A stretch of 64,000 bases of DNA. It comes from Microthrixaceae bacterium (GTDB lineage Bacteria; Actinomycetota; Acidimicrobiia; Acidimicrobiales; Microtrichaceae). The stretch is taken from positions 1-64,000 of the forward strand of contig JAHRAZ010000005.1 in NCBI GenBank assembly GCA_020027475.1, in the 5' to 3' direction. Made by a program: the position numbers and the translations under genes. Every line of letters starts with the position of its first letter. Positions within the stretch are counted from its first letter, which is position 1. Shown here in pieces: positions 1 through 64,000 of this stretch. The notes under the pieces were generated by a model. That model had not been told where the DNA came from and made no database searches. It saw only the letters and a list, made by a program, of their open reading frames with translations.

Positions 1-404
1 TGCTGCCCATTGGTCTGGCCATCGCGCTCTCTGGTTGTGGAGACAGCGACAGCAGTTCTCCCAATGACTCGGATTCCTCCAGCGAAGAGGCGGTGGAGGA
101 AGTCGAGTACAAGGACCACACCGGCTCCAGCGAGGTTGAGGTAGAAGCCCTCGACAATCGGTTCACGGATCAGTACATCGAGGTCAATGCTGGTACGACG
201 GTCAACTTCGTCAACAACGGTCTCAATCCGCACAACGTGTTTCCGTCTGAGGACGATGCCTTCGAGCCCATCGAGACCGCAGACTTCGACGCTGGTGACG
301 AAGGTTCGGTGACTTTCGATGAGACCGGCGAGTTCCTGTATTACTGCACGCTGCACGGCACCAGGACCAAGGGTATGGTCGGCCGCGTGAACGTGGTCGA
401 GTAA
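1..404 (+). CDS. Cupredoxin-domain lipoprotein, 5' end outside window
   Basis: The frame is open from base 3, so the true start lies before the window. The visible part opens with a hydrophobic stretch ending in LSGC, a lipobox, followed by an acidic Ser/Asp/Glu linker, so this is an exported lipid-anchored protein. The remainder is a single cupredoxin (plastocyanin/azurin-like) domain. The type 1 copper ligands are all visible: His in PHNV, then Cys, His and Met in the C-terminal loop YYCTLHG...KGM. About 133 residues are visible. The likely role is electron transfer or copper binding on the outer face of the membrane; the partner is unknown. The next two genes are on the other strand and also encode exported proteins. 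Confidence 0.85.
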   Translation, partial: LPIGLAIALSGCGDSDSSSPNDSDSSSEEAVEEVEYKDHTGSSEVEVEALDNRFTDQYIEVNAGTTVNFVNNGLNPHNVFPSEDDAFEPIETADFDAGDEGSVTFDETGEFLYYCTLHGTRTKGMVGRVNVVE

Positions 405-487
405 CTGGCTTGACTCTGCGCTCCTGAAGCTGGCTGGGGCCACAAGCGCAGCGCGAAACGCCAAAGCACGGTATTTCCCTGTGGCAA

Positions 488-522
488 GTGGATCACTGGG
501 CTCCGTGCCAGGTGGATCACTG
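488..522. repeat. Direct repeat GTGGATCACTG, two copies
   Basis: Two identical 11-nt copies (488..498 and 512..522) lie 24 nt apart in the 128-bp gap between the cupredoxin gene and the DUF1996 gene. Spaced GTGGATCA-type repeats resemble the multiple end repeats of IS21-family elements, but no transposase remnant is visible. The rest of the gap shows nothing recognisable. Confidence 0.4.
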
Positions 523-532
523 AGGCGGGCAA

Positions 533-1480
533 CTACTGCAACAGGGCGTCGTCGTCCTTGTTGTTGTTCAGGTTGCACACCACATTGCGGTGAATGCAGA
601 TCTGGATCTCCCGTTCGAGTCCCTCGGGTTCCCACGCGTTGAGGAAGTCGCCGTGAGCCGAGTAGGTGTGGCCCGACGCCAGTCGGAAGTCGTGTCCCGA
701 TCCTGAGATCGGGTACTTGATGGCCGTGGTCAGCTGCGGAATGTGCACCGGATGCGACGATGGGCACTCTCCGGCGGTGGAGTACGTGACGTGCGCCTGA
801 TGATCGTCGCTGTCGATGTGGACGCCATCCCAGCAATCCTGGAAAGTCAGATTCAGATGCAGCGGGCTCTGATCTGCACAATCGCGCGGCATGGGCGTGA
901 GTATCGGATCAATTCCGCAGGTCCAGCCGGCGGCTTCACCAACCTGTGGTGAGGTGGCAGTTTGATCGCCGGCGATCATGGCCAGGCCGAACGGAAACGA
1001 TTGAACGTCCGTTGGAGTCACACCCGGGGCCGCGCGGTAGTAGGCGATTGCTTCCACGGGTTCCACGATCTCGTCGTGGTCGTACAACGTCGGTTGCCAG
1101 TAGGCGGCCTTGTCGGCGGTCTTGGTGCAGGTGGTTTCACCTGCGAGGAGCTGCTCCGGCGTGGAGAACGCGTTGGTGGCGACGGCGCCGTAGAAATCAT
1201 GACGGTGGGAACGGCCGGGGTGCTGATAGTGCACGATCGGGTCATCGGGTGCAGAGTGGCTGTATGCGCACTTCGCGATGAACTGCCCGACGCGCCCCTG
1301 AGGTCCCGTGTGCCGCTCCGGCGTCGGGTATTCCCCGCTCAGACTCGGAGACCTCGACGCGTGCAGGTGCGCACTCTCGGAGGCCGGCGGCGACAGCGCA
1401 ATCGCTGCCGCCGCCGCTCCGAGGACGATCACGGCCAAGGCGATGACCGCCGGCAGAAACTTCTGGTCAGTGCCCGCCAC
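533..1480 (-). CDS. DUF1996 domain-containing exported protein
   Basis: 315 residues. An N-terminal hydrophobic segment (about residues 9-30) acts as signal peptide or membrane anchor, followed by a His- and Trp-rich domain. Features match the DUF1996 family: GQFIAKCAYSHSAPDDPIV near the start, HRHDFYGA, the paired Cys regions, and the HLNLTFQDCWDG and VHIPQLTTAIKYP stretches. The function of DUF1996 is unknown; such proteins are secreted in fungi and bacteria, and the many His residues suggest metal or carbohydrate binding, which is a guess. The start is GTG with GAGGCG about 7 nt upstream. It begins 12 bp after the stop of the beta-helix lipoprotein, so the two are very likely co-transcribed. 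Confidence 0.8.
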   Translation of the reverse strand: MAGTDQKFLPAVIALAVIVLGAAAAAIALSPPASESAHLHASRSPSLSGEYPTPERHTGPQGRVGQFIAKCAYSHSAPDDPIVHYQHPGRSHRHDFYGAVATNAFSTPEQLLAGETTCTKTADKAAYWQPTLYDHDEIVEPVEAIAYYRAAPGVTPTDVQSFPFGLAMIAGDQTATSPQVGEAAGWTCGIDPILTPMPRDCADQSPLHLNLTFQDCWDGVHIDSDDHQAHVTYSTAGECPSSHPVHIPQLTTAIKYPISGSGHDFRLASGHTYSAHGDFLNAWEPEGLEREIQICIHRNVVCNLNNNKDDDALLQ

Positions 1481-1492
1481 TGATCAGACGCC

Positions 1493-2896
1493 TCAGCTGT
1501 CGTCCGGCTTGGAGGGAACCTCGATGGAGTCAACGTCGGGAAGTTCGGGACCGGTGTAGGGCTGCGGGATTTCCGTGACGTCACCGGGCATGTTCTCCTG
1601 CTCCGGGGGCTCCGGAGTGGTCTGGTACAAACCCTCGGGTGGTTCTGCCGCCGGGTTCCCCATCAGGCCGACCAGGTCGAGTTCGTTGTTGGCCCAGTCA
1701 TCGGAGGTGGGATCACCGTCACAAGGTGCGAGCGCCTCGATGTCGGCCGGAGCACTTGTGGTGAACGTGTTGTCGGAGAAGCAATTTTCCAGCGAAGCCG
1801 TGGTGACCCCGTCAGACGGGCTGCCGAGTATGGCCGGATCAACAGTTGCCACAGCGAGATCCGCCATACCTGAGGATTCCACGGTGTTGCCGGTTACCTC
1901 GTTTTCCCAGGGATGCCAGATCACCCAATCCGGGACCTCTTCGGCCGGTTCGTTGTCGAGGGTTTCCTCACACGGTGTTTCCCAGGTGCTCTTGTCGGGA
2001 GCAATGTCGCGGGCGTCCTCCTCCGGATAGGGGACCGAGATGATCCCGCCCCGCTCGTGATCCCATACCAGGTTCTTCTCAACGATTGTCTGAACGGCGC
2101 CACCCAGCAGGATGCCGTTGCTCTGGGCGAGCAGTGACACGTTGATGCCGGGACCGTCGACGAGGTTGTTGTTCCAGATCCGGTTGCCTGCGATCACCGA
2201 ACCGCGGCTCGGATAGCAGAGTTCGTAGGCGCCCGAGTTGGGCACGATTCCCGCCCGGTTGTTCGTGAAGTCCGAGTTGATCACATAGAGGTCGCCGCCC
2301 GAATCCGTGCCCGAATAGCCGAGGCCGTTGTACTGCGCGTCGACATTGTCGATGAACATGTCGCACGGATAACACTCGCCCACGTAGAAACCGGCGTCGG
2401 GACTGCCCCATCCGAGGCTGTTGTCGAACTGTCCGTGGTATGCATCGAAGGAGTACACGCCGTAATCGCCGTTGCGGTACGCGGTCAGGTAGGAGCCCTT
2501 GTAGTAGTCGGAACCGGTCCAGAAGAAACCGTTGGTGACGTAATTGCGGGCAGTCATGTTCTCCACCACAACGCCGTCGGTTTCGGGTACGCGAATTCCG
2601 TTCTCCAGCTCGAACTCGCCATCGAGGATCACCTTGTTTCGATCGGTCCCGCGCAACGTGATGTTGGGTGTGACGACGTCGACGGCCTCGTTGTACACGC
2701 CCTCATCGATCAGTACGAGATCACCCTCGGCTGCTGCATCGACAGCTTCCTGAATGGTGTCGTAGTCCTGTGGCACCTTCAACGTGTTGGCGCTGGTGTC
2801 TTCGCTGTCGCTGTCGTCGTCGCTGCCGCACGCGCCTGCGACCAACGCAAGCGCCGCCATGACAACGAGCAGAAGTTTCCACGGTTTGGAATGCAT
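1493..2896 (-). CDS. Right-handed parallel beta-helix lipoprotein (NosD-like)
   Basis: 467 residues from ATG 2896, chosen because AGGGGG lies just upstream and the protein then begins with Lys-rich MHSKPWK, a hydrophobic core and a lipobox VAGAC. An acidic Asp/Ser/Glu linker follows. The body starts with IQEAVDAAAEGDLVLIDEGVY, the typical opening of pectate-lyase/NosD-type parallel beta-helix proteins, and continues with repeated Asn/Asp-Gly turns (NNLVDGPGINV, NRAGIVPN, GNRIWNNN). A Pro/Glu-rich tail closes it. A surface-anchored polysaccharide-binding or lyase-like role is plausible; NosD proteins also serve copper-site assembly, and a cupredoxin is encoded nearby. No catalytic site can be assigned. 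Confidence 0.75.
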   Translation of the reverse strand: MHSKPWKLLLVVMAALALVAGACGSDDDSDSEDTSANTLKVPQDYDTIQEAVDAAAEGDLVLIDEGVYNEAVDVVTPNITLRGTDRNKVILDGEFELENGIRVPETDGVVVENMTARNYVTNGFFWTGSDYYKGSYLTAYRNGDYGVYSFDAYHGQFDNSLGWGSPDAGFYVGECYPCDMFIDNVDAQYNGLGYSGTDSGGDLYVINSDFTNNRAGIVPNSGAYELCYPSRGSVIAGNRIWNNNLVDGPGINVSLLAQSNGILLGGAVQTIVEKNLVWDHERGGIISVPYPEEDARDIAPDKSTWETPCEETLDNEPAEEVPDWVIWHPWENEVTGNTVESSGMADLAVATVDPAILGSPSDGVTTASLENCFSDNTFTTSAPADIEALAPCDGDPTSDDWANNELDLVGLMGNPAAEPPEGLYQTTPEPPEQENMPGDVTEIPQPYTGPELPDVDSIEVPSKPDDS

Positions 2897-3100
2897 CAAT
2901 CCCCCTGGGGCTGGGTCCGGGGCAAAGCCCGGATGTTTGGTCAGCACAGTACTGGAATTTCCTGCTCCGGCAGCCAATTGTCGTCGAGGGATCACCGGCG
3001 AGGCACCCAACGCCCGGGTTCGGGACACCTCGATTCACCTCACCACCGCCTGGAGGTGATTGACCTGTGGTTTCCGCCGCAGAAGCGGATGACCGGGTGG

Positions 3101-3177
3101 TGGTCGGGACGGGGAGATTTGAACTCCCGACCCCCTGCTCCCAAAGCAGGTGCGCTACCAGGCTGCGCCACGTCCCG
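3101..3177 (-). tRNA. tRNA-Pro (anticodon UGG)
   Basis: On the minus strand a full cloverleaf is present: acceptor stem CGGGACG (3177..3171) pairs with CGTCCCG (3111..3105), discriminator A, and an encoded CCA at 3103..3101. The anticodon arm is CCTGC-TTTGGGA-GCAGG, giving anticodon TGG (3143..3141), which reads CCA and by wobble other proline codons. The T arm contains GTTCAAATC. The 77-nt length includes CCA. It sits between the beta-helix lipoprotein gene and tig. Confidence 0.95.
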
Positions 3178-3297
3178 TGGAACCCGACCAATGTTTCGGA
3201 ACGACTCCGAGCGTTCAAGGGTACTCACAGTCGGACGTTCCACCCGAAGTCGGAGGCTTGGCCAAGATCGGAATGGGGACGCGGATCGTCCGGCCCC

Positions 3298-3303
3298 TAG
3301 ACT
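3298..3303 (+). promoter_or_regulatory. -10 element TAGACT upstream of tig
   Basis: TAGACT fits the actinobacterial TAnnnT -10 pattern and ends 9 nt before the GTG start of tig. No Shine-Dalgarno sequence lies between them, so the transcript probably has a leader of only a few nucleotides. No convincing -35 is seen. Confidence 0.45.
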
Positions 3304-3312
3304 CTTCGGTCT

Positions 3313-4722
3313 GTGAAAAGCACCGTTGAACCCCTCGAAGACAACAAGGTCAAGGTCGTCGTCGACCTCGAAGAATCAGAACTCGAACCGGCTCTTGAAG
3401 CTGCGTGGAAAGAGATCGCGAACGAGGTCCGCATTCCGGGCTTCCGGCCCGGCAAGGCGCCTCGCAAACTGCTCGAGAAGCAGATCGACACCTCATACGC
3501 CCGCTCCGAGGCCCTGCGCACCGCCCTGCCGGAGGAGTACACCAAGGCCGTGATCTTCCACGACGTGGACGTGGTTGCTCCCCCGGAACTGGACGTGACC
3601 TCCGGTGAGGAGGAAGGTGACATCACTTTCTCCGCAATCGTGGAGGTTCGCCCGGTGATCACGGTTGCCGGCTACAACGGCCTCCGTGTGGAGTTGCCGA
3701 ACCCCGAAGTGTCCGACTCCGACCTTCAGGAGGAGATCGACCGCCTCAGGGGTCAGTACGGCGAACTCGAAGACGTTGAGCGCGCTGCCGGTGATGGCGA
3801 CTACGTCACAGTTGACATCCTGGGAACCCGCGACGGTGAAGCACTCGATGGCCTCGATGTCGAGGGCTACAGCTACCTCATCGGATCGGGCATGATTGCC
3901 TCGGAGTTCGACGGGAACCTCACGGGAACCTCAGCCGGCGACGTGGTGGAGTTCACGGCGGATCATCCTGATCCCGAAGAGGGCTCGGTGGAGTTCGAGG
4001 TCACCGTTCAGGGGGTTCAGGAACGCGTTCTGCCCGAACTCACAGACGAGTTCGTGAGCGACGCCACCGAATTCGACACTGCCGTGGAGTTCGAGGCCAG
4101 CACCCGGGAACGGCTGGTGACGTCTAGCGAAGAAGCAACCCGGAATTCAGTGCGCACACGGGTGGGCAACGAGTTGGCGAAGCTCGTCGACGATGAGATT
4201 CCGGATTCCATGATCTCGGCCGAGATGCAGCAGCGTTTGCAGAACATGGCTCAGCAGTTGGGAGCCAGCGGCATAGCGATGGACGACTACTTGCAGATGA
4301 TCGGCAAGGACCCCGCCAGTTTCAGCGAAGAGATGCGCGAAGCGGCTGTGGAAGGTGTGAAGGTCGATCTGGCTCTGCGGGCGATAGCTGCCGCCGAGAA
4401 TCTCGCCGTCACCGACGAAGAACTCGAGGATCAAATTGCCGAGATGGTCGGTTCCGGCGGCATGTCGATCGAGCAGGCGATGGAGCAACTGACCGAGGCG
4501 GGTCAGCTCACAGCCTTGCGGGCAGACCTTGCCAGCCAGAAGGCCCTCGACTGGTTGCTCGAACAAAGTGAGTTCGTTGACTCCGAGGGCAAGACCGTTC
4601 CCGCGGAGATGCTGGAGCCGCCCGCTGAGGAGCCTGACCACGGTCACGCGGACCATGATCACGCCGGTGACGACCATGATCACGCCGGTGACGACCACGA
4701 TCACGCCGACCACGATCACTGA
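3313..4722 (+). CDS. tig: Trigger factor, ribosome-associated chaperone/PPIase
   Basis: 469 residues. The order is standard: ribosome-binding N-terminal domain with the signature region around GFRPGKAPRKLLEK (about residues 40-55), a FKBP-type peptidyl-prolyl isomerase domain (about 160-245, beginning GDYVTVDILG), and a helical chaperone domain to about residue 430. It binds near the ribosome exit tunnel and shields nascent chains. The tail is unusual: the last 28 residues are almost only His, Asp, Ala and Gly, with repeated DHDHAGD units encoded by near-identical 21-nt repeats. The start is GTG with no clear ribosome-binding site. The gene heads the tig-clpP-clpX cluster. Confidence 0.97.
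   Translation: MKSTVEPLEDNKVKVVVDLEESELEPALEAAWKEIANEVRIPGFRPGKAPRKLLEKQIDTSYARSEALRTALPEEYTKAVIFHDVDVVAPPELDVTSGEEEGDITFSAIVEVRPVITVAGYNGLRVELPNPEVSDSDLQEEIDRLRGQYGELEDVERAAGDGDYVTVDILGTRDGEALDGLDVEGYSYLIGSGMIASEFDGNLTGTSAGDVVEFTADHPDPEEGSVEFEVTVQGVQERVLPELTDEFVSDATEFDTAVEFEASTRERLVTSSEEATRNSVRTRVGNELAKLVDDEIPDSMISAEMQQRLQNMAQQLGASGIAMDDYLQMIGKDPASFSEEMREAAVEGVKVDLALRAIAAAENLAVTDEELEDQIAEMVGSGGMSIEQAMEQLTEAGQLTALRADLASQKALDWLLEQSEFVDSEGKTVPAEMLEPPAEEPDHGHADHDHAGDDHDHAGDDHDHADHDH
4651..4713 (+). repeat. Three 21-nt tandem repeats in the 3' end of tig
   Basis: Units at 4651..4671, 4672..4692 and 4693..4713; the first two are identical and the third differs at a few positions. They are in frame and encode the His/Asp-rich DHDHAGD tail, so tail length can change by slippage without a frameshift. 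Confidence 0.9.
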
Positions 4723-4808
4723 ACTCAGCGGTTGACAGCGGCAAGGGCCGGGATCTGAATGTCACGGTCAACGAGTACGGTGAGCCGAAACAGAATTGAG
4801 GAGAACTG

Positions 4809-5477
4809 GTGAGCGCAGACAATCCCGAGGCCAACAACCGCCTCAGGGCCTACAACTACATGGTCCCCAATGTCATAGAGCAGACGAGCAGGGGAGAGCG
4901 CCATTCGGACCTCTTCTCGCGGCTCCTGCGCGAGAACATCATCTTCATCGGCAGCGGAATCGATGACACCATCGCAAACCTGGTTTGTGCGCAGCTGTTG
5001 TTCCTGGAGTCTGAAAACCCCGATCGGGACATCAGCATCTACATCAACTCCCCGGGCGGCGACATCAACGCCCTCCTGGCGATATACGACACGATGCAGT
5101 ACATCAAGCCGGAGGTGAGCACGATCTGCCTTGGTCAGGCTGCGTCCGCGGCTGCGGTCCTGCTGGCCGCGGGTGCACCCGGCAAGCGCCTTGCACTACC
5201 GAACTCCCGAATCCTCATTCACCAGCCGCAGGGCCAGAGCGGATACGCGCAGGTCTCCGACCTCGAGATCGCAGCGAACGAAATCATGCGTTTGAAGGTC
5301 ACTCTCGAGAATATCCTGGCTCGCCATACCGGTCAGGACCCGGAGCGCATCGCTGCCGACACCGATCGTGATTTCGTCATGACCGCCGAGGATGCCAAGG
5401 AGTACGGCATCGTTGATGAGGTAATCGAGCCCAGGTCACATACCGACACATCCGGGCCGATCGCACCGATTCGCTGA
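4809..5477 (+). CDS. clpP: ATP-dependent Clp protease proteolytic subunit (ClpP2 type)
   Basis: 222 residues; GTG start with GAGGAGA upstream. This is the serine peptidase chamber subunit that degrades substrates unfolded by ClpX or ClpC. The catalytic Ser lies in [14 protein letters not shown], the His in RILIHQPQG, and the Asp in the [20 protein letters not shown] segment. [22 protein letters not shown] and the MQY-I/V segment match ClpP2 of Mycobacterium better than ClpP1 (GMAASMGEFLL). Actinobacteria often encode clpP1 and clpP2 side by side and the active complex is mixed, yet only this copy is present between tig and clpX. A ClpP1 elsewhere in the genome is possible. Confidence 0.96.
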
Positions 5478-5571
5478 CGGTCAGCCACCCGGCAGGTCCA
5501 CGTCTGCCACACTGGGTACTTCCGAGCGCAAGCCCGTTGCCGGGTCGGAATCAACTATGAGGGGATCCTCG

Positions 5572-6846
5572 GTGGCCAAATTCGGTGAAGGCGGAGAACT
5601 GCTGAAGTGTTCCTTCTGCGGCAAGACGCAACGCCAGGTGAAGAAGCTGATTGCCGGTCCGGGTGTCTACATCTGCGACGAGTGCATCGACCTCTGCAAC
5701 GAAATCATTGAAGAGGAGTTGTCCGAGCAAACCGACTTCGAGGTCGGCGAGTTGCCTCGCCCCAAGGAGATATTCGAGTTCCTCGATGACTACATCGTGG
5801 GTCAGGAGACCGCCAAGAAGATCCTCTCGGTGGCTGTCTACAACCATTACAAGCGGATTCAGCATGAGCCCCGCGGAACCGACGAGGTTGAGCTCTCGAA
5901 GTCGAACATTCTGCTCATCGGACCTACCGGATCCGGCAAGACCCTGCTCGCACAGACGTTGGCCCGCATGCTCGACGTGCCGTTTGCGATAGCTGACGCA
6001 ACTGCGCTCACCGAGGCCGGATATGTCGGCGAAGACGTGGAGAACATTCTCCTCAAGCTGATCCAGGCCGCCGACTACGACGTCAAGAAGGCGGAGCAGG
6101 GGATCATCTACATCGACGAGATCGACAAGGTTGCGCGCAAGTCCGAGAATCCCTCGATCACCCGCGATGTGTCCGGAGAGGGAGTCCAGCAGGCCCTGCT
6201 GAAGATCCTGGAAGGCACTGAGGCTGCTGTGCCACCGCAGGGCGGCCGCAAGCATCCGCATCAGGAGTTCATCCAGATCGACACCACCAACGTGTTGTTC
6301 ATCTGTGGTGGCGCCTTTGCCGGTCTGGACAAGATCATCGAGCAGCGTGTGGGCCGCAAGGGAGTCGGTTTCGGTGCCGAGATACGTTCGGTGGACACCA
6401 CCAATGAGTCGGATCTCCTAGTCGAGGCGCTCCCCGAGGATCTCCTGAAATTCGGCCTCATCCCGGAATTTGTGGGTCGCCTACCGGTAATTGGAGTGGT
6501 GGAGAACCTGGATCGGGAGACCTTGATTCAAATCCTGGCCGAGCCGAAGAACTCCCTTGTCAAGCAGTATCGCAAGATCTTCGAGCTTGAAGATGTCGAG
6601 CTGGAATTCACCCCCGAAGCGCTGGGCGCAGTGGCTGACCAGGCCATGGTCCGCGGGACCGGGGCCCGCGGGCTTCGGGCGATTCTCGAAGAGGTCCTCC
6701 TCGGAGTGATGTACGAACTGCCATCGCGTGACGACGTGGCCAAGGTGGTCATCGACGAGGAAGCCGTGGTCGACAAGATGAACCCGACGCTGGTTCCACG
6801 TACCGCGCAGACCAAGAGCAGTCGCCCCCGACGCGCTGCGTCCTGA
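5572..6846 (+). CDS. clpX: ATP-dependent Clp protease ATP-binding subunit ClpX
   Basis: 424 residues from GTG 5572 (protein begins [13 protein letters not shown]). This start has AGGGGA 7-8 nt upstream and matches the usual ClpX N-terminus; an in-frame ATG at 5557 would add five residues. An N-terminal zinc-binding domain carries CSFC and CDEC. The AAA+ domain shows Walker A GPTGSGKT, Walker [10 protein letters not shown], and sensor/arginine-finger region VGRLPVIG. It unfolds tagged substrates and feeds them to ClpP, encoded immediately upstream. folC follows with no gap. Confidence 0.97.
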
Positions 6847-8226
6847 TTGGCAGCGGTTGTGGAGATATCCGAGGCGCTGGGTTGGCTCGATTCCCACATC
6901 AGCCATGAATCGACTTCGGTTGGCGTGGCCGCCGGAAACATCGAGGGGCTCTCCCTTGAGCCGATGGTGGAGTTGATGTCGGTATTGGGGGATCCACAAG
7001 ATGCCGTTCCGATCATCCACGTCACGGGCACCAACGGCAAGGGTTCCGTGGCATCGATGGCGGCGTCATTGCTCGAAGCCAACGGCTTCTCGGTGGGTAC
7101 CTATTCGAGTCCTCACATCTCGGTGATCAATGAGAGGCTTGCGCGAAATCGGCTGGGGATATCCGACGAGGAACTGGCGGAGGTGTTGAGCGGAATCGCC
7201 GCCGTGGAAGGTCTTCTGTCGACACGACCCACCTGGTTCGAGATCGTCACCGCAGCTGCCTTCCGATGGTTCGCCGAAGCTCCGGTGGACGCCGCCGTGA
7301 TCGAGGTCGGACTGCTCGGTCGCTACGACGCCACCAACGTTGCCAACGCCGATGTTGCAGTGGTCACGTCGATCGGCGGAGACCACACCGAGTTTGCCGA
7401 CGGATGGGAGCAGACGGTCGCCACCGAGAAGGCCGGCATCATCACTGCGGGATCGCCTGCCGTGATAGGTGATGTGGATCCATATCTCGTGGAAGTCTTC
7501 GTTGCGGAGGGAGCCGAACCCGTATTGGCAGCCGGTCGCGACTTCGGGCTTTCCGACGTTCGTCTTGCCGTGGGTGGACGAGTTCTGGACACGTTCGGTC
7601 CCCATGGTGAGCATCACGGAGTTCTGTTGCCCTTGCACGGCGATTTCCAGGCACGTAATGCCGCAGTGGCGATCGAAGCGGTGGAACAGTTCGTCGACCG
7701 CTCCCTGGCTGAAGATGTAATCGACCAGGGGTTTGCCGAACTGCTTCTGCCCGGCAGGGTCGAGGTGGTTGCCCATCAGCCGCTTGTGGTGCTGGATGGA
7801 GCGCACAATCCCGACGCGCTGGACTCTCTTGCGGGCACCCTCGATGAAGACTTCGCCGTACTCGGAAGTCGGGTGGTGGTGCTCGCGATGATGGCCGGGC
7901 GTGACTTGGTTTCAGCGGCCGAGGCCGTGAGCGGAATCATGCCCGATGTGGTGATTTGCACAACTGTGCCCGGCGGCCGGTCTGTTCGAGCCGAGGAACT
8001 GGCCGCAGCCTGTTCCGAAGCAGGGCTTCCCACCGAGACGGTGGTCGACCCATACGTAGCGATTGCTACAGCGTTGCGAGCAGCGGCGGATGAGGATCTT
8101 GTGTTGGTGTGCGGATCGTTCCACCTGCTGGGCGCTGCACGTGAGGTTCTGACCGCTCTGAGTGCAGCTTCGCCCGATGGTGACCCGGGCGGGGACCCGG
8201 AGCCGCCGGGTGGGGCAACAACCTAG
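6847..8226 (+). CDS. folC: Folylpolyglutamate synthase / dihydrofolate synthase
   Basis: 459 residues. A Mur-ligase-family enzyme that adds glutamate to folates, and in many bacteria also to dihydropteroate. Seen: the P-loop HVTGTNGKGSVASM (about residues 58-71), the folate-binding region TYSSPHISVINER, IEVGLLGRYDATNV, the metal/ATP segment SIGGDHTEF, and the C-terminal domain opening at VVLDGAHNPDA. The usual VGLGGRLDATN has become VGLLGRYDATN, a mild change. The longest frame begins at TTG 6847, directly after the clpX stop; GTG 6859 is an alternative start. No ribosome-binding site decides between them, and translational coupling to clpX is likely. Confidence 0.93.
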   Translation: MAAVVEISEALGWLDSHISHESTSVGVAAGNIEGLSLEPMVELMSVLGDPQDAVPIIHVTGTNGKGSVASMAASLLEANGFSVGTYSSPHISVINERLARNRLGISDEELAEVLSGIAAVEGLLSTRPTWFEIVTAAAFRWFAEAPVDAAVIEVGLLGRYDATNVANADVAVVTSIGGDHTEFADGWEQTVATEKAGIITAGSPAVIGDVDPYLVEVFVAEGAEPVLAAGRDFGLSDVRLAVGGRVLDTFGPHGEHHGVLLPLHGDFQARNAAVAIEAVEQFVDRSLAEDVIDQGFAELLLPGRVEVVAHQPLVVLDGAHNPDALDSLAGTLDEDFAVLGSRVVVLAMMAGRDLVSAAEAVSGIMPDVVICTTVPGGRSVRAEELAAACSEAGLPTETVVDPYVAIATALRAAADEDLVLVCGSFHLLGAAREVLTALSAASPDGDPGGDPEPPGGATT

Positions 8227-8259
8227 GCACCGGGCTGGAGCAACAATCGGTCTGTTTCG

Positions 8260-8265
8260 TAGTGT
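8260..8265 (+). promoter_or_regulatory. -10 element TAGTGT, probable leaderless promoter of ndk
   Basis: TAGTGT (TAnnnT) ends 6 nt before the GTG start of ndk and there is no Shine-Dalgarno sequence, so transcription should start at or next to the start codon. Confidence 0.5.
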
Positions 8266-8271
8266 TGGGAT

Positions 8272-8679
8272 GTGAATCAGACCTTCATCATGTGTAAGCC
8301 CGACGCCGTGGAACGCGGACTCGTGGGCGAGATAGTCAGCCGGATCGAGCGCAAGGGCCTTGTGATCAAGGAAATGGATATGCGGATTCCGTCGGTCGCG
8401 TTGGCTGAGGCCCACTACGAGGAGCATGCCGACAAGCCGTTCTACCGCGAACTTGTTGACTTCTTGACCCGCGGGCCAGTTGTGGCGATGGTAATCGAGG
8501 GTCCCGATGGCAACACTTTTTCCCTGATGCGCATGCTGATTGGCAAAACCAACGTCGACGATGCCCAGCCGGGATCGATCCGCGGGGACTTCGCAACGAT
8601 CACCAATGAGAACCTGGTTCACGGTTCGGATGCCCATGAATCGGCCGTTCGTGAAATCGCGCTCTGGTTTCCAGCCTGA
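8272..8679 (+). CDS. ndk: Nucleoside diphosphate kinase
   Basis: 135 residues, the normal length. It transfers the gamma phosphate of ATP to other NDPs through a phospho-histidine. The start FIMCKPDAVERGLVGEI is typical, the active-site His is in NLVHGSDAHESAVREIALWF, and the nucleotide-binding GPVVAMVIEG and RGDFA motifs are present. The GTG start follows a TAGTGT hexamer by 6 nt with no ribosome-binding site, so the mRNA is probably leaderless. It stands 45 bp after folC and 156 bp before mreB. Confidence 0.97.
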   Translation: MNQTFIMCKPDAVERGLVGEIVSRIERKGLVIKEMDMRIPSVALAEAHYEEHADKPFYRELVDFLTRGPVVAMVIEGPDGNTFSLMRMLIGKTNVDDAQPGSIRGDFATITNENLVHGSDAHESAVREIALWFPA

Positions 8680-8743
8680 TCAGTTGTTACAGTTTGATTG
8701 CAGTGTGGCGTGGCCGTGTGTGCGCGTGGCGCTGCGTTGGCCG

Positions 8744-8783
8744 CAATATCCCGAACGATTGACCCGAATTCCAATATCCCGAA
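8744..8783 (+). repeat. Direct repeat CAATATCCCGAA upstream of mreB
   Basis: Two identical 12-nt copies at 8744..8755 and 8772..8783, 28 nt start to start, 50-90 nt before the mreB ATG. Spaced copies in a promoter region can be operator sites; no regulator can be named. Confidence 0.5.
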
Positions 8784-8835
8784 TTGGCTGCTCGGGCAGT
8801 GAATCCCCACGACTAGCGTTAGCGAAATCCCCAAG

Positions 8836-9870
8836 ATGGCTCGGTTCAGCTCCAACATTTTAGGCCGCGACATGGCGGTAGACCTTGGTACGGCCAATAC
8901 GCTCGTGTATGTGCGAGGTGAAGGCATCGTGCTCAACGAGCCTTCGGTCGTTGCTGTGCAGACTTCTGATGGTCAGGCAGTGGCCGTCGGAGCAGAAGCC
9001 AAACGAATGATCGGCCGCACACCGGCGCACATCGAGGCCATTCGTCCGCTGAAGGACGGCGTGATATCGGATTTCGAAGTGTGCGAAACGATGCTTCGGT
9101 ACTTCATCCAACGGGTTCACCACAGCCGCTTTTCCAAGCCGCGCATGATCATCTGTGTACCTTCCGGGGTAACCGGAGTGGAGCGTCGGGCCGTTCAGGA
9201 CGCGGCTGAGTACGCCGGGGCCCGCAAACCGGCGCGAATCATCGAGGAAACGATGGCCGCGGCCATCGGTTCCGGTCTGCCGGTGCAAGAAGCCACCGGC
9301 AACATGATCGTGGACATCGGTGGCGGCACCACAGAGGTCGCGGTGATCTCGCTCGGTGGTGTGGTCACCTCGGAGTCCGTAAGGGTTGGCGGCGATGAAA
9401 TGGATGAGGCCGTCATTCAGTTCATCAAGAAGGAATACAGCCTGGCTCTCGGAGAGCGCACGGCCGAGGTCGTGAAGATGGAACTCGGCTCAGCGATGGC
9501 TCTGGAGCAGGAAATGCAGGCCGAGGTTCGCGGCAGAGACCTCGTGACCGGCTTGCCCAAGACCATTGTGACTTCGACCGTCGAAATCCGCGAGGCAATC
9601 GGAGAACCCGTTGCGGCCGTGGTGGACGCCGTGAAGGTAACCCTCGACAAGACTCCGCCTGAGTTGGCCGCTGACATCATGGAGCGCGGCATCACTGTCG
9701 CCGGTGGAGGAGCACTGCTCAAGAACATGCCTGAACGTCTCGCTCGCGAGACAGGAATGCCGATTGCCATCGCACCCCGGCCCCTCGACGCCGTGGCACT
9801 TGGTTCTGGCCAGTTCCTCGAGGAGATCGATTCATTGGAGGCGATGTTGCCCTCCGATGAGCGCGGATAG
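8836..9870 (+). CDS. mreB: Rod shape-determining protein MreB
   Basis: 344 residues, full length. Actin-like ATPase that forms membrane-associated filaments guiding lateral peptidoglycan synthesis. Visible: the phosphate-1 motif VDLGTANTLVYV, the interdomain EETMAAAIGSGLPV, phosphate-2 MIVDIGGGTTEVAVI, and the adenosine motif GITVAGGGALLKN. It is the first gene of the mreB-mreC-mreD-PBP2-rodA operon, all on the plus strand with short gaps or overlaps. Full conservation of the nucleotide motifs argues for a working filament. Confidence 0.98.
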   Translation: MARFSSNILGRDMAVDLGTANTLVYVRGEGIVLNEPSVVAVQTSDGQAVAVGAEAKRMIGRTPAHIEAIRPLKDGVISDFEVCETMLRYFIQRVHHSRFSKPRMIICVPSGVTGVERRAVQDAAEYAGARKPARIIEETMAAAIGSGLPVQEATGNMIVDIGGGTTEVAVISLGGVVTSESVRVGGDEMDEAVIQFIKKEYSLALGERTAEVVKMELGSAMALEQEMQAEVRGRDLVTGLPKTIVTSTVEIREAIGEPVAAVVDAVKVTLDKTPPELAADIMERGITVAGGGALLKNMPERLARETGMPIAIAPRPLDAVALGSGQFLEEIDSLEAMLPSDERG

Positions 9871-9881
9871 CTTGGGTCGCA

Positions 9882-10718
9882 ATGCGACCTCCCGGTCCAA
9901 ACCGAAAGCGCTACCGCCGCGTCCTGTTGCTGATAACCCTTTTGGCGGTCACATTCGTGACCATCGATGCCACCGGGGGAGGTGCGTTCGATCCCGTGCG
10001 TAACCTTGCATCGGATGTGACCGATCCCGCCTCCGGCGCCCTCGGTTGGGTCACATCGCCGTTTCGAAACACCTGGGCCGGGGTTACCGGCTACGAGGAC
10101 CTCGAGAATGAGAATCAGGCTCTGCGCGAGGAGCTTGATGAGATCAAGGGGAACGACATCCTCGAGACCAACGCCCAGGAACAGTTGTCGCGCCTGAACG
10201 ACCAGTTGAACATCCGCTTCACCGAGGGAGTGGAAACCGAGGTGGCCCGGGCAGCATCGGGACCCAGGAACAACTTCGAGGACAATCGAATGGGGATCGA
10301 CAAAGGCACAGATTCCGGATTGGAGGTCGGAATGCCGGTGGTTACGAAAGCCGGCCTCATTGGTCGCCTGGAGCGGGTCTCCGCGGCAAGCTCGGTCGTG
10401 CAGTTGATCACCGATCCCGAGTTCGTCATTGGTGTGCGGGTCGGAGACACCCAGCACGTGGGCATCGGACACGGCTCCGGTTGGTCCAAACCCTTCATCG
10501 TTGAGCGTGTGGAGGTCAACACGGACATCGAACCCGGCAACGTGGTTCTCACCAGCGGATTCAGCCGCTCGATAATGCCGGCACTTCTCCCGGTTGGAAC
10601 CATCACCGAAATCGTGACGGATTCCGCGTCGAACACTCTGATACTGAAGGTCGCCCTGTCGGCCGAATTGGAGCGACTCGACGTGGTTCAGGTCATGAAG
10701 TGGACACCCCCGGAGTAG
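9882..10718 (+). CDS. mreC: Rod shape-determining protein MreC
   Basis: 278 residues. The membrane-anchored periplasmic scaffold that links MreB to PBP2/RodA. A basic N-terminus (RPPGPNRKRYRR) precedes one transmembrane helix (about residues 14-32), then a coiled coil around YEDLENENQALREELDEIKG (about 80-115) and the two beta domains typical of MreC, including GIDKGTDSGLEVGMPVVTKAGLIGRL. The ATG lies 11 bp after the mreB stop. Confidence 0.95.
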   Translation: MRPPGPNRKRYRRVLLLITLLAVTFVTIDATGGGAFDPVRNLASDVTDPASGALGWVTSPFRNTWAGVTGYEDLENENQALREELDEIKGNDILETNAQEQLSRLNDQLNIRFTEGVETEVARAASGPRNNFEDNRMGIDKGTDSGLEVGMPVVTKAGLIGRLERVSAASSVVQLITDPEFVIGVRVGDTQHVGIGHGSGWSKPFIVERVEVNTDIEPGNVVLTSGFSRSIMPALLPVGTITEIVTDSASNTLILKVALSAELERLDVVQVMKWTPPE

Positions 10719-10727
10719 TGGCACGCG

Positions 10728-11243
10728 ATGGGTGAGGAACTTCTGGTGATCGGCCGCACGGCGCTCGTGCTGTTCGTGGCACTCGTGCTTCAGGTTGGCT
10801 TGGTAAACGACATGGGCATTGTCGGTGTGCATCCCGAGCTGCTTCTTGCCGTGGGAGTTGGTTCGGGCATCGCATGGGGAGCATTCAGAGGAGCGGTGGT
10901 GGGCTTCTGTGCAGGTCTGCTTGCGGACCTGTTCCTGGCCGGCCGCTTCGGTGTTGTCGGACTGTCGTGGGCGCTTGCGGCTTTCGCCGCCGGACTCATT
11001 TCCGAGAATCTTGCCAGAGCAAACCGCCGGGTGGACGCCGTACTAATTGCTGGTGGTTCGGGACTCGGAATGTTGCTGTATGCATCGATCGCCACATTGT
11101 TCGGGCAGAACTATCTGGCTGACGACAATCTCCTGCGGACAATCGGTATCGTCGCGTTGACCTCGGCGATTCTGAGTCCCGCCATCCTGCCTCTGTGTCG
11201 CTGGACAGGCGCTGCGGACGAGATGCTGCGCCCATCGCGTTGA
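10728..11243 (+). CDS. mreD: Rod shape-determining protein MreD
   Basis: 171 residues, about five predicted transmembrane helices, for example ALVLFVALVLQVGLV, LLLAVGVGSGIAWGAF and GVVGLSWALAAFAAGLI. The hydrophobic pattern, length and position between mreC and the PBP2 gene identify MreD. The GFCAGLLADLFLAGRFGVVGLSW stretch fits the family, whose members carry a conserved G-x2-DL segment here. It is an integral membrane component of the elongasome with no known enzymatic activity. Confidence 0.9.
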   Translation: MGEELLVIGRTALVLFVALVLQVGLVNDMGIVGVHPELLLAVGVGSGIAWGAFRGAVVGFCAGLLADLFLAGRFGVVGLSWALAAFAAGLISENLARANRRVDAVLIAGGSGLGMLLYASIATLFGQNYLADDNLLRTIGIVALTSAILSPAILPLCRWTGAADEMLRPSR

Positions 11244-11275
11244 GGCATTGATGACCACAAGACCTTCCGGACCGT

Positions 11276-13462
11276 ATGGACACTGACTCCAACCAGATTC
11301 GCCTCGGTGTTATCGGCATCGTCGCGTTGTCATTGTTTCTCGCGCTCTTCGGTCGGCTGTGGTTCCTCCAGGGGATCGAACGCCAGGAGTTCGAAGCCGC
11401 ATCCGTGTCCAATCGGCTGCGGGTGCTCCATACCGAAGGGCCCAGAGGCCGCATACTCGACATTAATGGCCGCGTACTCGTGGACAATCGGACCCAGATA
11501 GTTGTGGCGCTGGATCGCGAACCCCTGCGTGAGGACGTGAGCGGTCTCGATGAGAATGATCCCGACGATGCGGCTGAGATTCGGGCTGAGTTGGCCGCTG
11601 GGTTCTCCGACATGGCCATCGCATTGTCCTCATATGGCATCCCCACGTCGGAAGAGGACATCTGGGAAAGCTACATCGACAAGCGCTACGCGCCCCAGGA
11701 GTCGGTCCCGATCGCTGACGACGTGCCTGTCGAGGTGGAGCAGTACTTCGCGGAGAGGAAGTCCGAGCTTCCAGGTGTGGTGGTCGAGCGCAGAACCGTT
11801 CGGGTTTATCCATACGGTCGTCTTGCGGCTCACGTGATCGGCTACGTCGGTGAGATCAACGATCAAGAACTGTTGGAGCGTGGCGTCCCGGTGCCCGGAA
11901 GTGATGAAGAGCCGTCAACCACCACCACGGTTCCCGATGAAACATCCAAGCCGTACCTACCCGGGGACTCGATCGGGAAGACGGGTGTGGAGAGTGCCTA
12001 CGAGGAGGCGCTCCGAGGCACACCCGGGCAGCGCACGATTGAGGTCAACGCCCAAGGTGAGTTGCTCGACGTGGTGTCGGAGCAGGCTCCGGAGCGCGGC
12101 GATGATGTGTGGCTGACGATTGACCTCGATCTACAGAAGAAGGCCGAAGATGCGTTGGCCGCCCGTGTGGAGAGCTTGCGTGGCAACGTGGACAAGGACG
12201 GTCGGCCCACTGATGCGCCCCAAGGCTCGGTGGTGGTCACTGATCCGATGACGGGTGAAGTCCGGGCGATGGCCTCGTACCCGAGCTATGACCCAGCTGA
12301 GCTTGTGAACGGCATTTCGAGTGGGCTGTGGGACTACTTCCAGAGTCCGGAATCCGGATTCCCACTCAACAACTGGGCCATGCAGGGCACGTATGCGCCC
12401 GGTTCGGCTTTCAAGCCCATTACGGCCATGGCCGGCATGCACACTGGGTTCCTCCATCCCGGGCACGAGAGTTATCCGGACTCGGGTTCGTACGAACTCC
12501 AGAACTGTGAGAGCGACAAATGCGAGTTCCAGAACGCTGGTCGTGTGGCACACGGAACCGTGGACATTCCTCGCTCGCTGACGGTTAGTTCCGACGTCTT
12601 CTACTACTGGGTGGCCGAAGGTCTCTGGCTCAACCGGGACACCTACGGTGAAACCGCCATCGCCGATTCCGCAGAATCCTTCGGCATGGGCTCCAAGACG
12701 GGTATCGATCTTCCGGGGGAAAATCCGGGTCGAATTCCCACTCCGGAACGACGTCGCGAGGCCTATGCCGCCAACCCCGATGTCTTTGTCACCGACAAGT
12801 GGTTCACCGGCGACAACTTGAATACCGGAATCGGCCAGGGGGATGTGCTGTCGACACCCTTGCAGCTCGCCAACGTGTACTCCACCATCGCCAACGGCGG
12901 GGCGGTCATGCGACCCCACGTCGTATTCCGGACTTCTCGATCACTCGATGCCACCAAACCCCCCGGTCAGGAAGGTAACTACGAGGTCACGGGAACAATC
13001 GAACCCGAGGAGCTTTCGCGCGTGGAGTTCACCCCGGAGCAACATCAGAAAATCGTCAGCGGCTTGGTGGGAGTGACACAGGACGGCAGCGGAACCGCTT
13101 CGGAGCCGTGGCAGAACAATCCCACTGCCTGGCCGATGGCCGGCAAGACCGGAACGGCGGAGGTGTCAGGCAAAGCGGACACCTCGGTGTTCGCCGGTTG
13201 GGGCCCGGTGGCCGAGGGGCTCACACCTCAGTACACGGTGGCGGTGATCATCCCCGAGTCCGGATTCGGTGCCGACGTTGCAGCACCTTTGGCATTCGAG
13301 ATCCTGGCGCCCGCCTCGCGTGGTGAGCTCGCCCCTGTTTGCCCGGCCCGAGAGCCCGAGCGCAGCGAGTGCGAATCCAAGCAGGCCAGAGCCCTCGAAC
13401 GCGCCCAGCGGGACCTCCTCGAGGCCGCCGCTGCAGAGCAAGCGGAAGGCACCAATGGTTAG
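11276..13462 (+). CDS. mrdA: Penicillin-binding protein 2, elongasome transpeptidase
   Basis: 728 residues. Class B PBP that cross-links peptidoglycan during elongation. One N-terminal transmembrane helix (about residues 10-30), dimerisation domain, then the transpeptidase domain with S377-A-F-K380 (SxxK), S438-S-D440 (SxN position occupied by Asp, as in many PBP2 proteins) and K624-T-G. A Ser/Thr-rich insert (about residues 210-220) and a charged C-terminal tail with two Cys lie outside the catalytic core. The stop overlaps the rodA start by 8 nt (ATGGTTAG), so the transpeptidase and its glycosyltransferase partner are translationally coupled. Confidence 0.96.
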   Translation: MDTDSNQIRLGVIGIVALSLFLALFGRLWFLQGIERQEFEAASVSNRLRVLHTEGPRGRILDINGRVLVDNRTQIVVALDREPLREDVSGLDENDPDDAAEIRAELAAGFSDMAIALSSYGIPTSEEDIWESYIDKRYAPQESVPIADDVPVEVEQYFAERKSELPGVVVERRTVRVYPYGRLAAHVIGYVGEINDQELLERGVPVPGSDEEPSTTTTVPDETSKPYLPGDSIGKTGVESAYEEALRGTPGQRTIEVNAQGELLDVVSEQAPERGDDVWLTIDLDLQKKAEDALAARVESLRGNVDKDGRPTDAPQGSVVVTDPMTGEVRAMASYPSYDPAELVNGISSGLWDYFQSPESGFPLNNWAMQGTYAPGSAFKPITAMAGMHTGFLHPGHESYPDSGSYELQNCESDKCEFQNAGRVAHGTVDIPRSLTVSSDVFYYWVAEGLWLNRDTYGETAIADSAESFGMGSKTGIDLPGENPGRIPTPERRREAYAANPDVFVTDKWFTGDNLNTGIGQGDVLSTPLQLANVYSTIANGGAVMRPHVVFRTSRSLDATKPPGQEGNYEVTGTIEPEELSRVEFTPEQHQKIVSGLVGVTQDGSGTASEPWQNNPTAWPMAGKTGTAEVSGKADTSVFAGWGPVAEGLTPQYTVAVIIPESGFGADVAAPLAFEILAPASRGELAPVCPAREPERSECESKQARALERAQRDLLEAAAAEQAEGTNG

Positions 13463-14576
13463 TGCAACACGAACCAGAACCACAGGTTTCTCCGCTCGGG
13501 ACCTGTCAGCCCCCTGGCGTCACGTGGACGGAGTTCTGGTGGTGGCCGTGGCAGTGGTTGCAATCATGGGCTCATTCATGGTCTACAGCGCCACGCGCCA
13601 CAATCCGGACAACTCGGATCTGATATACCGTCACGTTGGTTTTGTGGCCATGGGAGCGGTGTTGATGGCCGGTGTGTCGTTGATCGACTACCGGCGGGTG
13701 ACTGATTGGTGGCAGGCCATCTACGGCGTTTCACTTGTGCTGTTGCTCGGCGTACTCACGCCACTGGGCACAACGATCAATGGAACCAGCGGCTGGTATC
13801 GGTTTGGCCCGGTGTCGTTGCAACCTGCCGAGCTGGCAAAGCTCGGCACGATCATTGCGGTGGCGGCCTACTTGGGGGCCGCGGACAGGGTGGACCTGAG
13901 GCGCCTTGGCGTGTCTCTTGTGATGTTGGGCATCCCGCTGGGAATCACGGTGATGCAGCCCGATCTTGGTTCGGCGCTTGTGTTCGTGGCCATCGCGCTG
14001 GGAATGCTCGTGGTGGGCGGAGTTCGTCTCAAACACCTGATCATTCTCGTGATCCTCGGCGTGGTGGGTATTGCGGCGCTGCTCGGATCTGGAACGCTCG
14101 ATGAGTATCAGCGCGATCGACTGACCTCGTTCGTGACTCCTTCCGGGCAGTCCTACAATGTGACTCAGGCTCAAACGGCGATCTCTTCGGGAGGATTGAC
14201 CGGATACGGCTATGGCGAAGGTCCTCAGACCCGCGGCGGATTCGTGCCCGTTCAGGAGTCCGATTTCATTTTCACCGTCGCCGGTGAGGAGTGGGGATTC
14301 GTGGGTGCCGGGATTCTCGTTGCCGCTCTTGGAGTGATCGTCTGGCGGACCTGGCGCACGGCCCAGCTCGCGCCCGACCGAACAGGGACCTTGATCTGTG
14401 TGGGAATCATGTCGATGTTCCTGTTCCACATATTCGAAAACATCGGGATGACCCTCGGACTAATGCCGGTCACTGGAATCCCGCTGCCCCTGGTCTCCTA
14501 TGGGGGTTCGTCGGTGCTGGCGTCCTTTGTTGCCATCGGACTCGTTCAGTCCGTGCACATGCACAGATTCAGCTGA
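13455..14576 (+). CDS. rodA: Rod shape-determining protein RodA, SEDS glycosyltransferase
   Basis: 373 residues from ATG 13455; longer upstream frames run through the PBP2 gene and are rejected. Polytopic SEDS protein with about ten transmembrane helices that polymerises lipid II together with PBP2. SEDS hallmarks are present: NGTSGWYRFGPVSLQPAELAKLG, MQPDLGSALVF, the extracellular loop with RGGFVPVQESDFIFTVAGEEWGF, and the C-terminal GLMPVTGIPLPLVSYGGSS. It is the last gene of the elongation operon; a perfect inverted repeat follows. Confidence 0.96.
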   Translation: MVSATRTRTTGFSARDLSAPWRHVDGVLVVAVAVVAIMGSFMVYSATRHNPDNSDLIYRHVGFVAMGAVLMAGVSLIDYRRVTDWWQAIYGVSLVLLLGVLTPLGTTINGTSGWYRFGPVSLQPAELAKLGTIIAVAAYLGAADRVDLRRLGVSLVMLGIPLGITVMQPDLGSALVFVAIALGMLVVGGVRLKHLIILVILGVVGIAALLGSGTLDEYQRDRLTSFVTPSGQSYNVTQAQTAISSGGLTGYGYGEGPQTRGGFVPVQESDFIFTVAGEEWGFVGAGILVAALGVIVWRTWRTAQLAPDRTGTLICVGIMSMFLFHIFENIGMTLGLMPVTGIPLPLVSYGGSSVLASFVAIGLVQSVHMHRFS

Positions 14577-14595
14577 CCCGCCCCCAAAAATCCCG

Positions 14596-14643
14596 TTCTG
14601 TGATGGTCAGGTCGCGCTTTTGCGCGACCTGACCATCACAGAA
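14596..14643. terminator. Perfect 22-bp inverted repeat with TTTT loop after rodA
   Basis: Left arm 14596..14617 and right arm 14622..14643 pair without mismatch around a 4-nt loop. It starts 20 bp after the rodA stop. No T-run follows on the plus strand; on the minus strand a TTTTT tract lies 5-9 nt beyond the stem. It is an obvious candidate terminator for the elongasome operon, but it is much longer than a usual intrinsic terminator, and a structured RNA or protein-binding palindrome is possible. Confidence 0.6.
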
Positions 14644-14710
14644 GCAGAAATTGTGGCGGGATTGTGGCGGGGTCGGTCCGGTTTGGTCCGGTGAGGTGGC
14701 GGTGGTTCTG

Positions 14711-14716
14711 TAAAAT
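14711..14716 (+). promoter_or_regulatory. -10 element TAAAAT upstream of the radical SAM gene
   Basis: TAAAAT ends 9 nt before ATG 14726, with no Shine-Dalgarno sequence between. It follows the inverted repeat, consistent with a new transcription unit starting here. Confidence 0.45.
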
Positions 14717-14725
14717 CCTCAGATC

Positions 14726-16708
14726 ATGTCTTCGCAGTCTCCCGAGTTCGTCTGGGACATTCTCGAACCGAATCTCCCGTTGGTTCAGAAACCTTCCCGC
14801 TACATCGGTTGCGAACTGGGAGTTGTCGAGCCCGACTGGGACAAGTCCGCCAATCCGGTCTCATGGCTCCTGACCTATCCCGACACCTACGAGATCGGGT
14901 TGCCGAATCAAGGTTTGCAAATCCTCTTCGAGATCATCAATGAACATCCCAACGCGGTCGCAGAGCGCGGGTACGCCCCGTGGATCGACCTCGAGGAGCG
15001 AATGCGTACACAGAACATCGCGTTCTTCAGCGTTGACACACATCGCAGTGCTTCGGGCTTCGACGTGTTCGCGTTCAATCTGTCGGCCGAACTGAACTAC
15101 ACGAATCTCCTCAACTGCATTGATCTGGCGGGCGTGCCCATTCGCGCTGATGAACGCACCGCCGAGCATCCGATTGTGATTGCCGGCGGTCACTGCACAT
15201 ACAACCCGGAACCGCTCGCAGACTTTCTGGACGCAGTGGTGATGGGGGACGGCGAAGAAGTTGTCTCCGAAATAACCGACGTAATTGCAGCTTGGAAGGA
15301 TGCCGACGGATCCAACCGCGTCGAATTGCTGCATGCGCTGTGTGGAATAGAGGGCGTCTATGTTCCGTCCGCCTATTCGGTTGAGTACACGTCTGACAAA
15401 CCCGGTGCCGTGGTGCAGAGCATTGAACCCCAGTGGCCCGAGGCCCCTGAAGTCATCGCCAAACGAACTATCGCTGATCTTGCCGATTGGCCCTATCCCC
15501 GGAGTCCCATCGTGCCGCTCACCGAAGTGGTGCACGACCGGCTGAATGTGGAGGTCTTCCGGGGCTGCACCCGGGGTTGCCGATTCTGCCAGGCCGGAAT
15601 GATCACCCGTCCGGTTCGGGAGCGGCCTGCGGAACAGGTCGCCAGAATGGTTGCCGACGGGTTGGAGTCAACCGGCTATGACGAGGTGGCTCTGACCTCG
15701 CTGTCCACCGCTGATTTCTCCGGTATCTCCGAGGTGGTTTCAGAAGTCATGGCCCAGGACACGGAGGGTCGGATTTCCGTGTCGCTGCCCTCATTGCGAG
15801 TGGACGCGTTCGGTGTAGACATTGCGAGTCAGTTGCAGAACGGCCGTCGCAGTGGCCTCACTTTCGCACCCGAGGCCGGTACCTGGAGGATGCGCCGGAT
15901 CATCAACAAGTTGATCCGCGAGGAAGACCTCTACGGTGCGGTCGACTCCGCGTTCTCCCAGGGTTGGCGACGCGTGAAGCTCTACTTCCTGACGGGACTG
16001 CCCAGCGAGACCGATGAAGACACCCTCGGTATCGCCCGCCTCGCCAGGAATTGCATCGAGATCGGCCGACGACACCACAAGAGTCCCTCCGTGACGCTTT
16101 CGGTGGGAGGCTTCGTGCCCAAACCATTCACCCCATTTCAGTGGTTCGGGCAGAATACGGTGGAAGAGCTCGACCGCAAGGTGAACCTGGTTCGCGACGC
16201 GGTACGCCGTGAGCGCGGAATCCAGATCAAGTGGCATGACTCCCGGGCGAGTCAGTTGGAAGGCGTTCTCAGTCGAGGTGACCGGCGGCTCGGCGCTGTG
16301 ATCGAACAGGCGTGGCGATCCGGGGCCACATTCCAGGAGTGGTCGGAATGCTTTGACTTCGACGCGTGGATGAATGCGCTGGAGAGTCAGGGCTTGACGC
16401 CCGAACAATTTTCGAATCGCCACCGTGGGGAGTCCGAGGTGCTGCCCTGGGATCACATCGACGCAGGCCTGCACAAGGATTTCCTCTGGCAGGATTGGCT
16501 CGATGCGCTCGATGAGGTCGGGCTGCCCGACTGTCGATGGACGCCTTGCTACGACTGCGGTGCTTGCACCGGATACGGAATCGAGCACGTGGTGGCCTCG
16601 GCTGTACCACCTGCAGGCGGTTCTCAGGGGACCGGGCAGGACCTCGACACGGGTGGACTGATCCCCGAACCCGCTGCGGTAGCGGTAAAATTGACGGGGC
16701 GACAATGA
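14726..16708 (+). CDS. B12-binding radical SAM protein, TIGR03960 family
   Basis: 660 residues. The N-terminal part (LLTYPDTYEIGLPNQGLQIL ... GGHCTYNPEPLADF) is the cobalamin-binding-like domain. The radical SAM core carries the cluster motif C-TRG-C-RF-C in FRGCTRGCRFCQAG near residue 280. A C-terminal region with CYDCGACTGYG may bind a second cluster or metal. This family is nearly always encoded next to a DUF2344/TIGR03936 protein and near RNase E/G, L21 and L27, exactly as here. The reaction is not established; a role in RNA or ribosome modification is inferred from context. The stop overlaps the next start (ATGA). Confidence 0.92.
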   Translation: MSSQSPEFVWDILEPNLPLVQKPSRYIGCELGVVEPDWDKSANPVSWLLTYPDTYEIGLPNQGLQILFEIINEHPNAVAERGYAPWIDLEERMRTQNIAFFSVDTHRSASGFDVFAFNLSAELNYTNLLNCIDLAGVPIRADERTAEHPIVIAGGHCTYNPEPLADFLDAVVMGDGEEVVSEITDVIAAWKDADGSNRVELLHALCGIEGVYVPSAYSVEYTSDKPGAVVQSIEPQWPEAPEVIAKRTIADLADWPYPRSPIVPLTEVVHDRLNVEVFRGCTRGCRFCQAGMITRPVRERPAEQVARMVADGLESTGYDEVALTSLSTADFSGISEVVSEVMAQDTEGRISVSLPSLRVDAFGVDIASQLQNGRRSGLTFAPEAGTWRMRRIINKLIREEDLYGAVDSAFSQGWRRVKLYFLTGLPSETDEDTLGIARLARNCIEIGRRHHKSPSVTLSVGGFVPKPFTPFQWFGQNTVEELDRKVNLVRDAVRRERGIQIKWHDSRASQLEGVLSRGDRRLGAVIEQAWRSGATFQEWSECFDFDAWMNALESQGLTPEQFSNRHRGESEVLPWDHIDAGLHKDFLWQDWLDALDEVGLPDCRWTPCYDCGACTGYGIEHVVASAVPPAGGSQGTGQDLDTGGLIPEPAAVAVKLTGRQ

Positions 16709-17433
16709 CCCGGATTCGACTCAAATATTCGAAGTACGGCAAAGTCCGCTTCCTGTCCCATCGGGACATGGCGAAAGTTGTTGAGCGGGCGATTCGTCGA
16801 TCACATGTCCCCGTGGCCTACAGTCAGGGTTTCTCCCCGAGGCCAAAACTTCACTTCGGACTCGCATTACCGACCGGGTATGAGTCAGATGCGGAGTATC
16901 TGGACATTGATCTGGATCCGGATCGGGTGGGAAATCGGGATCCGGAGGTGATCGCCGAGGGGCTTCAAGAGTGTGTTCCGAGAGGAATCACAATCTGTGA
17001 AGCAGCCAAGGTGGATCCGAAAGGCCTGTCTCTTCAGGAGATGGTCACCTCCACGGTCTGGGTCGCCCGAACGGGCGGCGTGGAAGAACAACTTCGAGAA
17101 CGGTGCTCAGACTTGCTGAAGGCATCAACAATTGAGATCGAGATCGAACGCAAGGGTAAGCAGCGCCGCGAGGACCTGCGCCCACTGCTTCTGGCTTTGG
17201 AGGTCCTGGAGACCCCAACCAAGGAGTCGATCACACCTGGTCCCCGGCTCACATTCGAGCTGGGCACCAAACCTCGCAGTATCCGCCCGTCCGAACTTCT
17301 GGACGTGCTCGGCATAACCGAACCGCTCGGAGTGCGGCGGATGTACCAATGGACTGACAGCGACGCAACGATGCATGGCCCCTTGGGTGAGCCTGCACCG
17401 CCGTCCACGCATGCGAAAGCGCCTGCGTCATGA
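16705..17433 (+). CDS. DUF2344 / TIGR03936 family radical-SAM-linked protein
   Basis: 242 residues from ATG 16705, which overlaps the stop of the radical SAM gene by 4 nt; longer frames upstream run inside that gene. The N-terminus RIRLKYSKYGKVRFLSHRDMAKVVERAIRRS and the following YSQGFSPRPKLHFGLALPTGYES are signature stretches of the family. In some bacteria the two proteins are fused, which supports joint function. No catalytic residues are known. rne follows 12 bp downstream. Confidence 0.92.
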   Translation: MTRIRLKYSKYGKVRFLSHRDMAKVVERAIRRSHVPVAYSQGFSPRPKLHFGLALPTGYESDAEYLDIDLDPDRVGNRDPEVIAEGLQECVPRGITICEAAKVDPKGLSLQEMVTSTVWVARTGGVEEQLRERCSDLLKASTIEIEIERKGKQRREDLRPLLLALEVLETPTKESITPGPRLTFELGTKPRSIRPSELLDVLGITEPLGVRRMYQWTDSDATMHGPLGEPAPPSTHAKAPAS

Positions 17434-17445
17434 GAGGACTTCCGA

Positions 17446-19257
17446 ATGAACGACCAATTACCACCGGAGGACCGCCGGGCAGGCGATTCTTCCCCACCGA
17501 GCTCGACTGACGGGCCACCAACGCCGAAGACATCACCACCAGGGGCTCCACGAAAGCCCAAAATCGGAGATTCGATGCCGGCGCCATCGGATGCCTCATC
17601 GACGTCCTCTACGCGCAGTGGCGGGGGTCAAGGATCAGGTGAGGGAACCTCGCAGGGTCGCAAGAGGCGGCGCCGCCGCCGTGGTGGCCAGGGCAACCGG
17701 GCTCAGAGCGGCGAAAACCGGGCCCAAGGCGGCAAGACCGCAGAACAGCCTGACCAAACCGGGAAGCAGGGCAACCAACAGCAGAAACAGGGCCGGGGCC
17801 AGCAGGAGCAGGGTCAGCAAAAGGGCCGGGCCGGCGGTCAGGGAGGATCGAAGAAGAAAGGACGTAGCAGGCGCCGCAAGCCTCAGGCACCGATTTCGGT
17901 GACTGTTGATGATCTCGAGGTCATTGAATTGGATGAGGCCGAGATGGACACGCGCCGCGGCCAATACAAGGACGGCAACCCATTGGGCAGGTACCAGATG
18001 ATGGTGCATGTGGACGGGGAGACCACACACATCTCGGTACTCGAGGGTCGTTCGCTGGTGGAGCACTACGTGAGTCGGCCGGCAGACGAGGTGTCACAGA
18101 TTCACGGGAACATCTATGCGGGTCGTGTTGAAAACGTGTTGCCCGGCATGGAGGCGGCATTCGTCGACATCGACACGCCGAAGAACGCGGTTCTCTACCG
18201 TTCGGACATCACCTGGGATCCATCTGACCTGGATGGCGTGAATCCCGGAGATGAACCTCGTATCGAACAGGTCCTGAAGAACCGCCAGATTGTGTTGTGT
18301 CAGGTCACGAAGAACCCGATCGGCCACAAAGGGGCGCGGCTCACCCAGGAAGTTTCTGTTCCCGGTCGTTTCGTGGTTTTCGTACCGAACTCGGACACGG
18401 TTGGAATCTCCAAGCGCCTGCCGGACGCGGAGCGCAAGCGACTGCGCAAGATTCTCAACAAGGCTCGCCCCAAAGGGCATGGGTTGATTGTGCGCACAGC
18501 AGCAGAAAACGTCACGGCCAGCGAGATCCAGCGCGACATCCAGCACTTGTCGGCACAGTGGCAGAAGATTGCGGAGATGGCTCAAGGCCAACAGAAACCT
18601 CGCCTGATCTACCGCGAGCCGCCGATGGCCGTACGGATGATTCGCGAGGAGTTCAGCTCCGATTTCCGCAATGTCACCATCGACGACCCGGAGTTGTTTG
18701 AGGAGATTCGGTCCTATGCCGCGGCCGTTGCCCCGGCTCTTGCCGAACGAGTCAAGCTCTACGACACAGCCACGGAACCCCTACCGCTGTTGCAGAAAAT
18801 GCACGTGTCCGAACAGATCACCAAGGTGTTGGACCGCAAGGTCTGGCTTCCGTCGGGCGGCTCGCTGATCATCGAGACAACCGAAGCCCTGACCGTGGTC
18901 GATGTCAACACGGGCAAGAATGTGGGCTCCTCCAGTCTGGAGGAGACAGTCTTCAACAACAATCTGGAAGCTGCTGACGAAACTGCCCGACAGCTGCGCC
19001 TTCGTGACATCGGTGGAATCATCGTGATCGACTTCGTCGACATGGAGGTGAAGCAGAATCGCGATCAGGTGTTCAAGCGCTTCAAACAAGCTCTGAGCGC
19101 GGACAAGACCAGAACCCAGGTATTCCCGATCTCCGAGCTGGGTCTGGTGGAGATGACCCGCAAACGTATCGGAGAAGGGCTCCTGAACACCCTCGCAGAA
19201 CCCTGTGAGCACTGTCACGGTCGCGGAATGATTGTCCCCGAGCGCTTCCTGAGGTGA
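17446..19257 (+). CDS. rne: Ribonuclease E/G family endoribonuclease
   Basis: 603 residues. Single-strand-specific RNase of mRNA decay and rRNA processing. The first ~145 residues are low complexity: a Pro/Ser/Thr part, an Arg block, then a Gly/Gln/Lys-rich stretch, probably a disordered RNA-binding arm placed N-terminally as in other actinobacteria. Then come an S1-like domain (GNIYAGRVENVLPGMEAAFVDI), the catalytic DNase I-like part with the metal-binding Asp residues in LTVVDVNTGKN and IIVIDFVDM, and the zinc-link CEHCHGRG near the C-terminus. AGAGGA lies 7 nt before the ATG. No membrane or PNPase scaffold region follows the catalytic domain. Confidence 0.95.
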   Translation: MNDQLPPEDRRAGDSSPPSSTDGPPTPKTSPPGAPRKPKIGDSMPAPSDASSTSSTRSGGGQGSGEGTSQGRKRRRRRRGGQGNRAQSGENRAQGGKTAEQPDQTGKQGNQQQKQGRGQQEQGQQKGRAGGQGGSKKKGRSRRRKPQAPISVTVDDLEVIELDEAEMDTRRGQYKDGNPLGRYQMMVHVDGETTHISVLEGRSLVEHYVSRPADEVSQIHGNIYAGRVENVLPGMEAAFVDIDTPKNAVLYRSDITWDPSDLDGVNPGDEPRIEQVLKNRQIVLCQVTKNPIGHKGARLTQEVSVPGRFVVFVPNSDTVGISKRLPDAERKRLRKILNKARPKGHGLIVRTAAENVTASEIQRDIQHLSAQWQKIAEMAQGQQKPRLIYREPPMAVRMIREEFSSDFRNVTIDDPELFEEIRSYAAAVAPALAERVKLYDTATEPLPLLQKMHVSEQITKVLDRKVWLPSGGSLIIETTEALTVVDVNTGKNVGSSSLEETVFNNNLEAADETARQLRLRDIGGIIVIDFVDMEVKQNRDQVFKRFKQALSADKTRTQVFPISELGLVEMTRKRIGEGLLNTLAEPCEHCHGRGMIVPERFLR

Positions 19258-19274
19258 ACCTCCATCTCCCGATA

Positions 19275-19303
19275 TGCACATGGGTAGCCTGACTCTGTAG
19301 GCT
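19275..19303 (+). promoter_or_regulatory. Candidate promoter TGCACA-N17-TAGGCT for rplU-rpmA
   Basis: TGCACA (19275..19280) and TAGGCT (19298..19303) are 17 nt apart, and the -10 ends 10 nt before the rplU ATG, predicting a leader of only a few bases. No L21 autoregulatory leader structure can be recognised. Confidence 0.4.
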
Positions 19304-19313
19304 GGGGAGCCGT

Positions 19314-19619
19314 ATGTATGCAGTAGTAAAGACAGGTGGCAAGCAGTATCGGGTGACCGAAGGTCAGCGTCTGCGGGTCGAACATCTGGGTGAGCCGGAA
19401 TCGAGTGTCGAGCTACCCGCCGTGATGGTGGTTGACGGTGATTCCGTACTGGCGGGCGAGGACGTGGCTTCGGCGAAGGTGTCCGCACGTATCGTTGGCG
19501 AGGGTCGTGGCAAGAAGATCCACGCCTTCACCTACAAGAACAAGAGCAACCAGCGTCGTCGCTGGGGTCACCGCCAGAATTACTCAATGATTGAGATCAC
19601 CGGTATTTCCAAGGGCTGA
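19314..19619 (+). CDS. rplU: 50S ribosomal protein L21
   Basis: 101 residues. Begins MYAVVKTGGKQYRV, the L21 signature, and ends with KNKSNQRRRWGHRQNYSMIEITGI, the 23S rRNA-binding C-terminal region. It is followed 78 bp later by rpmA (L27), the usual pair, and sits downstream of rne as in many bacteria. Confidence 0.98.
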   Translation: MYAVVKTGGKQYRVTEGQRLRVEHLGEPESSVELPAVMVVDGDSVLAGEDVASAKVSARIVGEGRGKKIHAFTYKNKSNQRRRWGHRQNYSMIEITGISKG

Positions 19620-19697
19620 CTGGCCCCGGAACTGACGGCCAGGCGCTGGCCTGCCAGAACAACACAAGACCCGAACGAGAACGAGGACGGAACGACG

Positions 19698-19952
19698 ATG
19701 TCAAAGACCAAAGGTGGCGGCTCCACGAGAAACGGCCGCGATTCGAACAGCCAGCGCCTCGGTGTGAAGGTTTACGGCGGTGGCGTCGTCACTGCCGGAT
19801 CGATCATCGTGCGTCAGCGCGGAACCAGGATCCATCCCGGTGACAACGTGGGTAGGGGCGGCGACGACACCCTTTTCGCCCTCGCTGACGGCGAGGTCAA
19901 GTTCGGCTCACGCCGCAATCGCAAGATTGTGGAAATACTTCCCGCCGACTGA
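19698..19952 (+). CDS. rpmA: 50S ribosomal protein L27
   Basis: 84 residues. The N-terminus carries [19 protein letters not shown], the part that reaches the peptidyl-transferase centre, then [32 protein letters not shown], the family signature. The N-terminus starts SKTKGGG without the cleavable Firmicutes-type extension. The stop codon lies inside the first copy of a 17-nt tandem repeat. Confidence 0.98.
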
Positions 19953-19990
19953 GTTCCCTGTTCGACTGAGTTCCCTGTTCGACTGAGTTC
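19947..19990 (+). repeat. 17-nt tandem repeat, 2.6 copies, at the end of rpmA
   Basis: Perfect copies at 19947..19963 and 19964..19980 plus a partial copy to 19990 (unit GACTGAGTTCCCTGTTC). Each carries TGA, so the repeat begins inside the rpmA stop and extends into the 3' untranslated region. Confidence 0.9.
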
Positions 19991-19996
19991 TCGTAC

Positions 19997-20035
19997 GAGC
20001 CCCGATCCGTCGCGCGAGTCTCCGGTGCGGGGCTC
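19997..20035 (+). terminator. Candidate hairpin after rpmA
   Basis: GAGCCCCG (19997..20004) and CGGGGCTC (20028..20035) form an 8-bp GC-rich stem with a 23-nt loop in the convergent gap between rpmA and the dGTPase gene. No T-run follows, so it is a weak terminator candidate. Confidence 0.35.
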
Positions 20036-20097
20036 CAAGTTATTGGTTCCGCCACATTGGTTCTGCAAGGTTTGGTTTCCGTTGTTGGATTGCTGCC

Positions 20098-21381
20098 TCA
20101 GCAGGTCTTGGGCAAGCTGACCGGGTCCCAACCGAGTAATGACTGCGCCTGACGGAACGCGAACTTGTCCGTCATGCCACCGACCCAGGTGACAGCCCGG
20201 ACAAAGGCCTCGGTGCTGCCCGGGTCAACCTGATCCTCCGGGTTCAGGCGATCCGAAGTTGCCGTCGGTGGATTCATCGACATGGTGTGTGGCCCGTACG
20301 AGATGGCGTGTGGCCTGTCGGCGTAGAACTCCACGAGCGCACCCAGAATGCGGATTACCGCTCGGGACTGTTTCAACGAAGCCGGCCGCATGTAGATGTG
20401 TTCGTAGTTGAATGCCCTGAATGAGGCCAAAGCTTCTGCTTGTGCCTCGGACATGCCGATGCAACCTGTTTCGGAGACAGTTTCGACCATGGCTGCGATG
20501 AATGATCCCAGTTGATCCGAACGGGTGAGTCCACAACGTTCGGCGACCAGGGCGGGGAGCATGGTTTCGGAGACGATTCCGACGTGAGATGCATCCTCCA
20601 TGTCGTGGCAGACGTACGCGATCCGGTCAGCCCAAGAGACGATTTCACCTTCTGGTGTGCTTGCGATCGGTCTGGACCAGGAGTGATTCCTGATGCCGTC
20701 AGATGTTTCCGCGCAAAGATTGAGTGATGCCAGAACCACATCTGCCCCAAACGTCGCATGGTCATATCCACCCGGAATGTAGGGCGTGAAGGCATCTTCG
20801 GAGGCGTGCCCACCCGGTCCATGCCCGCAGTCGTGGCCAAGTGCGATCGCTTCGGTGAGCGCCACGTTGCAGCCAACGGCGGAGGCGATCGCAACTGCCA
20901 CCTGAGAGACCTCGAGTGCATGGGTCAGCCGGGTTCTCTGGTGATCCTCAGGCTGAATGAACACCTGGGTCTTGCCTGCCAGTCTCCGGAATGCGCTGGC
21001 ATGCAGGATTCGGTCCCGGTCTTTCTCGAAACAGGTCCTGAACTCATCGGGTTCTTCCACACGCAAGCGCTCGCCCGCTCCGCCCGCCAGGGTGGCGCCG
21101 GCAGCGAGTGTCTGCGCCTCCAGACCTTCCCGGTGCTCACGGGTGAATCGCTTCGGCTGGATCCGGATGGGTCCACCCTCGTGGGCGGTGCGAAACAGTG
21201 CTGACGTGCCAAGGTGGTTCTGGGGTGCATGGCCGTCCATGGTGGAGCGCCATATGTCCGTGCGGTCGCCGGACACGACCAGAGCAGGTCCACGATCTGT
21301 GAGGTCCACGCCGCTTTCTGTCGAGCCGCCCGTGGGGCTCGAGGGTGACTCTGCCCCTGAAGGTATGAGTTCGTTCTCCAT
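20098..21381 (-). CDS. dgt: Deoxyguanosinetriphosphate triphosphohydrolase (dGTPase), HD family
   Basis: 427 residues from ATG 21381; this start is preferred because TATGCT lies 7 nt upstream, while longer frames overlap the divergent HIT gene. Hydrolyses dNTPs to nucleoside and triphosphate, helping control dNTP pools. The HD-domain metal ligands are visible: His in RLTHALEVSQVA, HD in ALGHDCGHGPGGHASE, and Asp in IVSWADRIAYVCHD. FEKDRDRILHASAFRRLAGKTQVF is the usual entry motif. The N-terminal ~75 residues before it are low complexity and probably disordered. It is convergent with rpmA. Confidence 0.93.
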   Translation of the reverse strand: MENELIPSGAESPSSPTGGSTESGVDLTDRGPALVVSGDRTDIWRSTMDGHAPQNHLGTSALFRTAHEGGPIRIQPKRFTREHREGLEAQTLAAGATLAGGAGERLRVEEPDEFRTCFEKDRDRILHASAFRRLAGKTQVFIQPEDHQRTRLTHALEVSQVAVAIASAVGCNVALTEAIALGHDCGHGPGGHASEDAFTPYIPGGYDHATFGADVVLASLNLCAETSDGIRNHSWSRPIASTPEGEIVSWADRIAYVCHDMEDASHVGIVSETMLPALVAERCGLTRSDQLGSFIAAMVETVSETGCIGMSEAQAEALASFRAFNYEHIYMRPASLKQSRAVIRILGALVEFYADRPHAISYGPHTMSMNPPTATSDRLNPEDQVDPGSTEAFVRAVTWVGGMTDKFAFRQAQSLLGWDPVSLPKTC

Positions 21382-21388
21382 CAGCGCG

Positions 21389-21394
21389 AGCATA
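21389..21394 (-). promoter_or_regulatory. -10 element TATGCT, probable leaderless promoter of dgt
   Basis: On the minus strand TATGCT is followed by 7 nt and ATG 21381, with no Shine-Dalgarno sequence. Confidence 0.4.
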
Positions 21395-21430
21395 CGGGGG
21401 TGGTGAGACACGGATTGTGGGTGATGACAG

Positions 21431-21859
21431 GTGTATAGAGGCACGGATGACTGCGTGTTCTGTGAGATCGTCGAGGGAAATCGGACCGCTTCCGAGGTGT
21501 TCCGCGATGAATCGGTTGTGGCCTTCCTGGATCATTCCCCGCTTTTCAAGGGTCACTTGCTGGTAGTGCCGTCTGCGCATCACGTCGTACTCGCCGACCT
21601 GCCCGATGGCGAGCTGACCCACTACTTCGAAGTGGTTCAGGCCGCTACGACTGCGCTGGTGGACGGCCTCGGTTCACAGGGAAGCCTTGTGGTGACGAAC
21701 AACACGGTGTCGCAATCCGTTCCCCACCTGCACACACATGTGGTTCCCCGATCCAGGGGCGACGGGTTGCGTGGATTCTTCTGGCCGCGCACCAAGTACT
21801 CCAGTACTTCCGAAGCTGACGAGATGGCCCGCACCATCGCCTCCCGGCTGATTCTCTGA
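21431..21859 (+). CDS. HIT family nucleotide hydrolase
   Basis: 142 residues. Histidine-triad protein that hydrolyses phosphoramidate, phosphosulfate or dinucleoside substrates. Begins DDCVFCEIVEGNRTASEV, shows HLLVVPSAHHVVLADL, and has the active motif in HLHTHVVPRSRGDGLRGFFW (His-x-His-x-His). The C-terminal FFWPRTKY is typical of actinobacterial members. GTG 21431 is the longest start that avoids the divergent dgt gene; GTG 21452 is possible. The substrate cannot be told from sequence. Confidence 0.92.
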   Translation: MYRGTDDCVFCEIVEGNRTASEVFRDESVVAFLDHSPLFKGHLLVVPSAHHVVLADLPDGELTHYFEVVQAATTALVDGLGSQGSLVVTNNTVSQSVPHLHTHVVPRSRGDGLRGFFWPRTKYSSTSEADEMARTIASRLIL

Positions 21860-21987
21860 CGGTGCCGTCATGAGAATGCGACCACACCCGGGGTACCGCG
21901 CCCGCTTGCTGCCGATCAGCGGGCGCTGACGGTTACGATCATTTGGTCCCTGTCGCCCCAAGACTACCGAATCGAGTCGACGAGAAC

Positions 21988-23718
21988 GTGGCCAGACACC
22001 TCATAACCAGCGCTCTGCCATACATCAACGGAGTGAAACACCTCGGCAACCTCGTTGGATCGATGTTGCCGGCCGATGTGTATGCCCGGTATCTGCGCGC
22101 TGCGGGTCACGAGGTACTGGCCATCTGTGCCACGGATGAGCACGGTACTCCGGCCGAGTTGGGCGCGCTGGCCGAAGGTGAGGATGTCGCTGAATACTGC
22201 GCGCGTCACTATGAGGTCCAGAAGGACCTCGGAAATCGTTTCGAACTGAGCTGGGATTGGTTCGGCCGGACCTCATCACCGCAGAATCACGTGCTCACAG
22301 CTCATTTGGCCCGGCAGTTGAAGGCCAACGGCTTCACCGACACACATGCGACGAAACAGGTCTATTCCCTCACCGACTCACGCTTCTTGCCGGACCGTTA
22401 TGTGGTGGGCACGTGCCCCAACTGTGCTTACGACAGGGCCCGGGGTGATCAGTGTGAGAATTGCGGAAAACCGCTGGAGCCCACCGCATTGATCGAGCCG
22501 CGCTCGGCGATTTCCGGATCGACCGACCTGGAGGTGCGCGAGTCCGCCCATGTGTTCCTGCTGCAGTCCCGGTTGGCCGGACGCATCCGTGAATGGGTCG
22601 ACACAAAAGCAGATTGGCCGCAGTTGACTCGATCGATCGCCTACAAGTGGCTCGATGAAGGTCTCGAAGACCGCGGAATCACGAGGGATCTGAACTGGGG
22701 AATTCCGGTGGATCCGGATGATTTCCCTGATGCGGCGGGAAAGGTCTGGTACGTGTGGTTCGACGCACCGATCGGGTACCTGTCTGCGACTCGTGAATGG
22801 GCAGACGACCGGTCCGGCTCACCTGAGTTGGCCGAATCCCTGTTCGATACTTGGTGGCGTTGCGATCGCGGGGCTGATGATGTCACCTACACCCAATTCA
22901 TGGGCAAGGACAACGTCCCCTTCCATACGCTGTCGTTTCCCGCAACGCTCATCGGCAGCGGTGAGCCCTGGAAGCTCGTGGACCGCCTGAAGTCCTTCAA
23001 CTGGCTGACATATTATGGTGGCAAGTTCTCCACGTCGGAACAACGCGGCATATTCATGACCGACGCCCTCGACACCCTGCCGGCGGACTACTGGCGTTGG
23101 TTTCTGATGGCCAACGCCCCCGAATCGGATGATTCGAGCTTCACTTGGGAACTGTTCGGAGATGCGGTCAACAAGGATCTGGTCGGCACGTTCGGAAACT
23201 TTGTGAACCGAACCGCCTCCCAGGTGGATCGGCACTTCGGTGCGGTGGTGCCCAGCGGAGGGGAATCCGGCGAAATCGAAGAGGAGCTGTGGGTGGCGGT
23301 GAAGGTACGGATGGGCGAATACATCGATGCGATCGACGCGCTGCAGTTCCGGCGTGCTGCGGGAGCGCTGCGGTCTTTGTGGGTGGAAGGAAACGTCTAT
23401 CTGGAGGCGCGGGAGCCGTGGAAGACCGTCAAGACCGACATGGATCGCACGGCGTGCACATTGCGAACCGCATTGAAACTGGCACTGTTGTATTCGGTTG
23501 CTGCCGAGCCGTTCGTGCCGGCCGCCGCCGGCAGACTACGAGATGGGTTTCCCGAACTCGCTGACCTCGACCTGCCATTCGACACCGAGTTGCCCGCGAT
23601 GTGCCGTGAGGCCGTCGAAGAAGGATCCGAGTTCGCGAAACCCGGAATGCTCTTCACCAAGTTGACGCCGGAAATGCTGGACGAGTGGTCGCAGCGATTC
23701 GGCGGAGCGCCGGAGTAG
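21988..23718 (+). CDS. metG: Methionyl-tRNA synthetase
   Basis: 576 residues from GTG 21988, where the protein begins VARHLITSALPYINGVKHLGN; an in-frame TTG at 21943 would add 15 non-conserved residues. Class I synthetase: the HIGH signature appears as HLGN, the KMSKS loop as KFSTS in GGKFSTSEQRG, and a zinc knuckle as CPNC...CENC (about residues 145-165). The short C-terminus lacks the tRNA-binding (EMAP-like) extension. The next gene starts immediately after the stop. Confidence 0.96.
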   Translation: MARHLITSALPYINGVKHLGNLVGSMLPADVYARYLRAAGHEVLAICATDEHGTPAELGALAEGEDVAEYCARHYEVQKDLGNRFELSWDWFGRTSSPQNHVLTAHLARQLKANGFTDTHATKQVYSLTDSRFLPDRYVVGTCPNCAYDRARGDQCENCGKPLEPTALIEPRSAISGSTDLEVRESAHVFLLQSRLAGRIREWVDTKADWPQLTRSIAYKWLDEGLEDRGITRDLNWGIPVDPDDFPDAAGKVWYVWFDAPIGYLSATREWADDRSGSPELAESLFDTWWRCDRGADDVTYTQFMGKDNVPFHTLSFPATLIGSGEPWKLVDRLKSFNWLTYYGGKFSTSEQRGIFMTDALDTLPADYWRWFLMANAPESDDSSFTWELFGDAVNKDLVGTFGNFVNRTASQVDRHFGAVVPSGGESGEIEEELWVAVKVRMGEYIDAIDALQFRRAAGALRSLWVEGNVYLEAREPWKTVKTDMDRTACTLRTALKLALLYSVAAEPFVPAAAGRLRDGFPELADLDLPFDTELPAMCREAVEEGSEFAKPGMLFTKLTPEMLDEWSQRFGGAPE

Positions 23719-24549
23719 ATGGTGAGCAAGAAAGATGATCAGGGGCTGAGCAGGACGAGGGTGATCCTTCGCCACTTGGGGATGCAGATGTCGCGGGTGA
23801 TCCTTCTGATTTGTTTCATCGGCCTGAGCGGATTGGCGATTGGTTTCATCGTGGCCTACCCGCTGCGATTCGTCGAGTACGACGCGAGTGGAGCGGTCAA
23901 GATCGATCAGCAGGCTCTGGCTGGTGAAGTCGAGGTGACCGACGCTCTGGTGTCGCCCGGTGATCTGAGTTCCTCCTGGGAGTCCACGGATGATCGCCTG
24001 ACAGGCTTTGGAGTTCTCGGATCAAGTATCTGTGCGAACCCCATTGACCTGCCCACGCCTCTGTCTCCGAAGGAAGGGGTGGTTTACTGGAATCCCTCGG
24101 ATGACACCACGGTGATCTCCCAGGCCATCAGGGTGGAGAAGTCGCGTTCAGCGGTGGAGTATCTGAAAGACGTGCGGGATGAACTTTCCGAATGCGACAC
24201 GTTCTACCAACGGGTTGAGGGTGACCGCATACGGGTTTCCTCCAGCGAAGTCGACCGGCAGGCTCCGATCTCTGATCACGTCACCCGTCGCTACTCGTCG
24301 ACCAACAATGTGCAGGAGTGGTCCCTCATGGCCGTTGGTGACGTGATCGTGGCAGTTCAATACAGCGGTCCGGCCGCTCCGCCTCCGAACTTCCTGTCCG
24401 AAATCGAGTGGTCGATACTCGGTCGCGTCGCACCGGAGGAATTTGGCCCCGGTGGTGCGAGGCTGGACTCATCCGGCGTTGCGGATTCTGGCGTCGACGG
24501 TGCCGGAACCGACGGTGGGGGAGCCTCAGATGAATCCGACGGTCCCTGA
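23719..24549 (+). CDS. Unknown single-pass membrane protein
   Basis: 276 residues, not recognised. A basic N-terminus (RTRVILRHLGMQMSR) precedes one transmembrane helix (about residues 25-48); the rest is predicted outside the cell. The extracellular part has two well-spaced Cys (SSICANP and SECDTFYQ), which could form a disulfide, and contains YLKDVRDELSECDTFYQ and VIVAVQYSGPAAPP, vaguely like the sensor domains of mycobacterial PknH-type proteins. The last ~45 residues are Gly/Asp/Ser rich. Its ATG directly follows the metG stop, so it is probably co-transcribed. The PknH-like comparison is weak. Confidence 0.7.
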   Translation: MVSKKDDQGLSRTRVILRHLGMQMSRVILLICFIGLSGLAIGFIVAYPLRFVEYDASGAVKIDQQALAGEVEVTDALVSPGDLSSSWESTDDRLTGFGVLGSSICANPIDLPTPLSPKEGVVYWNPSDDTTVISQAIRVEKSRSAVEYLKDVRDELSECDTFYQRVEGDRIRVSSSEVDRQAPISDHVTRRYSSTNNVQEWSLMAVGDVIVAVQYSGPAAPPPNFLSEIEWSILGRVAPEEFGPGGARLDSSGVADSGVDGAGTDGGGASDESDGP

Positions 24550-24615
24550 GCAGATCCCGGAGTCTGACCCGTGCCCGGAGCCTGACGGAGGTATGGGACT
24601 TGTTGCCCAAGTGGG

Positions 24616-25392
24616 TTACAGCTGATCTTGAATCAGATGGTATTCCTCTGCGAACCCGCCTCCGTGGAGGTCCCCAGCCGCAGCCAGCACACTGCGCTGC
24701 TGTCGGCGGAACTCTTCGAGGACTGATTCCGCCGACCCCCCGGGATCGAGTTTGTGGAAATGGGTGGTTTCGAATTGTGAGGTATGTGTTTCGAGTGCTG
24801 CCACCCGCAAGTCCACGTCAGTTTCACTGACCGATTCGACGTGATTCACCTCATCCGGCTCGAACAGCAGCAGTGATGCCACCCGGTGAGTCTCCAAGCC
24901 TTCCTGAATCTGATCGGGATTGAAGAACGGATCACGGGCGGCCACGATTGCGTTGACCGTGAGTTCACCTGCGGCAGAGTGGTCCGGGTGAAGTCGATAC
25001 CTCTTCCACGGATCATGGGCAAGGATCACTTCTGGGCGGATCTCGCGAAGGGCCCGGCAAACCGCCTTTGTGGTTGGATCATCGGCGTGGAGGTCGCCGT
25101 CGACCTCACCCAGAAACACCACGCGGCCCCGGCCACCCAGTACCTCTGAGGCAGATCTCTGCTCTTGCTGTCGGCGCGCAACGAGGGCGCCCTGATCGGC
25201 CTCCGGGTTCCAGGTGCCTTTGGATCCGTCGGTGAGCACCAGATGATGGATTTTGGTTCCGAGCCGAGCCCATTTGGCCAGAGTGGCTCCGCACTGGAAC
25301 TCTGCGTCGTCGGGATGTGCAGCGATGACCAGTGCAGATGCCGGAGTCGGCAGGTTGGAACTCTCCGCAGGTGCGCCGTGCGTGGAGCGCAT
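24616..25392 (-). CDS. PIG-L (LmbE-like) deacetylase
   Basis: 258 residues. Zinc-dependent N-acetylglucosaminyl-type deacetylase fold: the metal motif AAHPDDAEFQCGA (about residues 24-36) and the distal His in RYRLHPDHSAAGELTV. Family members include MshB, Mca and teicoplanin-type deacetylases. It differs from the Mca encoded at 49744..50613 (DGSKGTWNP instead of CTGGEAGEVLNP), so it is a different subfamily. The ATG overlaps the cofC stop by one base (TGATG), so the two are coupled. Confidence 0.88.
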   Translation of the reverse strand: MRSTHGAPAESSNLPTPASALVIAAHPDDAEFQCGATLAKWARLGTKIHHLVLTDGSKGTWNPEADQGALVARRQQEQRSASEVLGGRGRVVFLGEVDGDLHADDPTTKAVCRALREIRPEVILAHDPWKRYRLHPDHSAAGELTVNAIVAARDPFFNPDQIQEGLETHRVASLLLFEPDEVNHVESVSETDVDLRVAALETHTSQFETTHFHKLDPGGSAESVLEEFRRQQRSVLAAAGDLHGGGFAEEYHLIQDQL

Positions 25393-26003
25393 CAGAAGGG
25401 AATGTTCCCGAGGTGGTCAGGGGGAAACAGGTCCTCGGGCTCATCGACATCCCAACCAAGTCCTTCATCCTCGATCACGGTGACGGTGAGTCCGGCCTCC
25501 CCGGCTGCGGTGCGATGCCTCGAGAATGACCCCGGTCCGTATTGCAGGTCGAGGGCCGTCCTCGCCGGCACCGACATCACGTTGGTTCCGTCGCGCCGGC
25601 GATCCGGAACAATTGCGATCTCCCTCGCGCCAAGTTCTGTGAACCGCTGGAGGTTCGCAGCAAAGGGAAGATCGGCATGAGCGATGATCGCTCTGTGGAT
25701 TCCTGCCCCCGCGACCTTTTCAAGAGCTGCGGTCAGGGCTCCGTTGAGGTCGAGTCCGGGGGTCCATGCCACGGCGGCTCCCTTGTCCCGGGACCACGAA
25801 GCGACGTCCTCGGAGTCGCACACCACGATTACTCCCAGCGGAGCCGCTGCGGTGAGGACCCTCGTGGCCATCCATCGGGCCAGTGAATCGCGCCGGGAGG
25901 GAGCCATGGACTCCGACAAGCGGTGTTTGGCCTCGGAGAATTCCTTGATGGGGATCACAACCACCGCATCCGGGTGGATCTGGTTTTGATCGCCTGCCGC
26001 CAC
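25392..26003 (-). CDS. cofC: 2-phospholactate/phosphoenolpyruvate guanylyltransferase CofC
   Basis: 203 residues from GTG 26003, chosen because TACAAT lies 7 nt upstream; a longer GTG start at 26030 is possible. Makes the GDP-activated 2-phospholactate or PEP that CofD joins to Fo in coenzyme F420 biosynthesis. Family motifs: VVVIPIKEFSEAKHRLSE, VIVVCDSEDVA, AIIAHADLPFA, IAIVPDRRRDGTNVM and GLGWDVDEPEDL. It supports use of F420 in this organism, and two luciferase-like F420 oxidoreductases lie at 53.5 and 59.3 kb. No cofD or cofE is in the window. Confidence 0.92.
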   Translation of the reverse strand: MAAGDQNQIHPDAVVVIPIKEFSEAKHRLSESMAPSRRDSLARWMATRVLTAAAPLGVIVVCDSEDVASWSRDKGAAVAWTPGLDLNGALTAALEKVAGAGIHRAIIAHADLPFAANLQRFTELGAREIAIVPDRRRDGTNVMSVPARTALDLQYGPGSFSRHRTAAGEAGLTVTVIEDEGLGWDVDEPEDLFPPDHLGNIPF

Positions 26004-26010
26004 GACAGCG

Positions 26011-26016
26011 ATTGTA
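26011..26016 (-). promoter_or_regulatory. -10 element TACAAT, probable leaderless promoter of cofC
   Basis: On the minus strand TACAAT is followed by 7 nt and GTG 26003. If transcription starts there, the GTG at 26030 cannot be used. Confidence 0.4.
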
Positions 26017-26115
26017 GGTAGGACTGCCACTCGTTGCAGACACCGGGGAGCGCAGCGGTGCCGGCCGGCGGAAAGGAACTCGTGAACATCGGCTCGCCGC
26101 GGTCATCCGCGGTCC

Positions 26116-26121
26116 TAGGGT
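26116..26121 (+). promoter_or_regulatory. -10 element TAGGGT, probable leaderless promoter of gpsA
   Basis: TAGGGT ends 7 nt before ATG 26129. It overlaps the in-frame GTG at 26120, which argues against that earlier start. Confidence 0.45.
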
Positions 26122-26128
26122 GAGTCCC

Positions 26129-27142
26129 ATGCGAATTCGAGTAGCCGTCATCGGTGGTGGATCCTGGGGGACAACTGTTGCTCACTTGGCGGCCCATACG
26201 GCGCCGACGGTGTTGTGGGCTCGGAGGTCAGACCTGGCAGAAGAACTCAACTCGTTGCACACCAACGAACGGTATCTGCCCGGCTACGCACTGAATCCCG
26301 ACCTGTGGGCCACGGATTCGCTCCGGGAAGCCGTGGATGGCGCCGACGTCGTCGTCATGGGAGTTCCCTCTCAGGGGTTTCGCTCAGCGCTCGAAGCCGT
26401 GGCGGAGCACGTGAGAGCCTGGGTGCCGATCCTGTCTCTCACCAAGGGGCTGGAGCTTTCTTCCGGACTGCGCATGACGCAGATTGTCAATCAGGTACTT
26501 CCCGGGCACCCTGCGGCCATTCTCACCGGGCCGAACCTGGCAAAGGAAATACTTGCCGGCGACGCCGCCGCGGCGGTGATTGCCACTCCCGACCAGGTGG
26601 TCGCCCAGCACTTGCAGCGGATCTTCCATCAGCAGCTGTTCCGGGTGTACGTGAATCCGGACGTTGTGGGATGCGAGATCGCCGGTGCGCTGAAGAACGT
26701 CATCGCCATTGCTGCCGGGATGGCCGACGGCCTTGGGGCCGGCGACAACACGAAGGCGGCGGTGATCACCCGGGGTCTGGCAGAGATGTCCCGCCTCGGC
26801 GAAGCCATGGGAGGCCAGTTCGCCACCTTCAGCGGCCTGGCCGGCATGGGTGACCTGATGGCGACCTGCATGTCTCCGCACAGCCGCAACCGGTCCGTCG
26901 GCGACCGGTTGGGTCAAGGTCATACCATCGAAGAAGTCATCGAAGAGATGAACATGGTGGCCGAAGGAGTGAAGACATCCAAGGTGGTCATGGATCTCGC
27001 CGGCGAATACGAGGTCGAGATGCCCATCTCCAAGGAGGTCTTTGCCGTATGCCATGAAGGCGCCACGGCGGCCGACGCCTACCGGGGTCTGATCCGTGAT
27101 CAGGATGGCGGGGTAGAACACCCGACGCTCTCTTATCGTTGA
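26129..27142 (+). CDS. gpsA: Glycerol-3-phosphate dehydrogenase [NAD(P)+]
   Basis: 337 residues. Reduces dihydroxyacetone phosphate to sn-glycerol 3-phosphate for phospholipid synthesis. NAD-binding VAVIGGGSWGTTVA (GxGxxG as GGGSWG), ILTGPNLAKEIL, the catalytic Lys in CEIAGALKNVIAIAAG, and ATFSGLAGMGDLMATCMSPHSRNRSVG are diagnostic. It is divergent from cofC across a 125-bp gap that holds both promoters. Confidence 0.96.
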   Translation: MRIRVAVIGGGSWGTTVAHLAAHTAPTVLWARRSDLAEELNSLHTNERYLPGYALNPDLWATDSLREAVDGADVVVMGVPSQGFRSALEAVAEHVRAWVPILSLTKGLELSSGLRMTQIVNQVLPGHPAAILTGPNLAKEILAGDAAAAVIATPDQVVAQHLQRIFHQQLFRVYVNPDVVGCEIAGALKNVIAIAAGMADGLGAGDNTKAAVITRGLAEMSRLGEAMGGQFATFSGLAGMGDLMATCMSPHSRNRSVGDRLGQGHTIEEVIEEMNMVAEGVKTSKVVMDLAGEYEVEMPISKEVFAVCHEGATAADAYRGLIRDQDGGVEHPTLSYR

Positions 27143-27244
27143 CTCGCTTGTCATTGACTCGGATGCTCAAGGCGCCTTCCACGGTGTCGACGAGGCTTTG
27201 ACGTTGGCGGGGTGCACGATGCTGACCGGGCGGTTGCCGGAACG

Positions 27245-27250
27245 TAGCCT
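27245..27250 (+). promoter_or_regulatory. -10 element TAGCCT upstream of the 646-residue unknown gene
   Basis: TAGCCT ends 7 nt before GTG 27258 without a Shine-Dalgarno sequence, which supports that start codon. Confidence 0.4.
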
Positions 27251-27257
27251 CTGAGCC

Positions 27258-29198
27258 GTGCCGGAAGCCCCCGAGGATCCCCAGGAAACCCTGAATTCAG
27301 TGCCAATTCGGCGCAAGGTGACAGCGCCGATTCCATCCGCGATCAGAAGAGGCGGCGACTCCACGCCATCGAGGGCCTGGAGCCCCCTGGGGACACTGGA
27401 TGGCGGAGGGTTTGCCCGTGTCGACCGCAACGGATTGCTCCAGATGGCGGGACGGGACTGGAGTCTCGACTGGTGGGTAGGTGCAGAGGATCGTTGGCAT
27501 TTCGCGTCGATGGAAGCTTCGATGAGGCAGTCTGCGATGTCGGCCACCCCGGTCATCGAATCGCTCATGCGTGTACCCGGCGGAGACATCATCCACAGGA
27601 TCGGAGCGGTTGCGCTCAGCGGGTCCGCGGGACTCATTCCGGCGGTGAAGATCGAGATCGAGAACACCTCGGCGGTGCCGGTAGCGCTCGCGATGGTGAT
27701 TCGACCCTGGAGACTGGACGCCGGGGGATCCGTTCGTTCAGTCAACCTCTGTGGGGCAGTGGCGGATGTGAACGGCGGCGACGCTGCGGTGGCCTTCACT
27801 CGTCCGCCTGCGCGGGTGGTCCACGGGACGAGGGATTCGGTGGCTCCCACCGTTTCGGAGGGAAACGACGAAGCACCTGGGGACTCCTACACCTCGAGCA
27901 ACGGTGACCTCGAAGTTGCCCTGATCTTCCCGCTTGCACACACTGCAACCCTTGATGTTGTGGTTTCTGCCCCGGACAGACTCGACAGCGGATCCCAGCG
28001 TGAGCGGATTGTTGGAACTTTTCGTCGGCTCATTGGCAGAACGCCGCCAGAATTGAAGCGCCCGGTTGTCAATCCAGGAACCCACCAACTGTCCAAGGTG
28101 GTTTCCGGATGGCAGGCTCACGGCGAAAATGATCCGTGGATATCGGCTCCGATACCTGATTGGGCCGAGTTGGTGACCTGGTCGGGTTCAGTCCTGCGCT
28201 TGGGCGGTACCTCAGAGGTGACTCGTGCCCTGACCGATTCGGAACCACTGGCCGGGACTCCTTCGGCGGACCGAGTGGACGCCGTGGCCCGTGAACTGTC
28301 GAGCCTCGATCCTTCGGCTTCGGATTCCATTGCAGCGGCGCTGGTTCGAGTGCAGAGAATGAACGGAGAGGTTCGGTTGCCCGACGGTAGTGACGCTTCG
28401 GCCGGACTCCTGCACGCTGCGGCCGGAGTGTTCAGGGCGCCTTGGGCCCACACTCGCCAGGATGACTACGTGGGTGCTGTTGCCAGAGCCGTCACACACC
28501 TGGACAGTACCCGGGCGACACCAACCTTCGATCAGGCCCGGTCTCTTGCCGCTGTGGCCGCTGGGCTCGTTCGTCTCGGACAACCGGAGGTTGCCCAGCA
28601 AGCCATCGATGTGGCGTCGCGCGATGCTGAGGCCGAAAGCAACCTTCACCCGGGTGCTGAGGCATTCGGTACCGACGATGGGGCCGAGGGCCAGCCGGTT
28701 TCGGAGTTCATCCAAGCGCGCCTTTCCGACGAGTTGATCCGTGCGGGCAACGAAGACGGTCTGCTTCGTCTTGCCCGTCGTATCGCTTCGCGTGGCGCGA
28801 GCGGAGTCTCGGAACTCACCGACGATGGCGGTCGACCAGTGGGGGAGTTGGGTATCGACATGGCCGAACTCGCTGCAACGCGGTCGGCTCTGATGAACAT
28901 GATTGTTCTGGACCACATCGCCGGACCGGTGATTCTCCCGACGTTTCCACCAAGCTGGTTCGACAAACCGGTCGAGGCTCGGCAGATTCCCACCGGATGG
29001 GGCGCGGTTTCCGTGGCGCTGCGTTGGCATGACGGAATCCCTGTGATCCTCTGGGAAGTGGAGCCATGGTTTGGTGCCGCAGGATCGGGATCCGCTCCCG
29101 TGCTGAGATCCGGCCTCGATCCGGCCTGGATCGGGGTTGGATGGGAAGGCGAGGCATATCTGGATCGGTTTCGGGCGGGCGAATCACCCGAGTCCTGA
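27258..29198 (+). CDS. Large unknown protein, possibly glycosidase-like
   Basis: 646 residues, no signal peptide or membrane segment. Not securely recognised. The N-terminal half (about residues 40-280) looks beta-rich (FARVDRNGLLQMAGRDWSLDWWVG, HRIGAVALSGSAGLIPAVKIEIEN). The middle (about 300-560) is helical with regular Ala/Leu spacing (DDYVGAVARAVTHLDS, ARSLAAVAAGLVRLGQ). The C-terminus (PTFPPSWFDKPVEARQIPTGWGAVSVALRWHDGIPVILWE) resembles the end domain of six-hairpin glycosidases. A beta-sandwich plus helical barrel would fit such an enzyme, but no catalytic acid can be assigned, so a cytosolic carbohydrate-related role is only an inference. rnhB follows 25 bp downstream. Confidence 0.75.
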   Translation: MPEAPEDPQETLNSVPIRRKVTAPIPSAIRRGGDSTPSRAWSPLGTLDGGGFARVDRNGLLQMAGRDWSLDWWVGAEDRWHFASMEASMRQSAMSATPVIESLMRVPGGDIIHRIGAVALSGSAGLIPAVKIEIENTSAVPVALAMVIRPWRLDAGGSVRSVNLCGAVADVNGGDAAVAFTRPPARVVHGTRDSVAPTVSEGNDEAPGDSYTSSNGDLEVALIFPLAHTATLDVVVSAPDRLDSGSQRERIVGTFRRLIGRTPPELKRPVVNPGTHQLSKVVSGWQAHGENDPWISAPIPDWAELVTWSGSVLRLGGTSEVTRALTDSEPLAGTPSADRVDAVARELSSLDPSASDSIAAALVRVQRMNGEVRLPDGSDASAGLLHAAAGVFRAPWAHTRQDDYVGAVARAVTHLDSTRATPTFDQARSLAAVAAGLVRLGQPEVAQQAIDVASRDAEAESNLHPGAEAFGTDDGAEGQPVSEFIQARLSDELIRAGNEDGLLRLARRIASRGASGVSELTDDGGRPVGELGIDMAELAATRSALMNMIVLDHIAGPVILPTFPPSWFDKPVEARQIPTGWGAVSVALRWHDGIPVILWEVEPWFGAAGSGSAPVLRSGLDPAWIGVGWEGEAYLDRFRAGESPES

Positions 29199-29223
29199 CC
29201 CGTCGCATCCGCCGGAGTAATTT

Positions 29224-29916
29224 GTGGCCATGGCGGCTGGCCGGGCACCGGGATTGTTCTACGAGAAGCAACTGTGGGGCAGCGGCGCGGACGTGGTCGT
29301 GGGCATGGACGAAGTCGGCCGTGGTGCCTGGGCCGGACCACTGACCATTGCTGCGGTCGTGATACCGCGCGACCGCAGGGTTTATGGCATACGTGACTCG
29401 AAGCAAGTCACCGAATTGAAGAGGGAGAAGCTTTTCGATCGCATCCAGGGCTGGTGCGATTCTGTTGGGGTTGGTCATGCATCACACGAAGAGTGTGATG
29501 ACCTCGGCATGTCGGATGCCCAGCGGCTCGCCGGACAACGAGCCATCGAATCGTTGGGTGTGGATCCGCATACGGTGCTGATCGACGGCAGTTGGGACTT
29601 CCTCGATGGCCATCGGACACAACTGATCGTGAAAGGCGACGCCACATGCCTTTCGATCGCCGCGGCATCCATGATCGCCAAGGTGACCCGGGACCGGATC
29701 ATGCGCTCACAGGCGGAGAGTTTCCCCGGGTTCGATTTCGAGCGCAACAAGGGATATCCGTGCCCGCGCCACAAGGTGGCGTTGATGGGCTACGGGGCAA
29801 CATCGATTCACCGCAGAACCTGGGCGTTCATGGATCGGGTGCCGTGGTCAGGCCAACGTCGTGAACCCGCGAGCAGTCAGGGGATCCTGTTCCGGGAGTC
29901 TGCCCCCAGCTCGTGA
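29224..29916 (+). CDS. rnhB: Ribonuclease HII
   Basis: 230 residues. Removes ribonucleotides and RNA from RNA-DNA hybrids. Active-site carboxylates: DE in VVGMDEVGRGAWAGP, Asp in VLIDGSWDF, and Asp in IVKGDATCLSIAAASMIAKVTRD; GIRDSKQVTE is also conserved. The GTG at 29224 and ATG at 29230 are both possible starts. The C-terminus after RRTWAFMDRVPW extends about 25 residues beyond the core and looks disordered. Confidence 0.96.
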   Translation: MAMAAGRAPGLFYEKQLWGSGADVVVGMDEVGRGAWAGPLTIAAVVIPRDRRVYGIRDSKQVTELKREKLFDRIQGWCDSVGVGHASHEECDDLGMSDAQRLAGQRAIESLGVDPHTVLIDGSWDFLDGHRTQLIVKGDATCLSIAAASMIAKVTRDRIMRSQAESFPGFDFERNKGYPCPRHKVALMGYGATSIHRRTWAFMDRVPWSGQRREPASSQGILFRESAPSS

Positions 29917-29966
29917 GACGGCACTGCGCTCCGGCAAACGGACACGGGTCTACTCGGGTGATCACC

Positions 29967-31241
29967 TCAGCGCTGAGTCCCGACAGCGAGATCCTTGAAT
30001 GGTGTCTTGGAATCGATGCCGGGATCCTTGGGTAGCCCGAGAACTCGTTCCGCAAGAATGTTGCGCATGATCTCGTCGGTACCGCCCGCTACCCGCATGC
30101 CGGGTATGCCGGTGAGCATCTTCGACCACGCGTACGTTCCCCATTCCCCTGTGTCTGCGCAGATGCGCGGTCCGAGCACGTCGGCCACCCATTCGGTGAA
30201 GTCCTTCATGTTGTTGGTCAGGGCCAACTTGGCCGTGGACATCTCCGGTCCGGGCAGTCCACCAGCCTTGATCTTGTCCAGCGCCCTCTGGTTGTTCCAT
30301 TTGGCGACAGTGAAGTTGCTGTGGATCTTGGCGATCCGGTCGCGTATGACTTTGTCGTCGCTGAGGCCGAAGTGTTGGAGCATCTCGGAAAGGCGTGTCG
30401 GGGACAGCAGGCCCAAGCCTCCACCGCCGCCTGCGCCTATGGAAGCCCGCTCGTTCATGAGGGTGGTCAGCGCCACGTTCCAGCCGCCGTTCACATCACC
30501 CATTCGGTGCGAGTCGGGAATGCGAACCTCTTCGAAGAACACTTCATTGAAGGAGGCGCCGCCCGTCATCTGTCGAAGCGGTCGTATCTCCACTCCGGGT
30601 GCGGTCATGTCCACCACGAATGCGGTTAGGCCGCGGTGTTTTGGAGCTTCGGGTTCGGTCCGGCAGATGACTTCGCCGATTTGTGACACATGAGCCGCGG
30701 AAGTCCAGACTTTCTGGCCGGTGACGATCCATTCGTCACCGTCCCTGATCGCTTTGGTCTGTATCGAGGCCAGGTCCGAGCCGGCACCGGGTTCGGAGAA
30801 CAGCTGGCAGGCAACCATGTCTCCGCGGTACAGATCCTTCAGGTACTGATCCTGGATCTCCGGGGTGCCGTGGGCGAGAATTGTGGGGGCAACCATTCCC
30901 AGACTGATGCTGAAAATTTCCATTCCCGGGGTTTCGTATTTGCTTTCCTCCGTGTTGTACGCGCGTTCGTAGGCTGATGGAAGGTCCCGGCCACCGAACT
31001 TCTCGGGTCCCGTGATCCATCCGAAACCGGCGTCGAAACGCTTGCGTCGCCATGCTTTCGCCTGTTCGATGTCCAGAGCTTCAGCTTCGTCGTCCTTTTC
31101 GTCGAATACCGCAACGTCGTCGGAGCCTTGTCCCCATGTGAATGCTTTGGCCTCCGGCTTCCTTTTGGCAGATGCGGCGAGGAATGTCTCCGCCTCGGCC
31201 TTGAAATCCTCGATCGAGATCGTGTTGGTGGCTTCGCTCAT
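29967..31241 (-). CDS. Acyl-CoA dehydrogenase
   Basis: 424 residues. FAD-dependent alpha,beta-dehydrogenation of an acyl-CoA. Seen: the substrate/FAD region ACQLFSEPGAGSDLASIQTKAIRDGDEWIVTGQKVWTS, the middle beta domain, and the C-terminal helical domain ending GTDEIMRNILAERVLGLPKDPG. The N-terminus has an extra ~45 residues before the usual start. AGAAGGGG lies upstream of ATG 31241. It belongs to the larger FadE-like enzymes used for branched-chain, aromatic or steroid-type acyl-CoAs; the substrate is unknown. The neighbours are not catabolic, so it stands alone. Confidence 0.93.
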   Translation of the reverse strand: MSEATNTISIEDFKAEAETFLAASAKRKPEAKAFTWGQGSDDVAVFDEKDDEAEALDIEQAKAWRRKRFDAGFGWITGPEKFGGRDLPSAYERAYNTEESKYETPGMEIFSISLGMVAPTILAHGTPEIQDQYLKDLYRGDMVACQLFSEPGAGSDLASIQTKAIRDGDEWIVTGQKVWTSAAHVSQIGEVICRTEPEAPKHRGLTAFVVDMTAPGVEIRPLRQMTGGASFNEVFFEEVRIPDSHRMGDVNGGWNVALTTLMNERASIGAGGGGGLGLLSPTRLSEMLQHFGLSDDKVIRDRIAKIHSNFTVAKWNNQRALDKIKAGGLPGPEMSTAKLALTNNMKDFTEWVADVLGPRICADTGEWGTYAWSKMLTGIPGMRVAGGTDEIMRNILAERVLGLPKDPGIDSKTPFKDLAVGTQR

Positions 31242-31359
31242 TCGTACGCCCCTTCTGGCTTGCCGACAACGATCCGCTCGTGGGACGCCGTCTTGACTAC
31301 CCGGTCAAGTTAGCTTGTTCGGCGGGCTACCGCCTAGGCGTCCCCCGGCTGGGTTCAGG

Positions 31360-31365
31360 TAGTTT
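31360..31365 (+). promoter_or_regulatory. -10 element TAGTTT, probable leaderless promoter
   Basis: TAGTTT ends 6 nt before ATG 31372 of the small membrane protein gene, with no Shine-Dalgarno sequence. Confidence 0.45.
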
Positions 31366-31371
31366 CGCCTG

Positions 31372-31755
31372 ATGCAGAAACGCCTGTTCGTCGGTTGGCC
31401 CTGGATGTGGGTTGCGGTGGCATGGACCGTCTTCGTCTGGGTCGGTCGAATCAGAAACCTCATTGGTGACGACGAGATGTCATCGGCAACGAGGGTTGGC
31501 GTCAGTCTCTTGAGCGCATCATTCCTGATCCTTTGTGTGCTGGTCGTGGCCGGCTGGATCCTTGGTTCGGCCAGTGTGCGGGCCCTGGTACTCGTGACCC
31601 TCGGCTGGACTGTTGCCGTGTGGACAATCCGGGTGGTGGACATAGCGTTTCTCGGTGACCATGAAGTCCCGTTCATCGTGATCCACACGGCGTTGGGACT
31701 GCTCTCGGTCGGGCTCTGGTCGGTTTCGTGGAAGACGCTTCCCACGGAACCTTGA
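31372..31755 (+). CDS. Small four-helix membrane protein, unknown
   Basis: 127 residues. Four hydrophobic segments, roughly residues 8-24, 42-64, 69-88 and 100-118, separated by short charged loops (RIRNLIGDDEMSS, RVVDIAFLGDHEV). It is rich in Trp near the helix ends. No family is recognised. It is divergent from the acyl-CoA dehydrogenase gene and followed by a 322-bp gap. Confidence 0.7.
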   Translation: MQKRLFVGWPWMWVAVAWTVFVWVGRIRNLIGDDEMSSATRVGVSLLSASFLILCVLVVAGWILGSASVRALVLVTLGWTVAVWTIRVVDIAFLGDHEVPFIVIHTALGLLSVGLWSVSWKTLPTEP

Positions 31756-32077
31756 TGTGTTCTGAGGTATTTCCGACCAGGTGCTGAACGTAATTCAGAA
31801 GAAAACTCCGGAAAAGTGGGGTGCCGAGTCCGATATGCCTTGACGCGTGAGCCATGATGTCTGGGCAGCTTTGGCTGTGGGGCACGTCGTCCTCCCATCC
31901 ACCCTTCCTCTCCCATTGGACGGAGTGGCCCGAGGGTCGTCACGCACCGGCACTGATGGGGTCCGTTGCGAGGCGACTCTCCACTTTCGCTTTGTGGGAC
32001 TTTCGCCCGCTTGGCGTTCGCCTCCGGCGCTGCCTCCGTACCGGGCGGTCAGTGCGGACCCACCCCATGAGTCCACC
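31756..32077. other. 322-bp gap, no gene seen
   Basis: This gap lies between convergent genes (small membrane protein and haemoglobin). Frames on both strands are short, lack ribosome-binding sites and have no recognisable product. No convincing hairpin, repeat or tRNA was found. It may simply hold the two 3' untranslated regions. Confidence 0.5.
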
Positions 32078-32671
32078 TCACCCGGTCTGGTTCACCATGT
32101 GATCCGCCGCAGTGTTGAAGTGCTCGGTCATCCGCTGGGTGATGACAGCCTGTAGTTCGGCATCCAGCGGGCACTCCGGAACCGTCTCGGCCAAGGCCAC
32201 TGTCATTGCAGCCATCCAGTGATCGCGTTCTGCTTGGCCGATGGCGAAAGGCACGTGGCGCCCGCGCAACCTTGGGTGACCCCGCATCTCGCTGTAGGTA
32301 CCCGGTCCTCCCCAGTACTGAGCCAGGAATAGCGCGAGTCGTTCCCTGGCAGGTCCGAGGTTCACCTGATCGGGGTACAGGGGCAGGAGCACCTCGTCGG
32401 CGGCCACCAACGCGTAGAAGCGTTCGACCAGCCGATCGAAGAACACCTGACCGCCGACGGCGGTGAAGACGCTCACCCGATGTTGATCGGAGTCGGGTTC
32501 GGCCGTGCCCGTGAACTCAACACGTGTGGTCAGGGGACTGTTGGAAGTCCTGCTGTCACTGGAAGCACGGTTGTCATCGGAGCCACGGTTGTCATCGGAA
32601 GCACGGTTGGATTCGGTTTGGCCATTGTCGGGTTGGCCGTTTTGGGGGATGTCAATCATGTTCTCATCCAT
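32078..32671 (-). CDS. glbO: Group II truncated haemoglobin with N-terminal repeat extension
   Basis: 197 residues. The C-terminal ~125 residues match mycobacterial GlbO closely: FTAVGGQVFFDRLVERFYALVAADEVLLPLYP, LALFLAQYWGGPGTYSEMRGHPRLRGRHVPFAIG, and DHWMAAM. The proximal His F8 is in RGRHVPF, and Trp G8 in HWMAAM is the group II hallmark. Such proteins bind O2 tightly and are linked to respiration or NO/peroxide chemistry. The first ~60 residues are polar (Asn/Asp/Ser/Arg) with an SDDNR repeat and are not part of the globin fold; an internal start giving a shorter protein cannot be excluded. Confidence 0.92.
   Translation of the reverse strand: MDENMIDIPQNGQPDNGQTESNRASDDNRGSDDNRASSDSRTSNSPLTTRVEFTGTAEPDSDQHRVSVFTAVGGQVFFDRLVERFYALVAADEVLLPLYPDQVNLGPARERLALFLAQYWGGPGTYSEMRGHPRLRGRHVPFAIGQAERDHWMAAMTVALAETVPECPLDAELQAVITQRMTEHFNTAADHMVNQTG
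32561..32614 (-). repeat. Three 18-nt repeats in the glbO 5' region
   Basis: Units at 32561..32578, 32579..32596 and 32597..32614 differ at a few positions; a more degenerate unit precedes them. They are in frame and encode the SDDNR/ASSDSR-type tail ahead of the globin domain. Confidence 0.8.
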
Positions 32672-32750
32672 GCGGTTATGGGTTGTGGGACCACAACAGT
32701 GTGCATCTCCGATGGGTCCAGCACACCACTGCTCTCAGTTGAATATTTGC

Positions 32751-32776
32751 GTGAATATGTTGCGTGAATATGTTGC
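32751..32776 (+). repeat. 13-nt tandem repeat GTGAATATGTTGC between divergent genes
   Basis: Two perfect copies (32751..32763 and 32764..32776), preceded by a related GAATATTTGC, in the 126-bp gap between glbO and the Nfu-N gene. It lies in the only AT-rich patch there and could hold a promoter or operator. Confidence 0.7.
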
Positions 32777-32797
32777 GGTTGAATCGGGGGTGGGAGC

Positions 32798-33163
32798 GTG
32801 GATTCCTTCGCGGCTACGATCGGCAGCGTTATGGGCCAACCCGTCACCGTCATCGAGAAGCCATCCAGCCGTTCCGGGATCGTGCGATTCGAGATCAATC
32901 GCGCCCTCACCGGCACTGGCCACGAGATCTACACATCCGACCACGAGATCAGCGGTGATCGACCGCCTGATGTGTTGGCGGCGCGCCTCTTCGAACTTGG
33001 CAGCATCGATCAGATTCACATCAACGCCAACGTGATCACTTTGAAGCTTGGCAGCGGCCAGACCTCCTCCGGGATCGGCGAGGTGATCGCCGATCTGTAC
33101 ACCTATTACCGCCCGGGTGTTCCCGTGCCGTCACCTGAGGACTTCGCAACCGACGAGGAGTGA
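32798..33163 (+). CDS. Stand-alone Nfu/NifU N-terminal domain protein
   Basis: 121 residues. Resembles the Nfu N-terminal domain (PF08712): PDVLAARLFELGSIDQIHINANVITLKLGSG follows the SPLAxxLFxIxGVxxVFxxxxFITV pattern. The C-terminal NifU-like CxxC domain that binds the FeS cluster is missing and the protein contains no Cys, so it cannot hold a cluster alone and may act as a partner or targeting factor. The start is GTG with GGGAG upstream. Family assignment is by pattern only. Confidence 0.7.
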   Translation: MDSFAATIGSVMGQPVTVIEKPSSRSGIVRFEINRALTGTGHEIYTSDHEISGDRPPDVLAARLFELGSIDQIHINANVITLKLGSGQTSSGIGEVIADLYTYYRPGVPVPSPEDFATDEE

Positions 33164-33197
33164 TCCGGTGCGCGTTGGACGGTGATCGCATTGGAAC

Positions 33198-33226
33198 TTG
33201 CCACAATCGAACAGATGTTCGATACT
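33198..33226 (+). promoter_or_regulatory. imuA promoter TTGCCA-N17-GATACT
   Basis: The -35 TTGCCA (33198..33203) and -10 GATACT (33221..33226) have the ideal 17-nt spacing. The -10 ends exactly 6 nt before ATG 33233 and no Shine-Dalgarno sequence exists, so the transcript should be leaderless. The LexA box fills the spacer and touches the -10. Confidence 0.65.
33207..33222 (+). promoter_or_regulatory. LexA (SOS) box upstream of imuA
   Basis: TCGAACAGATGTTCGA is a perfect palindrome matching the mycobacterial/actinobacterial LexA consensus TCGAAC-N4-GTTCGA at every fixed position. It overlaps the -10 element, so bound LexA would block RNA polymerase. This predicts DNA-damage induction of imuA and, through tight spacing, imuB. 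Confidence 0.88.
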
Positions 33227-33232
33227 TGGTGA

Positions 33233-34129
33233 ATGGTGGTGGCTGCTGTTGCCAAGGGCAACAAGACCAAGGGCAACAAGGCAGATCTGAGATCGATCGT
33301 CGAACACACCAAGCCGGTGAGTTTGTCCGTGGAGAGGTGTCTTCCGGTGCTAGGGGAGCTCCAGGGCCTGTTCCCCGCAGGTGGCCTGCAACGAGGTTCA
33401 GTGGTCGAACTTGGAGGTGGGCCAGGGATCACCACCCTGGCCATGGCTTTGCTGGCGGGCGCCACCAAAACGGGATCGTGGGTGGCCACGGTCGGTTTCG
33501 AGCAGGTCGGCGGATTCGAACAGATCGGTTGGGAGGCTGCTGAAGATCTGGGGGTGAATCTCCAGCACCTTGCGGCGGTGAGATGCCCAGCCAGGAAGTG
33601 GCCAACCGTGGTCGCTTCACTTGTTGAGTCATTCGACCTTGTTCTGTGTGGACCCGAGGTGATCCCCGGCGCTGCCGATCTGCGCCGTCTTCGAACGAGG
33701 ATTCGTGAGCGGGGTTCGGTGCTCATGGCAATTCCACATGGCTGGGGATCAGTTGCAGCATCAGGGTTCCGGTCATCTTCTTCGAAGGCTCGCGGCTGGC
33801 ACGGTTCGGACATCCGTCTCGAGATCCGGGAATGTCATTGGTGGGGTTTGGGGAACGGATGGGGAAACCTTGCTGAACGCAGATTGAAAGTCGCTGTTGA
33901 CGGGCGGGGATCCATGAATCGCCAACGAGTGTTCGAGATCGACTTCGATTCGAGAGGTCGGATCATGAAGTCCCGGATCAAGAACTCACAATCAAACTCA
34001 CAATCAAACTCACAATCAAACTCACAATTAGTTGCCGGCTCCCACCTTGTCAGCGATCCCCCTCTGGTGCAGGACCGCTCCGATGTTCCTGCAGTAGTTG
34101 GTCCCGCGGGTTTGGACCGGGTTGGCTGA
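33233..34129 (+). CDS. imuA: ImuA-type mutasome accessory protein
   Basis: 298 residues. RecA-like fold protein of the translesion mutasome, which helps recruit ImuB and DnaE2. LFPAGGLQRGSVVELGGGPGITTLAMALLAG occupies the P-loop position but lacks the GK[S/T] lysine, so ATP hydrolysis is unlikely. VATVGFEQVGGFEQIGWEAAEDLGVNLQHLAAVRCP and FDLVLCGPEVIPGAADLRRLRTRIRERGSVLMAIP fit the family. Near residues 251-266 an NSQS repeat is encoded by 12-nt tandem units, followed by a polar tail. imuB starts 2 nt after the stop, and a LexA box controls the promoter. Confidence 0.85.
   Translation: MVVAAVAKGNKTKGNKADLRSIVEHTKPVSLSVERCLPVLGELQGLFPAGGLQRGSVVELGGGPGITTLAMALLAGATKTGSWVATVGFEQVGGFEQIGWEAAEDLGVNLQHLAAVRCPARKWPTVVASLVESFDLVLCGPEVIPGAADLRRLRTRIRERGSVLMAIPHGWGSVAASGFRSSSSKARGWHGSDIRLEIRECHWWGLGNGWGNLAERRLKVAVDGRGSMNRQRVFEIDFDSRGRIMKSRIKNSQSNSQSNSQSNSQLVAGSHLVSDPPLVQDRSDVPAVVGPAGLDRVG
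33983..34030 (+). repeat. Four 12-nt tandem repeats in imuA
   Basis: AACTCACAATCA at 33983, 33995, 34007 and 34019 (the last with one change, ending TTA). In frame, encoding NSQS three times and NSQL. It is much more AT-rich than the surrounding gene, typical of slippage expansion. Confidence 0.95.
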
Positions 34130-34131
34130 AC

Positions 34132-35865
34132 ATGAGTCGACCTGATCCCGGTGGCCGGCCCGATCTGGACGCACAGGGTGATCCCCGTGTGATCAGAACT
34201 CTGGGGATCTGTTGTGCTCAGTGGTCAGCCATTGCAACAGGGCTTTCCTGGTCCGTTCCGGTAGCTGTTCTGCGGGCGAATCGAGTGGTCTCAGCCAATT
34301 CATTCGCTCGTTCCGAAGGGATAGTTGTGGGCTCGACCAAGCGGGAAGCACAGTCCCGTTGTCCGATGGTTGAAGTGGTCGAACACGATGAGACCCGTGA
34401 TGCCAGGGTCTTCGAGTCGATAATGGGTGCCCTTGAAGATGTGGCTCCGCGCTGGGAGGTGACCGAACCGGGTCGATGTGGCGTTCCATCCCTTGGGCCA
34501 TCGAGGTATCACGGCGGTGATCGTCCGCTTGCCGACGTGGTCCGCCGGAGAGTTCTGGAGGCACTGGAGGAAAACTTCGGTGATGCGGCAGATCTGATGG
34601 GAATCGGTGTTGCCATTGCCGACGGGCCTCGAGCGGCGGCGGTTGTGGCTGAAGAGGTGGCGTGTTCCGAGAGGGAATATTCCTCGGTGGGTCGCACAGC
34701 ATCACCAAGGAGGGCTCGAGGAGTGTTGTGCCTTCCCCGCTGCGAAACAGCTCATCATCTGGCACCTCTTCCCACCAGCCGGATATCCGCCGGTGGAATG
34801 GGCTGGGGGAAAACATCCGAGTTGAGGGACTTGGTGGACATCCTGCGTCGACTGGGATTGAAGAACCTTGGGCGTTTCGCCGCGCTGGAACCAACCGATG
34901 TACTTGCCCGATTCGGGCCACTCGGACGATCAGCACATGATTTCGCCAGAGGCGCCGAACACGATCGGATGGTTCTGGGAGACATTCCGGAAAATTTCTC
35001 AGTGTCTTCCGAACTTGATCCGCCGGCCGACGAGGTCGATCGTGCGGCGTTCATGGCCAAGATGCTGGCCGATGAACTGCACGAGGATCTTTCCTCCCGG
35101 GGTTTGGCATGTACACGGATTCTGGTGGTGGCCGAAACCGAATTGGGTGATCGGATCGAGAGATTGTGGAGGGACGAGGGAACTCTTTCGCCCACGGCCA
35201 TTGCACAAAGGGCTCGCTGGCAACTTGATGGCTGGTTATCCAGTGGACGCACGGTTTCGCGTACCCATGGGGGAGTCAGCCGTATTTTGCTCATCCCGGA
35301 CCAAGTGGTGCCTGACAACGGCCGTCAACTCGGTTTCTGGGGTGAAAGAACCGAAAACAGGGAAAGGGCGATGAAGGCACTCGCCAGAGTGCAGGCAATG
35401 CTGGGTCACTCTGCTGTGGTTGTCCCCGAGTGGCAGGGAGGTAGATCGCCGGCCGAGCGCTACAGGCCAGTCCCTCTCGAGACCGTTGAGCTGGATGCCA
35501 GAGTTGGGCGCGATGACACACCGTGGCCGGGATCCCTGCCACCACCGGCGCCGGCGATCGTTTGGCCGGTGCCGGTATCGGTGGAGGTGCTGGATTCAGC
35601 GGATGGACGTGTTGGAGTGGATGGCAGAGGTCAGATCACAGCCGCCCCGGAGAAGGTGAGTCTGGATGGACGCAACTGGAATGAGGTGAAGTCATGGGCC
35701 GGACCCTGGTGCACCGAGGAACGATGGTGGGATCCTGAAGCCCACCGTCGACGGGCGCGGATTCAAGTGGTACTGGCCAACAATGTTGGCGAGCCGGGCA
35801 TTGAAGCCGCGCATCTGTTGACCCTGGAGTCGGGTGATTGGCGTCTCGAAGCCTCCTACGATTGA
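34132..35865 (+). CDS. imuB: ImuB, catalytically inactive Y-family polymerase homologue
   Basis: 577 residues. Adapter that links DnaE2 to the sliding clamp during mutagenic translesion synthesis. Overall Y-polymerase layout (RVVSANSFARSEGIVVGSTKREAQSRCPMVEVVEHDE ... LRDLVDILRRLGLKNLGRFAALEPTDVLARFG), but where active enzymes have the metal-binding DxD the sequence reads GICCAQWSA, so polymerase activity is absent as in other ImuB proteins. A clamp-binding motif QLGFW is at residues 399-403. The C-terminal ~170 residues hold a Trp-rich domain with KSWAGPW..EERWWD. It starts 2 nt after imuA and shares its LexA-controlled promoter. Confidence 0.93.
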   Translation: MSRPDPGGRPDLDAQGDPRVIRTLGICCAQWSAIATGLSWSVPVAVLRANRVVSANSFARSEGIVVGSTKREAQSRCPMVEVVEHDETRDARVFESIMGALEDVAPRWEVTEPGRCGVPSLGPSRYHGGDRPLADVVRRRVLEALEENFGDAADLMGIGVAIADGPRAAAVVAEEVACSEREYSSVGRTASPRRARGVLCLPRCETAHHLAPLPTSRISAGGMGWGKTSELRDLVDILRRLGLKNLGRFAALEPTDVLARFGPLGRSAHDFARGAEHDRMVLGDIPENFSVSSELDPPADEVDRAAFMAKMLADELHEDLSSRGLACTRILVVAETELGDRIERLWRDEGTLSPTAIAQRARWQLDGWLSSGRTVSRTHGGVSRILLIPDQVVPDNGRQLGFWGERTENRERAMKALARVQAMLGHSAVVVPEWQGGRSPAERYRPVPLETVELDARVGRDDTPWPGSLPPPAPAIVWPVPVSVEVLDSADGRVGVDGRGQITAAPEKVSLDGRNWNEVKSWAGPWCTEERWWDPEAHRRRARIQVVLANNVGEPGIEAAHLLTLESGDWRLEASYD

Positions 35866-35947
35866 GCGGGTCCACAGGCTCGAAATGATGAATCCCACCA
35901 ACGATGCCGAGACCTGAGAAACTGAACCCTGACCATAGGAGGGTCCA

Positions 35948-36700
35948 GTGTCATCAGAACCCGAAGAAACTTCCGAAAACACCCAGGGAGGCGGAGCCTC
36001 CGGTGATCCTGGCCTCACGGCCAACATCTTGATGGTTGAGGATGAAGTGCCGCTGGCCGAGGGTGTAGCCCGCGGGCTCAGGGGAATCGGTTACGGGGTG
36101 GAGATCGTCAACGACGGACTCTCAGGGCTGGAGCGCGGCCGGTCAGAGGAGTTCAACCTGATCATCCTCGACATCATGTTGCCGGGAATGAATGGCTACA
36201 AGGTCTGCCGTGCGCTGCGCAGCGAAGGTGTCACCACACCAATCCTGATGCTGACCGCAAAATCCGGAGAGTACGACGAGGCCGAGGCGCTCGACACCGG
36301 CGCAGACGACTTCCTCTCCAAACCATTCAATGAGGTCGTGTTGGAGGCCAGGATCAACGCTTTGTTGCGACGCTCCGCCGACGGACGGGCCCAGCCAATC
36401 ATGATCGAGGATCTGGTGCTGGAGCCGCTTCCCCGAACGTGCCACCGCGGAGATGTCGATATACGCCTCACACCCAGGGAGTACGAGTTGCTCGAGGTTC
36501 TCATGCGGCACCCCGGTCAGGTCGTAGCCAAGAAGGAACTGCTGGAAAAGGTCTGGGGTGAGAACTTCGACGGAGATCCCAACGTGGTCGAGGTCTACGT
36601 TGGCTATTTGCGCCGCAAGATCGATGACCCGTTCGACCGCGCCCTGATCGATACGGTCCGCGGTGTCGGCTACAAGGTCGGTGAACCGCCTGATGGTTGA
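35948..36700 (+). CDS. OmpR/PhoB-family response regulator
   Basis: 250 residues. Receiver domain (about residues 26-140) with acidic pocket MVEDE, phospho-acceptor Asp in LIILDIMLPG, Thr in MLTAKS and Lys in LSKPF; then a winged-helix DNA-binding domain (about 150-245: LTPREYELLEVLMRHPGQVVAKKELLEKVWG, VVEVYVGYLRRKID, TVRGVGYKVG). The first ~25 residues are a polar extension. Strong AGGAGG lies before the GTG start, unlike most neighbours. The kinase gene overlaps its stop by 8 nt. The signal and target genes are unknown. Confidence 0.95.
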   Translation: MSSEPEETSENTQGGGASGDPGLTANILMVEDEVPLAEGVARGLRGIGYGVEIVNDGLSGLERGRSEEFNLIILDIMLPGMNGYKVCRALRSEGVTTPILMLTAKSGEYDEAEALDTGADDFLSKPFNEVVLEARINALLRRSADGRAQPIMIEDLVLEPLPRTCHRGDVDIRLTPREYELLEVLMRHPGQVVAKKELLEKVWGENFDGDPNVVEVYVGYLRRKIDDPFDRALIDTVRGVGYKVGEPPDG

Positions 36701-38366
36701 CCTCACCAAGGGTTCGGCGCCACTGGATGAAGGTGATACCGGCAGCGTCGAGTCCATCACCTCAGGTAGCCAGGGCACCAACGGCGCTCAGGTTGAATCC
36801 TCTCAGGCCAATGGACGTCGGTTCTCCGGTCGATTTCCCAAGTCGGTCCGCTGGAGGCTCACTCTCACGGTTGTGATCGTGGTCGGTCTGGCGCTCAGTG
36901 CCGGCGCCCTGCTCCTCGTGAAATGGGTCGAGGCAACACTCGTGGGAGACCTCCGGGCGCGTAATGAGCAGGTATTGATAGACATGGAGGCGTCCCTCGG
37001 TGAGGGCAGACTTCCCAGCGAACTACTGCTTTCACAAAGCGATCTGGAGAGACAGCTTTCCCGGGGTGAAAGTTCTGGGTCCGGCATGGATGAGCTCTTG
37101 TCCACAACTCACTTCTACATAGATGGCGCCGGAGTTGACGGCCTCGGTGTTACGGGCATCGTGGACGACGACGGCCGGATCATGCTCTTCGGTCGATCGA
37201 GTCTCCCAGCTGATGACTATGTGGAAGTCACCCGTCCGCTCGAAAGCAACGTGGGTCCACTCGTATTGCATGCCGTGTCTTCTCGAGGTGCGGTGGAGGA
37301 CTCGGTGCGAGCGCTCACCGGTGCTTTGTTCCTCGGCATTCCCTTACTGGTTCTGTCCGCAGGGGTGATGACGTGGGTGATCGCCGGCCGGACTCTCGCC
37401 CCGGTGGCCTCGATGACCCGACGGGTTCGCGAACTGAGCGCCACCACGATCGACGCGCGCGTAACTGTGCCGGACAGTGGCGATGAGATCGCCGAGCTGG
37501 CCGAGACCATGAACGACATGCTGGACCGGCTGCAGGGAGCGTCGGTTGCCCAACGCCAATTTGTTTCCGATGCCAGCCACGAACTGCGATCCCCGGTGGC
37601 GACCATTCGGGCCCAACTCGAGACTGCGCTGCGGTATCCCGATGATGTGGACTGGGTGGAGGTCGCCAAGATCGTGCTCAACGAGGATGAGCGCCTGGAT
37701 CATCTCGTGGCCAATCTTCTGGCGATGGCCCGATTGGAGGAAGGCAGGCTCGGCCCGCGAACCGAGGTGGATGTGGAGGACATTGTGATGGCTCAGGCAT
37801 TGCGGGTGGGATCGGTCCAATTCGATACGTCGGCTGTTTCGGCTGGACGTGTGTGGGGCAATGTGGGCGAGTTGACTTCTGTGGTCCGGAACCTGGTGGA
37901 CAATGCGGTGCGCCATGCGTCTTCCAAGGTCACCCTGTCCGTCCGTGACAACGGGCCGTGGGTTGTCATTCGGGTTGGCGACGACGGCGAAGGTGTGGAG
38001 GTGGCCGACCGTGAACGAATCTTTGGCCGCTTCGCCCGACTTGAGGAAGGGCGTTCGCGCGATGGTGGAGGCGCCGGGCTGGGATTGGCGTTGTCACGGC
38101 GGCTCGCCGAAAGCCACGGCGGTCGGATCCATGTGGAGGACGTCGGCGGAGGCGGAGCCTGTTTCGTTGTATCGCTGCCGTCCGCGGGCTGGGGCATCAA
38201 GCTAGACACCGACATCGCGGAGGTGGATGTCGCTTCGGAGCCGACGGCTCGGGAAGCAGCGGCTGCGCAAGACAGTGCTGGGGAAGCAGCGGCCGGGAAG
38301 TCTGATGGCATGACATCTTCTCGGCACGGACGCGTCGAGGGCGATCCGGGTGGCGAATCTGCCTGA
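36693..38366 (+). CDS. Two-component sensor histidine kinase
   Basis: 557 residues from ATG 36693, which overlaps the regulator stop (ATGGTTGA); GTG 36681 is an alternative. Order: polar N-terminus, transmembrane helix 1 (about residues 52-76), extracellular sensor, transmembrane helix 2 (about 208-232), HAMP, HisKA with phospho-acceptor His in FVSDASHELRSPVATI, and HATPase_c with N box NLVDNAVRH, G1 GDDGEGV and G2 GGGAGLGLALSRR. The C-terminal ~45 residues are low complexity (Ala/Glu/Gly). It resembles MtrB/CseC-like envelope sensors. Convergent with the M3 peptidase gene. Confidence 0.94.
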   Translation: MVDLTKGSAPLDEGDTGSVESITSGSQGTNGAQVESSQANGRRFSGRFPKSVRWRLTLTVVIVVGLALSAGALLLVKWVEATLVGDLRARNEQVLIDMEASLGEGRLPSELLLSQSDLERQLSRGESSGSGMDELLSTTHFYIDGAGVDGLGVTGIVDDDGRIMLFGRSSLPADDYVEVTRPLESNVGPLVLHAVSSRGAVEDSVRALTGALFLGIPLLVLSAGVMTWVIAGRTLAPVASMTRRVRELSATTIDARVTVPDSGDEIAELAETMNDMLDRLQGASVAQRQFVSDASHELRSPVATIRAQLETALRYPDDVDWVEVAKIVLNEDERLDHLVANLLAMARLEEGRLGPRTEVDVEDIVMAQALRVGSVQFDTSAVSAGRVWGNVGELTSVVRNLVDNAVRHASSKVTLSVRDNGPWVVIRVGDDGEGVEVADRERIFGRFARLEEGRSRDGGGAGLGLALSRRLAESHGGRIHVEDVGGGGACFVVSLPSAGWGIKLDTDIAEVDVASEPTAREAAAAQDSAGEAAAGKSDGMTSSRHGRVEGDPGGESA

Positions 38367-38408
38367 TTGACCGGGGTTCCGGCCAGGGTCGTGGTGACGG
38401 TTCGGCGC

Positions 38409-40250
38409 TCAGCCGGGGATACGGCCTGCAGCACGCCCGGCCTGCAGCGCCGCATCCAGTTGTTCTTCCACGATGTCGAGACCCGCGCTCCAGAAAGCGG
38501 AATCGGTCAGATCGCAGTCCACGATGCCGGCAAGTTCCTCCGGTGGCATGGATCCACCGGCGCCGAGCAGTTCAAGATATGACGGAACGAATGACTGCCC
38601 GCGTTCGCGGTACCGGGCGTACACCGACAGAGCGAGTAGTTGACCGTATGCGTAGGCATACACATACCCAGGTGTGCCCATGAAGTGCGGGACGTAGCTC
38701 CACCAGCTTCGGTAACCCTCGGTGAGTTCAACTGAATCACCAAGCATGACTGCCTGGGAGGCTTCCCACAGGTCTCCGAAGTGATCCACCGAGAGCTCAC
38801 CTTCGCTGCGGCGAGCGTTGTGTACCGAATCCTCGAATCGGTTCATGGCAACCTGACGGAACACCGTGGCGATGGAGTCCTCGAGGGTGGATCCGAGAAG
38901 GGCGAACCGCTCGCCCGGATCACTCAACTGTTCGAGAAGAGCGGCGTTGGTGACAGCCTCTCCGAACACCGAGGCGGTTTCGGCGAGAGTCAGGGGAGTG
39001 GACTGATGGAACACACCTTGGGGGCGACTCAGGTAGGCGTGGAGTCCGTGGCCGAGTTCGTGAGCCAGGGTGAGCACATCGCGGTTGCGGCTGGTCCAGT
39101 TGAGAAACACATACGGGTGATGGGAGGGAACCGTGTATGCACAGAAAGCGCCGGGACGTTTTCCATCGGCCACGGGTGCGTCGATCCAGTTTTCGTCGAA
39201 GAACCTGCGGGCGATGTCGGCCATCTCCGGCGAGAAGCTGTTGTAGGCGTCCAGGACCACTTGCTTGGCTTCGGTCCAGCCGATGGTGGATTCGTCATCG
39301 GCCACCGAAGCCATGCGGTCGTAGTCGGCGAGCTTTTCCAGTCCGAGGACCTGAGCCTTGGCCTTGTACCAGCGCTGGGGAATGTCGTATCGATCCACCA
39401 CGGCATCGATGAGCGCCTGAACGGAGATATCCGTTGCTTCGTTGGAGAGGTTCCGCGAGGAGATCCATGAGGGATAGCTGCGCATTCGGTCGTCGATCGA
39501 CTTGTCGAGCAGAAGTGTGTTGAACACGTAGGCACGTGTCCGCAGACCTGGCTCGAGGCCTTCGGTGACCGCTGCGGCTGCGGCCTGCCTGATCGAACGA
39601 TCCGGATGCTGGAGGAGCGAGAGACCGGTTTCCAGGCCAACCTCCACCTCACCGTCTGCAGCGAGTGCTGCAATGGCAGCGTCTTCGCCGATGGTCACCG
39701 TGATTGCCGACGTCAGTTCATCGAACAGTCGGACCCACGCGGATGCTCCGCTCATGGACTTGTCGGTGATCACCTTCTCCTCCGGTTCGGAGAGCAGGTG
39801 ATCGCGGTAGCGGCGCATGTTGCGCAGGTGATGTGCGCAGAAGTCGAGTGCGGGATCCGAGAGAAGTTCTTCAACCCGGTCATCCGGCAGAGCCGCCCAT
39901 TCCAGCTCCACAAAGATGAGTTTGCTGGCGATCTCGGTGGAGCGTTCCTGGACATGCATCATCTGGGCACCGTTGTGTGGATCAGCGGTGTTCTCCGAGA
40001 AGTGCAGCATCACGTAGTGACCGGCCCGACTCAGGATCTCTTCGAGTTCGGCGCTGGATCTCATGAGGTCCGCCAGCTCGGATGCGGTCAACGAACCGAT
40101 GGTTCCGCGAGCTTTCTCCAGCTCACCGGCGATTGTGTCAGCGGAGCGGATCAGGGCATCAACCGTGGTGTCTTCGATCAATCCCTCCAGATCCCAGCGC
40201 ACCGTGGCGGCGGTGAGGTCGTCGTTGTCAACCTGGTCGTTCGTGCTCAT
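38409..40250 (-). CDS. pepF: M3 family oligoendopeptidase (PepF-like)
   Basis: 613 residues from ATG 40250, preferred over a TTG-started longer frame; TAGGGT lies 8 nt upstream. Cytosolic zinc peptidase degrading short peptides. The zinc motif is LTLAHELGHGLHAYLS (HExxH) with the third ligand Glu in TPLTLAETASVFGEA, and the C-terminal HFMGTPGYVYAYAYGQLLALSVYARY is typical of PepF/M3B enzymes. It is divergent from dnaE2; the 76-bp gap holds both promoters and the LexA box, so LexA could also affect pepF, though the box lies upstream of its -10. Confidence 0.93.
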   Translation of the reverse strand: MSTNDQVDNDDLTAATVRWDLEGLIEDTTVDALIRSADTIAGELEKARGTIGSLTASELADLMRSSAELEEILSRAGHYVMLHFSENTADPHNGAQMMHVQERSTEIASKLIFVELEWAALPDDRVEELLSDPALDFCAHHLRNMRRYRDHLLSEPEEKVITDKSMSGASAWVRLFDELTSAITVTIGEDAAIAALAADGEVEVGLETGLSLLQHPDRSIRQAAAAAVTEGLEPGLRTRAYVFNTLLLDKSIDDRMRSYPSWISSRNLSNEATDISVQALIDAVVDRYDIPQRWYKAKAQVLGLEKLADYDRMASVADDESTIGWTEAKQVVLDAYNSFSPEMADIARRFFDENWIDAPVADGKRPGAFCAYTVPSHHPYVFLNWTSRNRDVLTLAHELGHGLHAYLSRPQGVFHQSTPLTLAETASVFGEAVTNAALLEQLSDPGERFALLGSTLEDSIATVFRQVAMNRFEDSVHNARRSEGELSVDHFGDLWEASQAVMLGDSVELTEGYRSWWSYVPHFMGTPGYVYAYAYGQLLALSVYARYRERGQSFVPSYLELLGAGGSMPPEELAGIVDCDLTDSAFWSAGLDIVEEQLDAALQAGRAAGRIPG

Positions 40251-40258
40251 GGGCTTGG

Positions 40259-40264
40259 ACCCTA
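40259..40264 (-). promoter_or_regulatory. -10 element TAGGGT, probable leaderless promoter of pepF
   Basis: On the minus strand TAGGGT is followed by 8 nt and ATG 40250. No Shine-Dalgarno sequence is present. Confidence 0.4.
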
Positions 40265-40291
40265 CAGCCGCCGCGCCGATGGAGATTCCAT

Positions 40292-40320
40292 GCGACAACC
40301 GAACAAGTGTTCGATATGGT
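40292..40320 (+). promoter_or_regulatory. dnaE2 promoter GCGACA-N17-TATGGT
   Basis: GCGACA (40292..40297, partial match to TTGACA) and TATGGT (40315..40320) are 17 nt apart; the -10 ends 6 nt before ATG 40327. This repeats the imuA promoter layout, again predicting a leaderless mRNA. Confidence 0.55.
40299..40314 (+). promoter_or_regulatory. LexA (SOS) box upstream of dnaE2
   Basis: CCGAACAAGTGTTCGA matches TCGAAC-N4-GTTCGA at 11 of 12 fixed positions; only the first base differs. It abuts the -10 element, as at imuA. It predicts damage induction of dnaE2 together with imuA-imuB. Confidence 0.83.
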
Positions 40321-40326
40321 CAAGGT

Positions 40327-43300
40327 ATGGGATTCAACAATCCGGGGGTGCCCTGGTCAGAGATCGAGGAGTTGCTCTCAGATCGTGTTGCGGATTCCAA
40401 GTCGCCGGAGCGCACCCTTGGCGGAGACGGCGGAGACAGCCCAGCGTGGTCCCATCATCGTGAACCCTATGAACCACCCAGCGACTGGAACATCCGCACA
40501 AGGGTGGGATCCGAGCACCGTTATGCCGAACTCCACTGTCATTCTGCCTTTTCGTTTCTGGATGGGGCATCTTCACCGGAGGACTTGGCAGAAGAGGCAG
40601 CCAGGCTCGGCCTGGACGCGCTGGCCATCACCGATCACCACGGTTTCTACGGTGTGGTGAGGTTCTCCTCTGCTGCGCGAACTCTCGGGTTGCCGTCAGT
40701 GTTTGGTGCAGAGGTGACAGTCAATGCCAAACACCCAAGGCCGGGTCCCGCTGATCCAGATGGTCGGCACCTTCTGATCCTCGCTCGTGACACCACCGGG
40801 TATGGCCGTCTTTCAACCCTTCTGTCCAAGGCCCAGATGGCGGGGGAGAAAGGTAAACCCAAGCTGAGTTTTGCCGATGTCGCAGAAGCCGCATCGGGCC
40901 GAGCCCGTGGTCATTGGGCTGTTCTCACTTCATGTCGAAAAGGAACTGTTCCGGCCGCTCTCCATGATGAAGGGCCGGCGGCCGCCGAACGTGAGTTGCG
41001 GTCGCTGGTTGCAGCATTCGGAGCCGAGAACACCTTTGTTGAACTTTGGGATCACGGGGATCCGCTCGACACTGCCCGCAACGACGTGTTGGCTGCGATG
41101 GCGGTCAAGGCAGGTGTCCAGCCCGTGGCCACCAACAACGTTCATTACGCAACACCGGCTCAGCGACCGCTTGCCACCGCCATGGCCGCGGTGCGTTCGC
41201 GTCGCAGTCTCGATGAACTCGACGGCTGGCTTCCCGGTGGGGGGACAGCCCATCTGCGTTCAGGTTCTGAACAACACCGGCGATTCCTGCGTTACCCCGG
41301 TGTGGTGTCCGCCGCTGCTGAGCTTGGAGCGGCCTGTGCATTTGATCTCTCCCTCGTTGCTCCGTCGTTGCCTCCATATCCCTGTGGGAGTGACTCGCTG
41401 GGCAATCAGCTGACCGAAGCGGAGTTTCTGCGGAAGATCACCGAAGAGGGAGCCATCCGTCGTTATGGACAGCGCCACGCCGAAACCGTTCATGGGGCAT
41501 GGGCACAGATTGATCACGAACTAGATCTCATCTGTTCGCTGGGGTTCCCCGGATATTTCTTGATCGTGTGGGATCTGGTGGAGTTCTGTCGAGGTAACAA
41601 CATCCTTTGTCAGGGTCGTGGGTCCGCGGCCAACTCGGCAGTTTGTTACGCGTTGGGGATAACTGCCGCGGATGCGGTTGGGCTGGGTCTCCTCTTCGAA
41701 CGTTTCATGTCTCCCGAGCGTGATGGTCCGCCCGACATCGACATCGACATCGAGTCCGATCGCCGAGAAGAGGTCATTCAGTACGTCTATGAAAAACACG
41801 GCCGCAGCCACGCCGCCCAAGTCGCCAACGTCATTACCTATCGGGGTCGTTCCGCAGTCCGCGATGCTGCCAAGGCGCTGGGGTTCGCTGCCGGCCAACA
41901 AGATGCCTGGTCAAAGAAGATGAGTCACTGGGGCGGAGTCACCTCGGCCCCAGAATCTGGTTCCGACGGTGCACGTCGGGATTCAGGTTCCCCCGGGGAG
42001 TCGACTGAAACTGATCACGAGGTGCCCTCGGCTGTGTTGGAGTTGGCATCCGGGTTCGAAGATCTGCCGCGCCATCTGGGAATCCATTCGGGCGGAATGG
42101 TTCTCTGTGACAGGCCAGTGGTGGAGGTGTGTCCAACTGAGTGGGCGCGTATGGAGAACCGCTCGGTGCTCCAGTGGGACAAGGAGGACTGTGCCGCCGC
42201 CGGTTTGGTGAAGTTCGATCTGCTCGGCCTCGGGATGCTTTCTGCAATCCATTATGCGATCGACTTCGTTGCAGAGCAGCACGGGGTGGAAGTGGAGCTC
42301 GCGACCCTGCCCCAGGAAGATGCCGTTTACGAGATGTTGTGTCGCGCTGACACCATCGGAGTGTTCCAGATCGAATCCAGAGCGCAGATGGCAACTCTTC
42401 CCCGGTTGCGACCGCGGTGTTTCTACGACTTGGTGGTGGAGATAGCCCTGATCCGACCCGGTCCGATCCAGGGTGGCTCGGTGCATCCCTACATTCGGCG
42501 CCGCAAGGGTGAAGAACCAATCACATATCTACATCCGTTGCTCAAGAACTCACTCGAGAAGACCCTTGGGATTCCGCTGTTCCAGGAACAGCTAATGCAG
42601 ATGGCGATTGACGTTGCCGGTTTCACTCCTGCGGAGGCAGACGAACTACGGCAGGCGATGGCATCCAAACGTTCCGTTCGGCGCATGTCAGCGATGAGGG
42701 AGAGGTTCGATCGCGGGCTGGCCAACAACGGGATCGTGGGCGAAGTGGCCGAATCGTTGTGGGGGAAGCTGGCGGCCTTCGCCAACTACGGTTTTCCGGA
42801 GTCCCACTCAGTGAGCTTCGCCTATCTGGTCTACGCCTCCTCTTGGCTCAAGTATCACTATCCAGCGGCTTTTTGTGCGGCCCTGCTGAAGGCTCAGCCG
42901 ATGGGTTTCTATTCCCCACAATCGCTTTCCCAGGATGCCCGGCGCCACGGCGTGGTGATCAGGACTCCGCTGGTGGGCACATCTGATTGGTGCTGCAGTC
43001 TGGAGGAGGTGCCAGCCGCAGTGCAGGGCGGTGATGATGGCTCGGAGGGTAAAGGTTCGGCGCTTGATGGTGGATCAGGAGTACGTGACGATTCCGATCC
43101 CCGGACTTGGGGTTGGGGCGGTCCGGCAGTGCGGCTGGGGCTCTCCTCGGTTCGAGGGATCAGCGAAGACCTGGCCAGGGAGATCGTGATCAATGCTCCA
43201 TATGGAGGACCCGATGAGTTGGCGCGGCGAGTGGGGCTGGATCGGGCACAGCTCGAAGCGTTGGCAACAGCAGGAGCCTTGAGTTCATTCAGAGGAGAGG

Positions 43301-43833
43301 ATGGGTCTGCTCTGGGTCGGCGGGAGGCTCTATGGGCAGCTGGTGCAGCTGCTGAGTCCCGACCCGGAAGATTGCCCGGGATGCTGCAAGGCATGGATGC
43401 TCCCAAGTTGCCCAACATGGATGAATCAGAAGTTGCGGTGGCTGACTTGTGGGCCACCGGAGTAGCTCCGAATGGTCATCCCACCAAGTTCCTCAGGTTG
43501 GAACTTGACCGTCTGGGAGCCCTCTGTGCCACCGATCTGGTGGATCAGGTCGACGGCTCCAAGGTTCTTGTTGGTGGCGTGGTTACCCATCGTCAACGGC
43601 CGGCCACGGCTGGGGGAGTGACCTTCATGAGCCTCGAGGACGAAACCGGCTTGGTCAACGTGGTTTGTTCTGTCGGGTGTTGGCAGAGGCATCACAAGAT
43701 CGCCAACAGTGCTCCTGCTTTGATGGTGCGAGGGAAACTCGAGCGCAGCGTGGATGGTGTGGTGAACCTTGTCGCCGAAAAACTCGAGCGGCTGGAAGTA
43801 TCCGGGATAACGGTTTCTCGTGACTTTCGATGA
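40327..43833 (+). CDS. dnaE2: Error-prone DNA polymerase III alpha subunit DnaE2
   Basis: 1168 residues from ATG 40327; an upstream in-frame extension runs inside the opposite pepF gene and across the LexA box and is rejected. C-family polymerase for translesion synthesis, working with ImuA and ImuB. PHP domain (YAELHCHSAFSFLDG, ITDHHGFYGVV), palm with the catalytic Asp triad in PDIDIDIE (Asp 470, 472 and 474), fingers, helix-hairpin-helix region, and C-terminal OB fold (GGVTFMSLEDETGLVNVVC). It has a polar insert (about residues 545-570) and another near 905-925. It is about the length of other DnaE2 proteins and lacks the long replicative DnaE1 tail. Confidence 0.95.
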   Translation: MGFNNPGVPWSEIEELLSDRVADSKSPERTLGGDGGDSPAWSHHREPYEPPSDWNIRTRVGSEHRYAELHCHSAFSFLDGASSPEDLAEEAARLGLDALAITDHHGFYGVVRFSSAARTLGLPSVFGAEVTVNAKHPRPGPADPDGRHLLILARDTTGYGRLSTLLSKAQMAGEKGKPKLSFADVAEAASGRARGHWAVLTSCRKGTVPAALHDEGPAAAERELRSLVAAFGAENTFVELWDHGDPLDTARNDVLAAMAVKAGVQPVATNNVHYATPAQRPLATAMAAVRSRRSLDELDGWLPGGGTAHLRSGSEQHRRFLRYPGVVSAAAELGAACAFDLSLVAPSLPPYPCGSDSLGNQLTEAEFLRKITEEGAIRRYGQRHAETVHGAWAQIDHELDLICSLGFPGYFLIVWDLVEFCRGNNILCQGRGSAANSAVCYALGITAADAVGLGLLFERFMSPERDGPPDIDIDIESDRREEVIQYVYEKHGRSHAAQVANVITYRGRSAVRDAAKALGFAAGQQDAWSKKMSHWGGVTSAPESGSDGARRDSGSPGESTETDHEVPSAVLELASGFEDLPRHLGIHSGGMVLCDRPVVEVCPTEWARMENRSVLQWDKEDCAAAGLVKFDLLGLGMLSAIHYAIDFVAEQHGVEVELATLPQEDAVYEMLCRADTIGVFQIESRAQMATLPRLRPRCFYDLVVEIALIRPGPIQGGSVHPYIRRRKGEEPITYLHPLLKNSLEKTLGIPLFQEQLMQMAIDVAGFTPAEADELRQAMASKRSVRRMSAMRERFDRGLANNGIVGEVAESLWGKLAAFANYGFPESHSVSFAYLVYASSWLKYHYPAAFCAALLKAQPMGFYSPQSLSQDARRHGVVIRTPLVGTSDWCCSLEEVPAAVQGGDDGSEGKGSALDGGSGVRDDSDPRTWGWGGPAVRLGLSSVRGISEDLAREIVINAPYGGPDELARRVGLDRAQLEALATAGALSSFRGEDGSALGRREALWAAGAAAESRPGRLPGMLQGMDAPKLPNMDESEVAVADLWATGVAPNGHPTKFLRLELDRLGALCATDLVDQVDGSKVLVGGVVTHRQRPATAGGVTFMSLEDETGLVNVVCSVGCWQRHHKIANSAPALMVRGKLERSVDGVVNLVAEKLERLEVSGITVSRDFR

Positions 43834-43850
43834 GGCAGTCTCAACCGTTT

Positions 43851-43882
43851 TTCATGGTCTCGGGTCTTCATGGTCTCGGGTC
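43851..43882 (+). repeat. 16-nt tandem repeat after dnaE2
   Basis: Two perfect copies of TTCATGGTCTCGGGTC (43851..43866 and 43867..43882), 17 bp after the dnaE2 stop. Confidence 0.9.
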
Positions 43883-43958
43883 AGCAAGGCCGCGGGCAGT
43901 CGGGACCTCGGATTCTTCGATTCCCGGCCAAATGCTCGTAGATAGCGGATGGATGCCC

Positions 43959-43996
43959 CAGAAACCCTGCAATTTATGGGCAATTTGGGGTTTCTG
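43959..43996 (+). promoter_or_regulatory. Inverted repeat upstream of the M15 peptidase gene
   Basis: CAGAAACCC (43959..43967) and GGGTTTCTG (43988..43996) form a 9-bp stem; the loop holds two direct copies of GCAATTT (43969 and 43980). It ends 19 bp before ATG 44016. It may be an operator or a structured leader; it does not match a riboswitch I can recognise. Confidence 0.45.
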
Positions 43997-44015
43997 ACCA
44001 AGAAATCTTTGTTAC

Positions 44016-45464
44016 ATGCCCTCGACCCCTTGCAATGTGGGTCGAAATGTTGTGAGAATGACGGTCTTGGTTTTGTCCTGCACCATTAAGCAGGCTGGGG
44101 CTCGAGCGTTCATCGCGCTCGTTGTTATTGCATCACTCGTACTTCCGGCTGCTACTGCGCGCGCCGGCAGGTCCGCAGGTGGCGACATCGACCTCTCCGA
44201 TGACACCGTTGCGGCCCAGGGCAGAGCGGCTTCCCTGCGCACCGACCGAAACGCCATCAAGTCCAAACTCGCGGAGCTCGAAACCCAGCGTCAGGGCCAG
44301 TGGGACAAGTGGGCGCTCAGTGTGGTGGCCATGGAAGCTGCGAGGAATCGGGCTCTAGCTTCGGAGTTGTTGTTGGCCAAAGCTGCCATCGATGTGCAAG
44401 ACGGCGAGGAAAAGGTCCGCGAATATGCGGCCCGGGCTTTCATGAATCCGCCGGCGGAGAACAACATTGCGCTGCTGAACATCAAGGGCGCAGCCAAGAT
44501 TTCCAGAGCCCACGATCTTCTCACCGTGGTGGCTGACGAACAGGAGAGCGTGGTCGACCAACTCAAGGCACTGACGAGGATCGCAGACCAGCGCAGCCTG
44601 ACATCGGATCGCTTGTTGGCGGCGGCAGAGAAGCAAAGTACGTCGGTCGAGGCGGAGCTGGCCGCCCTCGATGACATCGTGGCCGAACAACGTTCGGTCC
44701 TTGCAGGTGTCGACAGCCGGCTCGCCGCCGCTCTGGCCGAAGCAGATGCTTTGCGCTCCGTTGATCGGGAAGCCGCCGACAAACTGGCTCGCGAAGAACT
44801 CGAAGCCGCGGCCGAGATCAAGAATGCTGCGGCCGGCAAGAGCGATTCCTCGAGCCAATCCGCCACAACGGCCGGCGGTGGTCAGTCGGCTGGATCCTCC
44901 GCACCGGCTACCAGCAGCGCGCCGAAGACCACGAGCGCACCGAAGTCCAGTTCGCCAAAGACCACGAGCGCTCCGAAGACCACGAGTGCTCCGAAGACCA
45001 CGAGCCCACCCAAGTCCACCGGATCGGGTGGAAGTTCGGGTGGTGGATCCAGTTCCGCTGGGATGGTGACCTGGTACGACGTGCAAAGCGTCGGTGGGAT
45101 ATGGGTGCACAAGTCGATCGCATCGCAGTTGCGCAGGCTCCTCAATGCGGCATCAGCCAGCGGCGTGTACCTCTCGGGAGGCGGATACAGGGATCCCGAA
45201 TTCCAGAAGGAACTACGTGCAGCACACTGCGGACCCACGTACTACGAGATTTTCCAGAAGCCTGCATCCCAGTGCACTCCTCCGACTGCTCCTCCCGGCA
45301 GGTCGATGCACGAACGCGGTAGGGCAATCGACTTCAACTATGGCGGCGGCTTGATCAAGAGTCGCTCGAGTGCCGGCTACCAGTGGTTGGCTGCCAATGC
45401 GAGCAGTTACGGATTCTACAATCTGCCGTCAGAACCCTGGCACTGGTCGACCAACGGGAGATAG
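44016..45464 (+). CDS. Secreted coiled-coil protein with M15 (VanY-like) peptidase domain
   Basis: 482 residues. A signal peptide (about residues 26-50, ending ARAG) targets it outside. Residues ~65-270 are a long Ala/Glu/Leu-rich coiled coil like those of RipA/PcsB-type hydrolases. A Pro/Lys/Thr/Ser linker with repeated SAPKTT (about 300-335) follows, then an M15 D,D-carboxypeptidase/VanY-type domain: SMHERGRAIDF (zinc His and Asp) and EPWHWS (catalytic and zinc residues). The Cys pair around HCGPTYY and SQCTPP may form a disulfide. It probably trims peptidoglycan stem peptides at a regulated site. ATG 44016 and GTG 44052 are both possible starts. Confidence 0.88.
   Translation: MPSTPCNVGRNVVRMTVLVLSCTIKQAGARAFIALVVIASLVLPAATARAGRSAGGDIDLSDDTVAAQGRAASLRTDRNAIKSKLAELETQRQGQWDKWALSVVAMEAARNRALASELLLAKAAIDVQDGEEKVREYAARAFMNPPAENNIALLNIKGAAKISRAHDLLTVVADEQESVVDQLKALTRIADQRSLTSDRLLAAAEKQSTSVEAELAALDDIVAEQRSVLAGVDSRLAAALAEADALRSVDREAADKLAREELEAAAEIKNAAAGKSDSSSQSATTAGGGQSAGSSAPATSSAPKTTSAPKSSSPKTTSAPKTTSAPKTTSPPKSTGSGGSSGGGSSSAGMVTWYDVQSVGGIWVHKSIASQLRRLLNAASASGVYLSGGGYRDPEFQKELRAAHCGPTYYEIFQKPASQCTPPTAPPGRSMHERGRAIDFNYGGGLIKSRSSAGYQWLAANASSYGFYNLPSEPWHWSTNGR
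44916..45019 (+). repeat. 18-nt tandem repeats encoding SAPKTT linker
   Basis: About five 18-nt units of the AGCGCTCCGAAGACCACG type plus diverged copies, in frame within the M15 peptidase gene. They encode the wall-spanning Pro/Lys/Thr linker. Confidence 0.85.
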
Positions 45465-45468
45465 CCGA

Positions 45469-45497
45469 CCAATGGGCCATGGTCCAATGGGTCATGG
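45469..45497 (+). repeat. 14-nt near-identical pair after the M15 peptidase gene
   Basis: CCAATGGGCCATGG (45469..45482) and CCAATGGGTCATGG (45484..45497) differ by one base. They lie in the 167-bp convergent gap before the BI-1 gene; no function is evident. Confidence 0.6.
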
Positions 45498-45631
45498 CGA
45501 CGTGAACGGCCGTTGCGGTGCGTCAGTCGGATCGGCAAGGCCCAGACGTAGGTGTACACCATGACCTCAACGGCTGATGCCTGGTCGTGATCAGCAAGCT
45601 CCGTAACCGGCCGGCGAGGATCGCGGTCAGG

Positions 45632-46534
45632 TCACTGTCGCAGGCGTGAGAACAGTCGCAGCATTTCGATGTAGAGCCACACAAGTGTGACCAGAAGTCC
45701 AAAAGCCGCGTACCAGTCCATGTATGCGGGCAATCCTGCCTTGGTTCCCTGTTCGATGAACTCGAAGTCGAGAAGAAGGTTGAAAGCGGCAACGCCCACG
45801 ATTACGAGGCTGATCAGAATGCCAAGGGGACTCGAGTCGTACATGAAGCGCATGTCGAGGCCAAAGATCGACAGGAGCCAGCCCAGCGCATAGAGGATGA
45901 AGATCCCGAATGTGGCTCCGATGATTCCCTTGGCCATGCGTGGGGTAACCCTGAGGATTCGCAGCCCGAACAACGTCAGCATGGCCAGGAACACGCCAAG
46001 GGTTCCGAGAATGGCCTGAACCACGATGCCGTTGAACTCGGCGTCGTAGAGATGGGAAATGGCGCCCAACACGTAACCTTCGGTGAGGCCGTAGGCGACG
46101 CCGGTGAAACGGGCCAACTTCGGTTTGAATGCCGTCAGGATGGCAAACCCGAGTGCCACGAACAAGGCAACAAAGAACAGGCCGGGATTGTCCATGGCGG
46201 CAGTGGCATCAGGACCATCGGGTTCCTGCAGGGCAAGGGGAATCGGGGTTTCCGTAACCGCCTGCCAGCCGAACACCCCGCCGGCCAGGATGAACATCAG
46301 GAACAAGAAGGTGGCTCCGGCAACACCACCCAAGCTCATGGTGCGGCCATCGGTGACGACTGGCCCGGCATTTCGTGGCTGCTGCAGACGGGCGTCTGAC
46401 GCCGCAGTGCCTTGGGAGCTCATGCCTTGGGCGCGCTGCCACTCCTCGGCCGGTGATTGACGCTGCTGGGTCTGCGTTCCGCCAAAACCGGACGGGTCGA
46501 AGGCGTTGTCGGTGAGAATCGGATTGCGTGACAT
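45632..46534 (-). CDS. Bax inhibitor-1/YccA family membrane protein
   Basis: 300 residues from ATG 46534, with GGAAG upstream and TAGATT 10 nt before. A polar ~75-residue N-terminus (Gln/Ser-rich) precedes seven transmembrane helices. The pattern GVAYGLTEGYVLGAISHLYDAEFNGIVVQAILGT and LLLDFEFIEQGTKAGLPAYMDWYAAFGLLVTLVWLYIEMLRLFSRL is characteristic of the actinobacterial YccA-like branch of the BI-1 superfamily, with conserved Asp residues in the last helices. BI-1 homologues are pH-gated Ca2+ leak channels or FtsH modulators; the role here is unknown. Confidence 0.88.
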   Translation of the reverse strand: MSRNPILTDNAFDPSGFGGTQTQQRQSPAEEWQRAQGMSSQGTAASDARLQQPRNAGPVVTDGRTMSLGGVAGATFLFLMFILAGGVFGWQAVTETPIPLALQEPDGPDATAAMDNPGLFFVALFVALGFAILTAFKPKLARFTGVAYGLTEGYVLGAISHLYDAEFNGIVVQAILGTLGVFLAMLTLFGLRILRVTPRMAKGIIGATFGIFILYALGWLLSIFGLDMRFMYDSSPLGILISLVIVGVAAFNLLLDFEFIEQGTKAGLPAYMDWYAAFGLLVTLVWLYIEMLRLFSRLRQ

Positions 46535-46700
46535 AAGCGCTTCCAATCTACTTGCTCTCCTGTGTCACCCGCGGTCCACCCGGGAAACCACCCCCGACCC
46601 GGCAAAGACAGAATCTGACCCCGACCAGGTCATTCCTGCGGGGTGTGCGACCCGGATCGCACCTTTGGCCCTATGCTGATGAGGGCAATGGACAGCCTTG

Positions 46701-47942
46701 ATGGATGAACGACCTCGGAGTCTGAGGGCCATGCTTGCCGAGGCGAAGGACTCCTCGGAGATCATGGTCGACCTTGCGTATGCCGCGGTCTATTTCGACG
46801 ATCCCGGCATGGCCACCGAAGTCGGGCACCTCGAACAACGCATGAACGATCTGGTCCAGGACATGCGCGAAGTCGGGATCATGGCCGTGAGGCGCCCCGC
46901 CGAGGCTGAAGGCATGGCATCGGTGATGCAAGTCATTTCCGCGATCGAGGCGATCGGGAACGCGTCGATGGGAATTGCCCGACTGGTCACCCACAAGCTG
47001 GGTATCCCACCAGAGCTGCTCGCTGACATCGCCAACGCAGAAGAGATTTCACACCGGGTGTGGATTCGCGAGGGTTCACACATGGCCCATCGTCCACTGC
47101 GGGACCTCCAGATCCCGGTGCAGTGTGGGATGCGGGTGGTGGCAGTTCGCCGTGAGCAGTCGTGGATGATCGAAGACGTGGATGGAGACCTGATTGTGGT
47201 CCCCGGCGATGTGCTCTTCCTCCGCGGCTCGCCGGAAGGCATCAGCCGGCTGCATGAGTTGGCAGCGGCCCCACCCTGGGTTCCACCTTCACAACCGGTG
47301 GGACACCTCAGCGACCTGGACCGCGCAGTCGACGTACTCGTTGAAATGAAGAACATCTCCGAAGCTGCGGTGGGTCTTGCATACTCAGCGCTGGCCCTGC
47401 GTGACACAGGTTTGGCGGCCGAGGTCAGGCATCTTGCTGAGCGGCTGGACGAGATGAAGGACCATCTTCAGCTCTGGGTTCTTCGGGCCGCCAAGAGGGA
47501 CACCGACCTGTCGCCTCTGCGGGGACTTCTCCAATTGGCCTCGGCTGCTGAAGAACTGGGTAACCAGGCGAATCAGATGGTTTGGTTGATTGCCGACGAC
47601 TACGAACTGAATCCGATCGTGAAGGTTGCGCTGGGTGAAGCCGACGTGATCTCGGCGAAGGTTCCCGTGGGGGCCAGATCAGCCGCCGAGGGTGCTCGCC
47701 TGGCTGACCTCCAGCTCAACATCGAGCCGGGCTTCAAGGTGCTGGCAATCAGACGCGACAACCGCTACCTGTATAGACCGCGGGGTTACGTGACTCTTCA
47801 GACCGGTGATGAACTCATCGCCACCGGACCGCAGGAGGGCAGTCACAGACTCGCCGAGTTGTGTGGTTGGTGGATGAGCGCCGATGAGGATGATCCCACG
47901 GGCGAAGTTGAGCTGAGGCCTTTGCAGACAGGGACTGGCTGA
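46701..47942 (+). CDS. Tandem PhoU-like / TrkA-C regulatory protein
   Basis: 413 residues, soluble. The protein is an internal duplication: a helical PhoU-like part (about residues 5-105) plus a TrkA-C (RCK-C) domain (about 115-195), then again PhoU-like (about 210-310) and TrkA-C (about 320-400). Matching pieces are VDLAYAAVYFDDPGMATEVGHLEQRM versus VGLAYSALALRDTGLAAEVRHLAERL, and CGMRVVAVRREQSWMI versus PGFKVLAIRRDNRYLY. Such proteins usually regulate K+ or other cation transporters by ligand binding, but no transporter gene is adjacent. ATG 46701 is the chosen start; an overlapping TTG lies one codon earlier. Confidence 0.85.
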   Translation: MDERPRSLRAMLAEAKDSSEIMVDLAYAAVYFDDPGMATEVGHLEQRMNDLVQDMREVGIMAVRRPAEAEGMASVMQVISAIEAIGNASMGIARLVTHKLGIPPELLADIANAEEISHRVWIREGSHMAHRPLRDLQIPVQCGMRVVAVRREQSWMIEDVDGDLIVVPGDVLFLRGSPEGISRLHELAAAPPWVPPSQPVGHLSDLDRAVDVLVEMKNISEAAVGLAYSALALRDTGLAAEVRHLAERLDEMKDHLQLWVLRAAKRDTDLSPLRGLLQLASAAEELGNQANQMVWLIADDYELNPIVKVALGEADVISAKVPVGARSAAEGARLADLQLNIEPGFKVLAIRRDNRYLYRPRGYVTLQTGDELIATGPQEGSHRLAELCGWWMSADEDDPTGEVELRPLQTGTG

Positions 47943-47975
47943 CTCGGGGACTCTGCTACTGACTGAGCCGAAGGG

Positions 47976-49157
47976 TCAGCTGCGCTCGGCCCAGGACTCT
48001 CCATCCCACCAGCGCATTTTGGAGGGTGTTTCGGGATCTGGGTACCAGCCCGGTTCAGCGCCGGAGACCAGTTCGTCGATGGCCTCGCGCGTTCGGCGGA
48101 TGTCGGTTTCCGGATCGTCGCTCATTTCGGGGGCCTTGGAAGCAACGTTCGCAAAGTCGGGGGGAATGAGAGCTTCATCCGCCTCCGCTTTGTGAGGCTT
48201 GCCTTGTGGCGGGTCCCCGGCACCTTTGAACAACTCGGCGACTCCGGCCAGCGCTCCCGACATCGCGCCGGCTTCCATCGGCAGGTAGATCTTCGTGGCC
48301 TGTCCGTCGGCGACAGCAGCCAGGGTCTCCAGATACTTGATTGCGATGAGGTCATTGGTGGGCTCGCCGTCGTGGATTGCCGAGTAGACGCTGCGAATGG
48401 CTGCCGACTCGCCGGAGGCCACAGTTTCGAAGCGATACCGCTCGGCATCAGCCAGCGCGCGCACTGCGTCGGCGCGGCCCTGTGCTTCGAGGATCTGGCG
48501 TTGTTTGACACCCTCCGAGGTGAGGATCGTGGCCTGCTTTTCGCCGTCGGCCTTCATCACTGCAGCCTCGCGGAAGCCGTCGGCAGAGGTGACCTGTGCC
48601 CGGCGGGTTCGTTCGGCCTTCATCTGCTCGTGCATGGCGGACGTGACGTCCGGCGGCGGATCGATGCGCTGGATTTCAACACGAACGACCCGTACACCCC
48701 ATTTGTCGGTTGCATCGTCAAGGATCTCGCGTAGCTCTATGTTGAGCCTGTCCCGGCTGGTGAGAGCTTCATCGAGGGTGAGATCGCCGATGACGTTTCG
48801 AAGGTTGGTCTGAGCCAGTTTGGTGACCGCCACTATGAAGTGGGCGACGTTGTAGACCAGTCGCTGGGGATCCGTGGGTTCGTAGTAGATCACCGCGTCC
48901 ACGGCGACCACCACATTGTCGGAGGTGATCACCTCCTGTGGGGGCACATCGACCACTTGCTCGCGCATGTCCACGAGCTGCATGGACTGCACGAAGGGAA
49001 TGATCAGGTAGAGGCCCGGCTCCATGGTGTCCTTGTATTTGCCCAACTGTTCAACGATGCCCCTCTGGTATGGGCGCACAATCCTCACGCTCGCGCCCAC
49101 CACCATGAGCATGAACAGGACAATGAAGACGATGACAACTATTGCTATGACATTCAT
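47976..49157 (-). CDS. SPFH/Band 7 protein with C-terminal DUF2510 domain
   Basis: 393 residues from ATG 49157, which has GGAGGGG upstream. One N-terminal transmembrane helix (about residues 3-23), then a Band 7/stomatin domain (VRPYQRGIVEQLGKYKDTMEPGLYLIIPFVQSMQLVDMREQVVDVPPQEVITSDN) and a coiled-coil region (AERTRRAQVTSADGFREAAVMKADGEKQA). The last ~30 residues, PGWYPDPETPSKMRWWDGESWAE, are a DUF2510 module, common at the ends of actinobacterial membrane proteins. NfeD, the usual partner of this slipin/QmcA-type family, is encoded directly upstream with a 4-nt overlap. Confidence 0.93.
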   Translation of the reverse strand: MNVIAIVVIVFIVLFMLMVVGASVRIVRPYQRGIVEQLGKYKDTMEPGLYLIIPFVQSMQLVDMREQVVDVPPQEVITSDNVVVAVDAVIYYEPTDPQRLVYNVAHFIVAVTKLAQTNLRNVIGDLTLDEALTSRDRLNIELREILDDATDKWGVRVVRVEIQRIDPPPDVTSAMHEQMKAERTRRAQVTSADGFREAAVMKADGEKQATILTSEGVKQRQILEAQGRADAVRALADAERYRFETVASGESAAIRSVYSAIHDGEPTNDLIAIKYLETLAAVADGQATKIYLPMEAGAMSGALAGVAELFKGAGDPPQGKPHKAEADEALIPPDFANVASKAPEMSDDPETDIRRTREAIDELVSGAEPGWYPDPETPSKMRWWDGESWAERS

Positions 49158-49642
49158 TTTTCCCCTCCGAGGGGTGGCGAGGTTGGCGGTTGGGTTGGCA
49201 GGAATCCGGACGGTTCCACGATCACCCGTGTTCCCCGCACCTCGACAACAATCACGTTGGCTCCCGCAGCGATCGCGGTGTTGTGCGCCGAATCGGCGCG
49301 CCATTCCTCGCGGTCGATTCGGACCATCCCCGAGTCCCTCGCCCCGATTCCTTCGAGGACGACCCCGGCGGCCCCGTCGAGTCTTTTCACGCCGACTCCT
49401 TTGTCGGAAGTCGACTCATTCAGGCGTTTACCGATCGGCCTGAGTGCGAAGAAGAATCCTCCTGAAGCGATCACGAAAATGGCCATCTGGAACAGCGGAT
49501 CGGCTCCGAGGAACCCGGCCACGGCCGCAACGCCCGCACCCAACCCGAACGGCAGCAGGACCAATCCCGGGGCGGCGATCTCGGCGGCAGAGAGGATCAG
49601 AGCGAGAACGAGGAATGCCACGGCCATTTGTCCCGAATCCAT
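49154..49642 (-). CDS. NfeD family membrane protein
   Basis: 162 residues from ATG 49642, preferred because TAGTTT lies 7 nt upstream. Three transmembrane helices (about residues 5-22, 28-46 and 52-70) precede a C-terminal OB-fold domain (GAAGVVLEGIGARDSGMVRIDREEWRADSA) typical of short NfeD proteins. It overlaps the SPFH gene by 4 nt (ATGA), and NfeD/SPFH pairs work together in membrane microdomain organisation and quality control. Confidence 0.92.
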   Translation of the reverse strand: MDSGQMAVAFLVLALILSAAEIAAPGLVLLPFGLGAGVAAVAGFLGADPLFQMAIFVIASGGFFFALRPIGKRLNESTSDKGVGVKRLDGAAGVVLEGIGARDSGMVRIDREEWRADSAHNTAIAAGANVIVVEVRGTRVIVEPSGFLPTQPPTSPPLGGEK

Positions 49643-49649
49643 GGGATCC

Positions 49650-49655
49650 AAACTA
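49650..49655 (-). promoter_or_regulatory. -10 element TAGTTT, probable leaderless promoter of nfeD-SPFH
   Basis: On the minus strand TAGTTT is followed by 7 nt and ATG 49642; no Shine-Dalgarno sequence is seen, whereas the coupled SPFH gene has one. Confidence 0.42.
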
Positions 49656-49730
49656 GTCGGCGCATGAGGCGACTCTTCGCGCGATTTGATGGCCGTCCGA
49701 TCCGTGCATGGTGCGCGAGATGGCGCGCGT

Positions 49731-49736
49731 TAGCTT
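49731..49736 (+). promoter_or_regulatory. -10 element TAGCTT, probable leaderless promoter of mca
   Basis: TAGCTT ends 7 nt before ATG 49744. No Shine-Dalgarno sequence lies between. It argues against the earlier in-frame ATG at 49708. Confidence 0.45.
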
Positions 49737-49743
49737 GGTCCTG

Positions 49744-50613
49744 ATGAATTCGAGCCTGCGTCTGATGACGATTCATGCCCATCCCGACGATGAGGCCTCA
49801 AAGGGAGCCGCAACGGTGGCCAAGTACGCGTCCGAGGGTATTCCATCCACGCTCGTTTGCTGCACGGGAGGGGAGGCAGGTGAAGTTCTGAATCCGGCAA
49901 TGGACCGCCCGGAAATCACCGAAAACCTCACGGCGGTGCGTACGGCGGAGCTGGAGACGGCAACCTCGATCATTGGTTACGACAAGGTCGAAATGCTGGG
50001 CTATCACGATTCCGGGATGCCGGACTCGGAAACCAACGCTCGCGGGGACAACTTCTGGAATGCCGATCTGGAGGAGTCAACCGGTCGTCTGGTGAAGCTG
50101 ATACGCAGGGACCGCCCGCAGGTGATCGTCACCTACGGCGATGATCAGAGGCACTACGCCCACCCTGACCATCTGCGGGTGCACGATATTTCCGTGCCCG
50201 CGTTCGAAAAAGCCGGTGATCCCGACTGGCATCCTGAACTGGGTGATGCGTTTCAGCCTTTGAAGCTCTATTACACGGTGTGGTCCCGCAGCCGAATGCT
50301 GTCGGCGCACGAGAAGTTCCTGGAGTTGGGTCTGGAGTCACCCTTCGGCGGTGACTGGGTTGAGCGTATGAAGGACACTTCGCAAGAGGATCGGGTGACC
50401 ACGCTGGTTCCCATCGCCGATTGGTACGAAGTGCGTGAGGATGCCCTCAGGGCCCATGCGACACAGGTGGATCCCGCATCTACGTTCTGGTTCGGGCTGC
50501 CCACCGATGTGGCACGGGACCTACATCCTTGGGATGACTACATTCTCGCCCGGTCGCTGGTTGACTCCCCGGAGCCCGAGGAAGACCTGTTTGCAGGGAT
50601 TCCGGGACGCTGA
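49744..50613 (+). CDS. mca: Mycothiol S-conjugate amidase
   Basis: 289 residues. Zinc amidase cleaving mycothiol S-conjugates into a mercapturic acid and GlcN-Ins in thiol-dependent detoxification. SLRLMTIHAHPDDEASKGAATVAKYASEG carries the zinc His-Pro-Asp-Asp motif, CCTGGEAGEVLNPAMDRPE is the Mca-type loop, and DDQRHYAHPDHLRVHD gives the distal zinc His. The match is to Mca more than to MshB. It indicates that the organism uses mycothiol. The next gene starts 4 nt after the stop. Confidence 0.93.
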   Translation: MNSSLRLMTIHAHPDDEASKGAATVAKYASEGIPSTLVCCTGGEAGEVLNPAMDRPEITENLTAVRTAELETATSIIGYDKVEMLGYHDSGMPDSETNARGDNFWNADLEESTGRLVKLIRRDRPQVIVTYGDDQRHYAHPDHLRVHDISVPAFEKAGDPDWHPELGDAFQPLKLYYTVWSRSRMLSAHEKFLELGLESPFGGDWVERMKDTSQEDRVTTLVPIADWYEVREDALRAHATQVDPASTFWFGLPTDVARDLHPWDDYILARSLVDSPEPEEDLFAGIPGR

Positions 50614-50617
50614 TCGC

Positions 50618-51460
50618 ATGGGTTCCGAGCCGACCATCGCCCAACGCCTTGGCCATCGTGATGATGCCCGTCTGCTGGTTGTGAACGCTGATGACCTGGG
50701 TATGTGCCATTCGGCGAATGAGGGGACCTACTCGGCGCTGCGCGATGGCCTCGCCACGTCGGCGTCCCTCATGGTTCCGTGTCCGTGGGCGAAGGAGGCA
50801 GCCGCTCGTTTCCGCGGTGAGGACGTGGGAGTCCATCTGACCCTCACCGCCGAATTCGAGCATTACCGGTGGGGACCCATCACCCAGGCCCCATCGCTGC
50901 TGGGCGGCGATGGGGGTTTCCCGAGGACGGTCCTGGATTGCTGGGATCATGCCGACCTCGATGAGTCCCGGCGTGAGCTCAGAGCCCAGGTGGAGCGTGC
51001 GATTCTCTGGGGATTCGATGTGACCCATCTCGATTCTCACATGGGGGTGCTTCAGTTCCGCCCGGAATTCTTCGACATTTACCTGGACCTGTCGGTCACC
51101 TTTGGTCTGCCGATTCGCCTGCCGGAGAAGGATCAGGAGCAGGCCACCGGTTTCCCGTTCCGGGAACTGGCTCTGTCCGAAGGCGTCGTTTCTCCAGATC
51201 ACTTCATTCAGGCAAGCCGGTTGAGCGATGCAGCCTCAGTGGAACGGGTCGTGACGGATCTGCAGCCCGGGGTTACCGAGATCGCCTTTCTTCCGGCCAC
51301 CGATCATTGCGAACTTCGCTCCCTTGCCAACGATTGGTCAACCCGGGTTGAACACCATGAGCTTCTGGTCAACGGTTCGGAGGTCAAGGAAGCCCTGCGC
51401 CGATCCGGCGTGGAACTCGTTGCCTGGCGGCAATTGCGCGACCTTCAAGGCTCTGGATGA
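50618..51460 (+). CDS. ChbG/HpnK (YdjC) family carbohydrate deacetylase
   Basis: 280 residues from ATG 50618. Metal-dependent deacetylase of N-acetylated sugars, of the YdjC fold. Metal ligands are in LLVVNADDLGMCHSANEGTYSAL (Asp-Asp) and VTHLDSHMGVLQFRPEF (His-x3-His), with GVHLTLTAEFE also conserved. It sits 4 nt after mca; both act on amino-sugar amides, so a shared role in thiol-conjugate or cell-wall sugar turnover is conceivable but unproven. It ends one base before the convergent nuclease gene ends. Confidence 0.9.
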   Translation: MGSEPTIAQRLGHRDDARLLVVNADDLGMCHSANEGTYSALRDGLATSASLMVPCPWAKEAAARFRGEDVGVHLTLTAEFEHYRWGPITQAPSLLGGDGGFPRTVLDCWDHADLDESRRELRAQVERAILWGFDVTHLDSHMGVLQFRPEFFDIYLDLSVTFGLPIRLPEKDQEQATGFPFRELALSEGVVSPDHFIQASRLSDAASVERVVTDLQPGVTEIAFLPATDHCELRSLANDWSTRVEHHELLVNGSEVKEALRRSGVELVAWRQLRDLQGSG

Positions 51461-52027
51461 CTATTCGCCTTCACAAGCCGACCAGAGGCCCGATCCCGCT
51501 TCTCTGGCCTTTCGCGATGCGGCCAGGAACTCATCTGTGTGAGCCACGTTTGGTGGGTATGTAGCCGGTTGCGCGTAGCCGTCGAGCGCCATTTGCAGAT
51601 TCACGAACAAGCCATCGGTTGCCCGGTAGACGTAGGCGAGGAGCCGGTCGTAGCGATCGCGGGCCTCCACGTCGCGCACGAGCACCAGCGGTGTGCCCGG
51701 TGGAAGGTACTCAGCGAGGTGCGCTGATGCTTCCTTCCCGAAACACTCCACGGGCGAGTTGGGCTTCACGCTTTCGGGAGTGTCGATGCCGATGAAACGG
51801 ATCCGCTCCTCGGCGCCGTCGATCATCGCCACGATCGTGTCTCCGTCAACCACCCGTGCGACCTCAGCGTTGGGCTCGCCGAGTTCCGCGGTTCCAGAGT
51901 CGACCGATGGGGCTTGGACGGTGTCAACAGCGTCTCCGGAAGCATTGTCGGCGGCACCGTTGGCGGGCTGATCGGATTCGGATGTACACCCGACCGCCAT
52001 GATGCTCACGATGATCAACATGATCAT
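51461..52027 (-). CDS. Staphylococcal-nuclease-like (thermonuclease) lipoprotein
   Basis: 188 residues from ATG 52027, with GGGGAAG upstream; a second ATG two codons later has better spacing. The signal sequence ends in the lipobox MAVGC, followed by a polar linker. The SNase domain shows VARVVDGDTIVAM, RIRFIGIDTPESVKP, VECFGKEASAHL and ARDRYDRLLAYVY: calcium-binding Asp and the catalytic Arg/Glu set are present in order. The gene is convergent with the deacetylase gene. It probably degrades extracellular DNA/RNA at the cell surface. Confidence 0.9.
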   Translation of the reverse strand: MIMLIIVSIMAVGCTSESDQPANGAADNASGDAVDTVQAPSVDSGTAELGEPNAEVARVVDGDTIVAMIDGAEERIRFIGIDTPESVKPNSPVECFGKEASAHLAEYLPPGTPLVLVRDVEARDRYDRLLAYVYRATDGLFVNLQMALDGYAQPATYPPNVAHTDEFLAASRKAREAGSGLWSACEGE

Positions 52028-52171
52028 CTTCCCCACTGATCGCGAGGCTCTTGCCGACACATCCGGTCTCGCCGGTACAACGAGTCGGGAATAGGAACCA
52101 TTCGCGGGCTGACAGTTGGTGTCGGCACCCGGGTTGCCGCGTGGCATGCACTCGCTGGGTGTCGTCACTGC

Positions 52172-52276
52172 TCAGATTCCGTCGATGAGGGTGCGGGTGC
52201 CCGAGCCACCACCACGGAACATGGTGATCAGGGCCCTTGTGACCCCGGTGGCATCGATGATCACTGTCTCGGTCAT
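52172..52276 (-). CDS. Possible 34-residue small protein
   Basis: A short frame from ATG 52276 to TGA 52172 on the minus strand, with AGGA 7 nt before the ATG. The product starts MTETVIIDATGVTRALI and is Gly/Thr-rich at the end (FRGGGSGTRTLIDG); it has no membrane segment. It lies between the 93-residue unknown gene and the nuclease lipoprotein gene, all on the same strand. Nothing else in this gap explains the ribosome-binding site. Real coding status is uncertain. Confidence 0.35.
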   Translation of the reverse strand: MTETVIIDATGVTRALITMFRGGGSGTRTLIDGI

Positions 52277-52319
52277 CGGCGAATCCTACGAATCATCCGG
52301 CTGTATGGGTAACCGGCGC

Positions 52320-52601
52320 TCAGGCCGCCGGGCGTTTCTTCGGCACGGAGACAGTCACCCGGTTCCTCCGCCGGACCTCCGCCAGTTCAGCCAGCAGCTT
52401 CTTGTTGCGCTGCTGGCGGCGGGCTGCTTCTGCCGAAGCCATGCGATCGCGCTCTGCCCGTGCGGAATTCCGGGCGGCCACGGCATTCCGCCGACGTGCC
52501 TGCATCTCGTCGCCACCTTTGGGAGCCTCATCCCCTCCGGTGGGGATGTTCTGGGCGGCGGATTCGGTGCCTGCTGTGATGAGTGTGAGCTGCGTGTTCA
52601 T
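52320..52601 (-). CDS. Small basic helical protein, unknown
   Basis: 93 residues from ATG 52601. After a short polar N-terminus (MNTQLTLITAGTESAAQN, then GGDEAPKGGDEM), residues ~38-80 form one long Arg/Ala/Glu-rich helix (ARRRNAVAARNSARAERDRM, RRQQRNKKLLAELAEVRRR) likely to be a coiled coil, ending in a basic tail. Very high charge suggests nucleic-acid binding or an intrinsically helical linker. No family is recognised, and a longer start at 52661 would overlap the thioesterase region. Confidence 0.55.
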   Translation of the reverse strand: MNTQLTLITAGTESAAQNIPTGGDEAPKGGDEMQARRRNAVAARNSARAERDRMASAEAARRQQRNKKLLAELAEVRRRNRVTVSVPKKRPAA

Positions 52602-52694
52602 GTGAATAACTCTGAACCAGGGGTGTGACAATGTCCCCTCTCCAGTGGATGTATATCTCACCAGCGGTTTCGCGCCGTCACTCGGGCCGACAAC

Positions 52695-52700
52695 TAGCCT
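52695..52700 (+). promoter_or_regulatory. -10 element TAGCCT upstream of the thioesterase gene
   Basis: TAGCCT ends 8 nt before ATG 52709, with no Shine-Dalgarno sequence. It supports this start over earlier in-frame codons. Confidence 0.42.
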
Positions 52701-52708
52701 GCATCGCC

Positions 52709-53506
52709 ATGGACGCTGGCGAATGGCTCGGGCTGCAAGGCACTCACAACCCGAATCGTTGGTTCTTGCCGGTCACCGAGGGAATATCCACGCAGAATCG
52801 GTTCATGTTCGGTGGTTGTGGTCTGGGAGCGGCTGTGGCGGCGCTCGAAGGCTCCACCGCCCGGCCAGTTGTCTGGGCCACAGCGCAGTACCTGTCGTTT
52901 GCGATGGTCGACGAGGTCGTCGACTTTGATGTAATCGTGGCGGTTTCCGGCCACAAAACCACTCAGGCTCGAGTGGTGGCCCATGTGGGTGAGCGCGAGA
53001 TCCTCACTGTCAACGCGGCGCTTGGATTCCGGGACATCGATGTGTCGGGTCAGTGGGTGCATCCCCCGGATGTCCCAAAGCCGCAGGACGCACCGTCTCG
53101 ACCGCCTCGTGTCGGTGACCAAGCCTCGATCATGACCCGATTGGACATGCGTCTGGCCAAAGGTCAGTTCTGGGACGACCTCGAGGGGAATCCTGTCAAG
53201 GATGGGCAATCCGCCTTGTGGGTTCGGGCGCCGAACCTGATGACATCTGCCGCCACGCTGGCGATTCTCGGCGACTACGTGCCGTTTGGAATCTCACAGT
53301 CCCAAGGGGTTTGGTATCCGTCCAACAGCCTCGACAACACACTGCGGGTAGTCAGACTGGCGGAAACCGAATGGGTGCTGGTGGACGTGCGCATGGAAGG
53401 CATTGCCAACGGTTTCGGGCACGGAACCGTGTACCTGTGGTCCGAGAGCGGTGTGCTGATGGCCACTGCCTCGCAGTCGGCACTGATTCGAGAACAGCGG
53501 GACTGA
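52709..53506 (+). CDS. Acyl-CoA thioesterase, TesB-like double hot dog
   Basis: 265 residues. Two hot-dog halves as in acyl-CoA thioesterase II: N-terminal NRWFLPVTEGISTQNRFMFGGCGLGAAVAALE with RPVVWATAQYLSFAMVDEVVDFDV, and C-terminal LDNTLRVVRLAETEWVLVDVRMEGIANGFGHGTVYLWSESGVLMATASQSALIR. The Asp-x-Thr/Gln active site cannot be fixed with certainty. It hydrolyses acyl-CoA and opens a run of lipid/acyl-CoA genes. It is divergent from the small basic protein gene. Confidence 0.85.
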   Translation: MDAGEWLGLQGTHNPNRWFLPVTEGISTQNRFMFGGCGLGAAVAALEGSTARPVVWATAQYLSFAMVDEVVDFDVIVAVSGHKTTQARVVAHVGEREILTVNAALGFRDIDVSGQWVHPPDVPKPQDAPSRPPRVGDQASIMTRLDMRLAKGQFWDDLEGNPVKDGQSALWVRAPNLMTSAATLAILGDYVPFGISQSQGVWYPSNSLDNTLRVVRLAETEWVLVDVRMEGIANGFGHGTVYLWSESGVLMATASQSALIREQRD

Positions 53507-53521
53507 CCCGGACTCGCTGGC

Positions 53522-53527
53522 TAGATT
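53522..53527 (+). promoter_or_regulatory. -10 element TAGATT, probable leaderless promoter
   Basis: TAGATT ends 6 nt before ATG 53534 of the luciferase-like gene, only 15 bp after the thioesterase stop; no Shine-Dalgarno sequence. Confidence 0.45.
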
Positions 53528-53533
53528 GACTCC

Positions 53534-54520
53534 ATGGCCGCTGCGACAAACCTCCAGGACCGCTACGGGATCACGATTCCCTTCGACGGAGTACCACTCG
53601 CGGATCATCGAGAGTGGTTCCGGGAGTTGGTGGACCTGGGGTACACCGACGTTTGGTCGGCGGAAGCTGACGCAGCGGATGCCTTCACGCCGCTGGCCCT
53701 GGCGGCTGCATGGGCGCCCGAACTGCGCCTTGGCACAGCGATAGTTCCCGCCTATACCCGGGGCCCCGCCCTGTTGGCGCAGTCGGTTGCCTCACTCGCC
53801 AGCGCTGCTCCGGGCCGATTCGCGTTCGGCATCGGCACGTCATCGAACGTGATCGTGGAGCGTTGGAACGGCATTCCCTTCGAGGAGCCCTACAAACAGG
53901 TCAAGGACATGGTTACGTTCCTCCGCGAGGCGATGACCGGCGAGAAGGTGTCGGGCACCTTCGGGCAGTCCGAGATCCAGAGGTTCCAACTGAAGCTCGA
54001 GGTTTCAGAACAGCCGCCAATTCTGATAGCAGCTCTGCGCGAGGGGATGTTGAAGCTGGCTGGTTCCCACGGCGACGGAGCGATCATCAACTGGCTGTCG
54101 GCCGACGACGTACGCACCGTTGCCCCGATTGTGCAGGCCGCCTCTGGTTCAGGTGCCCGCGAGATTGTGGCGCGGATATTCGTTGCTCCCACAGATGACC
54201 GCGAAACTGTGATGGCCTTCGGGCGTGTGGCGATTGCTGCCTACCTGAACGTGCCGGTGTACGCCGAGTTCCACAAGTGGCTGGGTCGCGACGAGGTCCT
54301 GGCCGACATGTGGCGACTCTGGGGCGAAGGTGACAGAATGGGAGCGTTGGCGGCCATCCCGGACAAGATCGTCGATCAGTTGATCGTGTGGGGGAAGCCC
54401 GAGGCCTGCCGTGAACACATCCAGCGTTATGTCGACGCCGGCGTGACCACACCAGCGCTGGCGATCCTGCCTTTCAACGTGGATCAGCGAACAGCGCTCC
54501 GCGATCTCGCTCCCCGCTGA
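53534..54520 (+). CDS. LLM-class F420-dependent oxidoreductase
   Basis: 328 residues. Luciferase-like TIM barrel: GYTDVWSAEADAADAFTPLALAAAWAPELRLGTAIVPAYTRGPALLAQSVASLASAAPGRFAFGIGTSS is the standard first half, with the SNVIVERWNGIPFEEPYKQVKDMVTFLREAM segment. Actinobacterial members use coenzyme F420, supported here by cofC at 25.4 kb, though FMN-dependent relatives exist. The substrate is unknown. It is convergent with the acyl-CoA synthetase gene. Confidence 0.9.
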   Translation: MAAATNLQDRYGITIPFDGVPLADHREWFRELVDLGYTDVWSAEADAADAFTPLALAAAWAPELRLGTAIVPAYTRGPALLAQSVASLASAAPGRFAFGIGTSSNVIVERWNGIPFEEPYKQVKDMVTFLREAMTGEKVSGTFGQSEIQRFQLKLEVSEQPPILIAALREGMLKLAGSHGDGAIINWLSADDVRTVAPIVQAASGSGAREIVARIFVAPTDDRETVMAFGRVAIAAYLNVPVYAEFHKWLGRDEVLADMWRLWGEGDRMGALAAIPDKIVDQLIVWGKPEACREHIQRYVDAGVTTPALAILPFNVDQRTALRDLAPR

Positions 54521-54557
54521 TCTCCATCCGGCTCCGCAGTTTCCGGTGTTGGCAGGT

Positions 54558-56132
54558 TCAGGGGCTCAGGGCGTCGCGGAGGCGGCGCTTTTCGACCTTG
54601 CCCGAGGCGTTGAGCGGCATCTGTTCGACTTCGACAACTCCCCTCGGGCGTTTGAATCCAGCCAGATCGGAAGTCCAACTCCTCAAGTCGTCGACGCTGG
54701 GCAGATCCTGTCCATCCGCCACCACGATCACGGCAGTCACGAGTTCACCCCAATGCTCATCCGGCACGCCGATCACTGCCACCGACGCCACCGCAGTGTG
54801 CGTCGACACCGCGTCTTCGACCTCGCGGGAGGAGACGTTTTCGCCGCCCGTGATGATGATGTCCTTCTTGCGGTCGACAATATGCAAGTATCCGCGGGAG
54901 TCGATGCGGCCGACGTCGCCGGTGCGGAACCAACCGTCGAAGAAGGCCTCGGCGGTGGCTTCGGGATTCTCCCAGTAGCCGGCGCAGACTTGATCGCTGC
55001 GAATCAGGATTTCGCCGACCTCGCCGGGCGGGACCTCGGAATCGTCCTCCGCGGTGATCCTCAACGCGGTCAGTGGGGCCGGTCGTCCTGCGGCGCTGAG
55101 AATGTCGGGATCCGTGGTGGCCGCCCGGCGATGTTCGTCGGGTCCGAGGAACACAGCATTGCCGGAGAGTTCGGTCATTCCGTATCCCTGGGCCAATCCC
55201 GCGTTGGGCAGTTCGGTCAGGGTTCTTCGTAGAAGGTCAAGAGGCATGGCCGCGGCGCCATAGGAGATCTGTCGCAGCGTGGACAGGTCGTGGATGGCCC
55301 GGTCCGGATGATCGAGAAGCATGGCCACCATGGTCGGCGCAAGTGACACTGAGGTCACCGAGTGTTCCTCGATTGCACGCATCGCTGCCACGGGTTCGAA
55401 GCTCTCCAGCAGCACCACCGGCCGACGGCGCAGATGGTGATGAACCACGTTGTAGGCGGCCACATGGAACAGAGGGAACGGGAAGAGATAGACCTCGTCG
55501 GCGGCTACCGGGCGAGCCATTGTCGTGTTGAGAGCTGCGGCGATCAGTGATTGATGCGTGATCATCGCCCCCTTGGGTTTGCCCGTGGTGCCCGAGGTGT
55601 GGATGAGCCATGCAGTGTCGGATTCTGCAGCGCTGCCGACGGAGTTCGCACGCGCAGAGTCAAAGCCAGTGGTCTTCCCGGCAGAATCGAATGCCGCTGC
55701 GGAATCGAATGCCACAGCGGTGTCGAACATCGCCTCGGGATGGGCGGGGGAGAGTTCCACGAAGGTGTGGATCAACGAGTCGTCGGGCTTCGATTCGATC
55801 AAACGATCCAGATGCGTTCTCGTTGCGAGGAGCACTTCGGCCCGACTCGCCACCAACATCTCCCAGAGTTCGCGATCGGTATGGCGGGTATTGCCCATTG
55901 CCAGCACCATTTGCGCAGCGGGCACCGCGTAGAGCGCAGCAGCGAAACCAGGTGTGTTCTCGGCGACCACGGCAATGGTGGCTCCCGGACGGGCCTGTTT
56001 GGTCAGGGCCGAAGACATGGAATCAACGGCATCAGCGAATTGGGCGAACGTCCACTTCTGGTCCGCTGCGATCAGCGCGATGGCGTCGGCATTGTGTCGA
56101 GCGCCGAAGAAGATCACATCTTGTACGAACAC
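54558..56132 (-). CDS. Acyl-CoA synthetase (AMP-dependent, ANL superfamily)
   Basis: 524 residues. Activates a carboxylic acid via acyl-AMP to the CoA thioester. A3 motif WLIHTSGTTGKPKGAMITHQSL, A5 GYGMTELSGNAVF, A7 RTGDVGRIDSRGYLHIVDRKKDIIITGGENVSSREVE, and the A10-region lysine in NASGKVEKRRL. An Ala/Ser-rich insert (about residues 140-175) precedes A3. The start is GTG 56132. It is the last gene of a minus-strand run that includes an AttH-like protein, the methyltransferase-Mug fusion, an SDR and an LLM oxidoreductase. Confidence 0.94.
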   Translation of the reverse strand: MFVQDVIFFGARHNADAIALIAADQKWTFAQFADAVDSMSSALTKQARPGATIAVVAENTPGFAAALYAVPAAQMVLAMGNTRHTDRELWEMLVASRAEVLLATRTHLDRLIESKPDDSLIHTFVELSPAHPEAMFDTAVAFDSAAAFDSAGKTTGFDSARANSVGSAAESDTAWLIHTSGTTGKPKGAMITHQSLIAAALNTTMARPVAADEVYLFPFPLFHVAAYNVVHHHLRRRPVVLLESFEPVAAMRAIEEHSVTSVSLAPTMVAMLLDHPDRAIHDLSTLRQISYGAAAMPLDLLRRTLTELPNAGLAQGYGMTELSGNAVFLGPDEHRRAATTDPDILSAAGRPAPLTALRITAEDDSEVPPGEVGEILIRSDQVCAGYWENPEATAEAFFDGWFRTGDVGRIDSRGYLHIVDRKKDIIITGGENVSSREVEDAVSTHTAVASVAVIGVPDEHWGELVTAVIVVADGQDLPSVDDLRSWTSDLAGFKRPRGVVEVEQMPLNASGKVEKRRLRDALSP

Positions 56133-56158
56133 GGTTTACGGCCGACGGTGGGAGGCGG

Positions 56159-57196
56159 TCATTCGAGAATGCCGACGGGTTCACCGTCGATGATCTGATC
56201 GAGGTATTCAGACCATCCGTGCCCGCCGAGGGCTGGATCGTCGTCACCGCAGGGCTCGAGGGAGGTGTTGAGTGGTCCGCTGACCAACCAGTCGGTCAGC
56301 CCCTCGGCGATTCGGGTGACCCGGCCATCGCGACGGTTGCGCAGCGGGATCATGTTGCGGACCGAGCCCGTGAGGGTGCGCTGCAGCGGGGTCCCGTCTG
56401 AGTCGGTGAAGGTGAAGTCGGCCGTCACCTGCTGATGATTGGATCCATCGCTCCACTGGGTGCTCATCGACATGTCGGTCACCGGCAGGATCTCGGTGCC
56501 GTTCCAGACGAATCCGTTCCGGATGCCTTCACTGTCGGCGCGGGCAATGCGGCTGAGCATCATCCCCGTGCCATCTCCCAGGTTGACAGTGAGCCAGCGG
56601 TAATACCAGGGCGCTTGCCAGGTACGAGGACCCCAGGAGTGATCTCTCAGACCTTGGCCGTCCACATCCCACGATTCGTTCCCAATGGATACCGACCCGG
56701 ACGATCTGGTGAGTTGTTCGTAGTGGCCCTTGGCGAATTCCTCACCTGGTTTTTCCTTGTGCCCCACGGGCTCTCCGCCCCAAGGCAGGGAGTTGCCGGC
56801 CACGCTGAGTTGCAGTTCGCAGACTTCGTACGGGTTGTTCGTGAAGGCCTCTCTCGGCTCGGCCATGTCCAAGGGGTTCTCGAGCATGACCAACTTGCCA
56901 CGGTAGGAGATGTCCAGCTTCTCGAATGGAGTGTCGACTCTGAACTCGGCGCCGCCGGCAGAGAAGCCATCGTTGTTATCGATGGTTGGTCGCGAGAACA
57001 TGAATCCCACCCGCCCGTCGGGCAGGTAGACGCAGGCGGTTACCTCGGCATGACCTTCGTTGGGGCGATTGCCGATTCGGACGAAAGCGCCCAAGGCACT
57101 GCCCGGGTCGAACACGTTGAAGTACATGGACTCGTTGAACGTGTCCTCCGGGCCGGGATGCATGTACTCATCGGCCGGTTCAAGTCGAATCTGCAT
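56159..57196 (-). CDS. AttH/CrtC-like lipocalin-fold protein (tentative)
   Basis: 345 residues from ATG 57196, with AGGAGG at ideal distance. No signal peptide or membrane helix. Blocks such as FNESMYFNVFDPGSALGAFVRIGNRPNEGHAE, CVYLPDGRVGFMFSRP, SWDVDGQGLRDHSWGPRTWQAPWYYRWLTVNLGDGTGMML and IPLRNRRDGRVTRIAEGLTDWLV recall mycobacterial proteins of the carotenoid-hydratase/AttH-like superfamily (two lipocalin-like halves), often encoded near lipid or steroid genes. The Asp-His in LRDHSWGPR may be functional. The reaction is unknown and the family name is from memory of the pattern. Confidence 0.7.
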   Translation of the reverse strand: MQIRLEPADEYMHPGPEDTFNESMYFNVFDPGSALGAFVRIGNRPNEGHAEVTACVYLPDGRVGFMFSRPTIDNNDGFSAGGAEFRVDTPFEKLDISYRGKLVMLENPLDMAEPREAFTNNPYEVCELQLSVAGNSLPWGGEPVGHKEKPGEEFAKGHYEQLTRSSGSVSIGNESWDVDGQGLRDHSWGPRTWQAPWYYRWLTVNLGDGTGMMLSRIARADSEGIRNGFVWNGTEILPVTDMSMSTQWSDGSNHQQVTADFTFTDSDGTPLQRTLTGSVRNMIPLRNRRDGRVTRIAEGLTDWLVSGPLNTSLEPCGDDDPALGGHGWSEYLDQIIDGEPVGILE

Positions 57197-57245
57197 TAAT
57201 CCTCCTGAGAACGTGGAAATCATCCGTATTGGAACTATGGGAACA

Positions 57246-58403
57246 CTACGCGCCGGCTCCGAGCGCCACGGCTGCGCGGAAGTGCTCCGCCAGATCAGCT
57301 CGGGTGACATGCGCGTTCAGGCCGCTCGGATTGGGCATCAGCCACACCGGCCTTCCGCCCAGTTCTTCGCTTTGGAGCCCGGCCTTGGCGGAGGTGTTCA
57401 TCGCCGCTCTCCAACCGGTGAGTCCGATGATGCAGACGGCCGCTGGTTGCAGCCAATCACAGAGTCGTTCCAATCGGGCCATGCCGCAGCGGTACTCGTC
57501 CTTGCTCAGTTCATCCGCTCCGCGAGTCGCTCGTTTCACGATGTCCGTCATGCCGATGTGGCCATCACGAAGCAGTGCCTCCGGATCGCGGCTGCCGACT
57601 TCGGCGAGCCCGGAGTCTTCGAGAGCGGGCCAGCCGCGGTTGGATGGACCGGAGAACCCCACACCCGATTCCGCCGCGGGAAGGGAAGGATTCAGTCCCA
57701 CGAGCAGCAGCAACATGTCTGCTCCGACAGTGTCGGCGAGCGTGTGTTCCCGCCGAACGCGAACGCCGATGAAGGGAGCGCTGCCGATCAGGGGATCTGC
57801 CTGCTGAATTTTCTCGATGGTGAACCCGGCTCCGGCCAGTACGTCGGAGAGGAGTTGGGTGGGCCACAAAGAGAACGAGCGGCCCGAAAATTCGTCACCA
57901 TCGAATCCGGCGTACTCCACGTCGCCACCGAAGAGTCCCAGGTGCGTAATGCCTCCTGGTGCGAGGGCGCGGTGCAGATCCCGCAATGCCATCGGCATGT
58001 CGACACGGGCGATGTGGACGTAGGACTTGTTGGCCCATGCGGCGCGGAGGGAGCCTTTTGCGAATGGCAGTTGGCGAAGGTCTCCCTGTACGAGCGGAGT
58101 TTCCGGGGAGGCCACAGAGGCGAGTTCCAACATCGCTTCCGCTGCGTCCATGGCGACCGTGTCCACGGGAAGGTCATCGAGGTGCCAACCGGGTCCGCAA
58201 CCGAGATCGACGACCATTCCTTCCCCGGGACCGGGGCGAGATCCCAACTCCGCCGCGAACTCCTCGAGATAGTTCGTCTTGGCGCTGCGGAACTCGAGCC
58301 AGTCATCGGCCCGGGCTTCGTAGACATCGAGTGTGGAACGGTAACGATCGTCCCTGGTTTCGGAGTTGTCCGGGTCAACCATCTGATTCAGATCAGGAGA
58401 CAT
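57246..58403 (-). CDS. Fusion: SAM methyltransferase + Mug/TDG-type DNA glycosylase
   Basis: 385 residues. Residues ~20-215 are a class I SAM methyltransferase: motif I VVDLGCGPGW (64-73), acidic VAMDAAEAML, QGDLRQLPFAKGSL, and HRALAPGG. Residues ~228-385 match mismatch-specific DNA glycosylases of the Mug/TDG family: motif A GLNPS (236-240, with the catalytic Asn 238 present), SGPSNRGWPAL, GMTDIVKRATRGADELSKDEY, and motif B MPNPSGLNAH (356-365). Mug excises U or T opposite G. Both halves keep their key motifs, so both may be active. The joint role is unknown. It starts 15 bp after the SDR gene ends and lies within a lipid/F420-type operon. Confidence 0.88.
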   Translation of the reverse strand: MSPDLNQMVDPDNSETRDDRYRSTLDVYEARADDWLEFRSAKTNYLEEFAAELGSRPGPGEGMVVDLGCGPGWHLDDLPVDTVAMDAAEAMLELASVASPETPLVQGDLRQLPFAKGSLRAAWANKSYVHIARVDMPMALRDLHRALAPGGITHLGLFGGDVEYAGFDGDEFSGRSFSLWPTQLLSDVLAGAGFTIEKIQQADPLIGSAPFIGVRVRREHTLADTVGADMLLLLVGLNPSLPAAESGVGFSGPSNRGWPALEDSGLAEVGSRDPEALLRDGHIGMTDIVKRATRGADELSKDEYRCGMARLERLCDWLQPAAVCIIGLTGWRAAMNTSAKAGLQSEELGGRPVWLMPNPSGLNAHVTRADLAEHFRAAVALGAGA

Positions 58404-58418
58404 GGCCCATTTTCCTGC

Positions 58419-59303
58419 TCACGGATCCTGATCCAGATACGCCTGGAGTTTCCGCATGCCCGCGATCCACCGGTCCGTATCCTCTGTGCGTTTCTGCGCG
58501 TACTCGCGGACCTCTTCGTGGGGCGTGATGAGGAACTCGCCCCGGCCGAGTGCATCCGCAGTGAATGCCGCAACTTCGTCAGCGCCAAGAACCCTTTGAT
58601 GCTGGACGGCCTTTGCAGCCGTCGATGCGTCGAGATCATCCGAACTCCCCGAGGTGCCACCGGGCAGGTCGGCGAACTCGTCCGCGGAGGTTCCGAACAG
58701 CAGGGGAGTCCTGACTCCCTGCGGGCAGAGGCAACTTACGCCCACACCTCGGGCGCCGTGGGTGATCGCAACCCATTCCGCGAATGCGAGCGCCCCGTGT
58801 TTGGTCACCGAATAGGGCGCATCTCCAAGGTTGGTGATCATGGCGGCTGCCGAGGCAGTGGTGAGCAGGTGCCCGCCGCCACGTTCGATCCACCTCGGTA
58901 GCAGTGTCCGAGCGGCATGGACGTGGGCCATTACGTTCACGTTCCAGATCCGGCTCCACATGTCCACATCGGCTTCCACCCCGGTGCCGGTGGCGATTCC
59001 GGCATTGGCGCAATACAGGTCGATCGGGCCGTGGTCACCCTCGATCCGGTCGATGAGCTCGGTGGTGGCCTCGCCGTCGGCAACGTCGAGCTGGGCACCG
59101 ACCACAGCACCGTTTCCGTTGCCGGCCGCGATTCTCTCCGCAACTCCGCGGCTGCGATCCTCGTTCAAGTCCACGATCACCACGGTGTCGGCTCCCCGGT
59201 TGTGGAATTCGCGGGTGAGGGCGGCCCCGATACCACTGGCTCCACCTGTGACCACCACAACCTTGCCCCGTGGATCAAAGGGCTTGTTCACGGACTTGGT
59301 CAT
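58419..59303 (-). CDS. Short-chain dehydrogenase/reductase
   Basis: 294 residues from ATG 59303, which overlaps the stop of the LLM gene (ATGA). Classical SDR: TGGASGIGAALT cofactor loop, DVADGEATTELIDR, CANAGIATG, catalytic Ser in TTASAAAMITN and Tyr-x3-Lys in PYSVTKHGALAFAEW, GVSCLCPQGVRTPLL. The Asp after the second strand (VIVDLNEDR) favours NAD over NADP. The C-terminal helix is longer than usual. It probably oxidises or reduces an alcohol on an acyl or isoprenoid substrate, which cannot be identified. Confidence 0.94.
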   Translation of the reverse strand: MTKSVNKPFDPRGKVVVVTGGASGIGAALTREFHNRGADTVVIVDLNEDRSRGVAERIAAGNGNGAVVGAQLDVADGEATTELIDRIEGDHGPIDLYCANAGIATGTGVEADVDMWSRIWNVNVMAHVHAARTLLPRWIERGGGHLLTTASAAAMITNLGDAPYSVTKHGALAFAEWVAITHGARGVGVSCLCPQGVRTPLLFGTSADEFADLPGGTSGSSDDLDASTAAKAVQHQRVLGADEVAAFTADALGRGEFLITPHEEVREYAQKRTEDTDRWIAGMRKLQAYLDQDP

Positions 59304-60307
59304 CGGGGCTTCACGGCCTCGAGGGTCGCTTCGATCGTGGACACTCGGTCTTCTCCCCACGGCAGGGGCATGATCACCACATCGTCCACACCGGCGCGGA
59401 TGTAGGCGTCCGTTGCGGCACGGATTGTCTCAGCGTCACCGCAGATGTCGATCGAATCGATCATGGGCTCGGACACGGCGGCCAGCGCAGCGTCGCGGTC
59501 CTTGTTGGCATGTGCTGCCTGAATTGCCTGCACCTCTTCTGCGAATCCGGCGCGGGAAAAGGCGTTGGCGTATGCGGGGACCACCGCATAGGAGAAGAGA
59601 TCCCTCCGCGCCGCCTTGCGGGCTTGGTCTGGGTCACACAAACCAACATGCACGTAGGCGTGCACCTTGCATTCGCCCTCTGGTCGACCGGCCTTTGCTT
59701 CACCTGCCCGCACCTGCTCAACGCACCAGGGAACAGCGCCGGCAGGGAGGTAGTTGAGCAGGACGCCGTCCGCCAGTTCGCCGGCCGTTCGAAGCATCTG
59801 CTGATTCAGGGCTCCCAGCACCACCTTGGGTCGGCGGTCACCCAGTCTCACTCCGAGCCGGTAGCGATTGGTGCGGTAGAAACGACCTTCGTAGCTCACG
59901 GCGTTACCTGACAGGCATTCCTTGGTGAGTTTCAAGTATTCACGTATCTGTGCAATCGGGGCGGAGCCGTAGGCAGCGCCGTGCCATCGGTCCACCACCA
60001 CGGGCGATGAAATTCCGACGCCGAGAAGAATGTCATTGTCCTTGACGATTTCCTGAAGGGTGGCAGCGCCCATCGCTGCCAGCATCGGGGTGCGGAGTTG
60101 AATCGCCAGAACGCCAGTTCCAAGGCTCAGTCCCGGGGTCTCCGCCCCAACTGCGGCCAGTGTGGAGAAGGCTTCGTGCCCAACGGTTTCAGCCGTCCAG
60201 AAGGAGCCGAAACCCATGTCCTTGGCAGTTCGTGCAATTGACCTTCCAACGTCCAGGCCGAGCGGTTGGAAGCTGGCGAAGGTGACGCCAATCGTGGAGT
60301 TGGTCAT
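59300..60307 (-). CDS. LLM-class F420-dependent oxidoreductase
   Basis: 335 residues. Luciferase-like TIM barrel: IGVTFASFQPLGLDVGRSIARTAKDMGFGSFWTAETVGHEAFSTLAAVGAETPGLSLGTGVLAIQLRTPMLAAMGAATLQEI, then ILLGVGISSPVVVDRWHGAAYG. Not a recent copy of the enzyme encoded at 53534..54520, as the sequences differ widely. F420 use is inferred from the family and from cofC in the window. It is the first gene of the five-gene minus-strand run and overlaps the SDR gene by 4 nt. Confidence 0.92.
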   Translation of the reverse strand: MTNSTIGVTFASFQPLGLDVGRSIARTAKDMGFGSFWTAETVGHEAFSTLAAVGAETPGLSLGTGVLAIQLRTPMLAAMGAATLQEIVKDNDILLGVGISSPVVVDRWHGAAYGSAPIAQIREYLKLTKECLSGNAVSYEGRFYRTNRYRLGVRLGDRRPKVVLGALNQQMLRTAGELADGVLLNYLPAGAVPWCVEQVRAGEAKAGRPEGECKVHAYVHVGLCDPDQARKAARRDLFSYAVVPAYANAFSRAGFAEEVQAIQAAHANKDRDAALAAVSEPMIDSIDICGDAETIRAATDAYIRAGVDDVVIMPLPWGEDRVSTIEATLEAVKPR

Positions 60308-60315
60308 GGGGAATC

Positions 60316-60321
60316 ACCCTA
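60316..60321 (-). promoter_or_regulatory. -10 element TAGGGT upstream of the LLM operon
   Basis: On the minus strand TAGGGT is followed by 8 nt and ATG 60307; no Shine-Dalgarno sequence. It would drive the LLM-SDR-fusion-AttH-like-acyl-CoA synthetase run. Confidence 0.4.
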
Positions 60322-60551
60322 GGACGTGTCAATTGCGGCCGTGTCACATCCGGGCACAACCCGATCCGGAATCGGCGACTCGCCACAACTGGGGCGGAGA
60401 ACCCGGGTTTGGGGAACCGGGTCTGGTGACCGCCAGCTCTGGTTTCGGGCGGCCGGGCACGAAACCGACATGATGATGTCAGGGGTTGGGGGTAATCTAG
60501 TTGGAGTGATCGTGCGTTTGCATCACGTGTTTCGGATCCAGGGAGGAACCG

Positions 60552-60737
60552 ATGACTGAGGTCGAAGAGGCATTGCCAGAACTCGATGAGTCCATTCAGG
60601 AAGCAATGAAGCTGATTGACCGCGGTCTCGGCGACATTTCGGAGCGTCAGATAGTTCCCACGTCGGAGGTCGCTGATCTTCTTCTCGACCTTCGCTCGTT
60701 GCTTGCCCGCCGCGATGCCGAGGTTATTAGCAACTGA
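60552..60737 (+). CDS. Small acidic helical protein, unknown
   Basis: 61 residues. Starts MTEVEEALPELDESIQEAMKLIDRG and is predicted to form two helices (about residues 10-24 and 38-55: EVADLLLDLRSLLARRD). GGGAGGAACCG before the ATG is one of the best ribosome-binding sites in the window, and the 244-bp upstream gap could hold its promoter, so this is likely a real gene. No family is recognised. It is convergent with the acyltransferase gene. Confidence 0.7.
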   Translation: MTEVEEALPELDESIQEAMKLIDRGLGDISERQIVPTSEVADLLLDLRSLLARRDAEVISN

Positions 60738-60776
60738 GTACGGCTGGCGGAGCCCAAGGTCAGTGGGCTGGGGCAA

Positions 60777-62213
60777 TCATCCGGCTGCGGCAAACAGTGC
60801 TTCGTATTCGCGGTCGATTTCCGCGAGCAGTTCTTCGGGTCCGGACACCGCTGCGGTGTCCACGACCAGTCCGATGAACAACCGCCCCCGATAGGACATG
60901 GTTGTCAGGTTGAAGGCCGTCCCGGCAAGTGGCCCCAACGGATAGTTGGCTTCGATCAATGCCCCTCCGATGTAGAGATCAAAGGGAGCCGCGCGGACAT
61001 TGCTGCACACAAAGTCGACCGCACCTGCGATCCGTTCACCGGCCGCGGCAATCGCGGCGCTCGGCAGGAGGTTCATCACTCCCACGGCGGAGTCGATGGA
61101 GCTGCCGGTGCTCCCGGCTTTGACTTCGTTCAAAGCGTCGTGGATCGAAGCGAATCTTTCCGCCGGATCCATCTGACCGGTAGCCACCATGGTGGTCGTG
61201 GGAGTGAAGGAATTGCCTCCCGCTGTGTCGCTCATTTCCGAGTGCTCGCGAGTACTCACTGGCATGGACAACCGGAGTTCATCGACCGGGGAGTCATGGT
61301 TTCTGTGATAGGCGCCGGCCCCGCCGGCTGCTCCGGTCACGAAGAAGTCATTGACGCTTCCACCCAGGGCATGAGCGGCGGTGATCACCTGATCGAGTTC
61401 CAGGTGGATGCAGCCGAACCATCGTCGGAGTGATCGCTCAGACCAGAGATCGGACACTCTCCTGGTCGTGGGAATCTGCTTGACTGTGGAGCGCAGCGAG
61501 TCGGCAGTCGATGACGGATTCCGCATTGAGTCGGCGAACCCGGACCAGGCGCTGGTGACCTGTTCGGTGGTCTTCTTCATTGAGTCGCCAACAACGCCGG
61601 TCCATTCGGTCCAGCCGCGGGGCCCATCTGTGGGGTTCTCTGCGGCGTCGCCCGCGGATTGCGGATCGGCACTGCTGGGTTGTCCCGATTCGTCATCGGT
61701 ATCCGCTTCAACCGGCTGTTCACCCGCATCGCGCCGGAGATCAAGGAACTCCACCGACAGCTTGATGCCGCCCTCACCGTCGGTGATCGTGTGATGCATT
61801 CGTTGGGCCATGGCGGCACGTCCGTCGGCGAGGCCCTCGATCAAAACGAAGTCCCACAATGGTCGACCCCAGTCGAATGGATGAACGCTGAACCCCGCGA
61901 CGAACTCGTTCAGGTCTTCCCGAGTGGCTGATCCCCCGAGATTGACCCAGCGCAGATGGTGATCCAGGTCGAACTCCGGGTCTTCGATCCAGGCCGGAGT
62001 GCCGAGGGGTCCCGGAGACGGGTCGGCCCGCTGGCGGAGTTTCGGGACTCGGCGGGTGGCCCGCAACATCCGGGAGCGCAGCGCAGCGCGATTGGGAACC
62101 CGATCGAGAATCGTGAGGTTTGTGAATGCAGTGGACATCAACGGGTTGCGCTCGAGATCCCACATCAGCGCCTCGAAGCCGGTCATGTGTTCCACTGCGT
62201 GATCCTCTGTCAT
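60777..62213 (-). CDS. Wax ester synthase/diacylglycerol acyltransferase (WS/DGAT)
   Basis: 478 residues. Transfers acyl groups from acyl-CoA to diacylglycerol or fatty alcohols to make storage lipid. The active-site motif HHTITDG (HHxxxDG) is in AMAQRMHHTITDGEGGIK (near residue 140). The C-terminal half has PLSMP-type RLSMPVSTREHSE and SNVRAAPFDLYIGGALIEANYPLGPLAGTAFNLTTMSY with the NxR..P segment of the family. A polar insert (about residues 170-200) lies between. TAGATT stands 6 nt before the ATG and overlaps the PAP2 stop codon, so it may have its own promoter. Confidence 0.92.
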   Translation of the reverse strand: MTEDHAVEHMTGFEALMWDLERNPLMSTAFTNLTILDRVPNRAALRSRMLRATRRVPKLRQRADPSPGPLGTPAWIEDPEFDLDHHLRWVNLGGSATREDLNEFVAGFSVHPFDWGRPLWDFVLIEGLADGRAAMAQRMHHTITDGEGGIKLSVEFLDLRRDAGEQPVEADTDDESGQPSSADPQSAGDAAENPTDGPRGWTEWTGVVGDSMKKTTEQVTSAWSGFADSMRNPSSTADSLRSTVKQIPTTRRVSDLWSERSLRRWFGCIHLELDQVITAAHALGGSVNDFFVTGAAGGAGAYHRNHDSPVDELRLSMPVSTREHSEMSDTAGGNSFTPTTTMVATGQMDPAERFASIHDALNEVKAGSTGSSIDSAVGVMNLLPSAAIAAAGERIAGAVDFVCSNVRAAPFDLYIGGALIEANYPLGPLAGTAFNLTTMSYRGRLFIGLVVDTAAVSGPEELLAEIDREYEALFAAAG

Positions 62214-62219
62214 GCCTGC

Positions 62220-62225
62220 AATCTA
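62220..62225 (-). promoter_or_regulatory. -10 element TAGATT, probable leaderless promoter of WS/DGAT
   Basis: TAGATT on the minus strand is followed by 6 nt and ATG 62213. Its TAG is the stop codon of the PAP2 gene. Confidence 0.45.
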
Positions 62226-62825
62226 CGACGCCGGCCGCCCAGGGTGCGCGTGATTGATCCGGTTGGAGCCAGATTGAACTGGTTGCCGCCAGACGCGCGC
62301 GGCGGCTCTCCCAAGAAATGCACCGATCAGGGCGCCGCCAACGATGTCCGATGGGTGATGGACTCCAACGTGTACGCGACTCCACGAGACGGCCGTGGCG
62401 AGCGCGTACCAAGCCGGTGCGCCACCGAGGTCGGCGGACAGCAGGGCGGCAGCACAGAATCCGGCGGAGGCATGTCCACTGGGGAAACTTGATGTCAGCG
62501 GGGCGCGGAGGTCGTGCGCATGGTTCTCGAGGGCATCGGGGCGGTCACGATTGAATACCACCTTGATCGGGCCGTTCACGGTGGCCTGTTCCACTGCGAG
62601 AATGACGCTGCGGCGCAGCGCCCGGCGGCGACGCGACCGGTCGTCCCCGGCGGTCACCAGATCGAGGAAGTTGATCGCATGCCAGAGGATCGAGTGATTG
62701 GCGGCCTCTGACAGTGCGTACATCACCGCATCCACGCCGGGATTACCCCGCAAAGAGGCGGCGAAGCGTTCAACCTGCAGATCGAATTGTTCGACCTGTG
62801 CTTCGATCGGTCCGAATGTGGTCAC
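62223..62825 (-). CDS. PAP2 family phosphatase
   Basis: 200 residues. Lipid-phosphate or similar acid phosphatase. The three motifs are KVVFNRDRP (KxxxxxxRP), PSGHASAG, and SRVHVGVHHPSD (SRxxxxxHxxxD), all intact. About four to five weak hydrophobic segments lie in the second half. It may make diacylglycerol from phosphatidate, the substrate of the WS/DGAT encoded next on the same strand, which is a pathway inference. The start is GTG 62825, overlapping the nuclease gene stop by 4 nt. Confidence 0.9.
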   Translation of the reverse strand: MTTFGPIEAQVEQFDLQVERFAASLRGNPGVDAVMYALSEAANHSILWHAINFLDLVTAGDDRSRRRRALRRSVILAVEQATVNGPIKVVFNRDRPDALENHAHDLRAPLTSSFPSGHASAGFCAAALLSADLGGAPAWYALATAVSWSRVHVGVHHPSDIVGGALIGAFLGRAAARVWRQPVQSGSNRINHAHPGRPAS

Positions 62826-63661
62826 GGCGTGGCTGGCTGGGCGGCGGTCGCCACTTCGTTCGCTGCGGCGAGTTGTTTGGCATCATCGGGGTTACCGCCG
62901 AATTCCGGGCAGAACGCCTGGAACGAACACCAGTTGCACAGAGGTGACTTCTTCGGCCGAAAGTCTTCCCTCTCACAGGCTCGCTCCACGGCGTTCCAGA
63001 CAGCGGAGACCTTTGTCTTGAGGCCCCGCGCGGATTGCTCGCTTGGTGTCGCAGTGATGATTTGAGGTTCTGCACCCAGGTAGATCAGCTGTACGGCCGC
63101 CGGGAGCTCTCCATAAACCTCTCGACACAGGTAGGCGTAGAAGTGAACGCCGCCCATTCGCTCGCGTTCGCGCATCACCGACGGAGCTCGGCCTGTCTTG
63201 TAGTCGCTGACAACCAGGCGCCCATCGGAGTTCCGTTCGAGCCGGTCGATGATTCCGCGGATGTGGACATCACCAATGTCAGCCTCGAGCATCTGTTCGT
63301 TGGCAACCACGTCGATTGTCCTGGGGTCTTCAAGAGCGAAGTACCGGTCGATCATCGTCTGGGCGTCGGCTGCGAACTTCTCGGCCCCCGAATCATCGAG
63401 GTTGAGTTCGGTGTATTCCTCGTTGCCTTGCATCTCCTCCAGTGCCACCTCGAGCTGAGCTGTGGCCAATGCCGGGACTCGGTCGGCCGGCTCGGCAGCC
63501 ATGAGGAGTTCAAGGGCTCTGTGGACTGTGGTTCCCTTGACGGCCGGCTCCGACGGCGGTTCCGGGAGTTTGTCGATTGCCGAGAAACGAAATGCGAGCG
63601 CACAGCTCTGGAAGCTCGAGACCTTCGACGGAGACAGCGAACTGGGCAGAGGTAGAGCCAT
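62822..63661 (-). CDS. RecB-family PD-(D/E)XK nuclease
   Basis: 279 residues from ATG 63661, chosen for GGAG 5 nt upstream and TACCAT 7 nt upstream. Begins SLSPSKVSSFQSCALAFRF, with a Cys, like AddB/RecB-family exonucleases. Catalytic motifs: GTTVHRALE (His), IRGIIDRLERNSDG (Asp), VVSDYKTGR (Glu/Asp-x-Lys). The C-terminus has CNWCSFQAFC, which together with the N-terminal Cys may bind a 4Fe-4S cluster as in AddB and Cas4. It is a single-domain protein, so it acts alone or with a separate helicase. Confidence 0.9.
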   Translation of the reverse strand: MALPLPSSLSPSKVSSFQSCALAFRFSAIDKLPEPPSEPAVKGTTVHRALELLMAAEPADRVPALATAQLEVALEEMQGNEEYTELNLDDSGAEKFAADAQTMIDRYFALEDPRTIDVVANEQMLEADIGDVHIRGIIDRLERNSDGRLVVSDYKTGRAPSVMRERERMGGVHFYAYLCREVYGELPAAVQLIYLGAEPQIITATPSEQSARGLKTKVSAVWNAVERACEREDFRPKKSPLCNWCSFQAFCPEFGGNPDDAKQLAAANEVATAAQPATP

Positions 63662-63668
63662 GCTCCGC

Positions 63669-63674
63669 ATGGTA
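63669..63674 (-). promoter_or_regulatory. -10 element TACCAT, probable promoter of the RecB-type nuclease gene
   Basis: On the minus strand TACCAT is followed by 7 nt and ATG 63661. Confidence 0.35.
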
Positions 63675-63700
63675 GGGGCCGGTTGTGACACGGCCGGTTG

Positions 63701-64000
63701 TCAGTCGAAAGCTTCGGTGATTTCCGCGGCGATGAGCTCAGGATCCTCCATCGGGCCGAAGTGCCCCAGACCGTCGATCTTGTTCGACCGGCCATTCGGA
63801 ATCTGTTCCGCGATCAGAGGCGCAACGGCAGCGGGTCCGGGATGCGCTTCCTCCCCGTAGGCAATCACAACCGGGCATCCGATCTCGCCCAAGCGAGCCC
63901 AAGCTCCGTGACTGGTTCCCATCGCATATGTCTGCGCTTCGACATTTCGTTTGCAGCGCAACGTGATGGAGCCGTCCGGGAGTTCCTCGAACCCGTATCG
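63701..64000 (-). CDS. Alpha/beta hydrolase, N-terminal part outside window
   Basis: 99 C-terminal residues; the frame is open to the window end, so the start is outside. CPVVIAYGEEAHPGPAAVAPLIAEQIPNGRSNKIDGLGHFGPMEDPELIAAEITEAF is the usual end of an alpha/beta hydrolase: strand, lid-proximal region, and the catalytic His in GLGHFGPMEDP. The nucleophile and acid residues lie beyond the edge. The gene is on the same strand as, and 39 bp upstream of, the nuclease gene. Confidence 0.85.
   Translation of the reverse strand, partial: RYGFEELPDGSITLRCKRNVEAQTYAMGTSHGAWARLGEIGCPVVIAYGEEAHPGPAAVAPLIAEQIPNGRSNKIDGLGHFGPMEDPELIAAEITEAFD

Follow-up and report, generated by a model that had tools for sequence, protein, structure and literature searches.

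A bacterial DNA glycosylase of the Mug/TDG type, fused to a class I SAM methyltransferase, is encoded in the window, which is the whole 64,000-nucleotide stretch analysed here from a Microthrixaceae bacterium (order Acidimicrobiales). It belongs to a seemingly undescribed family that is widespread in its order. We consider it probable that this protein serves in base excision repair, with an N-terminal methyltransferase that is accessory and dispensable, and with a pocket of altered base preference built around D287 and K290. New here are three features of the clade as read from its sequences: the changes in its base pocket, the repeated loss of its SAM-binding half and its near mutual exclusion with the classic Mug.

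If this reading of the pocket is true, nature would have made the switch that base-editor engineers introduced into UNG, in another UDG family and across a large bacterial order. This would constitute a new base specificity in DNA repair, a testable case of substrate change in a glycosylase and a possible source of starting enzymes for cytosine-directed base editing. If it is wrong, what would still remain is a repair enzyme of two domains that has apparently not been described before and is found across a whole bacterial order. The repeated loss of half of the fused methyltransferase, moreover, provides a clear series of natural examples in which a domain decays but a fragment of it persists.

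A single frame encodes both domains

The gene and its functional parts are located as follows.

57246–58403, minus strand: whole gene for the 385-residue methyltransferase-Mug fusion protein (open frame; full-length ortholog from the same genus)
57753–58346, minus strand: class I SAM methyltransferase domain, about residues 20–217 (Pfam Methyltransf_25/11; conserved residues in 47 full fusions)
58185–58214, minus strand: SAM-binding motif I, VVDLGCGPGW, residues 64–73 (sequence and alignment of fusions)
57753–58016, minus strand: C-terminal part of the methyltransferase, about residues 130–217 (alignment, profile scan)
57258–57752, minus strand: Mug/TDG-family (UDG family 2) DNA glycosylase domain, residues 218–382 (profiles, structure matches, tree clade)
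57684–57698, minus strand: motif 1, GLNPS, residues 236–240 (Asn in 132/132 Mug domains)
57657–57659, minus strand: G249, at the position of TDG H151 (alignment; His in 32/32 classic Mugs)
57543–57545, minus strand: D287, base-reading position (alignment; mapping from PMC9800633, PMC10776899, PMC5387724)
57534–57536, minus strand: K290, covariant with D287 (the pair is DK in 92 of 100 clade members)
57309–57332, minus strand: motif 2 or DNA-wedge loop, NPSGLNAH, residues 358–365 (alignment)

The frame starts with ATG and runs without a stop, and its length as well as the positions of its three motifs are those given in an earlier, sequence-only reading of this DNA. That reading had considered a stop or frameshift between the halves; instead, the ortholog of a congener is 91% identical across the full length, and both halves lie in one frame at the 54 fused-type loci whose sequences we read. 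A frameshift or assembly artefact as the source of the fusion is ruled out, given its conservation across the order. In the comparison with the congener, dN/dS is about 0.09–0.11 for the SAM-binding half, 0.18 (NG86 only) for the C-terminal part of the methyltransferase and 0.13–0.15 for the Mug domain, and both halves are therefore under purifying selection. AlphaFold, run on the single sequence of the fusion protein, returned a pLDDT of 34.5.

The glycosylase half belongs to the Mug/TDG family

The C-terminal half matches the Pfam UDG profile PF03167 over residues 232–377 (E=7.1e-11, over the curated cut-off) and, at domain level, the NCBIfam Mug model PRK10201 (E=1.1e-21, below the equivalog cut-off of 144 bits). 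Among solved structures, E. coli Mug (PDB 1mug, 1mtl) is the best match and aligns over the whole glycosylase domain (E=1.1e-18), followed by human TDG (E=7e-11). Motif 1 shows the GxNP pattern with the catalytic Asn, its last position having changed from Gly to Ser relative to the GINPG of Mug/TDG, and GLNPS does not match motif 1 of UDG families 1, 3, 4, 5, 6 or UDGX (e.g. GQDPYH, GEGPG, GLAPAAHG, GEQPG). N238 aligns with the water-positioning residue of E. coli Mug (N18) and TDG (N140) and is Asn in all 100 members of the fused-type clade. The proposed Mug-family domain is thus upheld by the profiles, and a loss of the Asn among relatives, which had been contemplated, is not seen. Motif 2 follows the N/S-P/S-S-G pattern of the wedge loop, as NPSGLNAH in the window and as STSG in most of the clade. 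Within the Mug domain, G236, L237, N238, P239, S240, N255, R256 and W258 are invariant among 47 full fusions.

E. coli Mug and the fusion have the catalytic Asn, the stacking Phe, the FxxPxNR region and the NPSGL wedge loop in common, and N140, A145 and N157 of TDG, a member of the same family, are kept as N238, A243 and N255. By contrast, K68, GINPG and P29 of E. coli Mug correspond to D287, GLNPS and G249, while N191, H151 and G142 of TDG correspond to D287, G249 and S240; both proteins also lack the methyltransferase.

The clade has a changed base pocket

In a tree of 132 Mug domains, comprising 100 of the fused type and 32 classic stand-alone ones, all fused-type domains form one clade (100 rows, SH-aLRT 100) on a stem of 1.11 changes per column. 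The classic actinobacterial Mugs (e.g. L079, L061) are about 36–47% identical to the window protein over the Mug domain and, unlike the full fusions, have no N-terminal domain. At positions 240, 249 and 287, the classic proteins carry GHN in 25 of 32 cases, whereas the fused clade carries SGD in 86 of 100. Taken singly, position 240 is Ser in the whole clade (100/100) versus 7/32 classic Mugs, position 249 is Gly or Ala in 97/100 versus His in every classic Mug, and position 287 is Asp in 99/100 versus Asn in 32/32. The Lys at position 290 occurs in 0/32 of the classic Mugs sampled.

Position 287 aligns with K68 of E. coli Mug, N191 of TDG and N123 of UNG. In UNG, N123 binds uracil at N3 and O4 (PMC5387724); in TDG, N191 has its greatest importance with 5-carboxylcytosine and 8-oxoadenine (PMC9800633), and H151 touches N4 of 5caC (PMC3488261). 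The mutants hUNG N204D and EcUNG N123D, which like the fused clade have Asp at the equivalent base-reading position, excise cytosine (PMC11289083); as laboratory mutants of a family 1 enzyme, they provide an analogy for specificity only.

The sequence-only reading had proposed activity on G:U and G:T pairs. Its family assignment stands, but with Asp in place of the base-reading Asn in this clade, a plain G:U/G:T specificity cannot be taken for granted. We lean slightly towards a specificity that differs from that of the classic Mug and infer from the alignment that the shift would be towards cytosine-type bases; with Asp at the position of UNG N123, the clade may by that alignment count as a cytosine-type glycosylase. 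The genome of the window also encodes a family 4 UDG (GEGPG) and a family 5 UDG (GLAPAAHG) as separate genes, and plain uracil is therefore covered.

The methyltransferase half retains an intact SAM site

Residues 64–151 match Pfam Methyltransf_25 (E=3.8e-13, over the curated cut-off), and the domain shows the GxGxG motif I and the acidic residues after β1 and β2 of class I SAM methyltransferases, in agreement with the domain proposed earlier. In the 47 aligned full fusions, Y28, D66, G68, G70, G72, D86, M91, P113, H130 and R175 are invariant, R39, H144, F177 and W180 nearly so, and D108 is kept in 42. The methyltransferase is, in our judgement, likely to be catalytically active in full-length members.

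Its acceptor is less readily named. The suggestion that it acts on DNA bases finds no support in its motifs: motif IV of DNA methyltransferases ((D/N/S)PP(Y/F) or PC) is absent, the segment after β4 reading NKSYVH, and neither a target-recognition domain nor any DNA-methyltransferase profile among the Pfam and NCBIfam matches was found in the fusion protein. Of the PADLOC defence models, only mad2 touched the methyltransferase, at an unconvincing E=0.0069. SAM motifs are shared with the small class I methyltransferases of PDB entries 3h2b, 3e23 and 3l8d, and a D/GDFPxRxFxxW segment with four relatives from the same order (L072, L073, L074, L076), all of which, unlike the fused domain, stand alone. 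Two of the genomes with these relatives (G038, G091) have a classic Mug elsewhere. The neighbours of haloarchaeal methyltransferases gave no hint of a substrate. An acceptor of the DNA, nucleotide or RNA kind is conceivable, but we rather lean against it.

The SAM-binding half was lost repeatedly

METHYLTRANSFERASE decay is apparent in 43 clade members with enough upstream DNA, which have no SAM-binding half in the frame of the Mug. In one of them (L127, G287:C52), this half is found in another frame, which may mean that the gene is split or has suffered a frameshift. A segment matching residues 130–217 (VPLALxDLHxxLxVG...W...LxDVLxGAGF) is retained by most of the others. On the tree, 22 changes are needed, at least six of which are forced by well-supported branches. 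Relocation of the lost domain was considered and rejected: of 40 genomes without the SAM-binding half, only G188 carries a stand-alone copy of close similarity (143 bits), and the remainder have none or generic matches only.

As the SAM-binding half was lost repeatedly while the Mug was kept, the methyltransferase is accessory to the Mug. Its C-terminal part is probably structural, and a probable packing of it against the Mug domain would account for the survival of this remnant after the catalytic half is lost.

The fusion is widespread in one order and rarely meets the classic Mug

Matches to the window protein occur in 160 of the 298 genomes of the order, and the sequences read from them include at least 54 full-length fusions. 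Across 396 genomes of the phylum, everything matched outside the order was a Mug alone. No fusion turned up in phages, plasmids or viral contigs, where Mug and methyltransferase matches were separate. No description of a methyltransferase-Mug fusion was found in the open-licence PMC papers searched.

In their own tree, the fused methyltransferases lie on one side of a weakly supported branch (38), and together with the four stand-alone relatives from the order they form one group (SH-aLRT 99). As far as these sequences go, this fits a single fusion event without proving it.

A classic Mug is present in 33 of the 156 Mug-bearing genomes of the order and coincides with a clade member in just one, where 13.7 such genomes would be expected if relatedness is ignored (hypergeometric p about 1e-7). 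For this count, non-classic Mugs were assigned to the clade by score, 100 of them having been read. Phylogeny is a confounder of this near mutual exclusion. The one exceptional genome (G197, contigs C194 and C10) could be a true double or, with its 630 contigs, a mixed assembly. This one-or-the-other pattern, together with the presence of family 4 and 5 UDGs alongside, fits a Mug-like role in DNA repair.

The gene neighbourhood is separable from the fusion

In the window, the fusion gene is flanked by the following genes, whose proposed identities are confirmed by profiles.

59300–60307, minus strand: LLM-class F420-dependent oxidoreductase (TIGR03841, over the cut-off)
58419–59303, minus strand: SDR oxidoreductase, upstream (start overlaps the LLM stop; separated from the fusion gene by 15 bp)
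56159–57199, minus strand: DUF7065/DUF7064 protein ('AttH-like'), downstream (weak Rv3169-family match)
54558–56132, minus strand: acyl-CoA synthetase (AMP-binding; profile matches)

The usual order is PAP2, WS/DGAT, LLM, SDR, fusion, DUF7064 and acyl-CoA synthetase, and the fusion follows the SDR/LLM genes immediately, both in the window and at most loci whose flanks are long enough. It had been asked whether the architecture always accompanies these lipid/F420 genes. It does not, and the two are separable in both directions: full fusions occur elsewhere without them (L086, L092, L096, L097), and the SDR block occurs without an adjoining Mug (L228, L230, L231, L235, L238). We accordingly reject the lipid/F420 operon as the functional context; most likely it is a location rather than a pathway, and the link is positional. 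That the gene follows SDR/LLM genes at most loci nonetheless counts against the DNA-repair reading, and a link to the pathway can still be entertained.

A protein of about 100 residues, c15 (alignment A2), without a Pfam match above chance, is encoded behind the SDR gene in 59 of the 298 genomes. Its C-terminus, Q[LM]x[LIF][FWL], in which the Gln is invariant, resembles a sliding-clamp-binding motif, and in about 21 genomes (L080, L088, L093, L094, L100, L101 and others) its gene immediately precedes that of the Mug. We rejected it as specific evidence for a Mug partner, since its place is behind the SDR gene and it is also seen where no Mug is nearby (L228–L238); in our sample, it is absent from the family of the window.

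The same syntenic block encodes, within about 6 kb of the fusion, a RecB-like PD-(D/E)XK nuclease (62822–63691, minus strand) and a thermonuclease-like protein, named by sequence only (51464–52168, minus strand).

Discussion

Three targets had been left open by the sequence-only reading: DNA, nucleotides or a small molecule. For the Mug half, the mutual exclusion with the classic Mug and its retention after loss of the methyltransferase narrow these towards DNA, on which it probably acts. By analogy with Mug and TDG, the NPSGLNAH loop would insert into the duplex, the flipped base would stack on F250, and N238 would position the water that breaks the glycosidic bond. D287 and K290 would read the Watson-Crick edge in place of the Asn, and G249 would leave the pocket open near the exocyclic group. 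Because of these two changes, the preferred base has probably moved from plain uracil towards one with an amino group at that place, i.e. cytosine or a damaged or modified cytosine, while the methyltransferase would use SAM on a putative acceptor.

The main alternative to such a shift is that D287 and K290 may form a structural salt bridge in an otherwise ordinary Mug, with the classic specificity for G:U, G:T and etheno-C and with an unrelated methyltransferase that happens to be fused to it, retained by some lineages and decaying in others. That the two residues co-vary as a pair speaks for it, as does the main-chain contact between the Asn and a Lys three residues on in UDGa and UDGX (PMC10776899); E. 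coli Mug, moreover, is active with Lys at this position, which hence tolerates change, and in the genome the clade seems to take the place of the classic Mug. Yet positions 240, 249 and 287 changed together on the long stem and have hardly varied since among about 100 diverse sequences, a pattern suggestive of selection for a new specificity, and we regard an ordinary Mug as unlikely. A bolder version of the specificity shift, in which a natural Mug/TDG lineage was turned into a glycosylase for cytosine-type bases, such as a methylated or damaged cytosine, by the N-to-D change known from engineered UNG, and the fused methyltransferase works on the same substrate, product or repair intermediate, seems to us more doubtful still.

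There are two further explanations. In one, the protein would be a small-molecule enzyme of the lipid/F420 operon, whose methyltransferase modifies an intermediate and which recruited the glycosylase fold as a nucleosidase or binding domain, in line with its usual place behind the SDR/LLM genes and with a methyltransferase that resembles small-molecule types. The conserved DNA-wedge loop, the full set of Mug catalytic residues, the loci in which fusion and block occur apart and the persistence of the Mug once the methyltransferase half is gone make this very unlikely. In the other, a device akin to restriction or epigenetic marking, the methyltransferase would mark DNA or nucleotides and the glycosylase remove the unmarked or mis-marked base. 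The fusion of a methyl donor enzyme to a base-excision enzyme, the Asp predicted to read an amino group and the conservation of both active sites in full fusions would suit such a device, but the missing motif IV and target-recognition domain, the lack of a convincing defence match in PADLOC (E=0.007 only) and of a mobile or defence context, and the toxicity expected when the methyltransferase is lost and the Mug kept render it the least credible of all.

For the favoured repair glycosylase with its altered pocket, a probable sequence of events can be outlined. One full fusion (L120, G203:C372) has S240 and G249, yet carries Asn at position 287, and all other clade members group to its exclusion (support 94). 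Because this outer-branching fusion keeps the Asn, the fusion would precede the N-to-D change, so that fusion and opening of the pocket probably came before it. L120 itself represents a natural intermediate for the N-to-D step.
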